Shown: positions 1 through 51,554 of the stretch, piece after piece
How positions within the stretch are numbered: the first letter of the stretch is position 1
Layout: each line of letters starts with the position of its first letter
Position numbers and translations under genes: made by a program
NCBI GenBank assembly: GCA_020850535.1
Contig: JADZEM010000152.1
Location: 1-51,554, forward strand
DNA: 51,554 nucleotides
From: Chloroflexota bacterium
Lineage (GTDB): Bacteria > Chloroflexota > UBA6077 > JACCZL01
Direction of reading: 5' to 3'
The notes under the pieces: generated by a model
The model's input: the letters and a program-made list of their open reading frames with translations, nothing else
What the model was told of the DNA's origin: nothing
The model's database searches: none

Positions 1-79
1 CACGCACTCACCACGCCGCCGCACGGCTCCGGTTGTCCTCCCACGCGTTCCAGACGCTCCGCCCGTCATCACGCTCCGG

Positions 80-355
80 CTACCGTCCCGCATCTTCTTC
101 GATCACCTTTGTTGAAAGCCGCTGTATTCGTTCTTTTGTCTGATGGACAGGTGTGGTTTTACCGTGATCGTGGATCCGGTGAGTCGACGCTTGGTGTACC
201 CTGACCGTTTCCCCAATACGTAGTGGACCAACGGGCCGTAGCGGGTCCGTCGGATAGCAACACGGGTAATTCGTAGTATGTGCCCCGACGGACGGGCTCA
301 CCGGAGAAGGAGGTGGTGAGTTGTCTCCCGCGCAAATTCCCGTCAAGTCCGTCAT
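80..355 (-). CDS. Hypothetical small protein (91 aa)
   Basis: The ATG overlaps the TGA stop of the preceding minus-strand ORF as ATGA, the usual sign of translational coupling. The product is 91 residues, with a Pro/Ser-rich first half and a charged second half (RVHQ, HDHGKTT, KVIEED). I recognise no family. An overlapping GTG ORF in another frame (159-368) covers the same stretch, so the coding frame is not certain. It lies in the remnant next to a recombinase fragment, so it may belong to a decayed mobile element. Confidence 0.3.
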   Translation of the reverse strand: MTDLTGICAGDNSPPPSPVSPSVGAHTTNYPCCYPTDPLRPVGPLRIGETVRVHQASTHRIHDHGKTTPVHQTKERIQRLSTKVIEEDAGR

Positions 356-690
356 CGCGGGCCCTCACGGAACTTGCTGCCTAGCATCGTCCGCACCAGT
401 TGACCCTTCGTCCGCATGCGCGTGGCGACCCGTTCCAATGTCTGCCGAGGCAGCGAGTCACCCTCCGGAAGCACCAACAGGGTCGTGCCCGGCACCTGCC
501 GGTTAGCGATGGCCTGGTACTGGGCCTTATAGGGCAGGAGTGAGGCTGGGACGAGAGCAACATTGTCGAGCCGCGCCTTGCGGACAGCCTGCGGCGGTGC
601 CTTGAATGCCCGTACGATCCGATAGAGCCGCCCCGTCTTCGGGTCGACCGCCCGCCGCTGAGGTCGATGGTCAGGCTCACGCGGCGTCAT
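352..690 (-). CDS. Hypothetical protein (112 aa) behind a recombinase remnant
   Basis: A 112-residue basic protein with no membrane segment and no motif I recognise. Its ATG overlaps the stop of the tyrosine-recombinase remnant upstream as ATGA, so the two were probably read from one message. The middle (KAPPQAVRKARLDNVALVPASLL) and the end (TLERVATRMRTKGQLVRTML) look like a folded, helical protein rather than a random frame. Placement directly after an integrase gene suggests a cargo or accessory gene of an old integrated element. Function unknown. Confidence 0.45.
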   Translation of the reverse strand: MTPREPDHRPQRRAVDPKTGRLYRIVRAFKAPPQAVRKARLDNVALVPASLLPYKAQYQAIANRQVPGTTLLVLPEGDSLPRQTLERVATRMRTKGQLVRTMLGSKFREGPR

Positions 691-877
691 AGACTGGTCG
701 CCTCCATCAGCTTCCGCTTATTGACCGCATTCGGGTTGATGTACCCCTGGGTCGTCGAGAGCTTCTTGTGGCCCATCCAGTCCATCAGGTCCGGCAAGGG
801 GATCCCCGCTCGAGCTTTGTGGTCGGCGAAGGTGCGTCGGAACGAGTGCGAAGATGTTGGTGAAAGCGTGCAACTCC
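687..877 (-). pseudogene. Tyrosine recombinase (phage integrase family), C-terminal remnant
   Basis: About 56 residues match the C-terminal end of XerC/phage-integrase-type recombinases. The box HSFRRTF carries the His-x-x-Arg pair. It is followed by the LMDWMGHKKLSTTQGYINP segment, with the second active-site His region (GHKKLSTT) and the catalytic tyrosine in QGYINP. The rest of the catalytic domain (first Arg, Lys) and the whole N-terminal domain are missing. The reading frame runs upstream straight into the inverted repeat at 878-1052, which supplies the only in-frame Met codon. I read this as a recombinase gene truncated at the repeat. The stop is coupled (ATGA) to the next small ORF. 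Confidence 0.7.
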
Positions 878-1052
878 CCATTGTCATCCTGAGCGCAGCG
901 AAGGACCTCACCCGCTGACCGTCATCGTGCACCTCACCCGCTGACCGTCAAGTGTCGCGTCATCTGCTGACCGGCAACACTCATATCACCCGCTGACCGG
1001 CAACGTTCGCGTCAGCGGGTGAGGTCCTTCGCTGCGCTCAGGATGACAATGG
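878..1052. repeat. 175-bp element with perfect 42-bp terminal inverted repeats
   Basis: The left arm 878-919 and right arm 1011-1052 are exact reverse complements. Both contain GTCATCCTGAGCGCAGCG and CTCACCCGCTGAC. The 91-bp centre holds three further degenerate copies of the CACCCGCTGACCG motif at irregular spacing. Related sequences occur at 15881-15931 and 39107-39348. There is no ORF inside, so this is a non-autonomous palindromic element. It abuts the break in the recombinase remnant. Confidence 0.85.
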
Positions 1053-1107
1053 TCACCCGCATACATTCCCCACGCCCCACGATCCACCGCCGTACAATGT
1101 CCGGGCT

Positions 1108-1851
1108 GTGACCATCGAGACGACGCTCCCGCCGGCCCACCGTATCCTTGAGATCGCCATCCGGGATTACGCCCTCGACTTTCCAGACGAGCGCGAGCAC
1201 GCCGTCGAGCAGACGGCGTTCCCGGACATGGTCAGCATCTACCGGGGCCTCGTGGACGGCTACTTCCCGCCGGCCCAGAGCGCCTTCGCCGACGACGTGA
1301 CCAACAAGGTCCGCTCGAAGCTGCCGGGCCTGCGCCGCTCGGCCATTTTTGCGCGGGCCTGCCGGGCGTATCCATCGTTCGTGCGGCAGCATCACGCCGT
1401 CCTGGCCCTGCGCGATCACTTTCCGGTCGTGTCGTGGGACCGCTGGCTGGATCAGCTTCAGGGCGTGGATGTGCTGGTCGTCGACGAGCGCGGACTGGCC
1501 GCCGGCGTCGCGCTGTCCACCGAGACGGAGCGGGCGCACTCCTGGTCTGCCGTCAAGGACGACCGTCACGCCCGGCCGGCCATCCCGATCCTCGAGGTCT
1601 ACGCCAAACCGTACGAGTACAAGAGCGGCCCCTTCTGGCTGCACGATCCGAAGGGCCTGGTCGTCGGGGTGCAGGAGACGCTCGAACGGACGATCACCGG
1701 GACGCTGGCGGCGCTGGAGATCGAGGCTGGTGACGTCTACAGGCAGGCGGAACGGCGGCCGAAGTGCTCGCGCCAGGACTTCGAGGCCGGTGTGCGCGGG
1801 GCCGTGGCGTTCATCAAGCAGCGGCTGCTGGACACGGCTGCACGGCGTTAG
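1108..1851 (+). CDS. Uncharacterised protein (247 aa)
   Basis: A GTG start gives a soluble 247-residue protein with no signal peptide or membrane segment. I do not recognise the family. The middle (GVDVLVVDERG, then a STETERA stretch, then ILEVYAKPYEY) has alternating strands and acidic/basic residues loosely reminiscent of restriction-endonuclease-like folds. No clean PD-(D/E)xK pair can be assigned, so I make no functional claim. A TACAAT hexamer at 1093-1098 sits only 9 bp before the GTG, with no Shine-Dalgarno sequence, so the mRNA may be leaderless. Its stop codon overlaps that of the convergent aminotransferase gene. Confidence 0.65.
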   Translation: MTIETTLPPAHRILEIAIRDYALDFPDEREHAVEQTAFPDMVSIYRGLVDGYFPPAQSAFADDVTNKVRSKLPGLRRSAIFARACRAYPSFVRQHHAVLALRDHFPVVSWDRWLDQLQGVDVLVVDERGLAAGVALSTETERAHSWSAVKDDRHARPAIPILEVYAKPYEYKSGPFWLHDPKGLVVGVQETLERTITGTLAALEIEAGDVYRQAERRPKCSRQDFEAGVRGAVAFIKQRLLDTAARR

Positions 1852-2948
1852 GCGAAGAACGACCGCACGGCCTCGATGGTGTGGACTACCTGTCCGTCGT
1901 CAAGATACTGGTGGGCCGGCAGCGTGATCGTCTCGCGGGCGTAGGCCTCGCTGACGGGCAGGTCGCCCTCCTGGTGGCCCAGCTTGCGGCCGGCCCGTGT
2001 CAGGTGCATCGGGATCGGGTAGTGGATGCGGGCGTCCACGCCGTGCGCGCGGAGATGGGCCAGCAGCGCGTCGCGCTGCTCGGTCAGGATGACGTAGATC
2101 ACGTAGCTGTGGCGCACCTCTGGGCGGCGGGTCGGGATGCGGACGGCCCCGCCCAACTCCGCGAACGCCGCGTCGTAGCGGGCCGCGATCTCGTTGCGGC
2201 GGGCCACGACCTCCTCAAACGTCTCCAACTGGCGGCGCAGCACGGGGACCTGGAGCGTGTGCAGCCGCGAGTTCCGCGCGAACGTCTCGGCCTCGTCGCG
2301 GTCCACCAGCCCGTAGTTCCGGGCGATCCTGATGCTGGCATTCAACTCGTCAGAGCGGGTGACGATGATGCCGCCGTCGCCCCAGGCGTTGACATGCTTG
2401 ACCGGGTGGAAGCTGAAGCAAGCGATGTCGCCGATGTGGCCGGCCGCCTGCCCATCGATCCGCCCGCCGATGGCGTGGCAGGCGTCCTCGACGATGGGCA
2501 GCCCGTGCCGCCGCGCCACCTCGGCGATCCGGCCCATGTCGGCCATGTTGCCGGTCCAGTGGACGGGCAGGATCGCCCTGGTCTTCGGCGTGATGGCCAC
2601 CTCGATCTTGTTCGGATCCATGACGATGCCGTCGTCCACGTCCACGAAGACCGGCCGCGCCCCCACCGAGGCGATCGCCCCGACCGTGGCGATGAAGGTC
2701 GCCGAGACGGTGATGACCTCGTCGCCGTGCCCGACGCCGACCGCCTGGAGCGCCAGCATCAGCGCGTCCGTGCCGCTCGCGACGCCGATGGCATGCGGCA
2801 GCCCGCAGTAGGCCGCGAACTGCCGCTCGAACTGCTCGACGGGCGCGCCCAGCGTGAACGCGCCCTGGGCCACCAGCGCGCGCATCTCCTCGAAGTACGG
2901 CTCTGGATCGGCAAACTGCTGGTCGAGGAAAGCGTAGGGAACGCGCAC
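1848..2948 (-). CDS. DegT/DnrJ/EryC1/StrS-type sugar aminotransferase
   Basis: A PLP-dependent fold-type I enzyme of 366 residues, the normal length for the family that transaminates keto-sugar nucleotides. Visible landmarks are the GVASGTDALMLAL phosphate-binding turn (about 55-67), VEDACHA with the ring-binding Asp at 155, and the Schiff-base lysine K184 in SFHPVKHVNAWGDGG. It starts with GTG, preceded by AAGGTGG. The substrate cannot be read from sequence. A role in making an amino sugar for surface glycans is likely from the family. It lies 54 bp downstream of the VTT membrane-protein gene, probably on the same message, and far from the glycan island near the other end. Confidence 0.9.
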   Translation of the reverse strand: MRVPYAFLDQQFADPEPYFEEMRALVAQGAFTLGAPVEQFERQFAAYCGLPHAIGVASGTDALMLALQAVGVGHGDEVITVSATFIATVGAIASVGARPVFVDVDDGIVMDPNKIEVAITPKTRAILPVHWTGNMADMGRIAEVARRHGLPIVEDACHAIGGRIDGQAAGHIGDIACFSFHPVKHVNAWGDGGIIVTRSDELNASIRIARNYGLVDRDEAETFARNSRLHTLQVPVLRRQLETFEEVVARRNEIAARYDAAFAELGGAVRIPTRRPEVRHSYVIYVILTEQRDALLAHLRAHGVDARIHYPIPMHLTRAGRKLGHQEGDLPVSEAYARETITLPAHQYLDDGQVVHTIEAVRSFFA

Positions 2949-3002
2949 GGTCAGACCACCTTCAGGAATCGAGCAGAGCGCGGAGCGGAGCAGCGTGCTG
3001 TG

Positions 3003-3623
3003 TCAGCCGGCGACGCGGAACCAGGTGCTCACGAACCAGCCGCCGTAGGCCGTGCAGAGGAACTTGAGGATTTTGCCGGCGGCGGTCGCCAGCCAGAAGC
3101 GCCCGAGGGGGTAGCGGAGGCCGCCGGCCAGTATGCCCATTGCGTCGAAAACCGGGTTGGGGATCGCCGCTAGCAGGATCAGCGAGAGGAATCCCCAGTT
3201 GCGAAAGGCGCGCTCGGCCAGCCGCCAGACCCGCGAGTTGTCGGTCGGAACGGCGCGCCGCCCGTAGTAGCCAAGCACGTAGCCGCTCAGCTCGCCGGTG
3301 GCGCTGCCGAGACCGGCGATGATGCCGACCCAGAGCGGATCGAGAACCGTGCCGGCCGCCGCGACGATGGCCATGCCGGGGGCGGGCAGGAAGAGGGTGG
3401 CGCTGAACAGCGTCTGCAGCACGAAGAGGATCGGGTAGGCCAGTGCGCCGTAGCGCCGAAGCTCGCCCGTCTCCTGGGTGATGAAGATGGCGATGGGCGC
3501 GGCAGTGAGCGTGATGAGCAGGCTCAGGCCGAGTGGTAGCAACCGTTGGACGCGCACCCACAGCGTCGTGGCAGCCCTGGTATCGGGCGCTGGCGCAACA
3601 GCAGAGCTCACGCATGGCCTCAT
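3003..3623 (-). CDS. VTT/DedA-like (SNARE-associated Golgi type) membrane protein
   Basis: Five or so hydrophobic helices make up most of the 206 residues. The central ATGELSGYVLGYYGRR stretch and the later AAIPNPVFDAMGILAGG segment are typical of the VTT domain found in DedA/YqjA-type proteins. These act in the inner membrane, and some family members flip or help move lipids. I chose ATG 3623: the longer frame to 3818 translates the repeat at 3733-3825 and has no hydrophobic content. It is followed after 54 bp by the aminotransferase gene. The actual substrate is unknown. Confidence 0.8.
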   Translation of the reverse strand: MRPCVSSAVAPAPDTRAATTLWVRVQRLLPLGLSLLITLTAAPIAIFITQETGELRRYGALAYPILFVLQTLFSATLFLPAPGMAIVAAAGTVLDPLWVGIIAGLGSATGELSGYVLGYYGRRAVPTDNSRVWRLAERAFRNWGFLSLILLAAIPNPVFDAMGILAGGLRYPLGRFWLATAAGKILKFLCTAYGGWFVSTWFRVAG

Positions 3624-3732
3624 GGCCCAGGCTCGCGGACAACACTGGTGGACGAAATGGCGTCCAGCATCTCGCGGCGCGCGAATGGTAGCAGAACGGC
3701 CGGCGGCGGGTGGGGAAATGCCGCGCAGTGCC

Positions 3733-3825
3733 CAGGGCGATTGCATGTTGAGCGCGTCGTGCAATGGCGTCGGGGATTTCAAGCCCCGACGCTGCTGCAC
3801 GATGCGCCCAACGTGCAATCGTCCC
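3733..3825. repeat. Short MITE-like copy (internally deleted)
   Basis: It begins with CAGGGCGATTGCATG and ends with a decayed GTGCAATCGTCCC. Inside it keeps only the right-hand TTTCAAGCCCCGAC block of the 217-bp elements at 25008-25224 and 51125-51341. It occupies most of the gap between the VTT and M20 genes. Confidence 0.75.
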
Positions 3826-3832
3826 GCCAGCC

Positions 3833-5164
3833 TCAGGACTCCTGGTACAGCCTCTCGGACTCCAGCCCGCGCAGCAGATCCAGGTACTCCTGCTTGGTCA
3901 TCGCCGGCGTGTGCTCGGCCAGCACCTTGCGGCCGGCCGCTGCGCCGTTCGCCAGCAGGTCGATGACCGTCATCGCCATCGCCTTGGCCGGCACGATAGC
4001 CGCCGTCTCGTAGTCCACGATCTCGTAGTCTGAGCCGTGGCCGTTCCCGACTGCTCCCCCGGCGTAGGGATGGATCGCCGGCATGATCTGGCTGATATCG
4101 CCCATGTCCGTCGAGCCGCTGCGGTGGCCGAGGTCTGGGTTGATGTCCTTCGGATCGACGAGCTGCTCAGCGTTCTTGCCGTAGAGCGCCACCATCGCCG
4201 CGTCTGGGGCGAGCGGGAGGTAGCCCGGCAGCGTGGTGATCTCGACCCCCGCGCCGACGGCCATCGCTGCGCCGCGCAACGCCCGATCCACCTTCGTGTT
4301 GGCGTCCTTGATCGGCTCGATGGTTGCGCCGCGCACGAACGTCTCCATCGTCGCCACGCGCGGCACGATGTTGACGGTCTCGCCGCCGCGCGTGAGGATC
4401 GGGTGGACGCGAATATGGTCCTGATCGCGGAACGTCTCCCGCTGGTGGTGGATCGCCGTCAGGGCCAGCGAGGCGGCGTTGAGGGCATTGATGCCGCGCT
4501 CTGGTGCGCCGCCGGCGTGCGCCGCCTTGCCCAGGAATCGCACGAACTTGGCGACCAGCCCGTTGTTGGTGCTCTGGAGACCGACGCGGCCGTCGCTGGC
4601 GTTCGCCGTCACATGCACCATCATGGCCATGTCGACGTCGTCGAACTCGCCGAGCTTGATCAGCTCAGCCTTCCCGCCCAGGAACTCGATCTGGCCCTGC
4701 TTCTTCAGATCCAGGCGGTATTCGATCTCGACGTACTCTTCGGCCGGCACGGCGAACAGGACGACGTTGCCCGCCAACTGCTCCATCACCCCGGCGGCCA
4801 GCAGTCCGATCCCCGCCCCGAGCATGCTGGCGATCTGCGCGTTGTGGCCGCAGGCGTGGACGGCTCCCGTGACGGGGTCTGCCGCCTTGTTGTCGGGCAC
4901 GCCGAGGGCGTCCAGCTCCCCGAGCACGGCGACGGTCGGGCCGTCCTTGCCGCCGGGCACGTCGGCGCGGACGCCGGTCAGGGCCAGACCTTCGCGCGGC
5001 TCCAGCCCAAGCTCGCGAAAGGCCCTGGAGACGACGGCCGCCGTCTTGACCTCGCGGTAGCCCGTCTCCGGGTGCCCGGCGATCTCCCTGGCGATGCCGA
5101 TCAGGTCGTCTCGACGGGCGTCGATGGCGGCGCAGGCAGCCGCCTTCAGCTCTTCGGTGGTCAC
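3833..5164 (-). CDS. M20-family amidohydrolase/peptidase (AbgB-like)
   Basis: A metal-dependent amidohydrolase of 443 residues, cytoplasmic with no signal peptide. The motif CGHN is at 105-108 within AVHACGHNAQIASMLGAG. The catalytic Glu pair is E141-E142 in FAVPAEEYVE. GHRSGSTDMGDIS and a late GNGHGSDYE supply further metal ligands, as in aminobenzoyl-glutamate and aminoacylase-type M20D enzymes. The dimerisation domain lies between. The GTG at 5164 is preferred over the longer frame because GGAGG lies 8 nt upstream. It probably cleaves an N-acyl or p-aminobenzoyl amide; the substrate is not determinable from sequence. The PAC2 gene starts upstream on the same strand. Confidence 0.88.
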   Translation of the reverse strand: MTTEELKAAACAAIDARRDDLIGIAREIAGHPETGYREVKTAAVVSRAFRELGLEPREGLALTGVRADVPGGKDGPTVAVLGELDALGVPDNKAADPVTGAVHACGHNAQIASMLGAGIGLLAAGVMEQLAGNVVLFAVPAEEYVEIEYRLDLKKQGQIEFLGGKAELIKLGEFDDVDMAMMVHVTANASDGRVGLQSTNNGLVAKFVRFLGKAAHAGGAPERGINALNAASLALTAIHHQRETFRDQDHIRVHPILTRGGETVNIVPRVATMETFVRGATIEPIKDANTKVDRALRGAAMAVGAGVEITTLPGYLPLAPDAAMVALYGKNAEQLVDPKDINPDLGHRSGSTDMGDISQIMPAIHPYAGGAVGNGHGSDYEIVDYETAAIVPAKAMAMTVIDLLANGAAAGRKVLAEHTPAMTKQEYLDLLRGLESERLYQES

Positions 5165-5254
5165 AGGGGCGCCCTCCTCAGGACGACAGGAATGAGTGCC
5201 TATCCCACCGGCCTCATCCCGAGCGGTGTCGCGCATGGCGAGGCGAGGGGCGGG

Positions 5255-6208
5255 CTAATTCTGGGACTCGGGCGGGCGCTCGGAGTCGGGCTCCTGGCGG
5301 TTCATCCCCAGGATCTCCTCCAGCTCCCGCATCACCTCGGCCGGATCCGGCCGGCTCAGCGGCAGGTCAGCCATCAGCTGATCGACGGTCACTTCGGACT
5401 CATCGTCGTCGTCGCCATCGCTGTCCACCACGTCGAGCTGATCGATGTAGTCGCGCAGCTCCGGGTTCTCCAGCATCGCCGCGTCGACCTTCTCTTCAAG
5501 CTGCTCGCCCTGGGCGTGCAGCTCGTTGATGTCAAGCTCGATCTCCAGCAGCGTCCGCAACACCTTGAGCATGGCGTGCGTCACCTTCGGGTTCGGCGCG
5601 GCCCGCACGTAGTGTGGCGCGTGCCCCCAGAGGCTCGCGGCCAGGATGCCTTTCTCGCGGCAGCCGTCCAACAGGGCGGACTGCACGCTGCTCGGCCCCT
5701 CGTAGCCGGACGGCGAGATGTTGAACTCGCCGGCCAGTCGCTCGCGCAGCTCGTCGCTGGTGGCGTGGCCGCTCAGGCTGACCTGCCCGCGATGTGAGAC
5801 GGCGTCGTAGGTGCCCCCCAGGGCGATGACCTGCGAGACATCCAGCCGCTTCGCCAGGTCGAGCACGAGATCGACGTACTCGCGCCAGTTCAGGTTCGGC
5901 TCACGTCCCTGCAAAATGACCAGGTCGTGTTCCCCGTCCGGGTTGTTCCAGGCGAAGAACTCGTTGCTCGGCCATTCAAGGGCGCGCTGACCGGGCGCCA
6001 GGATGATCGTGTTCGGGCGGGTCTCGGTGAAGACGTAGAACTCTTCAGGGTCGATCTCAGCGAAGCGGCGCGCGCGCAGCTTCCTGGCGAGGTAGCGCGC
6101 CGAACCCGAGGCGACCTCTGCCGCGTCAGGCCAGCCGGCGAACGAGGCGATCAGGATGGGCCTGCGGAGTGTTGGCAGCTCCTGAATCTTGAGAGCGTCC
6201 ATCGCCAT
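5255..6208 (-). CDS. PAC2 family protein (proteasome assembly chaperone-like)
   Basis: 317 residues. The opening ILIASFAGWPDAAEVASGSARYL and the GGTYDAV, GYEGPSSVQSALL and SLWGHAPHYVRAAPNPKVTHAML blocks are characteristic of bacterial PAC2 proteins, which share a fold with eukaryotic and archaeal proteasome chaperones. The C-terminal 80 residues form an acidic helical tail (DSDGDDDDESE). Start ATG 6208 has AAGGAG 8 nt upstream; the longer frame has no such signal. No proteasome genes are in view, so the partner is unknown. It is likely co-transcribed with the M20 gene (90-bp gap). Confidence 0.88.
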   Translation of the reverse strand: MAMDALKIQELPTLRRPILIASFAGWPDAAEVASGSARYLARKLRARRFAEIDPEEFYVFTETRPNTIILAPGQRALEWPSNEFFAWNNPDGEHDLVILQGREPNLNWREYVDLVLDLAKRLDVSQVIALGGTYDAVSHRGQVSLSGHATSDELRERLAGEFNISPSGYEGPSSVQSALLDGCREKGILAASLWGHAPHYVRAAPNPKVTHAMLKVLRTLLEIELDINELHAQGEQLEEKVDAAMLENPELRDYIDQLDVVDSDGDDDDESEVTVDQLMADLPLSRPDPAEVMRELEEILGMNRQEPDSERPPESQN

Positions 6209-6315
6209 TGGCGCGTCTCCTTCCATCGGTGCCCGTGAAGTGTACCGTGCGCGCCCCGTCCGGAGCGCTGCTCCCACCGCCTCCAGGGTGCGGCATGCGA
6301 CATGCTGTGACGGCA

Positions 6316-7671
6316 TCACGCCCCGACGCTGCGCCGGTCAGGAGGCACGCGCCGCACTCGCCGCTGTCGTAGCCATGACCAGCCGGCCGTCAGGCCCGCC
6401 GCTGCCGCCAGACCTTCGAACAGTACGCTCCACAGCAGCGGCAACGCGACATAATGCGATGAATCGAAGCCGAGCGCCACGGTGCTGATGATATACGTCG
6501 ATGCCGCCCAGCACAGGAGCAGCGCCGGCGGTCCGAGCGTCGCCGTGCGCCGGGCAGCGCGCCAGCTTGCGGCCAGCGCTACGCCCGCGCCGAGGACTGT
6601 CAGGCCAGCATCGAGCGGGAGGCCGAGCCACCGGTGCAGCGTGCCGAAGTCTACAAACGTCCGGCGATGCATCAGCGCGGCCCGCACGGTCAGGTCGTCG
6701 GGGACGGCGAGGCGCGGTGTCCCGATGGCCTGCTGCTGCATCTCGTCGCGGCGGTGCTCGAAGAGCATGACCGTCCGGCTGAGCGGATCCGGGTAGAGGA
6801 GCGGATTGACCAGGAAGAAGGTCAACACCGTGACCAGCGCTGCATCCGGCCAGAACCCCAGGCCCGGCCAGCGCCGCGTGGCCCGCCAGCGCAGCGCGTA
6901 CTGCCCGAGGGCGAACAGCGCCAGCCCGAGTCCGCCAAGCACGCCCGTCAGCTTGGTCGCCGCGCCGAGTCCGAGGCTCACGCCCAGCCCGACCGCCCAC
7001 CAGAAGGCCACCCGCGCGCGCCCTTCGTGCCGCGCGACCAGCGTCGCCAGCCAGAACGCCAGCAGCGTGAGAAACGCCAGGACCGATTCGGCCAGCGTCC
7101 GCGTCCAGATCGCGGGCAGCAGTGGGTTTGCCAGCGCGAAGAGGACGGCTGCTGCGCCGCCGGCTGGCCCGGCCAGCAGGCGGCCAATCGGGTAGAGCAG
7201 CAGGCTGGCCCCGAGCGCGAAGACGAACACGACCCGCCGCGCGTCGTCCAGCAGCTCGCGGGAGGGGATGTTGCCCTGCCGCCGGTTGAAGTCGCGGCTG
7301 CGGTCAGTGTCGTAGCGGCCGTTGAGCGTGTCCGGGGTCCACCCCTGGAGCCACAGCCCGAACCCGATGACGTAGCGCGCGACCGGCGGATGGGTCAGCA
7401 CAAGGTAGTTTGGCTCCCAGGCCTGCCCGAACAGATCCCGTTCGAGGAAGGTGATCCAGAAGTAGCGGCTCGTGGCGATCCAGCGGCTCTCGTCAACCGA
7501 GAAGTCCTGCTCGTGGGCCTGCCAGCGCAGCACGCCCAAGGCCAGCCCGGCCAGCAGCAGCACGAGCGCCAGCTCGGCCAGCAGTGCGCGACGCGGCAGC
7601 AGCACCGGCCACGCCGCGAGTTGCTGGGCGTCTTGCACTGGCTCCGCCTCCGGGTGCGCCTCTGACGTCAC
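6316..7671 (-). CDS. GT-C membrane glycosyltransferase (GT39/PMT-like)
   Basis: About ten hydrophobic helices spread over 451 residues. After the first helix comes a short extracytoplasmic loop with an acidic pair, D60-E61 in FSVDESRW, and then THPPVARYVIGFG (94-96). This arrangement is typical of dolichyl- or undecaprenyl-phosphate-dependent GT-C enzymes. Start GTG 7671 follows GAAGGGG; the longer frame is arginine-rich filler that includes repeat sequence. It probably glycosylates a lipid or protein on the outer face of the membrane. Donor and acceptor are unknown. Confidence 0.82.
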   Translation of the reverse strand: MTSEAHPEAEPVQDAQQLAAWPVLLPRRALLAELALVLLLAGLALGVLRWQAHEQDFSVDESRWIATSRYFWITFLERDLFGQAWEPNYLVLTHPPVARYVIGFGLWLQGWTPDTLNGRYDTDRSRDFNRRQGNIPSRELLDDARRVVFVFALGASLLLYPIGRLLAGPAGGAAAVLFALANPLLPAIWTRTLAESVLAFLTLLAFWLATLVARHEGRARVAFWWAVGLGVSLGLGAATKLTGVLGGLGLALFALGQYALRWRATRRWPGLGFWPDAALVTVLTFFLVNPLLYPDPLSRTVMLFEHRRDEMQQQAIGTPRLAVPDDLTVRAALMHRRTFVDFGTLHRWLGLPLDAGLTVLGAGVALAASWRAARRTATLGPPALLLCWAASTYIISTVALGFDSSHYVALPLLWSVLFEGLAAAAGLTAGWSWLRQRRVRRVPPDRRSVGA

Positions 7672-7825
7672 GTCTGCCCCTTCACGACCGAAAGCGTAGC
7701 CCGCCGCTCTGTCCCGCTGCCGCCTGCGGGCCGGAGCGTCAGTCGCCCGCCAGCGCCTGCGCGCCGAGCCAGCCCGGGGCTGACCCCGACCGCTCCGTGT
7801 ACACAACGGGGGATATGCTCCCCAG

Positions 7826-7943
7826 TGCCGTTCAGTTTGGCACGCGTCGCGCTGCCATACCGCGAGCGTCAGCAAGTCGGACCTTCGCCATGCAGGTCCA
7901 CGCGCTGATGCTCGCGGTACGGATGGCGTCCAACTGAACGGCA
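7826..7943. repeat. 118-bp imperfect palindrome
   Basis: The outer arms TGCCGTTCAGTT and AACTGAACGGCA bracket a second pair (CCATACCGCGAGCGTCAGC against GCTGATGCTCGCGGTACGG) and an inner GGACCT/AGGTCC pair, so nearly the whole stretch folds on itself. It contains no ORF. It fills most of the 336-bp gap between the GT-C gene and the DNA polymerase gene. I found no second copy in this window. Confidence 0.7.
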
Positions 7944-8007
7944 TTGCGGGTATACCGCGGCACTGAACGGGTCATGGGGCAGCCAGGTGCACTTGGCCCG
8001 GGCGGTA

Positions 8008-10434
8008 CTAATACGGCGTCGGCGTCCGCTCGCGCGTCGTCAGCGGCACGATGTCGGCGAGGCTGGTTTCCCAGAGGCTCAGGTTCTCGCCGAACAGCGC
8101 CTCGAAGTCCTCGCGCGTCAGCGCCCGCACGAACCGCTGGGCGTAGACCTCTTTGAGCCGCCGCACGTAGTACTCGGCGTCCTCATCATGGTCGAACTGG
8201 TCCAGCAGGCGCTTCCGGTTGCCGCGCCCCTGGTAGTAGGTGACGCGGTCGCCGGCCCGCCAGCGCCGCCTGGCCGCCTGGAGCACCTCGTACTGCTCCT
8301 CGCGCCGGCCGCTCTTGGCGTAGGCGTCCGGACTCTTCGAGAGAATCACCGAGAGGCAGAGATCCTCAATCGGAACCTGATGGCTCCGCAGCCGGTCGAC
8401 GGTGTCCAGGTAGAGCGCCCGCAGGTCTTCGAAGCGGCCCTCCAGCAGCAGCGGCGCGGCCGACCGCAGGAACTGCTCGCCATACCGCTCGCTGCGCGAC
8501 GAGCGGAACGAGCCGCCCACCATCCGAACCTGTCCATCGTACCGTTGCAGGATGTAGTTCTTTTCCGCGTAGCTGTACATCGCGGCGTAGCGGCCATCAT
8601 GCTCGACGCTGATGCCCTCCGGCAGTGAGGCGCTGACCTCGTCCACCAGACGGCGCTCGTCGGCCTCGGTCCAGGTGGACGGCACGCTGAACAGGACGCC
8701 GTCGGTGTCGGCCTCCACCAGGAGGACGCCCCGCTGCTCCAGCGCCAGGAGCATCTGCCCGAGCACCTCGCGGCCACGGCGGGTCACCTCGCCGGCCGCG
8801 TCCAGGTCGCCGAACAGCGCGATGCTGGTGCCCAGACTGCCATAGAACGAGTTGATGAGCTGTTTCATGGCGTTTGAGGCCGCTTCGTGGCCGTGTGCTT
8901 CCAGGCTGCCCGGCGGGTGCTTCCTGATCTCCAGCTTGTGCGCCAGCCGCAGCGTCGTCAGCTCGCGCAGGAGCGCCAGGAACGCCCCGAGGTGGTCCGT
9001 CTTCGGGCCGATGCGGTAGGTCAGCATCAGGCTGGGGTAGAGCGATGCAACGTCCGCCTTGACGACGTGTCGCACCACGCCGCTGGTGAACAGTTCGGTG
9101 CGCCCGCCGGGGTAGGTGCCGCCCCGGCTGCTGCCGCCCGGCAGCGCCCGAGCGTGGGTCAGGTAGGCGCGCACCAGCAACGGCTCGATCAGCCCCTGCC
9201 CCGTCCCTGAGGTAGCGATCCGCTCGTACGGCTTCGGCACCATCTGGGCCAGCGAGAACGACGTGCCGAGCAGCAGCCGCGACAGCTCGTCCACCTCCAA
9301 CACGTCGTCCAGGGCGTACCGGCGCACCCGCTCCGGATCGCGCTGGAAGGTGGACCAGATCTCCGGCCCCGGCACGTACTCCCGGTCGTCCTTCGCCACG
9401 CCGAAGTAACGCGCCGCCTCCTTGAGGCCCTGGTGGCGCATGTCGCGCACGATCGCGCCGTACCGGCGAACGGCGTGCAAGGTGTCCACGACCTCGCGGC
9501 CGGCCACAATCGACCGATTGAATGAGTCGGTCTTCTCTCCGACTTTCACCACATCCTGGTAGCTGCCGGGCGCCGTACCGTCTCGTCCGAGCGCCAGATC
9601 GACGTCGAGGGTTCTGGCTCGTTGCACCAGGAACGGCAGGTCAAAGCCGAAGATGTTGTGGTTCTCCAGGATGTCGGGGTCGCGCTCGCGGACGATCTCC
9701 ACAAACCGCTCGATCAGGCCGCGCTCGTCGTAGTCGGCCACGTCGATCAGCGCACGGTAGCCGTCCGAGTCGGTGATGCTGATCATGAAAATCTGGTCGC
9801 GCTCGGAGCTGAGGCCGGTCGTCTCCAGGTCGAACTGCAAGCGGCGCACGTCGGCGTAGGCCATGCCCTTGAAGTAGGTGCGGCCGGTCACGGCGAGGTA
9901 CTGCTCGACCAGCGGGCGGGAGTAGGCCACCCCGCGCAGGTCGGAGATGCCACGGGCGGGCACGCTGCCGTTGCGCTTCCGGTAGGCCGCCAGCACGCAG
10001 GACTCGACATCGGCCATGCGCGCGGTCAGCACGAGATGGCGGTAGACGCCGCCGCCTTCGAGATCCACCACCGCGAGGCCGGACGGCGGCAGCGCCGGAT
10101 GCCCGGCCAGCAGGACGCTGCGATCCAGCTTCTCCGGCTTCAGCGGGGCCAGCACCGAGGCGTCTGCCAGGAAGAGCCAGCTCGGGAACGTGTCCTCCTC
10201 GAGCACCACGCGGCTGCCCGATCCATCAGGAGCAGGGAGCCGACGCCAGACCCGCGCTCGGCCATCGCGGGAGGCGCTGACCGAGACGATCCCGGGCGTC
10301 TCGTCCTGCCCGAACAGGAGGGTGCGCGCATCGACTGCCGGGCGGCCAGCAGCGGAAGGCGCGGCGACGGCAGGGGTGGGCGCGGCGGCCGATGTTTCAG
10401 CGTCTGCGAGGGGGTCGTGCTGGCTTGAGGACAT
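8008..10434 (-). CDS. polB: Family B DNA polymerase with 3'-5' exonuclease
   Basis: 808 residues in the standard order: N-terminal domain, exonuclease, palm/fingers/thumb. Exo I is FDLETTG (D202, E204), Exo II is NHNIFGFD (258-265), and Exo III is YALDD (Y373, D377), all intact. Polymerase motif A is VKADVASLYPS (D461), motif B is NAMKQLINSFYGS (521-532), and motif C is EADTDG (D576, D578). All catalytic residues are present, so it should be an active proofreading polymerase. In bacteria such enzymes (Pol II type) usually serve repair or damage bypass beside the family C replicase. No Shine-Dalgarno is visible before the ATG. The dimeric-barrel gene lies 44 bp upstream and reads the other side of a short gap. 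Confidence 0.95.
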   Translation of the reverse strand: MSSSQHDPLADAETSAAAPTPAVAAPSAAGRPAVDARTLLFGQDETPGIVSVSASRDGRARVWRRLPAPDGSGSRVVLEEDTFPSWLFLADASVLAPLKPEKLDRSVLLAGHPALPPSGLAVVDLEGGGVYRHLVLTARMADVESCVLAAYRKRNGSVPARGISDLRGVAYSRPLVEQYLAVTGRTYFKGMAYADVRRLQFDLETTGLSSERDQIFMISITDSDGYRALIDVADYDERGLIERFVEIVRERDPDILENHNIFGFDLPFLVQRARTLDVDLALGRDGTAPGSYQDVVKVGEKTDSFNRSIVAGREVVDTLHAVRRYGAIVRDMRHQGLKEAARYFGVAKDDREYVPGPEIWSTFQRDPERVRRYALDDVLEVDELSRLLLGTSFSLAQMVPKPYERIATSGTGQGLIEPLLVRAYLTHARALPGGSSRGGTYPGGRTELFTSGVVRHVVKADVASLYPSLMLTYRIGPKTDHLGAFLALLRELTTLRLAHKLEIRKHPPGSLEAHGHEAASNAMKQLINSFYGSLGTSIALFGDLDAAGEVTRRGREVLGQMLLALEQRGVLLVEADTDGVLFSVPSTWTEADERRLVDEVSASLPEGISVEHDGRYAAMYSYAEKNYILQRYDGQVRMVGGSFRSSRSERYGEQFLRSAAPLLLEGRFEDLRALYLDTVDRLRSHQVPIEDLCLSVILSKSPDAYAKSGRREEQYEVLQAARRRWRAGDRVTYYQGRGNRKRLLDQFDHDEDAEYYVRRLKEVYAQRFVRALTREDFEALFGENLSLWETSLADIVPLTTRERTPTPY

Positions 10435-10478
10435 GCTTCAATGGTACCGGCTGGCCGCGCACGTTGGCGTGAAAGCGC

Positions 10479-11081
10479 TTACAGAGGATCGGTGGAGGCG
10501 TACTCGTGCCCGACGAACTGGCGCAGGGTGACGCTGAAGCCCGCCAGCGCCGCTTCCAGCGCCGCCCTGCGGGGGCTCTGGGCTTCGAGGTCCGCCGTGC
10601 TCTGCCAGCCGTGGACGATCACGTAGCGGCGCGCATGGGTGATCTCACGATAGACGGTGTAGCGCACCAGCCCGGCTGAGCCGTGCATGGCCCAGCGTCC
10701 GTTGGGCAGGAGCACCTGCTGTACGTCGGCGGCTGCGCCTGCCGGGAGATCGACGACGATGCAGCGCGTCACCTGTGCCCGGTAGGCGTAGTTGCCGAAG
10801 AACATCAGCCGCTCGCAGATGTTGACGGCCTCGCGATCCCGCAGGACGGCCTCGAACGTATCCGGGTCGCCCTGGTCACGGTACGCTTCAAAGGCCGGGC
10901 GGCTGGACCACTCGGCGACGTAGAGCATGCTCTGGGGGTCATCCAGCGCCTGGAAGACGTGGACGCGCCGTCGGGCCGGCGGCGCGCCACTACGGGCGGC
11001 CAGCTCGTGGCTCGCTCGCGTGCTGGCTGCCTCTTCGAAGCCGGCTGGAACCTGCCACCGGCCGACAACGGTGACGGACAT
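10479..11081 (-). CDS. Tandem dimeric alpha/beta-barrel protein (ABM-like)
   Basis: 200 residues forming two similar halves: VTVVGRWQVPAGFEEA followed by MLYVAEWSSRPAFEAY, and later RCIVVDLPAGAAADVQ followed by RYVIVHGWQSTADLEA. Each has the strand-helix pattern of the ferredoxin-like antibiotic-biosynthesis-monooxygenase or EthD group. No cofactor or catalytic residue can be named, so function is unknown. ATG 11081 has GGGAGG 5 nt upstream. It lies upstream of the DNA polymerase gene on the same strand, with 44 bp between them. Confidence 0.7.
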   Translation of the reverse strand: MSVTVVGRWQVPAGFEEAASTRASHELAARSGAPPARRRVHVFQALDDPQSMLYVAEWSSRPAFEAYRDQGDPDTFEAVLRDREAVNICERLMFFGNYAYRAQVTRCIVVDLPAGAAADVQQVLLPNGRWAMHGSAGLVRYTVYREITHARRYVIVHGWQSTADLEAQSPRRAALEAALAGFSVTLRQFVGHEYASTDPL

Positions 11082-11274
11082 CGCTGCCTCCCGACGCATC
11101 AGGACACGCACGATCCACGGACGTCGGTGAGAACCGACCGCTGGCCCGGTTTCGCGCCTTCGAAGCATACCGTGTCGCCATCGCCACCGGATCTCGCGAT
11201 GAGCCTTTGCGCCGGAGTGTCCACGGATTCGTCACCCGCGATTCACCTCGCGGTCACTTCCTGCCGCCGACAGC

Positions 11275-11310
11275 AAAACAGGGCGCCGCTCCTGATGGGA
11301 GCGGCGCCCT
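11275..11310 (-). terminator. Intrinsic terminator after the sigma factor gene
   Basis: Read on the minus strand, a 13-bp perfect stem (AGGGCGCCGCTCC with its complement, 11280-11292 and 11298-11310) with a 5-nt loop is followed by TTTT. It lies about 40 bp past the sigma gene stop. Confidence 0.85.
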
Positions 11311-11349
11311 GCTGGAAGAACGAGACTGGGAATGCTGAGGAGGGGCGGC

Positions 11350-12387
11350 TTAGCCCTCCAGGTACTCGGCGAGCCGAGAGCGGATGTCCGTTCGGCGCAG
11401 CTTTCGCAGCGCCTCAGCCTCGATCTGGCGCACCCGCTCGCGGCTGATGCCCAGCTCCTGGCCGATGTCGCCGAGGGCCTGCGCCTCGCCGCCACCCAGG
11501 CCGAACCGCAGCCGCAGGACCGCCTGCTCGCGCTCGGTCAGGGCCGCGCCGAGGGCATCGTCCAGCCGCCGCGCCAGGTCAGAGCGCTCGGCCGCCGCCT
11601 GCAGGTCCGTGGCCTCCAGGTCCGGCACGAGATCGCCGACCGACGTCTCGCCATCCTCGCCAACCGGCGTCTCCAGCGAGATCGGCAGCTTCGCAGCCCG
11701 CAGCGTCTCCTCGACGCGCGAGATCGGCAGCTCCAGATACTCGGCCACCTCGACCAGCGACGGCTCGCGCCCGAGCCGGCTGGCCAGCTCACGCTGCGCC
11801 CGCGCGATGCTCGACAGGAACTCGCCGACATGGACGGGGAGGCGGATGGTGCGCGCCTGCTCGGCCACCGCCCGGCTCACCGACTGTCGGATCCACCAGT
11901 AGGCATAGGTCGAGAAGCGGAAGCCCTTCCGCCAGTCGTACTTGTCGACGGCCCGGTCGAGGCCGAGGTTCCCCTCCTGGACGAGGTCCAGGAACGGCAG
12001 GCCACGCCCGATGTACTTGCGCGCCACCGAGACCACGAGCCGCAGGTTGCACTCGACGAGCCGCCGCCGCGTCCAGGCGCCGTCCGCCGCGACGCGCTCC
12101 AGCTCAATGCGCTGCTCGAAGGCGAGGTCATCGCTCGCGTTCAGAAGCTGCTCGCGGGCCTCGCGGCCCTTCTCATTGCGCTGGGCGAAGTCGATCTCCT
12201 CCTGCGGGGTCAGCAGGGGGTTCCTGGCAACCTCACGGAGGTAGAGGGCAGCCGCGCTCAGATCCTCGGGCGTACCCGCAAGATGGTCCTCAGTCTGCAG
12301 CTCAGGCTCGGAGGTCGCCGCGATCTCTGCCTCGGTGGCAGCGGCCTCCAACTGGAGGTCGATATCGTAGTCCAGATTGATAGCCAT
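11350..12387 (-). CDS. RNA polymerase sigma-70 factor (RpoD/SigA-like)
   Basis: 345 residues. Region 1.2 is near DLSAAALYLREVARNPLLT (about 42-60). Region 2 carries NLRLVVSVARKYIGRGLPFLDLVQEGNLGL and FSTYAYWWIRQSV for core binding and -10 recognition. Region 3 follows, and region 4 ends with LGISRERVRQIEAEALRKLR, which recognises the -35 element. There is an acidic N-terminal stretch but no long region 1.1, so it may be the primary sigma or a group 2 relative. ATG 12387 has AGGAGG 7 nt upstream. A strong promoter and a structured leader precede it, suggesting control at the RNA level. Confidence 0.93.
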   Translation of the reverse strand: MAINLDYDIDLQLEAAATEAEIAATSEPELQTEDHLAGTPEDLSAAALYLREVARNPLLTPQEEIDFAQRNEKGREAREQLLNASDDLAFEQRIELERVAADGAWTRRRLVECNLRLVVSVARKYIGRGLPFLDLVQEGNLGLDRAVDKYDWRKGFRFSTYAYWWIRQSVSRAVAEQARTIRLPVHVGEFLSSIARAQRELASRLGREPSLVEVAEYLELPISRVEETLRAAKLPISLETPVGEDGETSVGDLVPDLEATDLQAAAERSDLARRLDDALGAALTEREQAVLRLRFGLGGGEAQALGDIGQELGISRERVRQIEAEALRKLRRTDIRSRLAEYLEG

Positions 12388-12440
12388 CTCGTTCCTCCTG
12401 TCGCCCGTCCCGCTCTTCTGTCTCCCTGGGGCGGGCCACG

Positions 12441-12472
12441 AAAAAGCCGCTCGATGGGGGTTCTCGAGCGGC
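12441..12472 (-). terminator. Terminator-like hairpin inside the sigma leader (possible attenuator)
   Basis: On the minus strand a 9-bp stem GCCGCTCGA/TCGAGCGGC with a 9-nt loop is followed at once by TTTTT. It ends 53 nt before the sigma ATG, so it would stop transcription before the gene unless antiterminated. Confidence 0.7.
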
Positions 12473-12622
12473 CGGCGGGGCGTGAGGCCAGACGTACGTC
12501 AGCTACCTGACCTGGCCTCCCACGCACCGGCCGTGGGAATTCCCTGCTGCTCGACCTTGAGCCGCGTCATACCTGCATCCAAATGTGAACGGTGCCAGAA
12601 CTCGGACCTACCGTCCGGTCGC

Positions 12623-12653
12623 AAAAAAGTACCCGTGAGCCTGGCTCAGCGGG
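12623..12653 (-). terminator. Possible terminator hairpin at the 5' end of the sigma leader
   Basis: The minus strand reads CCCGCTGAGCC and its complement, nearly back to back, then TAC and six T. It starts almost at the predicted +1, so it may instead end read-through from the upstream pheA message. Confidence 0.4.
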
Positions 12654-12660
12654 CGCTGCC

Positions 12661-12689
12661 ATCATAGCAAGGCCTGCTTTCCAGGTCAA
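12661..12689 (-). promoter_or_regulatory. Strong sigma-70-type promoter for the sigma factor gene
   Basis: The minus strand has TTGACC (12684-12689), a 17-bp spacer and TATGAT (12661-12666). Five of six bases match the consensus in each box. It would start transcription near 12654. Confidence 0.75.
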
Positions 12690-13268
12690 GCACATTTCCT
12701 GGGCGCTCTTCTGGCTGGGTCTGCCAGCCGTTCGACCGACGGATGCTCCTCCTTGCCGGCATGCCAGCGACGCTTGCTCTCGGGCGTTGCTCCGTTTCTC
12801 AGCCGCGCGTGCTGCGCGGTGCTCGCGCTACGTTCGATGTGTCAACGTTATCAACACGATCCGGTCGCGGATTTATTCCGAATCCGGCCACAATCGCCCG
12901 CCTGACGGTGAGCGGTCGTCGCCGCATGGCACTCGAAGCGCCGTGCGGCCACGAGTGGCGCCGGATCACCTCGACGGTGCATCCGGAACAACGCTCAGAA
13001 CGTGCCCGTCGTTGCACGAGCCGTGCCAGTTCGCGCTCGTGACAGACAGTCTCCTAGTCCACACGCCGAACACCCCTGCACCCCCTCCATGCGACTGAAT
13101 CCGTCGCCGACAGCTCCACCAACCGCCGGTACATCATCTAACGTCAGGCGCAGCATGAACGTTCCAAATGGCACTGAGCGCTGCGCCCAACCTGTTCCTT
13201 ATGGAACTGTGTCCGGCGCAGATTCGGGACGGCCAACTCGCACCGGGGCGACACCCGGCGCCGGAGCG
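12690..13268. other. Gap without recognisable gene
   Basis: About 580 bp between the sigma promoter and pheA. The short ORFs here are arginine-rich shadows without ribosome-binding sites. A small GTTCC/GGAAC hairpin occurs at about 13193-13206. I see nothing else that can be supported. Confidence 0.5.
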
Positions 13269-14381
13269 TCAGGCCGTCGCGTCCGCCGTTTCGAGCGGCC
13301 AGGAGCCGAGCACCTTGACGAAGACGGTGTACTCTTCGAGCGCGGCGAGGGCTTCCTGGACGTGCGGCTCGGCGGCGTGCCCCCGTAGCTCGAAGAAGAA
13401 CAGGTAGTCCCAGGTCGATCCCCAGCCGGTGTGGCGGGCCGGCCGGGACTGGATCGAGCTGAGGCTGATGTCGCGGTCGGCGAAGACGCTGGCGACGCTC
13501 CTGAGCGTGCCGGCCCGGTCGTGGATGCTGAACACGATGGCCGTCTTGTCGTTGCCGGTCGGGCGCTCGCTCATGTGTGGCCCGACGACCCAGAATCGGG
13601 TGTAGTTGTGGGGGTTGTCCTGGATGTTCTCGGCCAGGACGTTCATGCCGTACTCTTCGGCCGCCAGCCTCGGTGCGATGGCTGCCGCGCCAGCCTCCTG
13701 GCTGGCGCGCTCGGCGGCAAGGCCGTTGCTCGGCAGGGCCTGGAGCGCCCGGCCGGGCAGGTGCTCGGCGACCCAGCGGCGCGTCTGCGCCAGCGACTGC
13801 GCGTGTGAGTAGACGGTCCTGACCTCGTCTATCGGCGAGTTCGACATCAGGCACTGCGAGATGTGGATCGTGACCTCATCGCAGACCTGGAGGCGCGTCT
13901 CGACCAGCCGGTCCTGGCTCTCTTCGACCGGCCCACCCGTCGAGTTCTCAATCGGGATCACGCCGTAGTCGGCGTTGCCGCGCTCGACCTCGGTGACGAT
14001 GTCGGCGTTGGTGGGGGTCGGGACGTAGACGGCGCTGCTGCCGAAGCGCTGGATCGCCGCCTGGTGCCCGAACGTGGCGCGCGGCCCGAGAAAGGCGATC
14101 CGCGGCGGGCGCACGGCCTCGCGCGAGGCCGAGAGGATCTCACGGTAGACGGTGCGGAGCTGCTCGGGCTTGACGCGGCCAGCGGTCTGCGCCGTCAGGC
14201 GGGCCAGCAGATCGGCCTCGGCGGCCGGGGCGAACAAGGCTCCGCCCGCAGCCTGGGCCTGCTGCCCGATCTGGCGCGCGGCCTCGGTGCGGCGCACCAG
14301 CAACTCGACGATCTGGGTATCCAGATCGTCAACCTGGCGACGGATCGCAGCGAGATCGACGGCGTCCTCTGCCTCACTCAC
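13269..14381 (-). CDS. pheA: Bifunctional chorismate mutase/prephenate dehydratase
   Basis: The 370-residue product joins three parts. Residues 1-90 are an AroQ-type chorismate mutase helix bundle (IRRQVDDLDTQIVELLVRR). About 95-275 is prephenate dehydratase, with FLGPRATFGHQAAIQRFG, the NADYGVIPIENSTGGPVEES substrate loop and the HNYTRFWVVG end. An ACT domain follows (DKTAIVFSIHDRAGTLRSVASVFADRDISLSSIQSRP), expected to bind phenylalanine for feedback control. It makes phenylpyruvate from chorismate in the cytoplasm. The start is taken as GTG 14381, since the longer frame to 14483 is not conserved-looking. No Shine-Dalgarno is visible, and TATCGT lies 7 bp upstream. Confidence 0.93.
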   Translation of the reverse strand: MSEAEDAVDLAAIRRQVDDLDTQIVELLVRRTEAARQIGQQAQAAGGALFAPAAEADLLARLTAQTAGRVKPEQLRTVYREILSASREAVRPPRIAFLGPRATFGHQAAIQRFGSSAVYVPTPTNADIVTEVERGNADYGVIPIENSTGGPVEESQDRLVETRLQVCDEVTIHISQCLMSNSPIDEVRTVYSHAQSLAQTRRWVAEHLPGRALQALPSNGLAAERASQEAGAAAIAPRLAAEEYGMNVLAENIQDNPHNYTRFWVVGPHMSERPTGNDKTAIVFSIHDRAGTLRSVASVFADRDISLSSIQSRPARHTGWGSTWDYLFFFELRGHAAEPHVQEALAALEEYTVFVKVLGSWPLETADATA

Positions 14382-14517
14382 GGCGAGGACGATACCGGAC
14401 CGGCCGGACCCCTTGCCAGCGCTGCGGCGGTCCGTCCCGGACGTTGCTGGCAGTCGTCCACCCCCCGACGACGGTGCTAGCATGTCGTGCAGTGCAAGGC
14501 TCCAACGGAGGACGCTT

Positions 14518-15492
14518 GTGAAGGTACTGACACCCGCCCAGCGCCAGCAGTTCGAGGACGAGGGCTACGTCGTCGTCGATCAGGTGCTCGATCCGGCCCG
14601 CGAGATCGCCCCGGTCATGGACGAGTTCTCGGGTGTCCTGGACGACGTCGCGGCGTCGTTGCGGGCCGAGGGGGCCATCGCCTCGACGTATCCGGAGCTG
14701 TCGTTCAGCGACCGCCTCACGCGGATCTGCGCCGAGAGCGGGCGAAACTTCCCGGACCGCTTCGACATCAGCCTGCCCTTCAAGGGCGTCCAGCGCGACA
14801 CGCCGATCCACCTTGGGCCGTCCGTCTTCCGCCTGATGACCAGCCCGCGTCTGCTGGATGCCGTCGAGGACATCATCGGCCCGGAGATCTTCTCGAACCC
14901 GGTTCAGCATGTTCGGATGAAGCTGCCCAGGCGGGCCGTCTCCGACGCGTTTCGCAACAGCAGCCTGATGTCCAAGACCGGCTGGCACCAGGACATTGGC
15001 GTCATCCTGGAAGAGGCGGACGTGGCGACGATCCTGACCGTCTGGATCCCGCTGAGCGACGCCACCGAGGAGAACGGTTGCCTGGAGGTGATCCCGGGGA
15101 GCCACCGCAACACCCTGATCGAGCACTGCTCGACCACCGGCGGCATGCGTATCCCGGACATCCTCCTGCCGGCCCAGCGGTCACGCCCACTCCCGATGCC
15201 GGCTGGCAGCGTCATCCTGATGAACCAGCAGACGGTCCACGCCTCGCTGGACAACGTGACCGAGGATCAGGTCCGCCTGAGCTTCGATTTGCGCTATCAG
15301 CCCATCGGACAGCCGACGGGACGGCCGGCGTTCCCGGGCTTCGTTGCCCGCAGCGCCGCCCACCCCGAGACGGTCCTCAGCGATCCAGCGGGCTGGGCGC
15401 GGCTCTGGCTCGACACGCGCGAGCGGCTGGCCCGCATCGAGGAGGAGCTGCGCTTCACCCGCTGGAACAGCGAGTCCGCGGTCTGCGCCTGA
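14518..15492 (+). CDS. Phytanoyl-CoA dioxygenase (PhyH) family protein
   Basis: A 324-residue Fe(II)/2-oxoglutarate oxygenase. The iron-binding facial triad is seen as TGWHQDIG (His-x-Asp) and the distal His in QTVHASLDN. The 2-oxoglutarate-binding arginine is probably in QVRLSFDLRYQP. ENGCLEVIPGSH, the usual PhyH strand, lies between. GTG 14518 is preceded by GGAGG at 8 nt, which decides the start over a much longer upstream frame that overlaps pheA. It is probably a hydroxylase of a small molecule; the substrate is unknown. It is divergent from pheA. Confidence 0.9.
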   Translation: MKVLTPAQRQQFEDEGYVVVDQVLDPAREIAPVMDEFSGVLDDVAASLRAEGAIASTYPELSFSDRLTRICAESGRNFPDRFDISLPFKGVQRDTPIHLGPSVFRLMTSPRLLDAVEDIIGPEIFSNPVQHVRMKLPRRAVSDAFRNSSLMSKTGWHQDIGVILEEADVATILTVWIPLSDATEENGCLEVIPGSHRNTLIEHCSTTGGMRIPDILLPAQRSRPLPMPAGSVILMNQQTVHASLDNVTEDQVRLSFDLRYQPIGQPTGRPAFPGFVARSAAHPETVLSDPAGWARLWLDTRERLARIEEELRFTRWNSESAVCA

Positions 15493-15540
15493 CGAATGAC
15501 CCTCACCCCCCGACCTGACGCGCGGACTCCGTGGTTCTTT

Positions 15541-15600
15541 CGTCAAACGCCATCAAGCCCCGACGACGCCGCACAACGCGCTCAACATGTGATTGCCCTG
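15541..15600. repeat. Partial MITE-like right end
   Basis: This stretch, from CGTCAAACGCCATCAAGC to GTGATTGCCCTG, matches the right-hand end of the CAGGGCGATTGCATG element family and resembles 46308-46368. The left half is absent. Confidence 0.6.
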
Positions 15601-15618
15601 GCTCGTCCATTTCGGGGG

Positions 15619-15647
15619 TTGACAGGCCGGGCGGGGATCGGTATGCT
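15619..15647 (+). promoter_or_regulatory. Consensus promoter of the small RNA/sORF unit
   Basis: TTGACA (15619-15624, perfect -35), a 17-bp spacer and TATGCT (15642-15647). Transcription should begin near 15654-15656, only a few bases before the ribosome-binding site. Confidence 0.8.
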
Positions 15648-15675
15648 CTCCAACAGTGAAAGGAGGTGATGCCAC

Positions 15676-15723
15676 ATGAGTAGTCACAGTCGTGGGGGCA
15701 TCCTGGGAGGTTTGACCTCCTAG
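15676..15723 (+). CDS. 15-codon small ORF in a structured transcript
   Basis: ATG to TAG gives MSSHSRGGILGGLTS. The ribosome-binding site AAAGGAGGTGAT (15659-15670) matches the complement of the 16S rRNA 3' end over 12 bases, the best one possible, with 9 nt from GGAGG to ATG. The second half of the ORF is also a 9-bp hairpin ending exactly on the stop codon. Promoter and terminator frame it closely. It may encode a tiny peptide, or ribosome loading may serve to refold the RNA. I know no named family. Confidence 0.55.
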   Translation: MSSHSRGGILGGLTS

Positions 15724-15781
15724 CCCAAGCTGTTGGGGGATGCCACTCAGAATGCCCCCGCGAGCGTGTCGAACACGCACC

Positions 15782-15808
15782 GAGCCCGCCGAATGGCGGG
15801 CTCTTTTC
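15782..15808 (+). terminator. Intrinsic terminator of the small RNA unit
   Basis: A perfect 9-bp stem GAGCCCGCC/GGCGGGCTC with GAAT loop, followed by TTTTC. Confidence 0.9.
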
Positions 15809-15880
15809 GTATGCCCGAATGGTCTGGCGCCTGCCAGTGCGCCTGTCAGCCTGAACGGAACGAGCATGCGAGTGACGTGA

Positions 15881-15931
15881 AGGTCCTCACCCGCTGATGC
15901 AAACATTGACGGTCAGCGGGTGAGGTCCTTC
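15881..15931. repeat. Short inverted repeat of the CACCCGCTGAC family
   Basis: AAGGTCCTCACCCGCTGA is mirrored by TCAGCGGGTGAGGTCCTT with one mismatch and a 15-nt loop. It is followed by GCTCAGGACGACAG, as in the elements at 878-1052 and 39107-39184. Confidence 0.75.
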
Positions 15932-16001
15932 GCAGGCTCAGGACGACAGGGGTCCTGCCGCACGACAGGCTGACGCCGAGCCGCTGATGACGGAGCGCGT
16001 G

Positions 16002-16871
16002 CTACGCCTTCGTGGCGGCGCTGGCTGCCGCGATGGCCTCCTGGCGCTCGTCCCATTCGTCCTCGAAGGCTTCGAGGGTGGCGTTCGCGCCGGAACGGTT
16101 CGCGCTCGTCCAGTGGTAGACCAGGATCCAGACTGCCAGCGCCCCCACCGCGAACGACAGGAACTGGGCCTGACTCAGACCGAAGACGAACGGCTGATCC
16201 AGCCGGAAAAACTGCACCCAGAACCGCCCCAGCGAGTACAGCGCGATCATCGCCCAGAAGACCATCCCATGGCGCGGGAGCGCCCGCCGGTGGAGCAGCC
16301 ACGCGCAGACGGCGAAGACCAGCATGTCCCAGATCAGCTCGTAGCCCACGGCCAGGTGGACGGGGATGCCGATCTCGCCGAGAGTCAGCGGGTGCGTGAA
16401 CGTCACCGAGAACGGGAACGCCTGCGCGAGCGCCCCGTGGTGCTCGCCATTGACGATGTCGCCGAGGCGGCCGATGGCCATGCCCAGGATCAGCCCGAGG
16501 CCGCAGATGTCCATCAGCTCGGTCACGGCGAAGCCGCGCCGGCGCGCGTAGATCGCGCCGCCGATCGGGCCGCCGACGATGCTGCCCCAGATCGCCAGGC
16601 CGCCCTCGTTAACGCGCAGGATGGCCAGCGGGTCCGCCGCGTAGTACTCCCAGGCGTCGATCACGTGGAAGAGGCGCGCACCGACGATGCCGCCCACGAC
16701 GCACCAGAGGGCAATCGACATAATGTCGTCTTCGGTGTACCCTCGCTCCACGGCGAAGCGCGTTGCCAGCCAGATCCCGGCCAGCACGCCCACGGCGGTG
16801 AAAAACCCGTGCCACGTAATCATCAGAGGCCCGAGCCTGAGCAGCGTCGGGTCGATGTTGATCTCGATCAT
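16002..16871 (-). CDS. lgt: Prolipoprotein diacylglyceryl transferase
   Basis: It transfers diacylglycerol from phosphatidylglycerol to the lipobox cysteine of prolipoproteins in the cytoplasmic membrane. At 289 residues with about seven hydrophobic helices it has normal family length. The Lgt signature is seen as GMAIGRLGDIVNGEHHG. An early MITWHGFFTAVGVLAGIW and a late YSLGRFWVQFFRLDQP also fit. The start is ATG 16871; the frame open to 17330 is only an antisense shadow of the helicase gene. The C-terminal 35 residues are a hydrophilic, Ala/Glu-rich extension. It is divergent from the helicase gene (77-bp gap). The lipoprotein at 28924 would be a substrate. Confidence 0.94.
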   Translation of the reverse strand: MIEINIDPTLLRLGPLMITWHGFFTAVGVLAGIWLATRFAVERGYTEDDIMSIALWCVVGGIVGARLFHVIDAWEYYAADPLAILRVNEGGLAIWGSIVGGPIGGAIYARRRGFAVTELMDICGLGLILGMAIGRLGDIVNGEHHGALAQAFPFSVTFTHPLTLGEIGIPVHLAVGYELIWDMLVFAVCAWLLHRRALPRHGMVFWAMIALYSLGRFWVQFFRLDQPFVFGLSQAQFLSFAVGALAVWILVYHWTSANRSGANATLEAFEDEWDERQEAIAAASAATKA

Positions 16872-16948
16872 CGGTTCGCGTACCCTCTTGCGACCACGCT
16901 GGCCAATTCGCGTTCGGAGTATAACTCTCACCAGGAGTCGCAACGGCG

Positions 16949-19900
16949 GTGCTGGTCCTTCATGGAGCCTGGGGCGTCGAGCGGAACACAGGCGACGCTG
17001 CGTTCTTGCTCTGGGCCGAAGATGCGGCGCTGACGCCGGACCAGTCGGGCGCATCCGCCTCGGCTGCATCCGATGCTGCCCCGATGCATCCGCTCCAGGC
17101 CGCCACGGCAAGCTTGCGCGCTGCCCTCCAGACGCTCGCGACGCTGACTGGCCGTGCCGGCGAGCCGGTGCGCTCAGGGGCTGCCTCGTGGCTGGTGACC
17201 CTGCCAACGCTGAACGGTCAGCCGCTGCCCTCGCCCGAGGCGGCCGCGGCCGGAGCCGACCTCGCGCTGGCCGTCCGCGCCAGCCAGCCAGCCGTGGCAG
17301 GCGGCGCCGCCGAACTGCCCGTCTCTCCATCGGAGAGAGGGTCAGAGGACGCGCTCACCGCTCCGACCCTCGTCCCCTGGCGCGTGCGGGGGCGGGCCGT
17401 CCCGGCCAGCCAGGCGGTCTGGCTGCTCTCACTGCTGCCCGCCGACGATGGCCCGCTGAACCAGGAGCTTGCGCTCGGATCGGATGCCCGCTACTGGCGC
17501 TCCGTCGCGAAGCTGGCGCTCGAACTCGTGGCCCGCGAGCGCTTCGTGCCCACCCTTGACGCGCGGGCCGGCCTGCGCGCCCGCTGGCGTCCAGTCCTCA
17601 TCGACCCACGGGACGCCAGCCGCTTCGCACTGCTGGCCCGCGCGATGCCGCCGGCCTGCCGCGCCATCGGCGACGCCACCCAGAGCGCCGAGACGGTGCT
17701 GAGTCGAGCGCTCGGCGCGGCCGTCGACGCGCTGGTGGTGGACGGGCTGGCCGCCGCCGAGTTGCACAATGCGCGCGACGTGCCCCGCCCGCCGACCGCC
17801 GCCGACGCCTGGGTCTGGGCGCTCTCGACGGGCAACAGCGCCGTGCCCGAAGGGGGCTATGACCTGGGCTCGTACGGCGAGCGCGTGACCGAGTGGTCCG
17901 CCCCCGTTGGCGGGGTCGGCGTGGCGAGTGCGCTGCGGACCTGCCTCCAGCTTGAGCCGCCGCCGGATGGCTCGGCGGCCACCAGCGACGAGCGCTCCTG
18001 GACGCTGCGCTTCCTGCTCCAGGCCGCCGACGATCCCAGCCTGATCGTCCCGGCCGAGCGCGTCTGGGAAGAGACCGGCGATGTGCTCGGCGTCTTCGGG
18101 CGGCGGCTGGAGCGGCCCCAGGAACGGCTGCTGGCCGATCTGGGGCGGGCGGCGCGCCTCTTTCCACCTATCGAGCTGGGGCTGATCGGCGCGGCTCCAA
18201 GCTCGTGCCATCTGACGACTGTCGAGGCGTACACCTTCCTGCGCGAAGCCGTCCCGATGCTCGAGGAGAGCGGTTTCGGCGTGCTGGTGCCCGGCTGGTG
18301 GACGCCGCGCGGCGCGCGGCGGCTGGGCGTGCGGCTGCGCCTCGGGGCGCGGCAGGCGATGGCCGGGGCGGCCGGCACGGACAGCCACGGCAAGTTCACG
18401 CAGGAGTCGCTGGTCAGTTTCGACTGGAAGCTGGCGATTGGCGACGAAGAGCTGGACGCCCGCGAGCTGAAGCGGCTGGCGAAGCTCAAGATGCCGCTGG
18501 TCCAGGTGCGTGGCCAGTGGGTCGAGATCGACGCGACGAAGGTCGAAGAGGCGATCAAGTACTGGGAGAAGCGGCGGCGCGGCAAGGGCGTCAGCGCCGC
18601 CGAGGCGCTGCGGGTCGCGCTGGCCCCGCCGACCGAGTCGCCGGGCCTGCCGGTGGTGGACGTCACCGCCGAGGGCTGGCTGGCCGACCTGCTGGAGCGG
18701 ATCGGGGAGGGGACGCCCGCCGCCGCGCCGTTCGAGACGCCGGACGGCTTCGAGGGGGAGCTGCGCGAGTACCAGACGCGCGGGGCAGCGTGGCTCAGCT
18801 TTCTGGCTCTGCACGGGCTGGGCGGCTGCCTCGCGGACGACATGGGCCTCGGCAAGACGATCCAGTACATCGCCTTCTTGCTGGCGAACCGCCTCCCGGA
18901 GGATGACCGCCGGCCAGCCCTGCTGGTCTGCCCGACCTCGGTGATCGGCAACTGGCGGCGGGAGCTGCGGCGGTTCGCCCCCGACGTGAAGGTGATGACC
19001 CATCACGGGCCGGACCGACGGCTCGGCAAGCAGCTGCTGGAGGCGATCCACGGCTACGACGTGGTGCTTTCGACCTACTCGCTGCTGGACCGCGACGAGA
19101 CGTCGCTGAAGCCGATCCCCTGGGCCGGCATCGTGCTGGACGAGGCGCAGAACGTCAAGAACCCGGCCACCCGCCGCGCGAAGGCCGTCCGGACGTTCTC
19201 CGGCAGCTACCGTTTCGCCATGACCGGCACGCCCGTCGAGAATCGGCTGTCCGAGCTGTGGGCGATCCTCGACTTCCTGAACCCCGGCTACCTCGGCTCG
19301 CGCGAGGCGTTCCGTCGGTCGTTCGCCGTGCCCATCGAGCGCTGGCGCGACGCCGACCGGGCCGGCGAGCTGCGGAAGCTGGTTCGGCCGTTCGTGCTGC
19401 GGCGCGTCAAGACCGATCCGAACGTGATCCAGGATCTGCCCGACAAGCTGGAGTCACGCGTCTACTGCACGCTGACCCGCGAGCAGGCCAGCCTCTACCA
19501 GGCCGTCGTGGACGAGATGCTGCGCGAGATCGACGCCGCCGAGGGGATCGAGCGGCGCGGGCGGGTGCTGGCGGCGCTGCTGCGGCTCAAGCAGGTCTGC
19601 AACCATCCCGCTAGCTTCCTGGGCGAGGGGGATCGCCGGCCGCTCGGCGGACGCTCGGGCAAACTGGCGCGCCTCGAAGAGATGCTCGAAGAGGTCATCG
19701 AGGAGGGCGAGGCCGCCCTGGTCTTCACCCAGTTCGCCGAGTTCGGCGTGCGCCTCCGCGAGTACCTTCAGGGTCGGCTCGGCCGCGAGGTCATGTTCCT
19801 GCACGGTGGCACACCGGTCCGCTCTCGCGATGCGATGGTGCAGCGCTTCCAGCAGGAAGGTGGCCCGCCGATCTTCCTGCTCTCGCTGAAGGCCGGCGGC

Positions 19901-20197
19901 ATCGGGCTGAACCTGACGCGCGCCACGCACGTCTTCCACTTCGACCGCTGGTGGAACCCGGCCGTCGAGGATCAGGCGACCGACCGGGCGTTCCGGATCG
20001 GACAGCTGCGGAACGTTCAGGTGCACAAGTACATCTGCGCCGGTACCCTTGAAGAGAGGATCGACGCGCTGATCGAGAGCAAGCAAGAGCTGGCCGAGCA
20101 GGTGGTGGGCGCGGGCGAGACCTGGCTGACGGAGCTGTCCAGCACGGAATTGCGCGAATTGCTGACACTGCGGGCCGAGGCGGTTCTGGACGAATGA
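16949..20197 (+). CDS. SNF2-family DNA helicase/translocase
   Basis: 1082 residues. The N-terminal half (1-600) has the HGAW opening common to bacterial SNF2 proteins and a middle domain of unknown role. The ATPase then begins: Walker A DDMGLGKTIQ (about 630-639), VVLSTYSLLDRDE, Walker B DEAQNVKNP (about 731), MTGTPVENRLSELW, and the second RecA fold with FLHGGTPVRSRDAMVQRF and QATDRAFRIGQ (about 1008-1018). All helicase motifs look intact. It should move along double-stranded DNA using ATP and remodel protein-DNA complexes. The gene starts with GTG after AGGAG and ends 12 bp before the SWIM-finger gene, its usual partner. Confidence 0.95.
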   Translation: MLVLHGAWGVERNTGDAAFLLWAEDAALTPDQSGASASAASDAAPMHPLQAATASLRAALQTLATLTGRAGEPVRSGAASWLVTLPTLNGQPLPSPEAAAAGADLALAVRASQPAVAGGAAELPVSPSERGSEDALTAPTLVPWRVRGRAVPASQAVWLLSLLPADDGPLNQELALGSDARYWRSVAKLALELVARERFVPTLDARAGLRARWRPVLIDPRDASRFALLARAMPPACRAIGDATQSAETVLSRALGAAVDALVVDGLAAAELHNARDVPRPPTAADAWVWALSTGNSAVPEGGYDLGSYGERVTEWSAPVGGVGVASALRTCLQLEPPPDGSAATSDERSWTLRFLLQAADDPSLIVPAERVWEETGDVLGVFGRRLERPQERLLADLGRAARLFPPIELGLIGAAPSSCHLTTVEAYTFLREAVPMLEESGFGVLVPGWWTPRGARRLGVRLRLGARQAMAGAAGTDSHGKFTQESLVSFDWKLAIGDEELDARELKRLAKLKMPLVQVRGQWVEIDATKVEEAIKYWEKRRRGKGVSAAEALRVALAPPTESPGLPVVDVTAEGWLADLLERIGEGTPAAAPFETPDGFEGELREYQTRGAAWLSFLALHGLGGCLADDMGLGKTIQYIAFLLANRLPEDDRRPALLVCPTSVIGNWRRELRRFAPDVKVMTHHGPDRRLGKQLLEAIHGYDVVLSTYSLLDRDETSLKPIPWAGIVLDEAQNVKNPATRRAKAVRTFSGSYRFAMTGTPVENRLSELWAILDFLNPGYLGSREAFRRSFAVPIERWRDADRAGELRKLVRPFVLRRVKTDPNVIQDLPDKLESRVYCTLTREQASLYQAVVDEMLREIDAAEGIERRGRVLAALLRLKQVCNHPASFLGEGDRRPLGGRSGKLARLEEMLEEVIEEGEAALVFTQFAEFGVRLREYLQGRLGREVMFLHGGTPVRSRDAMVQRFQQEGGPPIFLLSLKAGGIGLNLTRATHVFHFDRWWNPAVEDQATDRAFRIGQLRNVQVHKYICAGTLEERIDALIESKQELAEQVVGAGETWLTELSSTELRELLTLRAEAVLDE

Positions 20198-20209
20198 ACG
20201 AGGAACGGT

Positions 20210-21283
20210 ATGGCGCGCGGGCCTGAGCTTGCGACCAGCTGGTGGGCGCGTCGCTGGATGGCGGCGCTCGACGGCTTCGGCTGGACTGGCCGCCTGAGTC
20301 GTGGGCGGTCGTACGCGCGCAACGGCCGGGTGGTGGACGTCGAGATCACACCGGGCACGGTCAAGGCGCGCGTCCAGGGCTCCGAGCGCCAGCCGTACCG
20401 GATCGAGATGACCCTCGAACGCTTCCCCGACGCCGTCTGGGACCGAGTCATCGGGGCGCTGGCGCGGCAGGCGCTCTACACCGCCAAGCTGCTGGCCGGC
20501 GAGTTGCCGGCCGAGGTCGTGCAGCTGTGCGACACGGCCGAAGCGCCCCTCTTTCCGTCCCACCCGAACGACATCACCATGAAGTGCAGCTGCCCGGACT
20601 GGGCCGTCCCCTGCAAGCATGTCGCAGCCGTCCACTACGCGCTCGCCGCCGAGCTGGACCGCGACCCGTTCCTGCTGTTTCGCCTGCGCGGTCGGACCCG
20701 CGAAGAGCTGACGGCGTCCTTGCGCGCACGCCGGGGCAGCTTCGGCTCGGCTGGGGCTGCGCGGATGGCCGCTGAGAGCGCTGCCGCCGCCGCTGCCGCC
20801 GAGCAGGAGGCCGCCGCCAGCGAGCCGCTGGCCATCGAGCGGTTCTGGACCATCGGCGCGGAGCTGGACACCCTCCACTTCGAGATCCGAGGTCCGGACG
20901 TGCCCGGCGCGGTCCTGCGGCTGCTCGGGCGACCGCCGGGCTGGGGCGGCCAGGAGGAGCTGCAGGCGACGCTCCACGACCTCTACCGGGTGGCCTCGGC
21001 CAGCGTGCGCGACGCCGCCCTGGCCGATCTGGACGCGCCCGCCGACGAGCAAGACGAGGACGCGCTGGCTGAGGCGCCGCTGGCCGGCGAAGGTGACGCC
21101 GACAATGCGGCAGGGGGCGCGGCGGCCAGCGACGCCGAGACCCGTCAGGCCACGGCTCTGGCGCGAGACGCCCTGGCGCGTGATGCCCTGGCGCGTGATG
21201 CCCTGGCCGCTGGCGAGGCCGGACTCACCGACGCGGTCGCCGACGTGCCCGACGACCTTGCCTCAGATCCTCGTGCGAGCTGA
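20210..21283 (+). CDS. SWIM zinc-finger protein, partner of the SNF2 helicase
   Basis: 357 residues. The SWIM motif CSCPDWAVPCKHVAAVHY (C-x-C...C-x-H, about 126-137) should bind one zinc and DNA or protein. The N-terminal SWWARRWMAALDGFGW and RGRSYARNGRVVDVEITPG segments are typical of proteins encoded next to bacterial SNF2 ATPases. The C-terminal third is acidic and low-complexity. It includes a short tandem ALARD repeat coded by 15-bp units near 21157-21205. ATG 20210 lies 12 bp after the helicase stop. The pair probably works as one complex in DNA repair or remodelling; this is inferred from gene pairing. Confidence 0.9.
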   Translation: MARGPELATSWWARRWMAALDGFGWTGRLSRGRSYARNGRVVDVEITPGTVKARVQGSERQPYRIEMTLERFPDAVWDRVIGALARQALYTAKLLAGELPAEVVQLCDTAEAPLFPSHPNDITMKCSCPDWAVPCKHVAAVHYALAAELDRDPFLLFRLRGRTREELTASLRARRGSFGSAGAARMAAESAAAAAAAEQEAAASEPLAIERFWTIGAELDTLHFEIRGPDVPGAVLRLLGRPPGWGGQEELQATLHDLYRVASASVRDAALADLDAPADEQDEDALAEAPLAGEGDADNAAGGAAASDAETRQATALARDALARDALARDALAAGEAGLTDAVADVPDDLASDPRAS

Positions 21284-21331
21284 CCCGCGGTTGACAGGCG
21301 GCGCTCGCAGCCGGTACCACCCGCGTCGATC

Positions 21332-23149
21332 ATGACCGCCCTCGTAGATCGGCCGCCGTCAACCGTGCCCGCATCGGGTGGCGTTGCGCGCGCCCGGGGC
21401 GGCTGGCGGCTCGACCTCCTGCTCGCTGCCGGCCTCGCCGTGCTGGCGCTGGTGGTCCGCTGGCCGTATCTCTGGACCATTCCCCGTTTCACGGATGAGA
21501 CGCTGGAGGTGCTTCACAGCCTCGCCATCGTCCGCGACGGCGCGCGCCCGCTCACCAACTACGACAGCTACTACGGGGCGCTCTACAACTACCTGGTCGC
21601 GCTCGGGCTGGCTGTGTCAGGGCAGAGTCCGTTGGCCCCGCGGGTCGTGGTGCTGGCCGCCGCCATCCTGACCGTCGTGGCGACCTACTTCCTGGGCGTC
21701 GAGGTGGGGAAGCGGCTCCCGAGACTGCCGCTGGTCGGGGACGCGGCGGCCGGTACGGTCGGGCCGAGGATCGTGGGGCTGTTGGCGGCGGCGCTGCTCG
21801 CCACGAACGGCCCACACGTGGTGGTGAACAGCCACATCGCGTGGTCGAACTGCCTGACGCCGCTGCTGACGACGCTGGCGTTCTGGCTGTTGCTCAGAAC
21901 CCTTGCCCCAGTGTCCGAAAGCGCCCTCACCCCCCAGCCCCCTCCGATGAGGGCCCTCACCCCCCAGCCCCCTCTCCCTGTGCGCGGGAGAGGGGGAGCC
22001 ATCTCCCCCTCTCCCGCGCACAGGGAGAGGGGGCTGGGGGGTGAGGGCCTCGATCTACCCCTCGCCGGACTCGTGCTCGGGCTGGCGCTCCAGACGCACC
22101 CGCTGGTCGCCGCGCTGCTGCCGGGCGTCGCGCTCGCCATTCTCCTGCGCGACTGGCGCATCCTCCGCACGCCCTGGCCCTATCTCGCGGCCGGCCTGTT
22201 CCTGGTCGGGTACGCCAACGTGATCCTCTACAACGCCCAGCAGGGGTTCGAGTCGTTGACGAGTGCCCAGCGGATGCGCTCCGAGTACGCCCAGGATCAG
22301 GCGTCGGCCAGCGGCTACGGCCCGACCGCCGCCTCGATGCTTCTGCTGCTCGGGCGGGTGGTCGGCGGGGCCGTCGATCAGCGCGAGGGCGCCGCCGCCT
22401 ACCTGGCTGATCCCTCTGTCCTGCTGGTCGGCGGGCTGGCCCTGCTCGGCGTCGGGCTGCTGGCGGCGCGGCGCGATCTGCTGCCGCTGCTGGCCTGCGG
22501 CGGCTTCCTGCTGATCCTGCCCGCCGCCAACCCGAAGTTCCAGACGCTGTTGACCAGCCGCTACCTGATGCCGATCGCGCCGCTGCTGTTCGCCTGCGCG
22601 GCCCTGGGGCTGGTCTGGCTCACGACGGTGATCCTGCGACGCTGGCCCTCCACGCGCCGCCGACCGTTGCTGGCGGCCTTGCTGATCGGGCTGCTGCTGG
22701 CGGCGCTGCCACTGGCCTCGCTGGACCGCTACTACGAGCGCGCCCTGGAGCGTACCGACACCAACGACCGCGTCCTGAAGCTGACCGCCGAGATCGAGGC
22801 GGCCCGCAGCCCGGGCGAGACGGTCCTGGTGGACGACAGCATCGGGTCGGAGCTGCCCGACACCGGGGTCACCGAGCTTCGCGGCCTGGAGCATCTGCTC
22901 GTGTTCAAGCGTGTGCCGTACCGAACGATCCGTCCGAGCGTCGGGCGGCTCCAGGACGCCCTGGACAGTCGGGATGGGCGGGATGGGCGGGATGGGCGGG
23001 ATGGCGGGCCGAGTGTGCTGGCGATCCTGAACGCCCGCGATGCCCAGACGGCCGGCGGTCGGCTGAAGGTCGAGTCGCTGGACCCGCGCCCGGCCGTCGA
23101 GAGTGGCCGCATGTTCGACTTCCGCCTGTACCGGCTGAGCCGCGGTTGA
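21332..23149 (+). CDS. GT-C-type membrane glycosyltransferase with in-frame palindromic insert
   Basis: 605 residues with about a dozen hydrophobic helices. PRFTDETLEV (acidic residue after helix 1) and a Tyr-rich loop, NYDSYYGALYNYLV, mark it as a GT39-like lipid-linked sugar transferase or related protein. Residues 192-240 (PVSESALTPQPP to RGLGGEGLD) are the translation of a repeat element; they break the spacing between two helices without shifting the frame. Near the end, four DGR/DGG repeats (22971-23006) come from 9-bp GGGATGGGC units. It starts with ATG 21332. The helicase/SWIM pair lies upstream and murJ downstream, so a cell-envelope role is plausible. Confidence 0.8.
   Translation: MTALVDRPPSTVPASGGVARARGGWRLDLLLAAGLAVLALVVRWPYLWTIPRFTDETLEVLHSLAIVRDGARPLTNYDSYYGALYNYLVALGLAVSGQSPLAPRVVVLAAAILTVVATYFLGVEVGKRLPRLPLVGDAAAGTVGPRIVGLLAAALLATNGPHVVVNSHIAWSNCLTPLLTTLAFWLLLRTLAPVSESALTPQPPPMRALTPQPPLPVRGRGGAISPSPAHRERGLGGEGLDLPLAGLVLGLALQTHPLVAALLPGVALAILLRDWRILRTPWPYLAAGLFLVGYANVILYNAQQGFESLTSAQRMRSEYAQDQASASGYGPTAASMLLLLGRVVGGAVDQREGAAAYLADPSVLLVGGLALLGVGLLAARRDLLPLLACGGFLLILPAANPKFQTLLTSRYLMPIAPLLFACAALGLVWLTTVILRRWPSTRRRPLLAALLIGLLLAALPLASLDRYYERALERTDTNDRVLKLTAEIEAARSPGETVLVDDSIGSELPDTGVTELRGLEHLLVFKRVPYRTIRPSVGRLQDALDSRDGRDGRDGRDGGPSVLAILNARDAQTAGGRLKVESLDPRPAVESGRMFDFRLYRLSRG
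21952..22049. repeat. 98-bp perfect palindrome inside a coding sequence
   Basis: 47-bp arms (21952-21998 and 22003-22049) are exact reverse complements around CCAT. They contain CTCACCCCCCAGCCCC and GTGCGCGGGAGAGGG. A further half copy lies just upstream at about 21924-21946. Related elements are at 41698-41742 and 46182-46290. Confidence 0.9.
22971..23006 (+). repeat. 9-bp tandem repeat (GGGATGGGC, four units)
   Basis: Four consecutive units code for DGR repeats at the C-terminal part of the 605-aa membrane protein. The last unit ends GGGATGGCG. Confidence 0.8.
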
Positions 23150-23162
23150 GCGGCTTCAAGAA

Positions 23163-23206
23163 CACCCCCCACCCCCCGCCCCGCTGCGGGGCGGGGGGTG
23201 GGGGGC
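23163..23206. repeat. G/C palindrome between the GT-C and murJ genes
   Basis: CACCCCCCACCCCCCGCCCCG and its near-exact complement face each other over a CTG loop, right after the GT-C stop and 31 bp before the murJ start. There is no T-run, so it is not a classic terminator, but in RNA it would form a very stable hairpin. Confidence 0.8.
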
Positions 23207-23236
23207 GGTCACCTCACCGAGGGCTGGAGGAACCTC

Positions 23237-24814
23237 GTGCGTAGCGTCGCCATCGCGGCGGCGGTGATCGCCCTGGGGAACATCGTCAGTCGGCTGCTGG
23301 GGCTGGCCCGCGAGCAGGTCATGGCGGCCCTGTTCGGGGCGACGGCCGCCACCGACGCCTTTGTCGCCGCCTCGGCCGTCCCGATGATCGTCTACGACCT
23401 GCTGGTCGGCGGGGCGATCAGCGCAGCGCTGGTGCCCGTCTTCGTGGACGCCGCCGAGGACGAGGAGCGTTTGTGGCGGCTTCTGAGCACCGTCCTGACC
23501 CTGGTGGCGCTGGTGCTGCTGGGCGTGGCGCTGGTGCTCGGGCTGGCCGCGCCGCTGGTGGTGGACGTGCTGGCGAGCGGCTTCTCGGCCGAGACGCGCG
23601 CGGCGGCCGTCCCGATGGTTCGCCTGATGCTGGTGGCGGTCATCCTCCAGGGGATCGCCGGCGTGCTGACGGGCGTGCTGTACGCGCGTCGCCGGGTGAC
23701 GCTGCCGGCCTTCGCCGTGGCCGTCTACAACGGCGGCGTGATCCTCGGCGCGCTGCTCCTGCACGAGGTGTTGGACGTCTACGCGCTGGTGCTGGGCGTG
23801 GTGCTGGGGGCGCTCGGGCAGGTGCTGCTGCAACTGCCGGGATTGGGCCGACTGCGCTACCGCCCAGCGTTGGAACTGGACCGACCCGAGGTCCGCGCGA
23901 TCCTCAAGCTGTACGGCCCGGTGGCGGCCGGGATGATCGTGACCATCGCCGGGATCGTCATCGACCGCAACCTCGCGTCCGGGCTGGCCGAGGGCAGCCT
24001 GTCGGTGATGAACTATGCGACGCGGCTGATCCAGTTCCCGCTCGGGCTGGTGGCGACGGCGACCTCGTTCGCGGTGCTGCCGCTGCTCTCGAAGCACGCG
24101 AGCGCGCTGGCGGCGGCCGTGGCCGTCGGGCGCGCGGACGACGAGGCGGCCGGCGGCTACCGCGAGACGCTCCGCTTCGGCGCGCGGATCGTGCTGCTGT
24201 TGATGCTGCCGGCGACGGTCGGGCTGATCGTGCTGCGCGAGCCGCTGGTGCAGCTGCTGTTCGAACGGGGTCGCTTCGGCGAGATCGAGACGGCGCGGAC
24301 GGCGCTGGTCTTCCTGGCGTACGCGCCCCAGTTGCCGCTGACGGCGCTCGACCAGTTGCTGATCGTGGCGTTCTACGCGCGCAAAGACACGCGGACGCCG
24401 GTGCTGGTGGGCGTGGCGACGGTGCTGCTCTATCTGGTCTCCGCGCTGGCATTGATCGGGCCGCTGGACGTGGCCGGGCTGGCGCTGGCCAACGCGATCC
24501 AGAACAGCGCGCATGGCGTGATCCTGCTGCTGATCCTGGAGCGCTCGGGGGCGGGCCTGCTGGACGGCCCATTCGTGTTGTGGACGGTCCGGGTGCTGGT
24601 GGCGTCGGTCGGCGTGGGCGTCGTGGTCTGGCTGGCCGAGGCGGCGCTGCTGCCGGGCGTCCACGGGACGTTGATGCTGGGCGGGCTGCTGCTCGGGCTG
24701 GCGGGCGTGGCGGGGGTGGTCTACCTCGTCCTGCTCGAGCTGCTGGGCGTCCGCGACGGCCGGCTGGTGCTGCAGATCGTCCGGGAGCGGGCTGGCCGAG
24801 GCCGCGGGGCGTGA
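23237..24814 (+). CDS. murJ: Lipid II flippase MurJ (MviN)
   Basis: 525 residues, nearly all in about 14 hydrophobic helices. The opening GNIVSRLLGLAREQVMAALFGATAATDAFVAA and the later NYATRLIQFPLGLVATATSFAVLPLLSKHA are hallmark MurJ segments. The family moves lipid II across the cytoplasmic membrane for peptidoglycan synthesis. GTG 23237 is chosen over GTG 23198 because GGAGG lies 6 nt upstream, and because the longer start would translate the palindrome at 23163-23206. Two MITE-like copies follow directly. Confidence 0.93.
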   Translation: MRSVAIAAAVIALGNIVSRLLGLAREQVMAALFGATAATDAFVAASAVPMIVYDLLVGGAISAALVPVFVDAAEDEERLWRLLSTVLTLVALVLLGVALVLGLAAPLVVDVLASGFSAETRAAAVPMVRLMLVAVILQGIAGVLTGVLYARRRVTLPAFAVAVYNGGVILGALLLHEVLDVYALVLGVVLGALGQVLLQLPGLGRLRYRPALELDRPEVRAILKLYGPVAAGMIVTIAGIVIDRNLASGLAEGSLSVMNYATRLIQFPLGLVATATSFAVLPLLSKHASALAAAVAVGRADDEAAGGYRETLRFGARIVLLLMLPATVGLIVLREPLVQLLFERGRFGEIETARTALVFLAYAPQLPLTALDQLLIVAFYARKDTRTPVLVGVATVLLYLVSALALIGPLDVAGLALANAIQNSAHGVILLLILERSGAGLLDGPFVLWTVRVLVASVGVGVVVWLAEAALLPGVHGTLMLGGLLLGLAGVAGVVYLVLLELLGVRDGRLVLQIVRERAGRGRGA

Positions 24815-24830
24815 ACGTCGCCAGACGGCA

Positions 24831-24997
24831 GTCGGGGACTGAAGTCCCCGCCTACACGCATTCAGTCGCTGCGCGACGGCCGTCGGGAACGGCAGGGACT
24901 GGTGAGACCGTTGTGTCGCGAAGCGACTGCAGGATGGTAGGCGGGGCTTTCAAGCCCCGACGAAGCTGCACGATGTGCGCAACACACGATTGCCCTG
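24831..24997. repeat. MITE-like element copy (left end truncated)
   Basis: Its core is nearly identical to 25008-25224: GTCGGGGACTGAAGTCCCCG, a CAGTCGCTGCGCGACGGCCG block, then a mirrored CGGGGCTTTCAAGCCCCGAC. The right end (ACGATTGCCCTG) is kept and the left terminal repeat is missing. Confidence 0.85.
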
Positions 24998-25007
24998 CCC
25001 CCTCGCT

Positions 25008-25224
25008 CAGGGTGATTGCATGTTCATTGGTGTCCCCGAAGCATCATGGAACGGGCGGTCGGGGACTGAAGTCCCCGCCTACACGCATTCAGTCGCTGCG
25101 CGACGGCCGTCGGGAACGGCAGGGACTGGTGAGACCGTTGCGTCGCGAAGCGACTGCAGGATGGTAGGCGGGGCTTTCAAGCCCCGACGAAGCTGCACGA
25201 TGCGCCCAACGTGCAATCGCCCTG
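25008..25224. repeat. 217-bp MITE-like element, full copy
   Basis: The left end is CAGGGTGATTGCATG and the right end is CGTGCAATCGCCCTG. The inside forms a long imperfect hairpin between the two CCCCG blocks and the CAGTCGC/GCGACTG pair. It has the same length as 51125-51341. No transposase is encoded. Confidence 0.85.
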
Positions 25225-25256
25225 GCCGGTACGGCGGGCAGGGACGGGGGATGAAC

Positions 25257-26174
25257 TTACCGGGCTTTCAGCTCCCAGACGCGGCCCTCGTGGTAGAGTA
25301 TCAACCCCTCGCCGGCCCGGGTGACGATGACGATCCCCTTCTCGAAGAGCTGCCAGCTAGCGTCGGCGGTGGCCTCCTCCTCAACAGCCCAGCCCAGCCC
25401 GCCCTCGGGGCCGCCGGCCTGCTCTCGCCAGGCCTTGCCGAAGCCGCGCAACGGCTCGAACAGGCCGGCCGGCGGCTGAAGGCCTCCGCTCGGCGGCTCC
25501 GGCTCGCGCCAGGCGTCGCGCGCGCCGGCCCAGGGGCCGCCGTCGAGCGGCGTGCCGTTCAGCGCGGCCGGACCGTACTGCAACACGTAGATCCCCTTCA
25601 GGTGGAGCATCAGCCCGTGCTCAAAGCGCTGGACCGCCGTCGGGGCCGTGAACATCGGGGCGACCCCGCACCCGAGCGGCACGCTGGCCTGCTCGTAGAC
25701 GGAGATCGTCTCATCGCCGGCCGTCGGGCAGACCGCCGGCGGGCGGATGTACCCCTCGTAGCCAGGGGCCAGCGTCCCGACGTTCAGCGTGTCCACCACG
25801 CACTGGCCGCCCGCCCGCACGTAGCCGGCCACCTCCAGCGGCGTCCCCGTCTTCACGTCAAAGGGCCGGTAGAAGGTCGCCCCGTAGGTGCTGTTGACCA
25901 GGATCGTGGCGTCGCTCTGGGCGGCGGACGGGTCGGTTCCCGGCGGCAGGCGCAGATCGCGCTCGACGGCCAGCGTCACGGCGAACTGCGTCGAGCTGAG
26001 CCGCTCGGCCGGCTTCGTGGCCCGACCGATCAGGTGGCAGCGGGCCGGACCATCCGTACCCGCCGCCGTCGTGGGCGACTGGAACGCCTCAGCCGTGGCG
26101 CCAGGGACGGGGAGGCCGGTCAGGCCCACCACGAGGGCCAGGATGGACAGCAGGCGCGCAGGGGGCCGGATCAT
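25257..26174 (-). CDS. Secreted protein with Chloroflexota-type surface module
   Basis: 305 residues with an N-terminal signal peptide (RLLSILALVVGLTGLPVPGATA). Residues 40-170 form a beta-rich domain with two Cys. The C-terminal 130 residues (QRFEHGLMLHLKGIYVLQYG, then GLFEPLRGFGKAWREQAGGPEGGLGWA, then WQLFEKGIVIVTRAGEGLIL) match a module I associate with secreted proteins of Chloroflexota: Trp/Phe-Glu-x-Gly strands plus a RGFGKVWRE helix. The function of the module is unknown to me. The ATG overlaps the stop of the glycosidase-like gene as ATGA, so the two are translationally coupled. Confidence 0.75.
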   Translation of the reverse strand: MIRPPARLLSILALVVGLTGLPVPGATAEAFQSPTTAAGTDGPARCHLIGRATKPAERLSSTQFAVTLAVERDLRLPPGTDPSAAQSDATILVNSTYGATFYRPFDVKTGTPLEVAGYVRAGGQCVVDTLNVGTLAPGYEGYIRPPAVCPTAGDETISVYEQASVPLGCGVAPMFTAPTAVQRFEHGLMLHLKGIYVLQYGPAALNGTPLDGGPWAGARDAWREPEPPSGGLQPPAGLFEPLRGFGKAWREQAGGPEGGLGWAVEEEATADASWQLFEKGIVIVTRAGEGLILYHEGRVWELKAR

Positions 26175-27610
26175 GGTCGTCCTCCGCTGGTGGGGTCCGC
26201 GTCGGCGTCAAGCACGATCGCGTCGGTGGTGACTGCGGCAGGCGTCGGCTGCGCGGTTGGGTTCGGTGTCGGGCTGGCGGCCGGCCGAGGTGGCTCAGCA
26301 GCGTAGACGCGGGGCGCGGCTGGCCCCGCTGCCCGCGCGTTGGCGGTGAGTTGGCCCGCCGGCTGCTCGCCGATGGCCACCGCCCCGCCCTGCTCCCGCG
26401 CGACCGCTGCCTGGTAGTCCGTCGCCGTCTGGTACGCCGCGAATGCGCGCTTCTGCTTCCCGGCTGAGTCGGCCAGCCCGTAGAACAGCCCGGCCTCGGG
26501 GACGTCCTGTGCGTGGAACCAGTAGGCCCGCGCGACGTACTCGACCTGCCGGAACGTGTCGAACGCCAGCACCAGGTTCTCCGCCTGAAGCTCCTGCGAG
26601 AGGTCTTTGGTGGACCAGCCGAACTCGGTGATGTGGGTCGTCTTCGTCGTCTCCGCGCCCTCGTACTGCAGGTAGGCGTCGCGCACGTCGTCCAGGTAGA
26701 ACCGCAGCTTCTCTTCGCTGGTCAGGCTGCCGCCGTCGATGTAGAGGTGCTGCCCGACGTGGTCGAACGGGAAGCGGCCGGGCTGCCAGCCCGCGTGCTG
26801 GAGGCCCATCTCGTAGGTGGCGCAGAGGTAGTCCGCGCCGCTGTTGACGCCGGTCGGACAGGCGGTCCGCGCGAACAGCAGCGCCGCATCGCCGAGATCG
26901 TGCCCGAAGAGGCCGCCCGAGATGATGATGGCGTCTGGCTGAACGGCCTTGATGGCGGCGTGGGCGTGGGTCAGCGCCCACGCGAAGTTCGAGGGGAAGA
27001 TGAAGCTGCCGCCACGGGGCCGGCCGCGCTCGTCCTGCTCGGTCCAGGCGTTCGGCTCGTTCCAGACCTCCCAGGCGCGGATGCGGTCGTCGAAGTGGGC
27101 TGCCAGGACGGTGGCCGCGTCGTCGGCGAAGCGTCGAAGGTACGGGTTGTCGCCGTTGCCGCCGGCATGCTCGGCGTTGTTCGCCGTCCACTCAGCCTGC
27201 TCGCCGCGCCAGGCCTCGTGGCCGATCAGCCCGAGCACCTGGAACCCGTGGTCGTGGGCGATGCTCACCACCTCGTCGTAGGTCTGGAGGGCGGTCCGAC
27301 CGTTGCAGCCGGGGGTGATCCAGTCCGTGAAGCAGGCCCCCAGGCGAAAGTTGAGCCGAATCCAGCTCGCCTCGGCCTCGTGCATGTACCGGTTCTGGAG
27401 CGAGAACGACGAGGTGAAGTTGACGTTGCCCTGGTCGTCCACGGCCCAGCCGGCTTGCAGCCCCTGGTGCTCGTCGTCGGCGCGGGCGCTGCCCGGGCCG
27501 AGGATGGCCGGCCAGAGCAGGGCCGCCACCAGTAGCGTCTGAAGGAAGAGTCTGGCGGCGGCCCGTGGCAGCGTGGTCCGTCGCCAGCGTGCGCTGACCG
27601 CCCGCCTCAT
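26171..27610 (-). CDS. Secreted glycoside hydrolase-like protein (clan GH-A fold)
   Basis: 479 residues. The hydrophobic segment at about 20-44 is a signal peptide or anchor. A TIM barrel follows, with the acid/base glutamate E185 in AWEVWNEPN and the probable nucleophile E329 in TTHITEFGWS, the two-Glu layout of clan GH-A enzymes such as families 5 and 39. PFDHVGQHLY and YWFHAQDV line the cleft. The last 50 residues are a Pro/Thr/Ala linker. It is probably exported and acts on a polysaccharide; specificity cannot be read. It is coupled to the downstream secreted protein and divergent from pdxA. Confidence 0.82.
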   Translation of the reverse strand: MRRAVSARWRRTTLPRAAARLFLQTLLVAALLWPAILGPGSARADDEHQGLQAGWAVDDQGNVNFTSSFSLQNRYMHEAEASWIRLNFRLGACFTDWITPGCNGRTALQTYDEVVSIAHDHGFQVLGLIGHEAWRGEQAEWTANNAEHAGGNGDNPYLRRFADDAATVLAAHFDDRIRAWEVWNEPNAWTEQDERGRPRGGSFIFPSNFAWALTHAHAAIKAVQPDAIIISGGLFGHDLGDAALLFARTACPTGVNSGADYLCATYEMGLQHAGWQPGRFPFDHVGQHLYIDGGSLTSEEKLRFYLDDVRDAYLQYEGAETTKTTHITEFGWSTKDLSQELQAENLVLAFDTFRQVEYVARAYWFHAQDVPEAGLFYGLADSAGKQKRAFAAYQTATDYQAAVAREQGGAVAIGEQPAGQLTANARAAGPAAPRVYAAEPPRPAASPTPNPTAQPTPAAVTTDAIVLDADADPTSGGRP

Positions 27611-27743
27611 GCGCGGTGCATCCTGACCGTCCGTTCACGCAGTCCCATGCACACGACAGAACGGATGAGCCTCCAGCCGGTTGCCGCGCGCGTCGTTCGT
27701 CCAGAGGGACACGGCCTCAGATATCCTTGTGGCGGGAGGCGGC

Positions 27744-28778
27744 ATGAGCGTGGACGAACGGCCAGTACTCGGGATCACGATGGGCGATGCGGCCGGCGTA
27801 GGGCCGGAGATCATCGCGATGGCGCTGATGAAGCCAGAACTGCGGGCGAATGCGCGCATGGTGGTGCTCGGCGACGCCAGCGTCATGGAGGACGCGGCGC
27901 GGATCGTCGGGAGTCCGCTGCCGGTGCGGGCGCTCGGCGACGCCAGCGAGATCGGCACGGCCACGCTGGATGACGGCGCCATCTGGGTGCTCGACTTCAA
28001 GAACCGGCCGTTCGAGAGTCTGACGCGCGGCAAGGTCGATGCCGTCAACGGCAACGCCGCCTTCGAGTACATCGACACGGCCGTGACCCTGGCCCTGGCG
28101 AACACCATCGACGCCATCGTGACCGCGCCGCTCAACAAGGAAGCGCTGCACCTCGGCGGGCACATGTACCCGGGCCACACTGAGGCGCTGGCCGCCCTCT
28201 GCGACATCGGCGACGACGACGTGACGATGCTGCTGGCCTCGCCGCGCCTGCGGATCTCGCACGTCTCCACCCACTGCTCGATGATGGAGGCCGTCCAGAC
28301 GCTGACCACGGATCGGGTGGTGCGGGTGGCGCGCCTGACTGCTGAGGCCGTCGGGCCGCTGGTCAGCCGGCCGCCGAAGATCGCGCTGGCGGGCATCAAC
28401 CCGCACGCCGGTGAGAACGGCCTCTTCGGTCCTGAGGACGAGCGCGAGATCCGGCCGGCGGCTGCCCGGCTTCAGGCCGAGGGCATCGACGCCTACGGCC
28501 CGATCCCCGGCGACACGGTCTTCCTGCGGGCGCTCAAGGGGGAGTTCGACGCGGTGGTGGCGATGTACCACGACCAGGGGCACATCCCCGCCAAGCTGGC
28601 CGGCTTCGACGACTGCGTGAACATCACGCTCGGCCTGCCGATCATCCGCACGTCGGTCGATCACGGCACGGCGTTCGACATCGCCGGGACGGGCAAGGCG
28701 CAGCCTGTCAACATGGAAGTGGCGCTCGACCTGGCGGCCGGCATGGGGCGTGCGCGGCGGGCTGCTCGCGCCCGCTGA
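27744..28778 (+). CDS. pdxA: 4-hydroxythreonine-4-phosphate dehydrogenase family (PdxA)
   Basis: 344 residues. It opens with LGITMGDAAGVGPEII. The metal-binding His residues sit in MYPGHTEAL (H145), STHCSM and MYHDQGHIPAK, and TSVDHGTAFDIAGTG ends the active site. PdxA oxidises 4-phosphohydroxy-L-threonine with NAD(P) in vitamin B6 synthesis. The PdxA2 branch instead oxidises 4-phospho-threonate or erythronate. No pdxJ or DUF1537 kinase gene is nearby to decide between them. ATG 27744 has GGGAGG just upstream, which favours it over the earlier start at 27681. Confidence 0.88.
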   Translation: MSVDERPVLGITMGDAAGVGPEIIAMALMKPELRANARMVVLGDASVMEDAARIVGSPLPVRALGDASEIGTATLDDGAIWVLDFKNRPFESLTRGKVDAVNGNAAFEYIDTAVTLALANTIDAIVTAPLNKEALHLGGHMYPGHTEALAALCDIGDDDVTMLLASPRLRISHVSTHCSMMEAVQTLTTDRVVRVARLTAEAVGPLVSRPPKIALAGINPHAGENGLFGPEDEREIRPAAARLQAEGIDAYGPIPGDTVFLRALKGEFDAVVAMYHDQGHIPAKLAGFDDCVNITLGLPIIRTSVDHGTAFDIAGTGKAQPVNMEVALDLAAGMGRARRAARAR

Positions 28779-28923
28779 GTGGACTGCCGCGGGCAGCGCC
28801 GCCAATCTGGCCGAATAATCTTATAGAATTTGCCGTCGCCCCTTAACGATAGCGCCTGACCTCGTCGTGCCCGGTGGCTTCGCGGCGAGGCAGGAGTGTG
28901 GGGCGTTGGAGGAATTGAGCTTC

Positions 28924-29205
28924 ATGTCGATGTCTGAGGTCCGATCGGTTGTGTCTCGTGGCGCCTTCTTCAGCCGCCGTGGTCTGCTCGGGCTGACGGC
29001 CGCCGGCCTGCTGGTCCTGAGCGCCTGCCAGACCGCGAGCCCGCCCGCGAACACCCCGCTCCCCACGCCGGCACTGAAGCCGACGACCCCGCCCACCGCG
29101 TCGCCCGCGGCCTCCCCTGCTGCCAGCCCGGCCGCGAGCCCCGCTGCCGCGCCGTCCGGCAGCCCGGCCGCCAAGCCGTCGCCCAGCCCGGCTGCGTCCA
29201 ACTAG
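28924..29205 (+). CDS. Small lipoprotein made of signal peptide plus Ala/Ser/Pro linker
   Basis: 93 residues. FFSRRGLLGLTAAGLLVLSAC combines a twin-arginine motif with a lipobox (LSAC), so it should be exported, possibly by Tat, and lipid-anchored after Lgt. After the cysteine there is only a low-complexity Pro/Thr then SPAA-repeat stretch with no folded domain. It may be a spacer-only lipoprotein, or what is left of a larger one. GGAGG lies 11 nt before ATG 28924, and an intrinsic terminator follows. A TATAGA hexamer near 28813 could be the -10 box, but I see no -35. Confidence 0.7.
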   Translation: MSMSEVRSVVSRGAFFSRRGLLGLTAAGLLVLSACQTASPPANTPLPTPALKPTTPPTASPAASPAASPAASPAAAPSGSPAAKPSPSPAASN

Positions 29206-29224
29206 CGACTCTCGCACGCCGCTG

Positions 29225-29257
29225 GCCCCCACCCGACACGCTCGGGCGGGGGCTTTT
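29225..29257 (+). terminator. Intrinsic terminator after the lipoprotein gene
   Basis: The 12-base arms GCCCCCACCCGA and TCGGGCGGGGGC (one mismatch) enclose a 5-nt loop and are followed by TTTT. Confidence 0.88.
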
Positions 29258-29377
29258 CGCGGTCGTGAGAACTCCCTTGCCGCCGGCCCGTCACGCGCTT
29301 GTGAGTCCGCTGGGCCCGGGCATCGTTTACACTCCAACAGATGGAAACACTCGTACGGCCCCTTCTGGTAAGCCCGC

Positions 29378-30814
29378 ATGCGTGACCTGACAGACCGCGC
29401 GTTGGATGCTGCCGTCGCCGCGGGAGCCGCCTATGCCGATGTTCGCATCGAGCGGCTGGAGCGGCAGGTCATCTCGGTCAAGAACGGCCGCCCGGATGGC
29501 CTCGTCGAGGACGAGAGCCACGGGTTCGGCGTGCGGGTGCTGGTCGATGGCGCCTGGGGCTTCGCCAGCTCGTCGCGGGTCGAGGGGCGCGAGCTGGAGC
29601 GCATCGCGCGGCAGGCCGTCGAGATCGCGCGGGCCAGCGCACTGGTGCGGAGCGAGCATGTCGATCTTGGCGAGCCGATCCGCGCCGTTGCCAGCTACGC
29701 CACACCGGTCAAGATCGATCCGTTCACCGTCTCCGTGGACGACAAGCTCGCGCAACTGTTGGCCGCCGACGCCGAGATGCGGTCCGTCAAAGGCATCGCC
29801 GTCGCCAAAGGCTCGTTCGAGTGCCAGCGGATCACGAAGACGTTCGCCTCCACCGAGGGCAGCTTCGTGCAGCAGACGCTGGTCGAGACCGGGGCCGGCA
29901 TCGATGCGCTGGCCGTCGGCGACGCCGATGCCCAACACCGCAGCTACCCGAACAGCTTCGGACGCCAGCACTCGACGGCCGGCTACGAGTACTTCCTGTC
30001 CATGAACCTTGCCGCGCACGCCGCCCAGACCGCCGAGCAGGCCGCCCAGCTTCTGACCGCGAAACCCTGCCCCGACGAGGTGACGACGGTCATCCTCGAT
30101 TCGAGCCAGGCCGCGTTGCAAGTCCACGAGTCGTGCGGGCACCCGATCGAGCTGGACCGCGTCTACGGCGCCGAGGCCAGCTACGCTGGGACCAGTTTTC
30201 TGACCCTCGACAAGCGCGGCGCGTACCGCTACGGCTCGGACCATGTCACGATAGCCGCGGACGCCACGATCCCCGGCGCACTGGGCACCTTCGGCTTTGA
30301 CGACGAGGGCGTGCCGGCCCAGCGGACGGTCATCGTGGATCGAGGCATCTTCAAGAACTACCTGACCTCGCGCGAGACCGCCGCGCGGCTGGGCGAGTCC
30401 AGCAACGGGACGATGCGCGCCGATGGCTGGAGCCGCATCCCGCTGATCCGGATGACGAACATCAACCTGGAGCCGGGCGACTGGTCGTTGGAGGAGATGA
30501 TCGCCGACACCGAGCGTGGCGTCTTCCTCCAGACCAACCGCAGCTGGAGTATCGACGACGTGCGCCTCAACTTCCAGTTTGGGACGGAGATCGGCTGGGA
30601 GATCCGCAACGGCAAGCTCGGGGCGATGCTGAAGAACGCGACCTACACCGGGATCACCCCGCGCTTCTGGGGCGCCTGCGACGCTGTCGGGCGGGAGTGG
30701 ACGGTCTGGGGCACGCCGAACTGCGGCAAGGGGCAGCCGTCGCAGTCGATGCACGTCGGGCACGGCGCCGCGCCGATCCGGGTGCGGAACGTCCAGATCG
30801 GCGTGATGCGGTAG
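29378..30814 (+). CDS. tldD: Metalloprotease TldD
   Basis: 478 residues, family length. The zinc motif HESCGH is at 250-255 (HExxxH type), with RTVIVDRGIFKNYLTSRETA and the late cysteine TPNCGKGQPSQ, both usual in TldD. With TldE it forms a heterodimer that cleaves unfolded peptides; in enterobacteria it matures microcin B17 and trims CcdA. ATG 29378 opens a plus-strand run with tldE 1 bp downstream, then rnc and smc. Peptide substrates in this organism are unknown. Confidence 0.93.
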   Translation: MRDLTDRALDAAVAAGAAYADVRIERLERQVISVKNGRPDGLVEDESHGFGVRVLVDGAWGFASSSRVEGRELERIARQAVEIARASALVRSEHVDLGEPIRAVASYATPVKIDPFTVSVDDKLAQLLAADAEMRSVKGIAVAKGSFECQRITKTFASTEGSFVQQTLVETGAGIDALAVGDADAQHRSYPNSFGRQHSTAGYEYFLSMNLAAHAAQTAEQAAQLLTAKPCPDEVTTVILDSSQAALQVHESCGHPIELDRVYGAEASYAGTSFLTLDKRGAYRYGSDHVTIAADATIPGALGTFGFDDEGVPAQRTVIVDRGIFKNYLTSRETAARLGESSNGTMRADGWSRIPLIRMTNINLEPGDWSLEEMIADTERGVFLQTNRSWSIDDVRLNFQFGTEIGWEIRNGKLGAMLKNATYTGITPRFWGACDAVGREWTVWGTPNCGKGQPSQSMHVGHGAAPIRVRNVQIGVMR

Positions 30815-30815
30815 C

Positions 30816-32168
30816 ATGGCGATGAGTGAACTGCTCGGGCAGACTGCCTTCGAGCGCGTCGCGGACCGGGTGCTGGCGGCCTCCAGCGCCGATCAGACCG
30901 AGGTCGTAGTGCTCGGGACGGACTCGGCGCTGACCCGTTTCGCCAACTCCGGCATCCACCAGAACGTGGCCGAGCGCAACGCCGAGGTGCGGGTGCGGGC
31001 GCTCGTCGGCAAACGTTCGGGCGTGGCGACCACCAACGACCTCTCTGACGCCGGCCTCGTGCGGGTGGCCGAGCGGGCCATCGAGGCGGCACAGCGCCAG
31101 CCGGAAGACCCGGCGCTGCCCGATCTGCCGTCGCCGTTGCCGGTCCAGCCGGTCGCGAGCTTCAACCAGGCCACGGCGGACTGCACCCCCGAGCAGCGGG
31201 CGCGGATGGTTGGCGTGGTCTGCCGGCTCGCCAACGAGGCCAGCCTGCAGGCGTCCGGGGCCTGCGCCACCGAGACGACCGAGCTCGGGATCGCCAGCTC
31301 GCGGGGGGTGCGCCTGTACGAGCAGCGCTCGCGGGCCAGCCTGTTGACGGTGGTGCTGGACGACGAGGGCAGCGGGTACGCCGAGCAGACGGCGCTCGCT
31401 GTGGGCAGCGTCGATGCCGAAGCGCTGGGCCGTGAGGCGGTGGACAAGGCCGTCCGCGGCCGAGGGGCGATCCGCGTCGAGCCGGGTGAGTACCCCGTGG
31501 TGTTGGAGGAGTACGCCATCGGCGAGATGCTGATGTACCTCGCGTACATGGGGTTCGGCGGGCTGTCGCTGCTGGAGGGGACCAGCTTCCTGCGCGGCAA
31601 GCTCGGGCAGCGGATCGTCGATCCGCGCATCTCGGTGGTGGACGATCCGCGTTCGTCGGACGGGCTGCCGTCGAGCTTCGACTACGAGGGCGTGCCATCC
31701 GAGCATGTCGACCTGATCGCGAACGGTGTTGGCGCCGGAGTCGTCTACGACAGCCGGACGGCGACGCGTGCCGGCCGCGCCTCGACGGGACATGCCCTGC
31801 CGGCCCCGAACACGTTCGGCCCGTTCGCCTCGCACCTGATGATGGCGGCCGGCGACACTCCCAGGGCCGATCTCGCGAAGGGCATCGAGCGCGGCCTCTG
31901 GGTGACGCGCTTCAACTACGTGAACGTCGTCAAGTCCGACCAGGCGGTGCTGACCGGCCTGACCAAGGACGGCACCTTCCTGATCGAGCATGGTGAGGTC
32001 ACCCGTCCTGTCAGGAACCTCCGCTTCACCCAGGGCGTGCTCGACGCCTGGAGCGGCCTGGATGCGCTGGGGGCTGAGCGCAAACTGCTCGAAGGGTGGG
32101 GCGGGGCCGTCCTGGCACCGGCCATGCGGCTGTCGCACTTCCGGTTCACGGGGGTGAGTGATGTCTGA
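30816..32168 (+). CDS. tldE: TldE/PmbA-type partner of TldD
   Basis: 450 residues, homologous in layout to TldD but without the HExxxH zinc motif, as expected for the non-catalytic partner. Typical pieces are NSGIHQNVAERNAEVRVRALVG, TELGIASSRGVRLYEQRS and DGLPSSFDYEGVPSEHVDLI. The C-terminal NFRYTQ-like signature is seen as RNLRFTQGVLDAW. It starts 1 bp after the tldD stop, so both are made together. Its 3' end overlaps the start of rnc by 8 bp. Confidence 0.92.
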   Translation: MAMSELLGQTAFERVADRVLAASSADQTEVVVLGTDSALTRFANSGIHQNVAERNAEVRVRALVGKRSGVATTNDLSDAGLVRVAERAIEAAQRQPEDPALPDLPSPLPVQPVASFNQATADCTPEQRARMVGVVCRLANEASLQASGACATETTELGIASSRGVRLYEQRSRASLLTVVLDDEGSGYAEQTALAVGSVDAEALGREAVDKAVRGRGAIRVEPGEYPVVLEEYAIGEMLMYLAYMGFGGLSLLEGTSFLRGKLGQRIVDPRISVVDDPRSSDGLPSSFDYEGVPSEHVDLIANGVGAGVVYDSRTATRAGRASTGHALPAPNTFGPFASHLMMAAGDTPRADLAKGIERGLWVTRFNYVNVVKSDQAVLTGLTKDGTFLIEHGEVTRPVRNLRFTQGVLDAWSGLDALGAERKLLEGWGGAVLAPAMRLSHFRFTGVSDV

Positions 32169-32985
32169 GCAGGATCACATCCTCCCGCCAGAGCCAGACC
32201 TGGAGGAGCTACAGCGCCGGCTTGGCGTCCGGCTCAAGAACCCGGCCCTGCTGCGGCACGCCCTGGTGCACAAGTCGCTGACCAATGACCTGGGTGAGAG
32301 CGGCCTGCTCTCGAACGAGCGGCTGGAGTTCCTGGGGGATTCGGTCCTGGGGATGCTCGTCTCGGAGCAGTTGTTCCGGGCCTATCCGGACCGCGACGAG
32401 GGCCAGTTGACGCTGCTGCGCTCGGCGCTGGTGCGGGCGTCGTCGCTGGCGGGCTGGGCGCGCGAGCTTGACCTGGGGGCGTTCGTGCTGGTCGGGCGCG
32501 GAGAGAGCCGGGCGGGTGGCCGCAACCGCGACGCCCTCCTGAGCAGCGCGTTCGAGGCGGTGCTGGGGGCCGTCTTCATCGACCGGGGCTTCCGCGCGGC
32601 CAGACAACTGGTGCAGCGCTTCGTACAGCCTGAGCTGGTGACGGTGGGCGAGCGGCAGGTGGTGGACGCCAAGTCGCGCCTCCAGCAGGTCAGCCAGGCT
32701 CGCTTCAGCGTCACGCCGACCTACGAGGTGCTGGATGTGTCGGGCGCGGGCCACAGCCCGATCTTCACGGTCCGGGTGATTGCCGGTGGCGGCGTCTCGG
32801 CGGAAGCGGTCGGGCGCAGCAAGCAGTCGGCGCAGCAAATCGCTGCCGCCGAGGCCCTGGCGACCATCGAAGCGATGCCCGTCGAGCCGCCGGCCGAGGA
32901 CGGGGCCGAGGCGGCCGAGCTGGCCCTCACGCCGGGATCGGGGGAGGCCCTCACCCCCCAGCCCATCGACCTCCCTGCTCCCTGA
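32161..32985 (+). CDS. rnc: Ribonuclease III with repeat-derived C-terminal tail
   Basis: It cuts double-stranded RNA in rRNA and mRNA processing. The catalytic signature NERLEFLGDSVLG lies at about 52-64, the second acidic site is near SAFEAVLGAVFIDRGF, and a double-stranded-RNA-binding domain occupies about 165-235 (DAKSRLQQVSQAR, KQSAQQIAAAEAL). The last 20 or so residues (ELALTPGSGEALTPQPIDLPAP) come from repeat sequence (CTCACCCCCCAGCCC), so the tail is probably dispensable. The ATG at 32161 overlaps tldE, and the TGA overlaps the smc ATG (TGATG). Confidence 0.94.
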   Translation: MSEQDHILPPEPDLEELQRRLGVRLKNPALLRHALVHKSLTNDLGESGLLSNERLEFLGDSVLGMLVSEQLFRAYPDRDEGQLTLLRSALVRASSLAGWARELDLGAFVLVGRGESRAGGRNRDALLSSAFEAVLGAVFIDRGFRAARQLVQRFVQPELVTVGERQVVDAKSRLQQVSQARFSVTPTYEVLDVSGAGHSPIFTVRVIAGGGVSAEAVGRSKQSAQQIAAAEALATIEAMPVEPPAEDGAEAAELALTPGSGEALTPQPIDLPAP

Positions 32986-35900
32986 TGCACCTCAAACGGC
33001 TTGACCTCGTCGGCTTCAAGAGCTTCGCGAACCGGACGACGTTCCTGTTCGAGCCGGGCATCTCGGTGGTGGTCGGGCCGAACGGCTCCGGCAAGAGCAA
33101 CGTCGCGGATGCCGTGCGCTGGGCGCTCGGGGAGCAGAGTCCGCGTGCGATCCGTGGCCGGCGCGGCGAGGACGTCATCTTCGTCGGGTCGCAGGGGCGG
33201 CAGCCGCTCGGGCTGGCCGAAGTCTCGCTGACGCTCGATAACTCCGAGGGGCGCATCCCGCTCGACTACTCGGAAGTGAAGATCACCCGCCGCCTGTACC
33301 GCTCCGGCGAGGCCGAGTACCTCGTCAACGGCTCGAAGGTCCGCCTGCGCGACATCCACCAGTGGCTGATGCACGCCGCGCTCGACGCCGAGGCGTACGT
33401 CGTGGTGGGCCAGGGCAGCGTCGATCAGTTGATCTTGCAGCGGCCCGAGGAACGGCGGGTGGTGATCGACAACGCCGCCGACATCCGCCGTCATCAGGCG
33501 CGGCTGCACGAGACGCGCACCCGGCTGGCCGCGACCGAGGAGAACCTGCTGCGCTGCCGAGCGGTCATCGCCGAGCTGGAGCCGCACGTCATCCGCCTGC
33601 GCGCCCAGGCCGAGCGCGCCGAGCGGGCGAAAGTCCTCCGCGAAGAGCTGGCGCGGCTGGCCGGTCGCTGGCTGCGCCACGCGCTGGCCGGCGCCCGCGC
33701 CGAGCTGACCAGGGCCCGCACAGACGCCGCCGCCGCCCGCCAACAGGCCGAGCGCCAGGAGGCCGAGGTTGCCGACCTCGAACGGCTGGCCCGCGATGCC
33801 GAACACGCCGCCACCGAGGCCGAGACAACGGTCTCCGATCTGGAGCCGAAGCTCGCGGCGGCTCGTGAGGAGGTGGCGCGCGTCGGGCGGGAGCTGGCCC
33901 GCGCCGAGGAGCGGCTGGCCGGGGCCGACGACGCCGAATCTCGCCTGCTGGCCGAGTGGGAGCGGCAGCGCGAGCGTGAGGCTGCCCTCAGCACCGAGCG
34001 CACGACCCTGCTGGCCCAGCAGACGGCCGCCCGCGCCGCCCTGGCCGAGGCCGAGCGGGCGGTGCAGGCCGGTGCGGAGGCTGACCGTGCCGACGACGAG
34101 GCCGCCCGCCGCGCCGACGCCGAGGTGGCGGGGGCACGGCGGCGGCTGGGCGCGTTGGACGGCGAGCTGCGGGGCGCGGCCGGCTCGCTGGACGAGGCTA
34201 CAGGGCGGGTCGAGCGGCTGGAGCGGCGACTGTCCCGCCAGGGCGAGGACGTGGAACGGCTGACCCGTGACCTGGAACGGGTAAGGGGTGAGGCCGCCAC
34301 ACGCGCCGCCGCCGCCGAGAGCGCCGCCGCCGCGCTGCTGGACGCTCGCCGTCGCCGCGAAGCGCTCACGGGGCGGCGCGAGGAGATCCGCCAGCAGCTC
34401 GACCGTCTGCGGGCCGAGCAGCACCGCCTGGCCGGCGACCGTCAGCGGCTGGAGATCGCGCGGCAGGCGGCGGAGGAGAGCGGTAGCGGGCTGAAGGGCG
34501 GCGCTGCGGCGACCCTGCGTGGACGTCTCACGAGCGTGCGCGGGCTGCTGGCTGGCGAGCTGTCCGTGCTCGAACAGCATCGGGCGGCCGTCGAGGCGGC
34601 GCTGGGTGAGCGGGCGCAGGTGGTCGTGCTCGGGGAGAGCGGAGAGCTGCCGACGGCGCTGCAACTGCTCCACGAGCGGGCCAACGAGCGGGTCGGGCTG
34701 GTCAGCGCCGACGATGCAGCGGGCGGCGCGAGCCTGGACCGGCTGCGGGCGGCTGTCGAGGCGTCGCTGGCTGGCCTGGACGATCTGGACATCGCCGGCT
34801 GGGCCGACGATCTCGTCGAGATCGGGCCTGAGCTTGGGGCGGTGGCGCGGCGGGTGCTCGGCAGCACCGTGGTCGTGGCGAACGCCGGGCAGGCCGCCAG
34901 GGCGGCGCGGCGGCTGGCGGCCTCGGCGGATGTGCCGCCGGGCTGGCAGGTGGCCGCGCAAGACGGCGTCCTGGTTCGGGCGACCGGCGAATGGTGGGTC
35001 GGGCGGGACCGGCAGGCCGAGCGGCTGGTGCGGCGACGCTCCGAGCTGCAGCGCGTCCAGGGAGAGCTGGAGGCGGTCGGGGCGGCGCTGGCGGACGTCG
35101 AGCGGCGGCTGGCTGAGACGGATCGCCAGCAGGCCGGGCTGGCCGGCGAGGAACGGGCCGTCCGCGATGCGCTGACCGCCGCCGAGACCGCCGACCGCAA
35201 GGCCGCGCTGGATGCCGGCAACGCGGCGGCGCAGGCCTCGCGACTGGAGCGTGAGCTACGCGAGGCCACGGCGGCCGGCCCGGCGATCGAGGCCGATCTC
35301 GGGCGTGCCCGGCAGCAGCGCGACGGCTCCGGGGCGCGCCGCACCGAGGCCGAGCGGAAGCGGCTGGAGGGCGTCGAAGCGCTGGAACGGGCCGAACGGG
35401 AACAGGGCGCGCTGGCGGCCCGGCTGGCCGAGCGCCGCTCCGAGCGGGCCGGCCGCCAGGCCGATCTCGCGCGCTGCCGCGCCGAAGCCCAGGGCGTGGA
35501 TCAGTTGCTCAATCGCCTCGACGCCGACCTCGCCAACGCTGCCCGCGCGGCCGCTGAGAGCGAGCGGCGGGTGGACGGCGAGCGGCAGCGTCGGCAGGAG
35601 CTGCGGGCGGGGGCCGGAACGCTCCGTCAGGCGCTCAAGGCTGCCGAGGTGGCCGTGCAGCCGCTGCTCGACGCCCTGACCGCTGCCCGCGAGGCCCGCC
35701 AGCAGGCCCGCGCGAAGCGCGCCGCCATCGAGCAGCGGGCCGGCGAGCTACGGGCCGTGGCCCGGTCTGGGCGGACAGTCCTGGAAGCGGCGGCCATCGC
35801 GGAGAGCCGCGCCGGCGACCGCCTGGAGCGGGTCCGCCGTGAAGCCCAGGAGTACGTGGACGACCTGGCCGGCCTGGACGACACGATCCAGCTGCGGCTC

Positions 35901-36677
35901 GACCTGGGCGACGAACCGACAGGTGAGCGCGAGGAGGAGCCCGAGGAGGCCGGTCCGCCGTTCGACCCGGATGCTGCCCGCCGCCGGATGACGACCTTGC
36001 GCCGCGAGCTGCGCTCCATCGGCGACGTCGGCGAGGCCACGCTGCTCGAGTTCCGCGAGTTGAGCGAACGACACGCGTTCCTGGTGACCCAGACGGCTGA
36101 CCTGGAGCAGGCCGGCACGGAGCTGCAGGGCGTCATGGAAGAGCTGACCGGGCTGATGAAGGACGCCTTCGACACGGCGTTCGCGCGGGTCAACGTGGCG
36201 TTCGGGGAGTACTTCGCACGGCTGTTCGCGGGCGGGCACGCCGAGCTGGTGCTGAGCAAACCGGACGAGGTGCTGGAAAGCGGCGTGGACATCGTGGCGC
36301 GCCCGCCCGGCAAGCGGCTCCAGCCGCTGGTGAGCCTGTCCGGGGGCGAGCGGGCGCTGACGATGGTGGCCTTGATCTTCGCCTTGCTGAAGGCGAACCC
36401 GGCCCCGTTCTGCGTGCTGGACGAGGTTGACGCCGCCCTGGACGAGTCGAACGTGCGCCGGTTCACTGCCGTCCTGAACGAGCTGAGCGACCGCACCCAG
36501 TTCGTGGTCGTGTCCCACAACCGCGCCACGATGGAGTCGGCCCAGTCGCTGTATGGGATCTCGATGGACACGGTCGGCGTGAGCACGGTGGTGTCGCTCA
36601 AGCTGCCCGCACAGGAGACGCCGGCCGTCGAGACGAATGGCGCATCCTCGGCCCAGCCTGCGACCGCCGCCATCTGA
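32985..36677 (+). CDS. smc: Chromosome segregation protein SMC
   Basis: 1230 residues. The N-terminal ATPase half has Walker A GPNGSGKSN (31-39). Two very long Ala/Glu/Arg-rich coiled coils (about 170-500 and 670-1000) flank a hinge at about 505-668 (VRGLLAGELSVLEQH, QVVVLGESGELPTALQLL). The C-terminal half has the ABC signature LSGGERALT (about 1118) and Walker B FCVLDEVDAALDESN (about 1137). It forms the bacterial condensin that organises the chromosome. The ATG overlaps the rnc stop as TGATG; rnc-smc is a common gene order. Confidence 0.96.
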   Translation: MHLKRLDLVGFKSFANRTTFLFEPGISVVVGPNGSGKSNVADAVRWALGEQSPRAIRGRRGEDVIFVGSQGRQPLGLAEVSLTLDNSEGRIPLDYSEVKITRRLYRSGEAEYLVNGSKVRLRDIHQWLMHAALDAEAYVVVGQGSVDQLILQRPEERRVVIDNAADIRRHQARLHETRTRLAATEENLLRCRAVIAELEPHVIRLRAQAERAERAKVLREELARLAGRWLRHALAGARAELTRARTDAAAARQQAERQEAEVADLERLARDAEHAATEAETTVSDLEPKLAAAREEVARVGRELARAEERLAGADDAESRLLAEWERQREREAALSTERTTLLAQQTAARAALAEAERAVQAGAEADRADDEAARRADAEVAGARRRLGALDGELRGAAGSLDEATGRVERLERRLSRQGEDVERLTRDLERVRGEAATRAAAAESAAAALLDARRRREALTGRREEIRQQLDRLRAEQHRLAGDRQRLEIARQAAEESGSGLKGGAAATLRGRLTSVRGLLAGELSVLEQHRAAVEAALGERAQVVVLGESGELPTALQLLHERANERVGLVSADDAAGGASLDRLRAAVEASLAGLDDLDIAGWADDLVEIGPELGAVARRVLGSTVVVANAGQAARAARRLAASADVPPGWQVAAQDGVLVRATGEWWVGRDRQAERLVRRRSELQRVQGELEAVGAALADVERRLAETDRQQAGLAGEERAVRDALTAAETADRKAALDAGNAAAQASRLERELREATAAGPAIEADLGRARQQRDGSGARRTEAERKRLEGVEALERAEREQGALAARLAERRSERAGRQADLARCRAEAQGVDQLLNRLDADLANAARAAAESERRVDGERQRRQELRAGAGTLRQALKAAEVAVQPLLDALTAAREARQQARAKRAAIEQRAGELRAVARSGRTVLEAAAIAESRAGDRLERVRREAQEYVDDLAGLDDTIQLRLDLGDEPTGEREEEPEEAGPPFDPDAARRRMTTLRRELRSIGDVGEATLLEFRELSERHAFLVTQTADLEQAGTELQGVMEELTGLMKDAFDTAFARVNVAFGEYFARLFAGGHAELVLSKPDEVLESGVDIVARPPGKRLQPLVSLSGGERALTMVALIFALLKANPAPFCVLDEVDAALDESNVRRFTAVLNELSDRTQFVVVSHNRATMESAQSLYGISMDTVGVSTVVSLKLPAQETPAVETNGASSAQPATAAI

Positions 36678-36702
36678 GCGCGGGCCACGTGAACGGCGCT
36701 GC

Positions 36703-36810
36703 CAGGCCGATTGCATGCTCGTTGGTGTTCCCATACTGTCGTGAGACGCGCAGTCGGGAGTTTCAAGCCCCGACGACGCTGCACGGTGCACCCAGCATGC
36801 AATCGCCCTG
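36703..36810. repeat. Short MITE-like copy (internally deleted)
   Basis: Ends CAGGCCGATTGCATG and CATGCAATCGCCCTG are well kept. Of the inside, only the TTTCAAGCCCCGACGACGCTGC block remains, as in the 3733-3825 copy. Confidence 0.85.
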
Positions 36811-36916
36811 GGCGCTGCTGGCCCTGCCCCCAGGAGGGGCCGGCCGACGTGCTATGGTTCCGCCGGTTCTTGCGTGTACCCGCATCGTCGCTCGTTCGCG
36901 CGCTGGAGTTGGCGCT

Positions 36917-37699
36917 GTGGAGCTGCTGCAAGGCATCGATCTGGGATACATTGTGCTGCTGTTCGGCGTTGGCCTGACGTGCGGCTTCCTCTCGGGGATC
37001 GTCGGGATGGGCGGCGCACTGCTGCTGGTGCCGGCCCTGGCGTTCGTCGGCGGCATCCCGTTCAAGCTTGCCACGGGCATCGCGGCGCTGCACGGCCTCG
37101 CCGTCGGCGTGTTCGCCTATCTCGTGCACGGCCGGTACGGCGCGGTGGACGGCCGGATCGGCGTGGCGGCCGGGATCGCCAGCGTCGCCGGCGGGCTGAT
37201 CGGCGCGGCGATCTCCGGCTGGGTTGACGCCTTCGCCGTGAAGCTGATCTACCTTGCGGCGGCCACGCTCTCGCTGATCCTTTTGCTGGTCAAGGTCGGC
37301 GGCGCATCCGCGCGCGTCCAGCGGCGCGTGCCCCGCGTCTACACGAAGGCGGCGGCGTTCGGCATGTTCACGGGCGTGATCGCTGGCAACATCGGGGCGG
37401 GCGGCACCTTCATGGTGATCCCGCTCTTTCGAGCGGCCTTGAAGATGCCGATCCACCGCGCCATCGGCACCAGCATGCTGGTCTCGATCTTTACGGCGGT
37501 CGCCTCGACCAGCGGCAAGGCGCTGATGGGGCAGGTGCCGTGGACCCAGGCGGCCATCGTGGTCACGGGCAGCGCGCTGGGCACGATGGTTGGAGCCCGC
37601 CTGACGCGGCGGATTCCGTCGGGGCCGTTGCGCTGGCTGCTGATCGGGATGCTGCTCCTGCTGCTCGCGCGGACGGCCGCCGACCTGTTCATTGGGTGA
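36917..37699 (+). CDS. TauE/SafE-family membrane permease
   Basis: 260 residues with about eight hydrophobic helices in two similar halves. Each half starts with a glycine-rich GxxxGIVGMGGALLLVPAL- or GVIAGNIGAGGTFMVIPLF-type motif, the hallmark of the TauE/SafE group thought to export sulfite, sulfonates or related organic anions. GTG 36917 is chosen because the earlier frame translates repeat sequence; GGAG lies about 9 nt upstream. It is convergent with the ABC exporter gene across a 42-bp gap. The substrate is unknown. Confidence 0.85.
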   Translation: MELLQGIDLGYIVLLFGVGLTCGFLSGIVGMGGALLLVPALAFVGGIPFKLATGIAALHGLAVGVFAYLVHGRYGAVDGRIGVAAGIASVAGGLIGAAISGWVDAFAVKLIYLAAATLSLILLLVKVGGASARVQRRVPRVYTKAAAFGMFTGVIAGNIGAGGTFMVIPLFRAALKMPIHRAIGTSMLVSIFTAVASTSGKALMGQVPWTQAAIVVTGSALGTMVGARLTRRIPSGPLRWLLIGMLLLLLARTAADLFIG

Positions 37700-37741
37700 G
37701 ACCCCGACGCGGGGCGTGAGCAGGGGCCGTCGCGCGTCCGC

Positions 37742-38977
37742 TCAGCCCAGGCCGGAGACGTGTTCGAAGCGCACGGGCACGCGCACGAGGTCGTCGCGGT
37801 CCACGACGTAGCCGTTGCTGCCGGCCGTCACCGGCACCATGAAGTCGGCGGCCACCCCCAGCGAGTCGTACAGCGCGACGCCGTCCGGCCCACGGATCTC
37901 CAGCGCCACGGAGTAGAGGCCGGGCTGGATCGGCGGCCCGTCGAAGACGGCCTCGAGGACGCCCTCGCCGTCGACCGTTTCGGGGATATCTGACGCGTGG
38001 GTGTCGCCCGCGCAGACGCTGACGCCGAAGCGCGGGGCCCGGATCAGGACGCGGAAGATCGGGCGCTCCAGGGGGCGAAACGTCTTGTAGGCGGCGCGGA
38101 TGCGGATCGGCTCGCCGGGCTGGAAGACGTCGGTCTGGCGGCCGGAGTGGTCGAGCAACTGGACCGTCGTGAAGCGGGCGTCGCCAGAGCCGCCGCGCGT
38201 CTCGGTGCGGTCGCGGGCGCCCTGCTCGGCGGCGGCGCGCGCGTTCACGTCGTCGAGGTACTGTGCCACGATCTCGTCGGTCGGGCCGAGTGCTTTGACC
38301 TCGCCCTTCTCCAGCCAGAGTACCTGCTTGCAGAGTCCCCGCACGTTGCCGAGATCGTGCGACACCAGGATGACCGTCTTGCCGCTCTGGACGAGGCCGC
38401 GCATAGCGTCGATAGCCTTGCGCTGAAAGGCAGTGTCGCCGACGGCCAGCACCTCGTCCACCAGCAGCACGTCAGGGTCGCTGTGCGCTGCCACGCCGAA
38501 GCCGAGCCGTGCGTACATCCCCGAGGAGTACCACTTGACGGGCGTGTCCACGAACTTCTCGATGCCGGTGAACGTGACGATCTCGTCCAGGCGGCTGGCG
38601 ATCTCCTTGAAGCTGAGGCCGAGAATCGCGCCGTGGAGGAAGATGTTCTCGCGGCCGGTCAGTTCGGCGTGGAAGCCAGCGCCAAGCTCGATCAGCGAGA
38701 TGACCTTGCCGGCCACCAGCACCCGTCCGGCCGTCGGCCAGGTGACGCGCGAGAGCAGCTTGAGGATGGTCGTCTTGCCGGCCCCGTTGGAGCCGAGCAT
38801 CCCGAGGCTGTCGCCCTCCTGCAGCTCAAAGGAGACATCGTTGAGCGCCCAGTGCTTCGGACGGCCGCTCTCCTTGCCCACAGCCTTGCCAGCCCAGGCT
38901 GCGAACAACTGGGTGAACTGGCGCTGCCGCCCGATCTTGTAGACTTTGGAGACGTTCTCAAACCGTACGGCGAACAT
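37742..38977 (-). CDS. wzt: Polysaccharide ABC exporter, ATP-binding subunit with Wzt C-domain
   Basis: 411 residues. The ABC ATPase has Walker A GSNGAGKTT (62-70), signature YSSGMYARLGFGVA and Walker B DVLLVDEVLAVGD. The C-terminal 140 residues form a beta-sandwich (VFQPGEPIRIRAAYK, PGLYSVALEIRGPDG) like the Wzt carbohydrate-binding domain, which reads the finished end of the glycan before export. This domain shows that the exporter works on a capped polysaccharide. It pairs with the permease gene upstream on the same strand, although 419 bp of repeats now separate them. Confidence 0.92.
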   Translation of the reverse strand: MFAVRFENVSKVYKIGRQRQFTQLFAAWAGKAVGKESGRPKHWALNDVSFELQEGDSLGMLGSNGAGKTTILKLLSRVTWPTAGRVLVAGKVISLIELGAGFHAELTGRENIFLHGAILGLSFKEIASRLDEIVTFTGIEKFVDTPVKWYSSGMYARLGFGVAAHSDPDVLLVDEVLAVGDTAFQRKAIDAMRGLVQSGKTVILVSHDLGNVRGLCKQVLWLEKGEVKALGPTDEIVAQYLDDVNARAAAEQGARDRTETRGGSGDARFTTVQLLDHSGRQTDVFQPGEPIRIRAAYKTFRPLERPIFRVLIRAPRFGVSVCAGDTHASDIPETVDGEGVLEAVFDGPPIQPGLYSVALEIRGPDGVALYDSLGVAADFMVPVTAGSNGYVVDRDDLVRVPVRFEHVSGLG

Positions 38978-38986
38978 GGGTCACCC

Positions 38987-39028
38987 AGGAGGCGGAAGGC
39001 GGTGAACAGGAGGCGGAAGGCGGTGAAC
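38987..39028. repeat. Two direct copies of a 21-bp unit
   Basis: AGGCGGAAGGCGGTGAAC occurs twice in a row, and a third degenerate copy (AGGCGGTAGGCAGGAA) follows. It lies directly upstream of the wzt start. Confidence 0.75.
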
Positions 39029-39106
39029 AGTAGGCGGTAGGCAGGAATCGGCGAGCGGCAGGCGGGAGGAAGTTGGCAGCGGCCCGGTACGCGACGATGC
39101 ACCAGA

Positions 39107-39184
39107 TGTCATCCTGAGCGCAGCGAAGGATCTCCCAACCTTGACGGTCAGTTTGGGAGATCCTTCGCTACGCTCAGGATGACA
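39107..39184. repeat. Inverted repeat of the GTCATCCTGAGCGCAGCG family
   Basis: TGTCATCCTGAGCGCAGCG...CTCCCAA is mirrored by TTGGGAG...CTCAGGATGACA with one mismatch and a GACGGTCAG-type centre. It is the same family as 878-1052. Confidence 0.85.
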
Positions 39185-39348
39185 GATGAGTGTGGCCGTG
39201 CTGCGCTCAGGATGACAGACAGATGTGGCCGTGCTGCGCTCAGGATGACAGACAGGTGTGGCCGTGCTGCGCTCAGGATGACATTTGGGTGTGGCCGTGC
39301 TGCGCTCAGGATGACAGACAGATGTGGCCGCGCTGCGCTCAGGATGAC
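39185..39348. repeat. Five tandem copies of a ~33-bp unit
   Basis: TGTGGCCGTGCTGCGCTCAG followed by GATGACAGACAGA recurs about every 33 bp. It looks like serial duplication of the right end of the adjacent inverted repeat. There are no unique spacers, so it is not a CRISPR array. Confidence 0.88.
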
Positions 39349-39396
39349 GCGCTGGTCCGGTCATGGGTCGTACGGAAACTGCCACTGACCACACGC

Positions 39397-40269
39397 TCAA
39401 ATGATGTCTGCGAACGCGCGCTCGGCGCGCTTGAAGTACAGGTAGGCCACGACCAGGATGATGATCGACATCACCGTTGACACGCCCAGCAGGCTCCAGT
39501 CCGGGGCGCGCCCGTGGGCCACCGCCGAGCGGAAGGCGTCGATGATGCCGACCATCGGGTTCAGCATGTAGATCGGCCAGAGGGCGGCGGGGATCGCGTC
39601 GCGGACCAGCGAGAGGGCGTACGACACGGGCGTCAGGTAGAGCCAGACTTGCAGGCCCAGCGTCACGACCGGCGCGATGTCCCGAAACGACACGTGCAGC
39701 GCCGACGTGATCAGCGACAGGCCCAGGATCAGCATCACCTGGACCAGCACCAGGACCGGCACCAGGAGCAGCCATGCTGTCGGCGTGATGCCGTACCAGA
39801 CCAGCATGCCGGCCAGCACCAGCGCCGCCGCCAGGAAGTCCACGAACCGCGCCCCGACCTGCGAGATCACAATCACCTCGCGCGGGAAGTACGTCTTGGT
39901 GACCACGCTCCGCTGGCTGACCAGCCCGATGGTCGCCGTGGTCAGGGCGTTGGCCAGGAACGTCCAGGGCACCAGCGCCGTGTAGGAGAAGATCGGGTAG
40001 GGCAGGCCGTCGGACGGCAGCCGGGCGAAGCGCCCGAACACCAGGCTGAAGACCACCATGAACGCCAGCGGCTGCACGATGGCCCAGCCGATCCCCAGCA
40101 AGGACTGCCGGTAGCGGGCCTTGATCTCGCGCTGCGTCAGGGCAAAGACCAGCTCACGGTACTCCCAGAGCTGGAGCAGCGCGCTCGGGGCGAACCGGGC
40201 CTCGCTGTCCACCACCATGATGCGCTTCGGGTGGGCGGCCTGGATCGCCTGCAACGTCTGTGCGCTCAC
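39397..40269 (-). CDS. wzm: Polysaccharide ABC exporter, permease subunit (Wzm-like)
   Basis: 290 residues with an amphipathic N-terminus (LWEYRELVFALTQREIKARYRQSLLGIGWAIVQP), which is the signature of ABC-2 polysaccharide permeases, and about six membrane helices. It forms the membrane channel that moves lipid-linked glycan out, driven by the Wzt ATPase. The GTG start overlaps the stop of the upstream GT-B gene (GTGA), so translation is coupled. Repeats fill the 419 bp between it and wzt. Confidence 0.92.
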   Translation of the reverse strand: MSAQTLQAIQAAHPKRIMVVDSEARFAPSALLQLWEYRELVFALTQREIKARYRQSLLGIGWAIVQPLAFMVVFSLVFGRFARLPSDGLPYPIFSYTALVPWTFLANALTTATIGLVSQRSVVTKTYFPREVIVISQVGARFVDFLAAALVLAGMLVWYGITPTAWLLLVPVLVLVQVMLILGLSLITSALHVSFRDIAPVVTLGLQVWLYLTPVSYALSLVRDAIPAALWPIYMLNPMVGIIDAFRSAVAHGRAPDWSLLGVSTVMSIIILVVAYLYFKRAERAFADII

Positions 40270-41762
40270 GGGAGGCTCGCCAGCCTGTCCAGGACGAAGG
40301 CGGCGACGCGCTCGGCGGACTGGCCGTCTACCCGATGGCAGAGGTCCGTCGCGGCGCGCGCGCGGCCGGCGGCGTCACGGGTCGGATCGTTCAGGTAGGC
40401 TGCCATCTCGTCGATCATGGCCGCCGGCGAGGGCGCTACCCGCACCGCTCCGATCTCCACCAGCGGCTTGTAGTGGGTGTACTGGTAGAACCGCTTCGCC
40501 GAGTCCAGGAACGGCTTCTCGTCGTGGCCGTCGAAGGCGATGTTCACGACCGGCGTGTCCAGCACCGCCGCCTCGATGGCGATGGTGCTGGCGACGTTGA
40601 CGATCGCGTCGCTGTGCTTGAGCGTGTTCGCCAGGTGCAGCCGATTGTCGCGGCTCGGGTCCACGTTCGAGCCTTCGGCCACGATGGTCTGCTCGAACGG
40701 CTTCTCCACGATCACATCCGGCTGGCCCACGAAGCGCTCGTACTTGCCGATGTCGTCGCGGGGGTGGACGCGCACCAGCAGCTGAGTCGGTCCGCCGAAC
40801 CGGCCGCTCCGCATCGCCGCCACGATCTCGTCGATCACCACGTCGTGGTAGGTGTACAGGACCGGCGGGATCGTCGTCAGGCTGATCAGCTTCTTGCCAG
40901 GATCGGCCCCGATCCGCTGGCAGAACGCCTCGCGGGTCGTGAAGCTGTCCGGGCGAGCGTAGATGTCGAACTGGGGGACGCCCGCCACGCAGACCTGCCC
41001 TGGCTTGTACTTGTGGATGGTGACTGCCTGCTGCTTCATCGTCTCGTTCCAGACGGTCAGGCCGGCCACCCGGCGCAGTGGGGCGGTCTTGGTGGTGAAG
41101 TGGTCCCAGGAGAGGTCAATCGCCAGGATCGGGACGCCCTCCGCGTCAGCCCGGCCCATCAGCGGACCCTCGCCGAAGTAGATGCCCGTCGTCGGGGTCA
41201 GCACCAGGGCCGGCCGCTCCCGCCGAAACAGCGCGTCGTACTTCTTGCCGAGCGTGGCGACGTCCAGCACCTTGAACAGGAACGGCAGCGAGAGTGGCAG
41301 CTTCGCGATCGCGCCGAGGGCCAGCCGCACACCGCGCGTCTTGGGCGCATCCAGCCCGCCACGGTCCAGGTAGCGAACCTCGCGGCCAAGCTCTAGCTGC
41401 CGCTCGCGAGCCACCCGAATCCGCATGCTCTCCGTGGGCATCGTCTTGACGTACTTCTCCTGGAGAATTCGGATGATGCGGCGCTCGACAAAGCCCGGCT
41501 CATGCGGCTGCAATTCGGCGAACGCGACCTTCGGGCCGCCGTGCTCCTCGCGGAAGGCGGCCTCGCGGACCAGTGGCGAGAGGATGACGATCTTGCCGAG
41601 CAGCGGCGACTCGCGCAGCAGCCGGAAGACGTCCGTCCGCAGCATGTTCGCGGCGGCCGTCCCGGAGGGGACGCAGAGAAAGACGGTCCTCGGATTGCCC
41701 CCCCTCGCCCCTTGAGGGCGAGGGGGCTGGGGGGTGAGGAGTGAACTCCCCGTATCAGCCAT
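40266..41762 (-). CDS. GT-B-like surface-glycan transferase with repeat-derived N-terminus
   Basis: 498 residues. LVLTPTTGIYFGEGPLMGRA, GVPILAIDLSWDHFTTK, CVAGVPQFDIYAR and a late HSDAIVNVASTIAIEAAVLDTPVVNIAFDG give the two-Rossmann pattern of GT-B or CDP-glycerol-transferase-like enzymes, which probably add a sugar or glycerol phosphate. The first 20 residues (MADTGSSLLTPQPPRPQGAR) are translated from the palindrome at 41698-41742, so the original start was replaced. ATG 41762 overlaps the epimerase stop by 8 bp. The acceptor is unknown. Confidence 0.7.
   Translation of the reverse strand: MADTGSSLLTPQPPRPQGARGGNPRTVFLCVPSGTAAANMLRTDVFRLLRESPLLGKIVILSPLVREAAFREEHGGPKVAFAELQPHEPGFVERRIIRILQEKYVKTMPTESMRIRVARERQLELGREVRYLDRGGLDAPKTRGVRLALGAIAKLPLSLPFLFKVLDVATLGKKYDALFRRERPALVLTPTTGIYFGEGPLMGRADAEGVPILAIDLSWDHFTTKTAPLRRVAGLTVWNETMKQQAVTIHKYKPGQVCVAGVPQFDIYARPDSFTTREAFCQRIGADPGKKLISLTTIPPVLYTYHDVVIDEIVAAMRSGRFGGPTQLLVRVHPRDDIGKYERFVGQPDVIVEKPFEQTIVAEGSNVDPSRDNRLHLANTLKHSDAIVNVASTIAIEAAVLDTPVVNIAFDGHDEKPFLDSAKRFYQYTHYKPLVEIGAVRVAPSPAAMIDEMAAYLNDPTRDAAGRARAATDLCHRVDGQSAERVAAFVLDRLASLP
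41698..41742. repeat. Palindromic repeat at the start of the GT-B gene
   Basis: CCCCCTCGCCC and GGGCGAGGGGG form an 11-bp stem over CTTGA, followed by the family's GGCTGGGGGGTGAGGA tail. It is translated as part of the N-terminus of the GT-B-like protein. Confidence 0.85.
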
Positions 41763-42762
41763 GAAAGACCTGGGCTGCCTTTTCAAGCTGCGCGCCGGCG
41801 TGGTCGCGCAGCCAGTTCAGCGTGTCGCGCAGGCCGTCCTTGAGCGAGACCTTCTGCTCCCAGCCGAGGATGCGCTTCGCACGGTCGTTCGCCAGCCAGA
41901 CGTGCTCGTGGTTCGTGGCCTGCCGCGTGATGACCGGCTCCAGGTCCGGGCGGTCCGCCACCTCAATCATCAGCCGCACCAGCGCCAGCACGCTGATCGG
42001 GTGGTCGGGGTGGATGTTGAACGCCCGCCCGCGCACGTCCATGCCGGCTGCCCGCTCGGCCAGCAGCGTGTACGCCTGCACGATGTCCGAGACGTGCAGG
42101 TAGCCCTTGCTCGGGGAGCCGTCGCTGCGGATCACCGGCCGCTCGCCGCGCAGCAGCGAGAGCAGGGTGCCAGGGATGATGTGGTCGAGATGAGCGTCGG
42201 CCGGCCCGAAGATGTTTGACGTCCGGGCGATGGCGATGGGCATACCGTAGCTCGCCGCGTAGCAGCGGGCCACGATGTCCGTGCAGGCCTTGGACGCGGC
42301 ATAGGGGTCGTTGCCGTTCAGCGCGAACGACTCGTCGAACGGGCTCCGGTCCTGGTCGCCGTAGGCCGTCAGGCTGGACGCCACGGCGATGGTGTCGATG
42401 TGGCCGTAGTTGCGGGCGGCGTCGAGGACGCACCACGTCCCGCGCACGTTCGACTCGAACGCCGGGATCGGCGAGCCCTTCGAGATGGCGATGCTCGACT
42501 GCGCCGCCAGGTGGATCAGCGACTGGATGCCGTTCTTCTGGAGCAGCGCCTCGATCTTCGGCTGATCGGTGAGGTCGCCCAGGGTCAGGTTGACCTTCTC
42601 GCGCAGGCCGGGGTGCAGGTCCAGGCAGCCGTTCGGGGCGCGGTCGTAGCCGTACACCTCCGCGCCGTGCCCCACGAGCGATTCGATCAGATGAGCCGCG
42701 ACAAAGCCATTCGGGCCGGTGACGAGCACCCGTCGGCCCGTCCAGAAGGTTCGATCAGGCAT
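41755..42762 (-). CDS. NAD-dependent sugar-nucleotide epimerase/dehydratase
   Basis: 335 residues of the extended short-chain dehydrogenase fold. FWTGRRVLVTGPNGFVAAHL is the NAD-binding loop; the third Gly of GxxGxxG is Ala, which is unusual. SSLTAYGD and the catalytic DPYAASKACTD (Tyr-x3-Lys) follow. The opening FW.G.RVLVTG resembles CDP-glucose 4,6-dehydratases, and GDP-mannose dehydratases are also possible. It should supply a modified sugar for the exported glycan. Its stop overlaps the start of the GT-B gene. Confidence 0.85.
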   Translation of the reverse strand: MPDRTFWTGRRVLVTGPNGFVAAHLIESLVGHGAEVYGYDRAPNGCLDLHPGLREKVNLTLGDLTDQPKIEALLQKNGIQSLIHLAAQSSIAISKGSPIPAFESNVRGTWCVLDAARNYGHIDTIAVASSLTAYGDQDRSPFDESFALNGNDPYAASKACTDIVARCYAASYGMPIAIARTSNIFGPADAHLDHIIPGTLLSLLRGERPVIRSDGSPSKGYLHVSDIVQAYTLLAERAAGMDVRGRAFNIHPDHPISVLALVRLMIEVADRPDLEPVITRQATNHEHVWLANDRAKRILGWEQKVSLKDGLRDTLNWLRDHAGAQLEKAAQVFHG

Positions 42763-42864
42763 GCATGTCCATTCGTGTCAGTCGGCGTGCGCGGGGCGCG
42801 TCGGCAGTGTGTTGGGGGAAAGTGTACGGGGCAGCGGCGCGGCGCGTCAGCAGACCATCGCCTG

Positions 42865-43383
42865 TCAGTGGTCGGCGAGCGCCGTCAGCCCCTGCTGGGC
42901 TTCGAGAATGATCTCACACAGCTCGCGGACCGCGCCCTCGCCGCCCTTCGCCTCGGTGATGACGTGGGCGACGGACTTCGGCAGGCGGCTGGCGTCCTTG
43001 ACGGCGGCTGCCAGCCCGACGTGGGCCAGCAGCTCGTAGTCGTTGACGTCGTCCCCGATGTAGGCGACCTCGTCCAGCGTCAGGCCCAGCTCGCCGAGCA
43101 GCTGCTTCATCACGGTGAGCTTGTCGGTGATGCCGATGAACACGTGGTCGATCCGCATCTTGGCGCCGCGCCGCCGGACCATCTCGGTGCTCTCGCGGGT
43201 CAGGATCGCCGTCTTGAGGCCGGCCTGCCGCACCAGGGCCACGCCCATGCCGTCGCGAGTGTTGAACTTCTTCAGCTCGTCGCCGCTCTCGGTGTAGTAC
43301 ATGCCGGCGTCGGTGAGGACGCCGTCCACATCCATGGCGACGAGTTTGATCTTGCGGGCGCGTGCGCGCACATCAGGCGACAT
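42865..43383 (-). CDS. KdsC-type HAD phosphatase
   Basis: 172 residues, the size of 3-deoxy-octulosonate 8-phosphate phosphatases. The nucleophile motif DVDGVLTD starts at D18, TRDGMGVALVRQAG and AILTRES form the second motif, and YIGDDVNDYELL is the acidic motif. No cap domain. Directly behind neuB and neuA, it probably removes phosphate from the nine-carbon acid phosphate (as for KDN or Neu5Ac 9-phosphate); KDO synthesis is the alternative. ATG 43383 is preferred to the GTG at 43389 because the GAGGG upstream is better spaced. Confidence 0.87.
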   Translation of the reverse strand: MSPDVRARARKIKLVAMDVDGVLTDAGMYYTESGDELKKFNTRDGMGVALVRQAGLKTAILTRESTEMVRRRGAKMRIDHVFIGITDKLTVMKQLLGELGLTLDEVAYIGDDVNDYELLAHVGLAAAVKDASRLPKSVAHVITEAKGGEGAVRELCEIILEAQQGLTALADH

Positions 43384-43389
43384 CGACAC

Positions 43390-44451
43390 TTACCCTCGCC
43401 GCCACTTGATCGCCTCGTTCGGGACCAGCGTGTCGCCGGGGATCTCCGACTCGGCCACGACGCCCACCAGGTACGGCAACGTGTTCGGGCGGAGGCCGCT
43501 GCCTGGCCCCTTGACCGTCAGCATGTCGGCGGTAATCATCGTGCCGGCCGGGATCGTCTGCTTCGCCACGACGCTCTTGGCGAGCCGGTCGCGGACCGGC
43601 TTCTCGGCGTCGAGCAGCCTCTTCTCGGACGAGCCGAGCGCCTTCTCGATGTTCCGGATGTTGCGGACCAGCCGCTTGAGGCCGTCCGGCTCCAGCGAGG
43701 CCGCGTGGTCCGGCCCGATCATCGTGCGGTCGATAGTGAAGTGCCGCTCGACCACGTTCGCGCCGATGGCGACGGCCGCCTCGGTGGGGGCCAGCCCGCG
43801 CTCGTGGCCGGAGTAGCCCACCACGCAGCCGTACCGCGCCTTGTAGGTGAGGATCACCCGCAGGTTGAGCTGATCGTTGTCGGCGGGGTAGGTGCTGGTG
43901 CACTGGAACAGCACCAGTTGATCGTTGTGGCGGCGGACCGTGGCCACGGCCTCGTCAACCTCGGCCAGGTCGCTCATACCGGTCGAGAGCAGGACCGGCT
44001 TGCCCGTCTTCGCCACGTACTCGATCAGCGGCAGGTTGGAGCAGTCCGCCGAGGCGATCTTGTAGGCCGGGATGCCCAGCGCTTCGAGGAAATCAACGCT
44101 GTTTGGATCCCAGGCGCTCGCCAGCAGGGTGATGCCGCGCGTCTTCGCATGGGCGATCAGGTCGGCGTAGACCTCAGCCGACAGCTCCAGCTTCTCGCGG
44201 TGCTCGCCGTAGGTCGCGCCGAGGGAGGTCGGGACGGTGTATGGCCGCTCCAGCGCCGCCGCGATCAGGATGTCCGAGACGGTCCGCTTCTGGAACTTGA
44301 CGGCGTCCGCGCCGGCGTCGGCGGCGATGTCGATCAGCTTCTTCGCCAGGGCCGGGTCGCCGTTGTGGTTCACGCCGGCCTCGGCGATGATGTAGCACGG
44401 CTGCGCTTCGCCGACGGGCCGCCCGGCGATCTCGATGGTGCTCAGAGACAT
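43390..44451 (-). CDS. neuB: Nonulosonic (sialic-type) acid synthase
   Basis: 353 residues. The TIM barrel begins with YIIAEAGVNHNGDPALAKKLIDIAADAGADAVKFQ and continues with ITLLASAWDPNSVDFLEALG, KIASADCSNLPLI and GYSGHERG; the metal-binding His lies in VVERHFTIDRT. About 285-350 is the SAF (antifreeze-like) domain (KSVVAKQTIPAGTMITADML). It condenses phosphoenolpyruvate with a mannosamine-type sugar to give a nine-carbon keto acid. Its ATG overlaps the end of neuA by 10 bp and its stop lies just before the phosphatase start. The exact sugar (sialic, legionaminic or KDN) cannot be decided. Confidence 0.93.
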   Translation of the reverse strand: MSLSTIEIAGRPVGEAQPCYIIAEAGVNHNGDPALAKKLIDIAADAGADAVKFQKRTVSDILIAAALERPYTVPTSLGATYGEHREKLELSAEVYADLIAHAKTRGITLLASAWDPNSVDFLEALGIPAYKIASADCSNLPLIEYVAKTGKPVLLSTGMSDLAEVDEAVATVRRHNDQLVLFQCTSTYPADNDQLNLRVILTYKARYGCVVGYSGHERGLAPTEAAVAIGANVVERHFTIDRTMIGPDHAASLEPDGLKRLVRNIRNIEKALGSSEKRLLDAEKPVRDRLAKSVVAKQTIPAGTMITADMLTVKGPGSGLRPNTLPYLVGVVAESEIPGDTLVPNEAIKWRRG

Positions 44452-45218
44452 AGCGTTCCCTCCTGCCGCAGCAGCCCCAGGACCGCCTCAGCGATGATGA
44501 AGTCGTGGTCGGTGTCCAGGTCGACACACGGCTCGGGATTGACGAGGTATGGGACGGTGTGCTCGCCGATGGTCGAGCCGCGCTCCACCACCTCGGTCCG
44601 CATCACGTCCACCAGCCCGGCCGACCAGTACGCCGGCTCCAGGATCTGGCGCGGGCAGTCTGGCCCGAGCTGTCGCCAGAGCGGCGTGTCCTCGTACGGC
44701 CCGAGGCGGCCGTCGTGCATCTTCCACATCTTGTGCGGGTGGTGCTGCTCGCGGTACACCGACTTCACGCAGTCGGCCCCGGTCTCGCGCAGCAGCCGCA
44801 CGACGTCGTCGATCTGGCGCGGCTCGCGGAACGGGAGCGTCGGGCGCAGATGGACGATCATGTCCGGGCGGTAGCCCTCGTGCTCGCCGAGCCAGCGCAC
44901 GGCGTGCTGGAAGACCGGCAGATCGGGCGTGTTGTCCTGGGCGTACTCGGCCGGCCGCAAGAATGGCACGTCGGCCCCCAGCGAGCGGGCGACCTCCGCG
45001 ATCTCCTCGTCGTCGGTCGAGACGATGCAGCGGTCAAGCTCGGTGGCGGCCTTCGCCGCGTCGATGCTCCACTGGATCAGCGGCCTGCCGCCGAGCAGCT
45101 TGAGGTTCTTGCGCGGGACTTGCTTCGAGCCGCCGCGCGCCGGGATGACCGCCAGCGCCGTCAACTGACGCCCCCCGGTGGTGGTTCCGCCGTGTGTTCC
45201 GTTCGTGCCAGCACTCAT
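44442..45218 (-). CDS. neuA: CMP-nonulosonic acid cytidylyltransferase
   Basis: 258 residues. The nucleotide-binding opening is LAVIPARGGSKQVPRKNLKLLGGRPLI, and DRCIVSTDDEEIAEVARSLGADVPFLRP follows. The active-site segment MIVHLRPTLPFREPRQIDDVV and the late DLDTDHDFIIAEAVL complete the fold of CMP-sialic/legionaminic/pseudaminic acid synthetases. It activates the acid made by the NeuB homologue as a CMP sugar. It overlaps neuB by 10 bp, so both are co-translated. An N-terminal Gly/Thr-rich stretch of about 18 residues precedes the domain. Confidence 0.92.
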   Translation of the reverse strand: MSAGTNGTHGGTTTGGRQLTALAVIPARGGSKQVPRKNLKLLGGRPLIQWSIDAAKAATELDRCIVSTDDEEIAEVARSLGADVPFLRPAEYAQDNTPDLPVFQHAVRWLGEHEGYRPDMIVHLRPTLPFREPRQIDDVVRLLRETGADCVKSVYREQHHPHKMWKMHDGRLGPYEDTPLWRQLGPDCPRQILEPAYWSAGLVDVMRTEVVERGSTIGEHTVPYLVNPEPCVDLDTDHDFIIAEAVLGLLRQEGTLCL

Positions 45219-45245
45219 GCGTGGCCCCTCATCCGCGGCCTCCGG

Positions 45246-46313
45246 TCACCTGGACGCCCGAGCGGACGACGGCTCATCAAAGAGCGCGTCGGCCGGCACC
45301 CACTCAACGCCCGCACGATCGGCGTGCGCGATGAAGGCGTCCAGTAAGCCTGCCAGGCGATCGTCGATCTCCCAGTAATGGGTCGCCAGGCAGAAGTCAC
45401 CGCCGAACCGCCGCGCCTCCTCGAAGGCAGAGAGCAACTCGTCGAGCGTCGTTCGCGGGACGAGCGGCTGGCAACCGAATTCGGCGTGACGGTTGTAACG
45501 CAAGGGCCACGGATAGATCAACCGTTGCTTCCGAGAGCGCCCGGTCCGCACGCGGTGGGCGGTGATGCGGGCGTAGTTCGCCAGCGCGTGCCGGTCGAGC
45601 GGCTTCTTGTCTGGCCGGAACGAGTAGAACGAGCCGAGGACATTGAGGCCGGCCCGGTCGATGGCCTGAAGGCCGCGCTTCGACAGCGCGTTGTGCGGCG
45701 GCACGAACGTCCGGATGGTGACGCCGAGCAGTGACTCCAGGTAGGTCCGACCGCGCTGGAGCCGTCCGTCCAGGTCCGGTCCGACCTCGAACTCCCAGCC
45801 GGTCGGGTAGTTCTTGTGAGAGTAGCCGTGCAAGTTGATGTTGAGACGGCCGGCGGCAGCGCCGTCCTTCAGGAACTGCACCAGGGCGGGATTGTCGGCT
45901 AGCGGGAACTCGGCGCCGCCCTCCCAGTGCTCCTGGGGGATCCCCTTCGACCTCGTGCTGGCATGGATGGGCACGACGGCCAACGAGATCGGGATGCGGT
46001 CCCAGTAGCGGCCGTAGACGCGCTCCAGGGCGGCCGGCGTGGTGAAGAAGCAGGTGTCGTCGTCGCGGATGGCGGCCCTCAGTGCTTTTCCCCCTGCTTC
46101 GTGTGCGCCGACAAGGCGCGCTGGATGGTCGGCGTCGGTTGTACCGGAAGTGTCGTGCCGGCGGCACGAGCGTTCGTTTGAACCCCTCACCCCCGGCCCC
46201 TCTCCCTCAAGGGGAGAGGGGAGACACACGAGTCGCAGGTGGACTCCCCCTCTCCCGCGCACAGGGAGAGGAGGTCGGGGGGTGAGGGGGCGTTTGCCGC
46301 AGTAATTCGTCAA
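45246..46313 (-). CDS. NodB/DUF2334-like polysaccharide deacetylase, 5' end rewritten by repeats
   Basis: The recognisable domain begins at about residue 83 with LRAAIRDDDTCFF (the metal-binding Asp cluster). It continues with INLHGYSHKNYPTG (His-x-x-x-His), FVPPHNALSKRGLQAI and CLATHYWEIDD, so the catalytic pieces are present. It would deacetylate an amino-sugar polymer or a related glycan. The upstream 60 codons translate the palindrome 46182-46290 (LTPRPPLPVRGRGG and so on). The real start is uncertain, and the N-terminal end may have been lost. It lies 27 bp from neuA on the same strand, as the first gene of the neu run. Confidence 0.72.
   Translation of the reverse strand: MTNYCGKRPLTPRPPLPVRGRGGVHLRLVCLPSPLEGEGPGVRGSNERSCRRHDTSGTTDADHPARLVGAHEAGGKALRAAIRDDDTCFFTTPAALERVYGRYWDRIPISLAVVPIHASTRSKGIPQEHWEGGAEFPLADNPALVQFLKDGAAAGRLNINLHGYSHKNYPTGWEFEVGPDLDGRLQRGRTYLESLLGVTIRTFVPPHNALSKRGLQAIDRAGLNVLGSFYSFRPDKKPLDRHALANYARITAHRVRTGRSRKQRLIYPWPLRYNRHAEFGCQPLVPRTTLDELLSAFEEARRFGGDFCLATHYWEIDDRLAGLLDAFIAHADRAGVEWVPADALFDEPSSARASR
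46182..46290. repeat. Palindromic repeat pair at the 5' end of the deacetylase gene
   Basis: Outer arms CCCCTCACCCCCGGCCCCTC and GGTCGGGGGGTGAGGGG surround an inner CCCTCAAGGGGAGAGGG hairpin and a CTCCCGCGCACAGGGAGAG block. It is the same family as 21952-22049 and is degenerate. Confidence 0.8.
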
Positions 46314-46368
46314 ACGTCATCAACCCCCGACGATGCTGCGCGACGTGCCCATCATGCGATCGCTCTGG
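46308..46368. repeat. Partial, degenerate MITE-like right end
   Basis: CGTCAAACGTCATCAACC to ATGCGATCGCTCTGG aligns with 15541-15600, including the shared CGTCAAACG lead-in, and with the right ends of the full elements. Confidence 0.55.
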
Positions 46369-46423
46369 CGTGCGGGAGAGGGAAACGGGAGGTGATGGGT
46401 TCAATCGAGTGCAGCTTGACCCA

Positions 46424-46927
46424 CTAGTCAGCAGATTCGCCGAAACGTGCTACGTAGTGCCAGACACGCTTGAGCATGTGCTCGTCGTCGACACCCTGGC
46501 GGACCGCGTCGCCGATAACCCGTGCATCAAGGTGACCGTCGTGAGCTAGACGAAGCCCCAGCTCTACGACGTGGTGACCACGGTACCGAGGAGCACCGCC
46601 GATGGCCTTGTGGCGAACGTTGAGCGCTCCGTATTTCGGGCGAAGAGCGGCCGGTGCGCGATCATACGCCCCTGCGAAGATCCGGCTCTCCCACCGCCAC
46701 CGCTCTCCCCCAGGATAGGCCGTAAGTCCCCCGTTGCTCGTGCCAGTCTCGAACTGGGATCGATAGCACCCGTCCTGTCTCAGGGCGGTCAGCAGTGGTC
46801 GCCCGTCGCGTGACCTTCGATCCGGGTGAAACTGCAGGGTGATGCGTAGCGAAGGGTCGAGCGGTTCTCCGTGTGAGAGCGTGGTCACATGATTGAGCGC
46901 ACGCTGAATGGGACTGATTTCGCCCAT
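46424..46927 (-). CDS. DUF3626-family protein, shortened
   Basis: 167 residues. SLRITLQFHPDRRSRDGRPLLTALRQDGCYRSQFETGTSNGGLTAYPGGERWRWESRIFAGAYD and RPKYGALN are the conserved front half of DUF3626, a family of unknown function. The C-terminal MLKRVWHYVARFG resembles the family's final helix. The section normally between them looks missing, and the joint (PRYRGHHVVELGLRL) is odd, so I suspect an in-frame internal deletion; the protein may be inactive. Base composition is visibly less GC-rich than the neighbours. ATG 46927 is the only well-placed start. Confidence 0.65.
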   Translation of the reverse strand: MGEISPIQRALNHVTTLSHGEPLDPSLRITLQFHPDRRSRDGRPLLTALRQDGCYRSQFETGTSNGGLTAYPGGERWRWESRIFAGAYDRAPAALRPKYGALNVRHKAIGGAPRYRGHHVVELGLRLAHDGHLDARVIGDAVRQGVDDEHMLKRVWHYVARFGESAD

Positions 46928-47007
46928 GGTTGAATGAGCTCCACATTCGACGACATCTGCGTGACCAGCCAGAAGGGTATCGCCTCCTGCGAGAAGCGGC
47001 ACAGGCG

Positions 47008-48036
47008 CTACACGCCGATGCTCCGCAGGTACGCGCGGGCGGCCCGCACGGCGGTTGCGGGATCGTCGGCGGCGCTCTCAGACTCCTCCTCCGCGACCAC
47101 CCAGCCGCCGTACCCGGCCGTGCGCAACCTCTCGACCACGGTGGAGATTTCCGCGTCGCCGGCGCCGAGCGGCATGAACGGGCCGCCCCGGGCGCCGGCG
47201 TCCTTCAGGTGGATGTGGCCGATGTGCGCGGCATAGCGCTCGACGTAGCGGGCGGGAGATTCATCTCCGCGCACGACGTGGGCGGTATCTGGGCCAAGCT
47301 GAAGCAGCCCGGCCGCGAGCGCGTCCGCCAGCCCGTCTGCGAGCCGGTCGTAGTCGGCCTGGACGCGGATCAGCGAGTCCACCGTCGAGGTCGGGTGGAT
47401 GTGGGCTGACACGCCTCGGCTTGCCGCCCGTTCGGCGGTCAGGCGATACCGCGCGAGCATGCGGTCGAACGCGGCCGAGCGGGCAGGGTCGGCCGCGCTC
47501 GGCGGCGGCACGACATCCTCGGGGAAGGCCAGGCCGCCGATCAGCCGCCCGCCGCCGAAGCCGATGCGCGGCGAGGGGAACGCCGCCAGGAAGCGCAGCA
47601 CCCGCCCGACGAGCGCCTCTTCCTCGGGGATCAGGCTGTCGTCGGTCCAGCCGGAGGTTGGGGACATCGCCACGGCTGCGAGCGCCAGACCGCGCGCGTC
47701 GAACGCACGCCGGGCCTTGTCCGGCCGATCCAGCCACGGCCCGAGCATCTGCCAGGTGATCTCGACGCCCTCGTAGCCGGCCGCCGCGATGGCATCCAGC
47801 ACGGGTTCTAACTGCCCGAGCCAGCGTGTGCCGACCATCTGCCAGGTGTAGGTCTGGCAGGCGACGCGCAGACGGGGCTGCTGCGGGGCTGGCGCTGGCG
47901 GCGTGCTGGAGGTGTCCTGGCCCGGCAGGTTGTCCTGGCCCGGCAGGTTGTCCTGGCCCGGCAGGTTGTCCTGGCCCGGCAGGTTGTCCTGGCCCGGCAG
48001 GTTGTCCTGGCCCGGCAGGTTGTCCTGGCCCGGCAT
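47008..48036 (-). CDS. Sugar isomerase/epimerase-like TIM barrel protein with LPGQDN repeats
   Basis: 342 residues. From about residue 53 it is an AP-endonuclease-2/xylose-isomerase-like barrel: LRVACQTYTWQMVG, AIAAAGYEGVEITWQ, GVSAHIHPTSTVDS, LQLGPDTAHVVRGD, IGHIHLKDA and GWVVAEEE supply metal-binding His, Asp and Glu. Such proteins epimerise or isomerise sugars and often work with Gfo/Idh oxidoreductases, as the coupled upstream gene (TGATG overlap) suggests. The first 42 residues are seven PGQDN hexads from an 18-bp tandem repeat. ATG 48036 is the coupled start. Confidence 0.83.
   Translation of the reverse strand: MPGQDNLPGQDNLPGQDNLPGQDNLPGQDNLPGQDNLPGQDTSSTPPAPAPQQPRLRVACQTYTWQMVGTRWLGQLEPVLDAIAAAGYEGVEITWQMLGPWLDRPDKARRAFDARGLALAAVAMSPTSGWTDDSLIPEEEALVGRVLRFLAAFPSPRIGFGGGRLIGGLAFPEDVVPPPSAADPARSAAFDRMLARYRLTAERAASRGVSAHIHPTSTVDSLIRVQADYDRLADGLADALAAGLLQLGPDTAHVVRGDESPARYVERYAAHIGHIHLKDAGARGGPFMPLGAGDAEISTVVERLRTAGYGGWVVAEEESESAADDPATAVRAARAYLRSIGV
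47926..48036. repeat. Seven tandem 18-bp units coding LPGQDN
   Basis: The unit TCCTGGCCCGGCAGGTTG repeats head to tail with essentially no variation and codes for six-residue repeats at the protein N-terminus. Because 18 is a multiple of three, changes in copy number keep the frame. Confidence 0.9.
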
Positions 48037-49070
48037 CAGACGATCTCGGCCGGAGCCGCCGGCCGGCCCGTCTCGAACGACTGGACGGCAGCGCGTACCA
48101 GTCTTAGCGCTGCCAGTCCGTCCTCGCCGCTGACTGGGACCGGTCGCCCCTCGGCCAGGGCCGGCAGCAGCGCTGCCAGATGCTCTTCGACGGTCGTCGG
48201 GTAGAACTGGAGCAGGCGGGTCTCGTCCCCGAATGGGCGCGGCTCCCAGACCGACGCCAGCCCGTCGTCGTTCGGCGCGAAGCTGAATCGTGACACGACG
48301 TTGTCCACCGTCGCCCGCCCGCCGGCGCCCTGAAGCTCGGCGTACTCGATGCCGTGCAGCCGGCTCCCGCGCCACGAGCCGACGACCGTCCCGACGCCGC
48401 CGTCGGCGAACCGCAGCGAGATCGCCGCGTCATGGTAGGCGCGCCCGTAGCCGCTCTCGGCCAGCCCGTCGAGCGTGCACGAGACCTCGGCCACCTCGCC
48501 GCCGTACCAGCGCGCCAGATCCAGCAGGTGGATCAGCGAGTCGTAGACGAGCTCGTACGGCGTGATGGCGGCACGGCCAGCCTTGAGCGCGACCCGCAGC
48601 ATGGCGTAGGAGAGACGACCGAGGCGTCCGTCCTGCTGCACTTGCCGTGCCAGGGCGTAGGGCCGCGCGAAGCGGCGGTTGAAGTTGACGGCCAGCGCGC
48701 GATTCGCCCGCCGGGCCGCCTCGATCATGGCCGAGGCGTCGGCCGTGGTCTGGGCGATGGGCTTCTCGACGAAGGCGTGGCAACCGGCCGCGAGCGCCGT
48801 CAGGGCCGGCTCGCGGTGCGCGAAGTCGGGCGTGACCACGTCCACGAGGTCGAGTTTCTCGTTGGTGAGCATCGCGCCGAGGTCGGTGTACGGGACCGCG
48901 CCCACCTCGGCGGCCACGGCATCCGCCCGGCCCGGATCGGCGTCGCAGACGGCCACCAGCTTCGGCATGGCGGCAGGATGCTCGCTCTCCAGCCGGCGCG
49001 CCACCACGCGGTAGGCCAGGGCGTGCTGCCGGCCCATGAACCCGCACCCGACCAGCCCGACTCGCAGCAT
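48036..49070 (-). CDS. Gfo/Idh/MocA-family oxidoreductase
   Basis: 344 residues. The NAD(P)-binding Rossmann start is LRVGLVGCGFMGRQHALAY. The family motif HAFVEKPIAQT holds the conserved Lys, followed by ALAVNFNRRFARPYALARQ. The C-terminal sheet has YDSLIHLLDLARWYGG with the catalytic-region His. It oxidises or reduces a sugar or inositol ring position. GGAGGGAG stands 4 nt before ATG 49070, and the frame open to 49745 is an antisense shadow of the dehydrogenase gene. It ends in TGATG with the sugar isomerase gene. Confidence 0.92.
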   Translation of the reverse strand: MLRVGLVGCGFMGRQHALAYRVVARRLESEHPAAMPKLVAVCDADPGRADAVAAEVGAVPYTDLGAMLTNEKLDLVDVVTPDFAHREPALTALAAGCHAFVEKPIAQTTADASAMIEAARRANRALAVNFNRRFARPYALARQVQQDGRLGRLSYAMLRVALKAGRAAITPYELVYDSLIHLLDLARWYGGEVAEVSCTLDGLAESGYGRAYHDAAISLRFADGGVGTVVGSWRGSRLHGIEYAELQGAGGRATVDNVVSRFSFAPNDDGLASVWEPRPFGDETRLLQFYPTTVEEHLAALLPALAEGRPVPVSGEDGLAALRLVRAAVQSFETGRPAAPAEIV

Positions 49071-49150
49071 GACTCCCTCCGCACGACCCTGTGCACTGGC
49101 CCGTTCAGGGATCGGGGGTGAGGGCGGCCACGGCTCCCGGTCCGGGCCGC

Positions 49151-50476
49151 CTACAGCGGGACGACGTTCGCCTGCTGGTACCGCTTGAGCGCGTTCGACG
49201 TGTCGAGTACCAGCGCCGCCTTCGACACCAGCAGGTCGTAGTCCACCGCCGTGTGCGGCGCGCAGACGATGACCGCGTCCACGTTCGCCAGCGTCTCGGC
49301 GGTGATCGGCGTGGACGCCAGCGACATCCCGGCATGGTTCAGGGTTGGGATCAGCGGGTCGTGGTAGCTGACCGTGTAGTTGTCCGCCGCCAGCCGCTTC
49401 AGCACTTCGAGCGCCGAGGACTCGCGCAGGTCGGCCACGTCCTTCTTGTAGGTGACGCCGAGCACCATGATCCTGGCCGCCTTGCCGTTGACCTTCCCGC
49501 GCTCCCTGAGCAGCCGCGCCGTCTTGTCGATGACGAAGGTCGGCATGTGGTCGTTGATGCGGCCGGCCGCCTCGATCATCGCCGCCATCACGCCGTGCCG
49601 CTGGGCGATCGCCTCCAGGTAGAACGGCACAATCGGGATGCAGTGCCCGCCGACGCCCGCGCCCGGGTAGTGCGGCATGAAGGCGAACGGCTTGCTGTTC
49701 GCCGCCTCGATCACTTCCCAGACGCTGATGCCGATCTTGTCGCACAACTGGGCGATCTCGTTGACGAAGCTGATGTTGATGAAGCGGAACGTGTTCTCGA
49801 CCAGCTTCGAGGTCTCGGCGACCTCCGGCGAGCTGACCGGCACGACCTGGTCCACGAAGTAGCGGTAGAGGATCTGGGCCAGCTCGGTGCAGGTCGGGGA
49901 GATGCCGCCCACCAGCTTCGGCGTGTTGCGGACGTTCCAGCGGGCGTTGCCAGGATCGATCCGCTCGGGCGCGAAGACCAGGAAGTAGTCTTTGCCGACC
50001 TCCAGGCCCGTCGCCTCCAGCTTCGGCAGCATCACCTCGCGGGTGGTGCCCGGCGAGCAGGTGCTCTGGAGGACGATCATCATGCCCGGGTGGAGGTGCC
50101 TGGCGATGTCTGCGGTGGCGGACTGGACGTAGCGCAGGTCTGGCTGACGGTCGTCCTTGAGCGGCGTCGGCACCGCGATCAGCACCACGTCGATCTCGGC
50201 CAGGTTGGTCAGATCGGTTGAGGCCTGGAGCCGCTTTTCGCCCAGCAGCTCCTGGATCGTGGCGTCCGAGACGTCCGAGACCGGGCTGCTGCCGCCGTTG
50301 ACGGCGTTGACGCGGACCGGGTTGACATCCAGCCCGGTGACCGCGAAGCCGGCCTGGGCGATCTCGACGGCCATGGGAAGGCCGGCGTACCCCAGCCCGA
50401 GCACCCCGACGCGAGCGGTCCGCTCAAGGAGCTTGCGCTCAAGCGCCTGCGCGGGTGCGTGCTGTTGAACCGCCAT
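49151..50476 (-). CDS. Nucleotide-sugar dehydrogenase (UDP-glucose/UDP-ManNAc type)
   Basis: 441 residues. NAD-binding start RVGVLGLGYAGLPMAVEIAQAGF, the FAPERIDPG segment, KLVENTFRFINISFVNE with the conserved Lys/Asn, and the catalytic cysteine in GAGVGGHCIPIVPFYL (about 277) are all seen; the C-terminal UDP-binding domain has GVTYKKDVADLRESSA. The enzyme oxidises the C6 hydroxyl of a UDP-sugar to a uronic acid in two steps. It probably supplies the acidic sugar of the glycan. ATG 50476 follows GGAGGG at 7 nt. A possible promoter lies at 50583-50612. Confidence 0.93.
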   Translation of the reverse strand: MAVQQHAPAQALERKLLERTARVGVLGLGYAGLPMAVEIAQAGFAVTGLDVNPVRVNAVNGGSSPVSDVSDATIQELLGEKRLQASTDLTNLAEIDVVLIAVPTPLKDDRQPDLRYVQSATADIARHLHPGMMIVLQSTCSPGTTREVMLPKLEATGLEVGKDYFLVFAPERIDPGNARWNVRNTPKLVGGISPTCTELAQILYRYFVDQVVPVSSPEVAETSKLVENTFRFINISFVNEIAQLCDKIGISVWEVIEAANSKPFAFMPHYPGAGVGGHCIPIVPFYLEAIAQRHGVMAAMIEAAGRINDHMPTFVIDKTARLLRERGKVNGKAARIMVLGVTYKKDVADLRESSALEVLKRLAADNYTVSYHDPLIPTLNHAGMSLASTPITAETLANVDAVIVCAPHTAVDYDLLVSKAALVLDTSNALKRYQQANVVPL

Positions 50477-50582
50477 TGAAGACCCTCCGAGCCGGCTGCG
50501 CCCACCGTCGCGCAGACGGCGACCAGGAGGGCGAGAGTTAGTGAGAGCGGCCAGCAGGCTGCTGCTGGAAAAACGACTCCGC

Positions 50583-50612
50583 ATTCTGCCACCGCCCGCG
50601 AGATGGCGTCAA
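50583..50612 (-). promoter_or_regulatory. Possible promoter of the dehydrogenase-oxidoreductase-isomerase operon
   Basis: The minus strand has TTGACG (50607-50612), an 18-bp spacer and CAGAAT (50583-50588), about 105 bp before the dehydrogenase ATG. The -10 box is weak. Confidence 0.4.
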
Positions 50613-50707
50613 GCCAGGATGCGTTGATGCAAACGCGGAGGACAGACTCAGCCAGTCCGGACGGACACGCTGAACGGGATCTCGCGCGCTGGATAGGCTT
50701 GCAGCTA

Positions 50708-50736
50708 TGGACATCATAGACGCCGTTCGGTATACT
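50708..50736 (+). promoter_or_regulatory. Promoter of the 94-aa gene
   Basis: TGGACA (50708-50713), a 17-bp spacer and TATACT (50731-50736). Each box has five of six consensus bases. The ATG is 47 bp further on. Confidence 0.65.
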
Positions 50737-50783
50737 GACGGCGCGACGGCCCCACATCTCAGCATGCGGAGCGAAATCCGGCG

Positions 50784-51068
50784 ATGGCACTCCTGGAACA
50801 GCTTACCAACTGGCTGCGCGGCGGCTCCGCTCCCGCGCCCGCCGAGCGCCCCCGGTCCGCCGTGGCCATCGTGGACGGTCAGCCGCTGACCGACGATCAT
50901 CCGGCGGTGCGGGCGGTCGCGGAGCAGCTCCGGCAGCGCGAGCTGGCGGCCGGCGGCTGGGCGGCTGAGGCTGGCGGCGTGACGCTGGAGAGCTATCTCC
51001 CCGAGGCGCGGCGGCTGGTGCAGCAGATCGCGCTGGGCGGCGCGGACGGCGGCCCACCGGCGCCGTAG
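50784..51068 (+). CDS. Hypothetical small protein (94 aa)
   Basis: It starts MALLEQLTNWLRGG, an amphipathic helix. A Pro/Ala linker follows, then a helical middle (DDHPAVRAVAEQLRQRELAAGGWAAEAGG) and TLESYLPEARRLVQQIALGG. No signal peptide or known motif. The good promoter just upstream and the strongly coding-like GC3 pattern support a real gene. No clear Shine-Dalgarno precedes the ATG. It is divergent from the glycan operon and followed by two MITE-like elements. Function unknown. Confidence 0.6.
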   Translation: MALLEQLTNWLRGGSAPAPAERPRSAVAIVDGQPLTDDHPAVRAVAEQLRQRELAAGGWAAEAGGVTLESYLPEARRLVQQIALGGADGGPPAP

Positions 51069-51124
51069 CGTTCTGGGCCGTGGACGAGGTGTCGGGTTCT
51101 GGGTTTCAGGTTTCGGGGGTAGGC

Positions 51125-51341
51125 CAGGGCGATTGCATGTTCGTCCGTGTACCCGAAGCGCGACTAGACGAGCGGTCGGGGCTTGAAAGCCCCGCCTACA
51201 GTCATTCAGTCGCTGCGCGACGGCCGTGGGGAACGGCCGGCACTGGTGCGACTGGAGCGTCGCGCAGCGACTGCAGGATCGTAGGCGGGGCTTTCAAGCC
51301 CCGACGGGTCGGCACGACGACATCAACATGCAATCGCCCTG
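51125..51341. repeat. 217-bp MITE-like element, full copy
   Basis: The 15-bp terminal repeats CAGGGCGATTGCATG (51125-51139) and CATGCAATCGCCCTG (51327-51341) are perfect. The inside is a long imperfect palindrome with GTCGGGGCTTGAAAGCCCCG on the left and its partner on the right, plus CAGTCGCTGCGCGAC/GTCGCGCAGCGACTG. There is no coding capacity. Confidence 0.9.
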
Positions 51342-51351
51342 GATGGAGGTC

Positions 51352-51554
51352 CAGGGCGATTGCATGACGAGCACGTCCTGCGACCTCGTCGGGGACTGAA
51401 GTCCCCGCCTACACGCATGCCGTCGCTGCGCGACGGCCGTCGGGAACGGCAGGCACTGGTGCGACTGGAGCGTCGCGCAGCGACTGCAGGATCGTAGGCG
51501 GGGCTTTCAAGCCCCGACGCGGCGGCACGACGACATCAACATGCAATCGCCCTG
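51352..51554. repeat. 203-bp MITE-like element, adjoining copy at the window end
   Basis: The same perfect 15-bp ends (51352-51366 and 51540-51554), only 10 bp after the previous copy. It is shorter on the left side, between the terminal repeat and the GTCGGGGACTGAAGTCCCCG block. The window stops exactly on its last base. Confidence 0.9.

Follow-up and report, generated by a model that had tools for sequence, protein, structure and literature searches.

A candidate family of small translated switch RNAs in Chloroflexota and Myxococcales

Results

A small transcription unit beside lgt

The window (the whole stretch of 51,554 nucleotides of Chloroflexota DNA that was analysed) carries a phytanoyl-CoA dioxygenase gene on the forward strand that ends at 15492 and, on the opposite strand, an lgt gene with its stop at 16002. 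Between the two lies what reads as a complete small transcription unit, from promoter to terminator (15619-15807), with the following parts.

15619..15647, + strand: sigma-70-type promoter, TTGACA (-35, 15619-15624), 17-bp spacer and TATGCT (-10, 15642-15647), from direct reading and a promoter scan
15658..15673, + strand: extended Shine-Dalgarno (SD) sequence plus element S, GAAAGGAGGTGATGCC, near-invariant in all members of the family described below
15676..15723, + strand: 15-codon open reading frame (ORF), ATG at 15676 to TAG ending at 15723, peptide MSSHSRGGILGGLTS, from direct reading
15694..15703, + strand: element A, GGGGGCATCC, within the ORF, partner of S (GATGCC, 15668-15673) or of B, from alignment A2, pair counts and folds
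15703..15723, + strand: ORF hairpin (15703-15711/15715-15723) containing the anti-SD-like ACCTCC, retained in loci L009 and L010 only
15738..15744, + strand: element B, GGATGCC, 3' of the stop codon, the aligned partner of A, from alignment and pair counts
15750..15762, + strand: second B-like arm, GAATGCCCCCGCG, which the window copy is predicted to pair with 15691-15701 in its minimum-energy fold, from folding
15764..15778, + strand: small hairpin GCGTGT-CGA-ACACGC, from folding
15782..15807, + strand: intrinsic terminator, 9-bp stem (15782-15803) followed by TTTT, from a terminator scan

The original prediction, made from the sequence alone, had described a consensus promoter, a long anti-SD match, the 15-codon ORF, a terminator with its T-run and the absence of a downstream gene on the same strand, all of which are borne out. 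The promoter is the sole promoter-like site in 14500-17000, where shuffled sequences are expected to give 0.1. The anti-SD match, put at 12 bases, extends to 13, all of GAAAGGAGGTGAT (15658-15670) being able to pair with the canonical 16S rRNA 3' tail. Elsewhere in the window, at 11350-12387 on the reverse strand, lies a sigma-70 factor gene encoding regions 1.2 to 4.

Recurrence of the layout across Chloroflexota

A nucleotide search of 100 related genomes gave loci with the same order of parts in the same family (L009), in the same order (L010, L016 and L020) and in other classes (L013, L023 and L032). Covariance models built from homologues, the check proposed with the original prediction, recovered the same layout throughout Chloroflexota. 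Model R1, built from eight loci and used at E<=0.01, matched 79 of 400 Chloroflexota genomes, with a single copy in all but one. Model R2, built from 93 members, matched 153 of 400 genomes and 134 of the 284 good ones, a second match being found in few. Model R3, built solely from nine Anaerolineae-type members and relatives, L029 included, matches many of the places found by R2, including Chloroflexus- and Herpetosiphon-type loci. Carriers named by a pattern scan of public genomes include Chloroflexus islandicus, Oscillochloris, Roseiflexaceae, Sphaerobacter, Thermomicrobiaceae, Thermalbibacter, Ardenticatena, Caldilineae and Anaerolineales.

Among 17 non-Chloroflexota genomes picked for a pattern match, chance R2 scores reached 37 bits (L268, which has a long ORF), and weak R2 scores were therefore not accepted without reading of the sequence, nor were R2 E-values relied on alone. 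When 37 weak Chloroflexota matches were inspected by eye, the layout was present in nearly all. At E<=0.001 R2 matched 1 of 249 Pseudomonadota genomes and 3 of 246 Actinomycetota genomes, and on reading the layout was absent from these matches. A search of the window's own genome for further copies gave chance matches only (a second R2 match, L244, lacks an ORF), and plasmids gave no match. A layout that recurs throughout the phylum, usually as a single copy, is more than chance and points to a gene family.

Several observations were made in passing. Genome G308 carries two copies (L081 and L083). Loci L011, L018 and L024 have the same SD block and short Cys-containing frames before birA or greA/lysS and are probably divergent members. 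In the Herpetosiphon-type locus L096 (2097-2172 and 2527-4201) the element lies just past an opposite-strand 23S rRNA gene, and in several relatives the contigs end at this junction. A CRISPR array in a related genome (L019, ~1430-1600) has one spacer with an SD and a start codon (GAAGGAGGTGATGCCACATG).

The element could not be placed in a known class, as had been stated at the outset. Rfam 15 at its curated cut-off gave no match in the window nor at the element in 12 Chloroflexota and 7 Myxococcales loci, the sole match in the 12 Chloroflexota loci being a neighbouring 23S rRNA. At a relaxed threshold nothing rose above cut-off, the best match being Trp_leader (E=0.048) at half its cut-off, and Chloroflexi-1 RNA (RF01698) was not matched at the gathering or the relaxed threshold. 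We considered 6S RNA (RF00013) and rejected it, as 6S RNA lies at other places in the element-bearing genomes G033, G039, G045, G050, G054 and G059. The papers searched, on RNAs of Chloroflexi and on short ORFs, contained no description resembling the element.

Of 135 members, 119 have a terminator-like site within 150 nt past the stop codon, where 8.6 would be expected. Most also have a promoter-like site upstream, the mean score there being 7.6 versus 5.0 for shuffled sequences. At 33 Chloroflexota loci the downstream neighbour shares the strand of the element and at 34 it lies on the opposite strand, and its identity varies by lineage. Such variable and randomly oriented downstream genes indicate a free-standing gene rather than a leader.

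Three mutually exclusive pairing elements

Three elements recur among the members: S, which is the SD block with the sequence GGAGGTGATGCCC or a variant of it; A, the complement of S inside the ORF; and B, the partner of A located 3' of the stop codon. Members of the Roseiflexus type have a B identical to S (GGTGATGCCC ... GGGCATCACC ... GGTGATGCCC). Other lineages use different letters yet keep the pairing: GGAGGTGATGTGCAG with CTGCACCACCTC, AGGAGGAGGTGATGTC with GGCATCCCTCCTC and GAGGTGATGCCT with AGGCATCACCTC. Alignment A2, which was built from trimmed sequences and used for the A/B pair counts, contains compensatory changes in the A:B stem. In a second count all 10 pairs are 100% paired and 4 show changes in both partners, against 0 of 500 shuffles, although A:B pairing in weak matches was partly selected because the models were built with A:B. 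In the eight-sequence seed the S:A helix has zero double compensatory changes, and S:A is supported not by covariation but by codon-shuffle duplex energies, SD-opening folds and a partner-swap test. Relative to codon-shuffled ORFs the S:A duplex has a mean z of -3.8 and the A:B duplex a mean z of -3.0. Native S:A pairing is better than that of S with the ORFs of other members (p=2e-4) and native A:B pairing is better than that with swapped partners (p=1e-13), p-values that overstate independence because the members are related. In every lineage element A is similar to the 3' tail of 16S rRNA (14 of 16 bases in L146), and its 3' end is most often ~15 nt upstream of the stop codon.

The core of the family is these three exclusive elements, with S:A competing against A:B. 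The original prediction had stressed the stem 15691-15701/15752-15762, and this stem is indeed present (11 pairs, one of them G-U) at the coordinates given. It is, however, one way in which A:B is realised, that of the window copy; in other members B lies directly 3' of the stop codon. Conservation of the stems and ORF in relatives had been put forward as a check, and both are kept with compensatory changes, but the hairpin within the ORF (15703-15711/15715-15723, nine pairs, one G-U, likewise correctly located) is confined to L009 and L010. It is a trait of the window's close relatives that lies outside the family-wide core.

Predicted hiding and release of the Shine-Dalgarno sequence

The window RNA (15654-15808) is predicted to fold as a long rod of -79.8 kcal/mol (z = -5.5), and 0 of 200 dinucleotide shuffles were equally good. 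Within it GATGCC (15668-15673) can pair with GGCATC (15697-15702), from which two exclusive folds had been proposed. Both were reproduced by folding RNAs of differing length: an RNA cut at the stop codon forms GATGCC:GGCATC together with the ORF hairpin, and an extended RNA goes over to the long stem. In this copy the switch is weak, the cost of opening the SD falling from 5.4 kcal/mol for the RNA ending at the stop codon to 4.4 kcal/mol for the longer RNA, because its S:A pairing covers the GATGCC beside GGAGG and not GGAGG itself.

The SD opening cost was computed for 137 members using RNAs that end at the stop codon and RNAs 60 nt longer. By equilibrium folding the mean cost was 11.6 kcal/mol for the RNA up to the stop versus 4.6 kcal/mol with the 3' part. 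When the 3' part was shuffled, the mean cost remained 10.3 kcal/mol. The SD opened by more than 1 kcal/mol in 130 of the 137 members and closed in one. As the lower cost is obtained only with the native 3' part, the order of synthesis should first hide the SD and then free it once B has been made. Note that this lock and release is a prediction of thermodynamic, not kinetic, folding.

Members in Myxococcales

Two of the 17 pattern-picked non-Chloroflexota genomes, Corallococcus and another of the Myxococcaceae, contain real members with the SD, a 15-16-codon ORF and A/B elements. An order-wide search from these two gave more members, many with a T-run terminator, and the Myxococcales locus is always flanked by an ABC transporter gene on one side and, on the other, by a small gene that precedes pyrG. 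The Myxococcales ORFs in L276-L287, L292 and L293 (about position 1500) use TTG as start codon and have LxDSxxxAS in common. Both phyla show a D-S-K/N motif (MNDSKRMG in Chloroflexota and LNDSKIKAS in Myxococcales), which is specified by different codons. The Chloroflexota and Myxococcota copies may derive from a common ancestral gene or from convergence, and the Myxococcales copy, placed before the small gene and pyrG, could have become a leader there.

The ORF and its peptide

The ORF has 12-19 codons in 136 of 139 members and 21 or 24 in the other three, counts that are not independent since the members are related. Start and stop codons are retained in almost all members, and across the ORF span the two alternative frames are broken in 119 and 132 of the 139. 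The stop codons are TAG (89), TAA (42) and TGA (8); TGA is therefore rarer in these ORFs than in the neighbouring genes, where it ends 96 of 236 (41%). Codons 2-6 are strongly U-ending: AGT makes up 88% of the Ser codons (10% in neighbouring genes), and the corresponding values are 93% versus 18% for GGT and 82% versus 15% for CGT. This preference (AGT, GAT, GGT and CGT) occurs in Chloroflexota genomes that are mostly GC-rich.

We read this pattern as selection on the RNA and on its being translated, with peptide selection weak or local. The alternative that the 12-19-residue peptide is the product, the SD-hiding fold only setting its dose, was among the options first proposed. It would account for the strong SD and for the near-universal retention of frame, start and stop. 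When close members are compared, synonymous changes are somewhat in excess (0.34 versus 0.22 expected), and this excess, together with the D-S-K/N motif encoded by different codons in the two phyla, could mean that the peptide matters. However, there is no codon-position signature, since differences are not enriched at third positions, and in-frame substitution scores are no better than out-of-frame scores. Moreover, the C-terminal half is dictated by A, which is read in different frames by lineage: as GIT in Chloroflexia and as ASP or CTT in Anaerolineae types. The peptides, by reading, are hydrophilic, variable and rich in Ser, Asp, Lys and Arg. As codon-level conservation is at most weak, the tiny-protein explanation is weakened, and we regard it as unlikely.

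Discussion

Our favoured explanation, which we hold to be somewhat more likely than not, is that the element is a free-standing gene, mostly present once per genome, that encodes a small switch RNA which is translated, and that this gene is conserved across Chloroflexota and present in Myxococcales. The sequence comparisons above show that the family exists, that it is free-standing and that it has the ORF, the two pairings and the terminator. Switching in the cell, translation of the ORF and a greater importance of the act of translation (ribosome occupancy) than of the peptide are what we infer.

In the proposed mechanism a nascent RNA that has only S and A would pair the two and hide the SD. 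As B emerges A would shift to B, the SD would open, and ribosomes would load on the finished and terminated RNA and translate the short ORF. Given the size of the ribosome footprint, a ribosome positioned on the stop codon would have its trailing edge close to the 3' end of A. Such a terminating ribosome, covering the A-B loop, could leave A free to re-close S and so limit loading. Our guess is that the loaded molecule is a ribosome-responsive regulatory RNA. Of the options first proposed, a ribosome-sensing RNA and a dual-function RNA may each apply. More tentatively, the family may be a new RNA class, possibly of early bacterial origin given its presence in Chloroflexota and Myxococcota, in which translation of a little-conserved ORF is itself the function. 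Ribosomes would be admitted only once the RNA is complete and released, and the RNA would act as a sensor of ribosome loading or translation state.

A base-pairing small RNA, in which the anti-SD-like A seeds on the SD regions of mRNAs or S/B acts as a decoy for the 16S tail, would fit the free-standing, terminated gene and the likeness of A to the 16S tail in every lineage. We think it improbable, as A is predicted to be paired in both states and the conserved start, frame and RF1-type stops would need a separate reason. A transcription attenuator or leader peptide for a downstream gene is very improbable. In some lineages a same-strand gene (PIG-L, sufS, birA or dtxR) does follow just past the terminator, the Myxococcales locus is fixed before pyrG and the ORF overlaps mutually exclusive helices; however, the 33:34 orientation and lineage-dependent genes in Chloroflexota and the convergent lgt in the window stand against it. 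For the window copy genomic context largely refutes it, in agreement with the original view that this is not an ordinary leader peptide. We give almost no credence to a type I toxin mRNA whose SD is hidden by a metastable fold. Hiding of the nascent SD by an ORF element, as in aapA3 (PMC6733600), is predicted for 130 of the 137 members, with a weak effect in the window copy, but the peptides are by reading short, hydrophilic and variable, the opposite strand scanned near the window copy has no promoter-like site, the finished RNA is predicted to be open (mean 4.6 kcal/mol) rather than inert, and there is one copy per genome across the whole phylum.

The switch RNA that we favour shares features with several known systems. 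The dual-function small RNAs Spot 42/SpfP, SgrS/SgrT and SR1 resemble the element in being free-standing small RNAs with an SD and a short ORF. SgrS and SR1 are named in PMC5521070. The families cannot be aligned, however, and the conserved part of the element is its SD-hiding A/B switch. Trp- and erm-type leader RNAs likewise have a short ORF over exclusive helices followed by a terminator, whereas the element is free-standing and has neither a regulated downstream gene nor a run of sensed codons. Of the behaviours described, that of the aapA3 toxin mRNA comes closest: while it is being transcribed, an anti-SD within its coding sequence masks the SD for a time (PMC6733600). The aapA/IsoA type I toxin mRNAs of Helicobacter pylori and hok are likewise short and free-standing, with an SD that is covered by a coding-region anti-SD. 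In aapA/IsoA, however, a 5'-3' interaction keeps the completed RNA locked until its 3' end is trimmed, whereas the element is predicted to be open when complete. Moreover, aapA/IsoA pairs a toxin with an antisense RNA, in contrast to the hydrophilic, variable peptides of the element and the lack of an antisense promoter near the window copy. The yfr6 RNA is a conserved RNA with a short ORF and a conserved 5' UTR and coding sequence (PMC2864571). Compared by description, yfr6 and the Downstream-peptide RNAs differ from the element in phylum and in that the structure of the element overlaps its ORF.

The element is present in nearly half of the good Chloroflexota genomes searched, and no counterpart was found in Rfam or in the papers searched. 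Its carriers include culturable bacteria (Chloroflexus, apparently Herpetosiphon, and Corallococcus with its relatives), making it a ready experimental target. If the model is true, this would be an mRNA designed so that translation waits until its own transcription is over, the opposite of coupled transcription-translation, and its short ORF would serve the RNA and not a protein.
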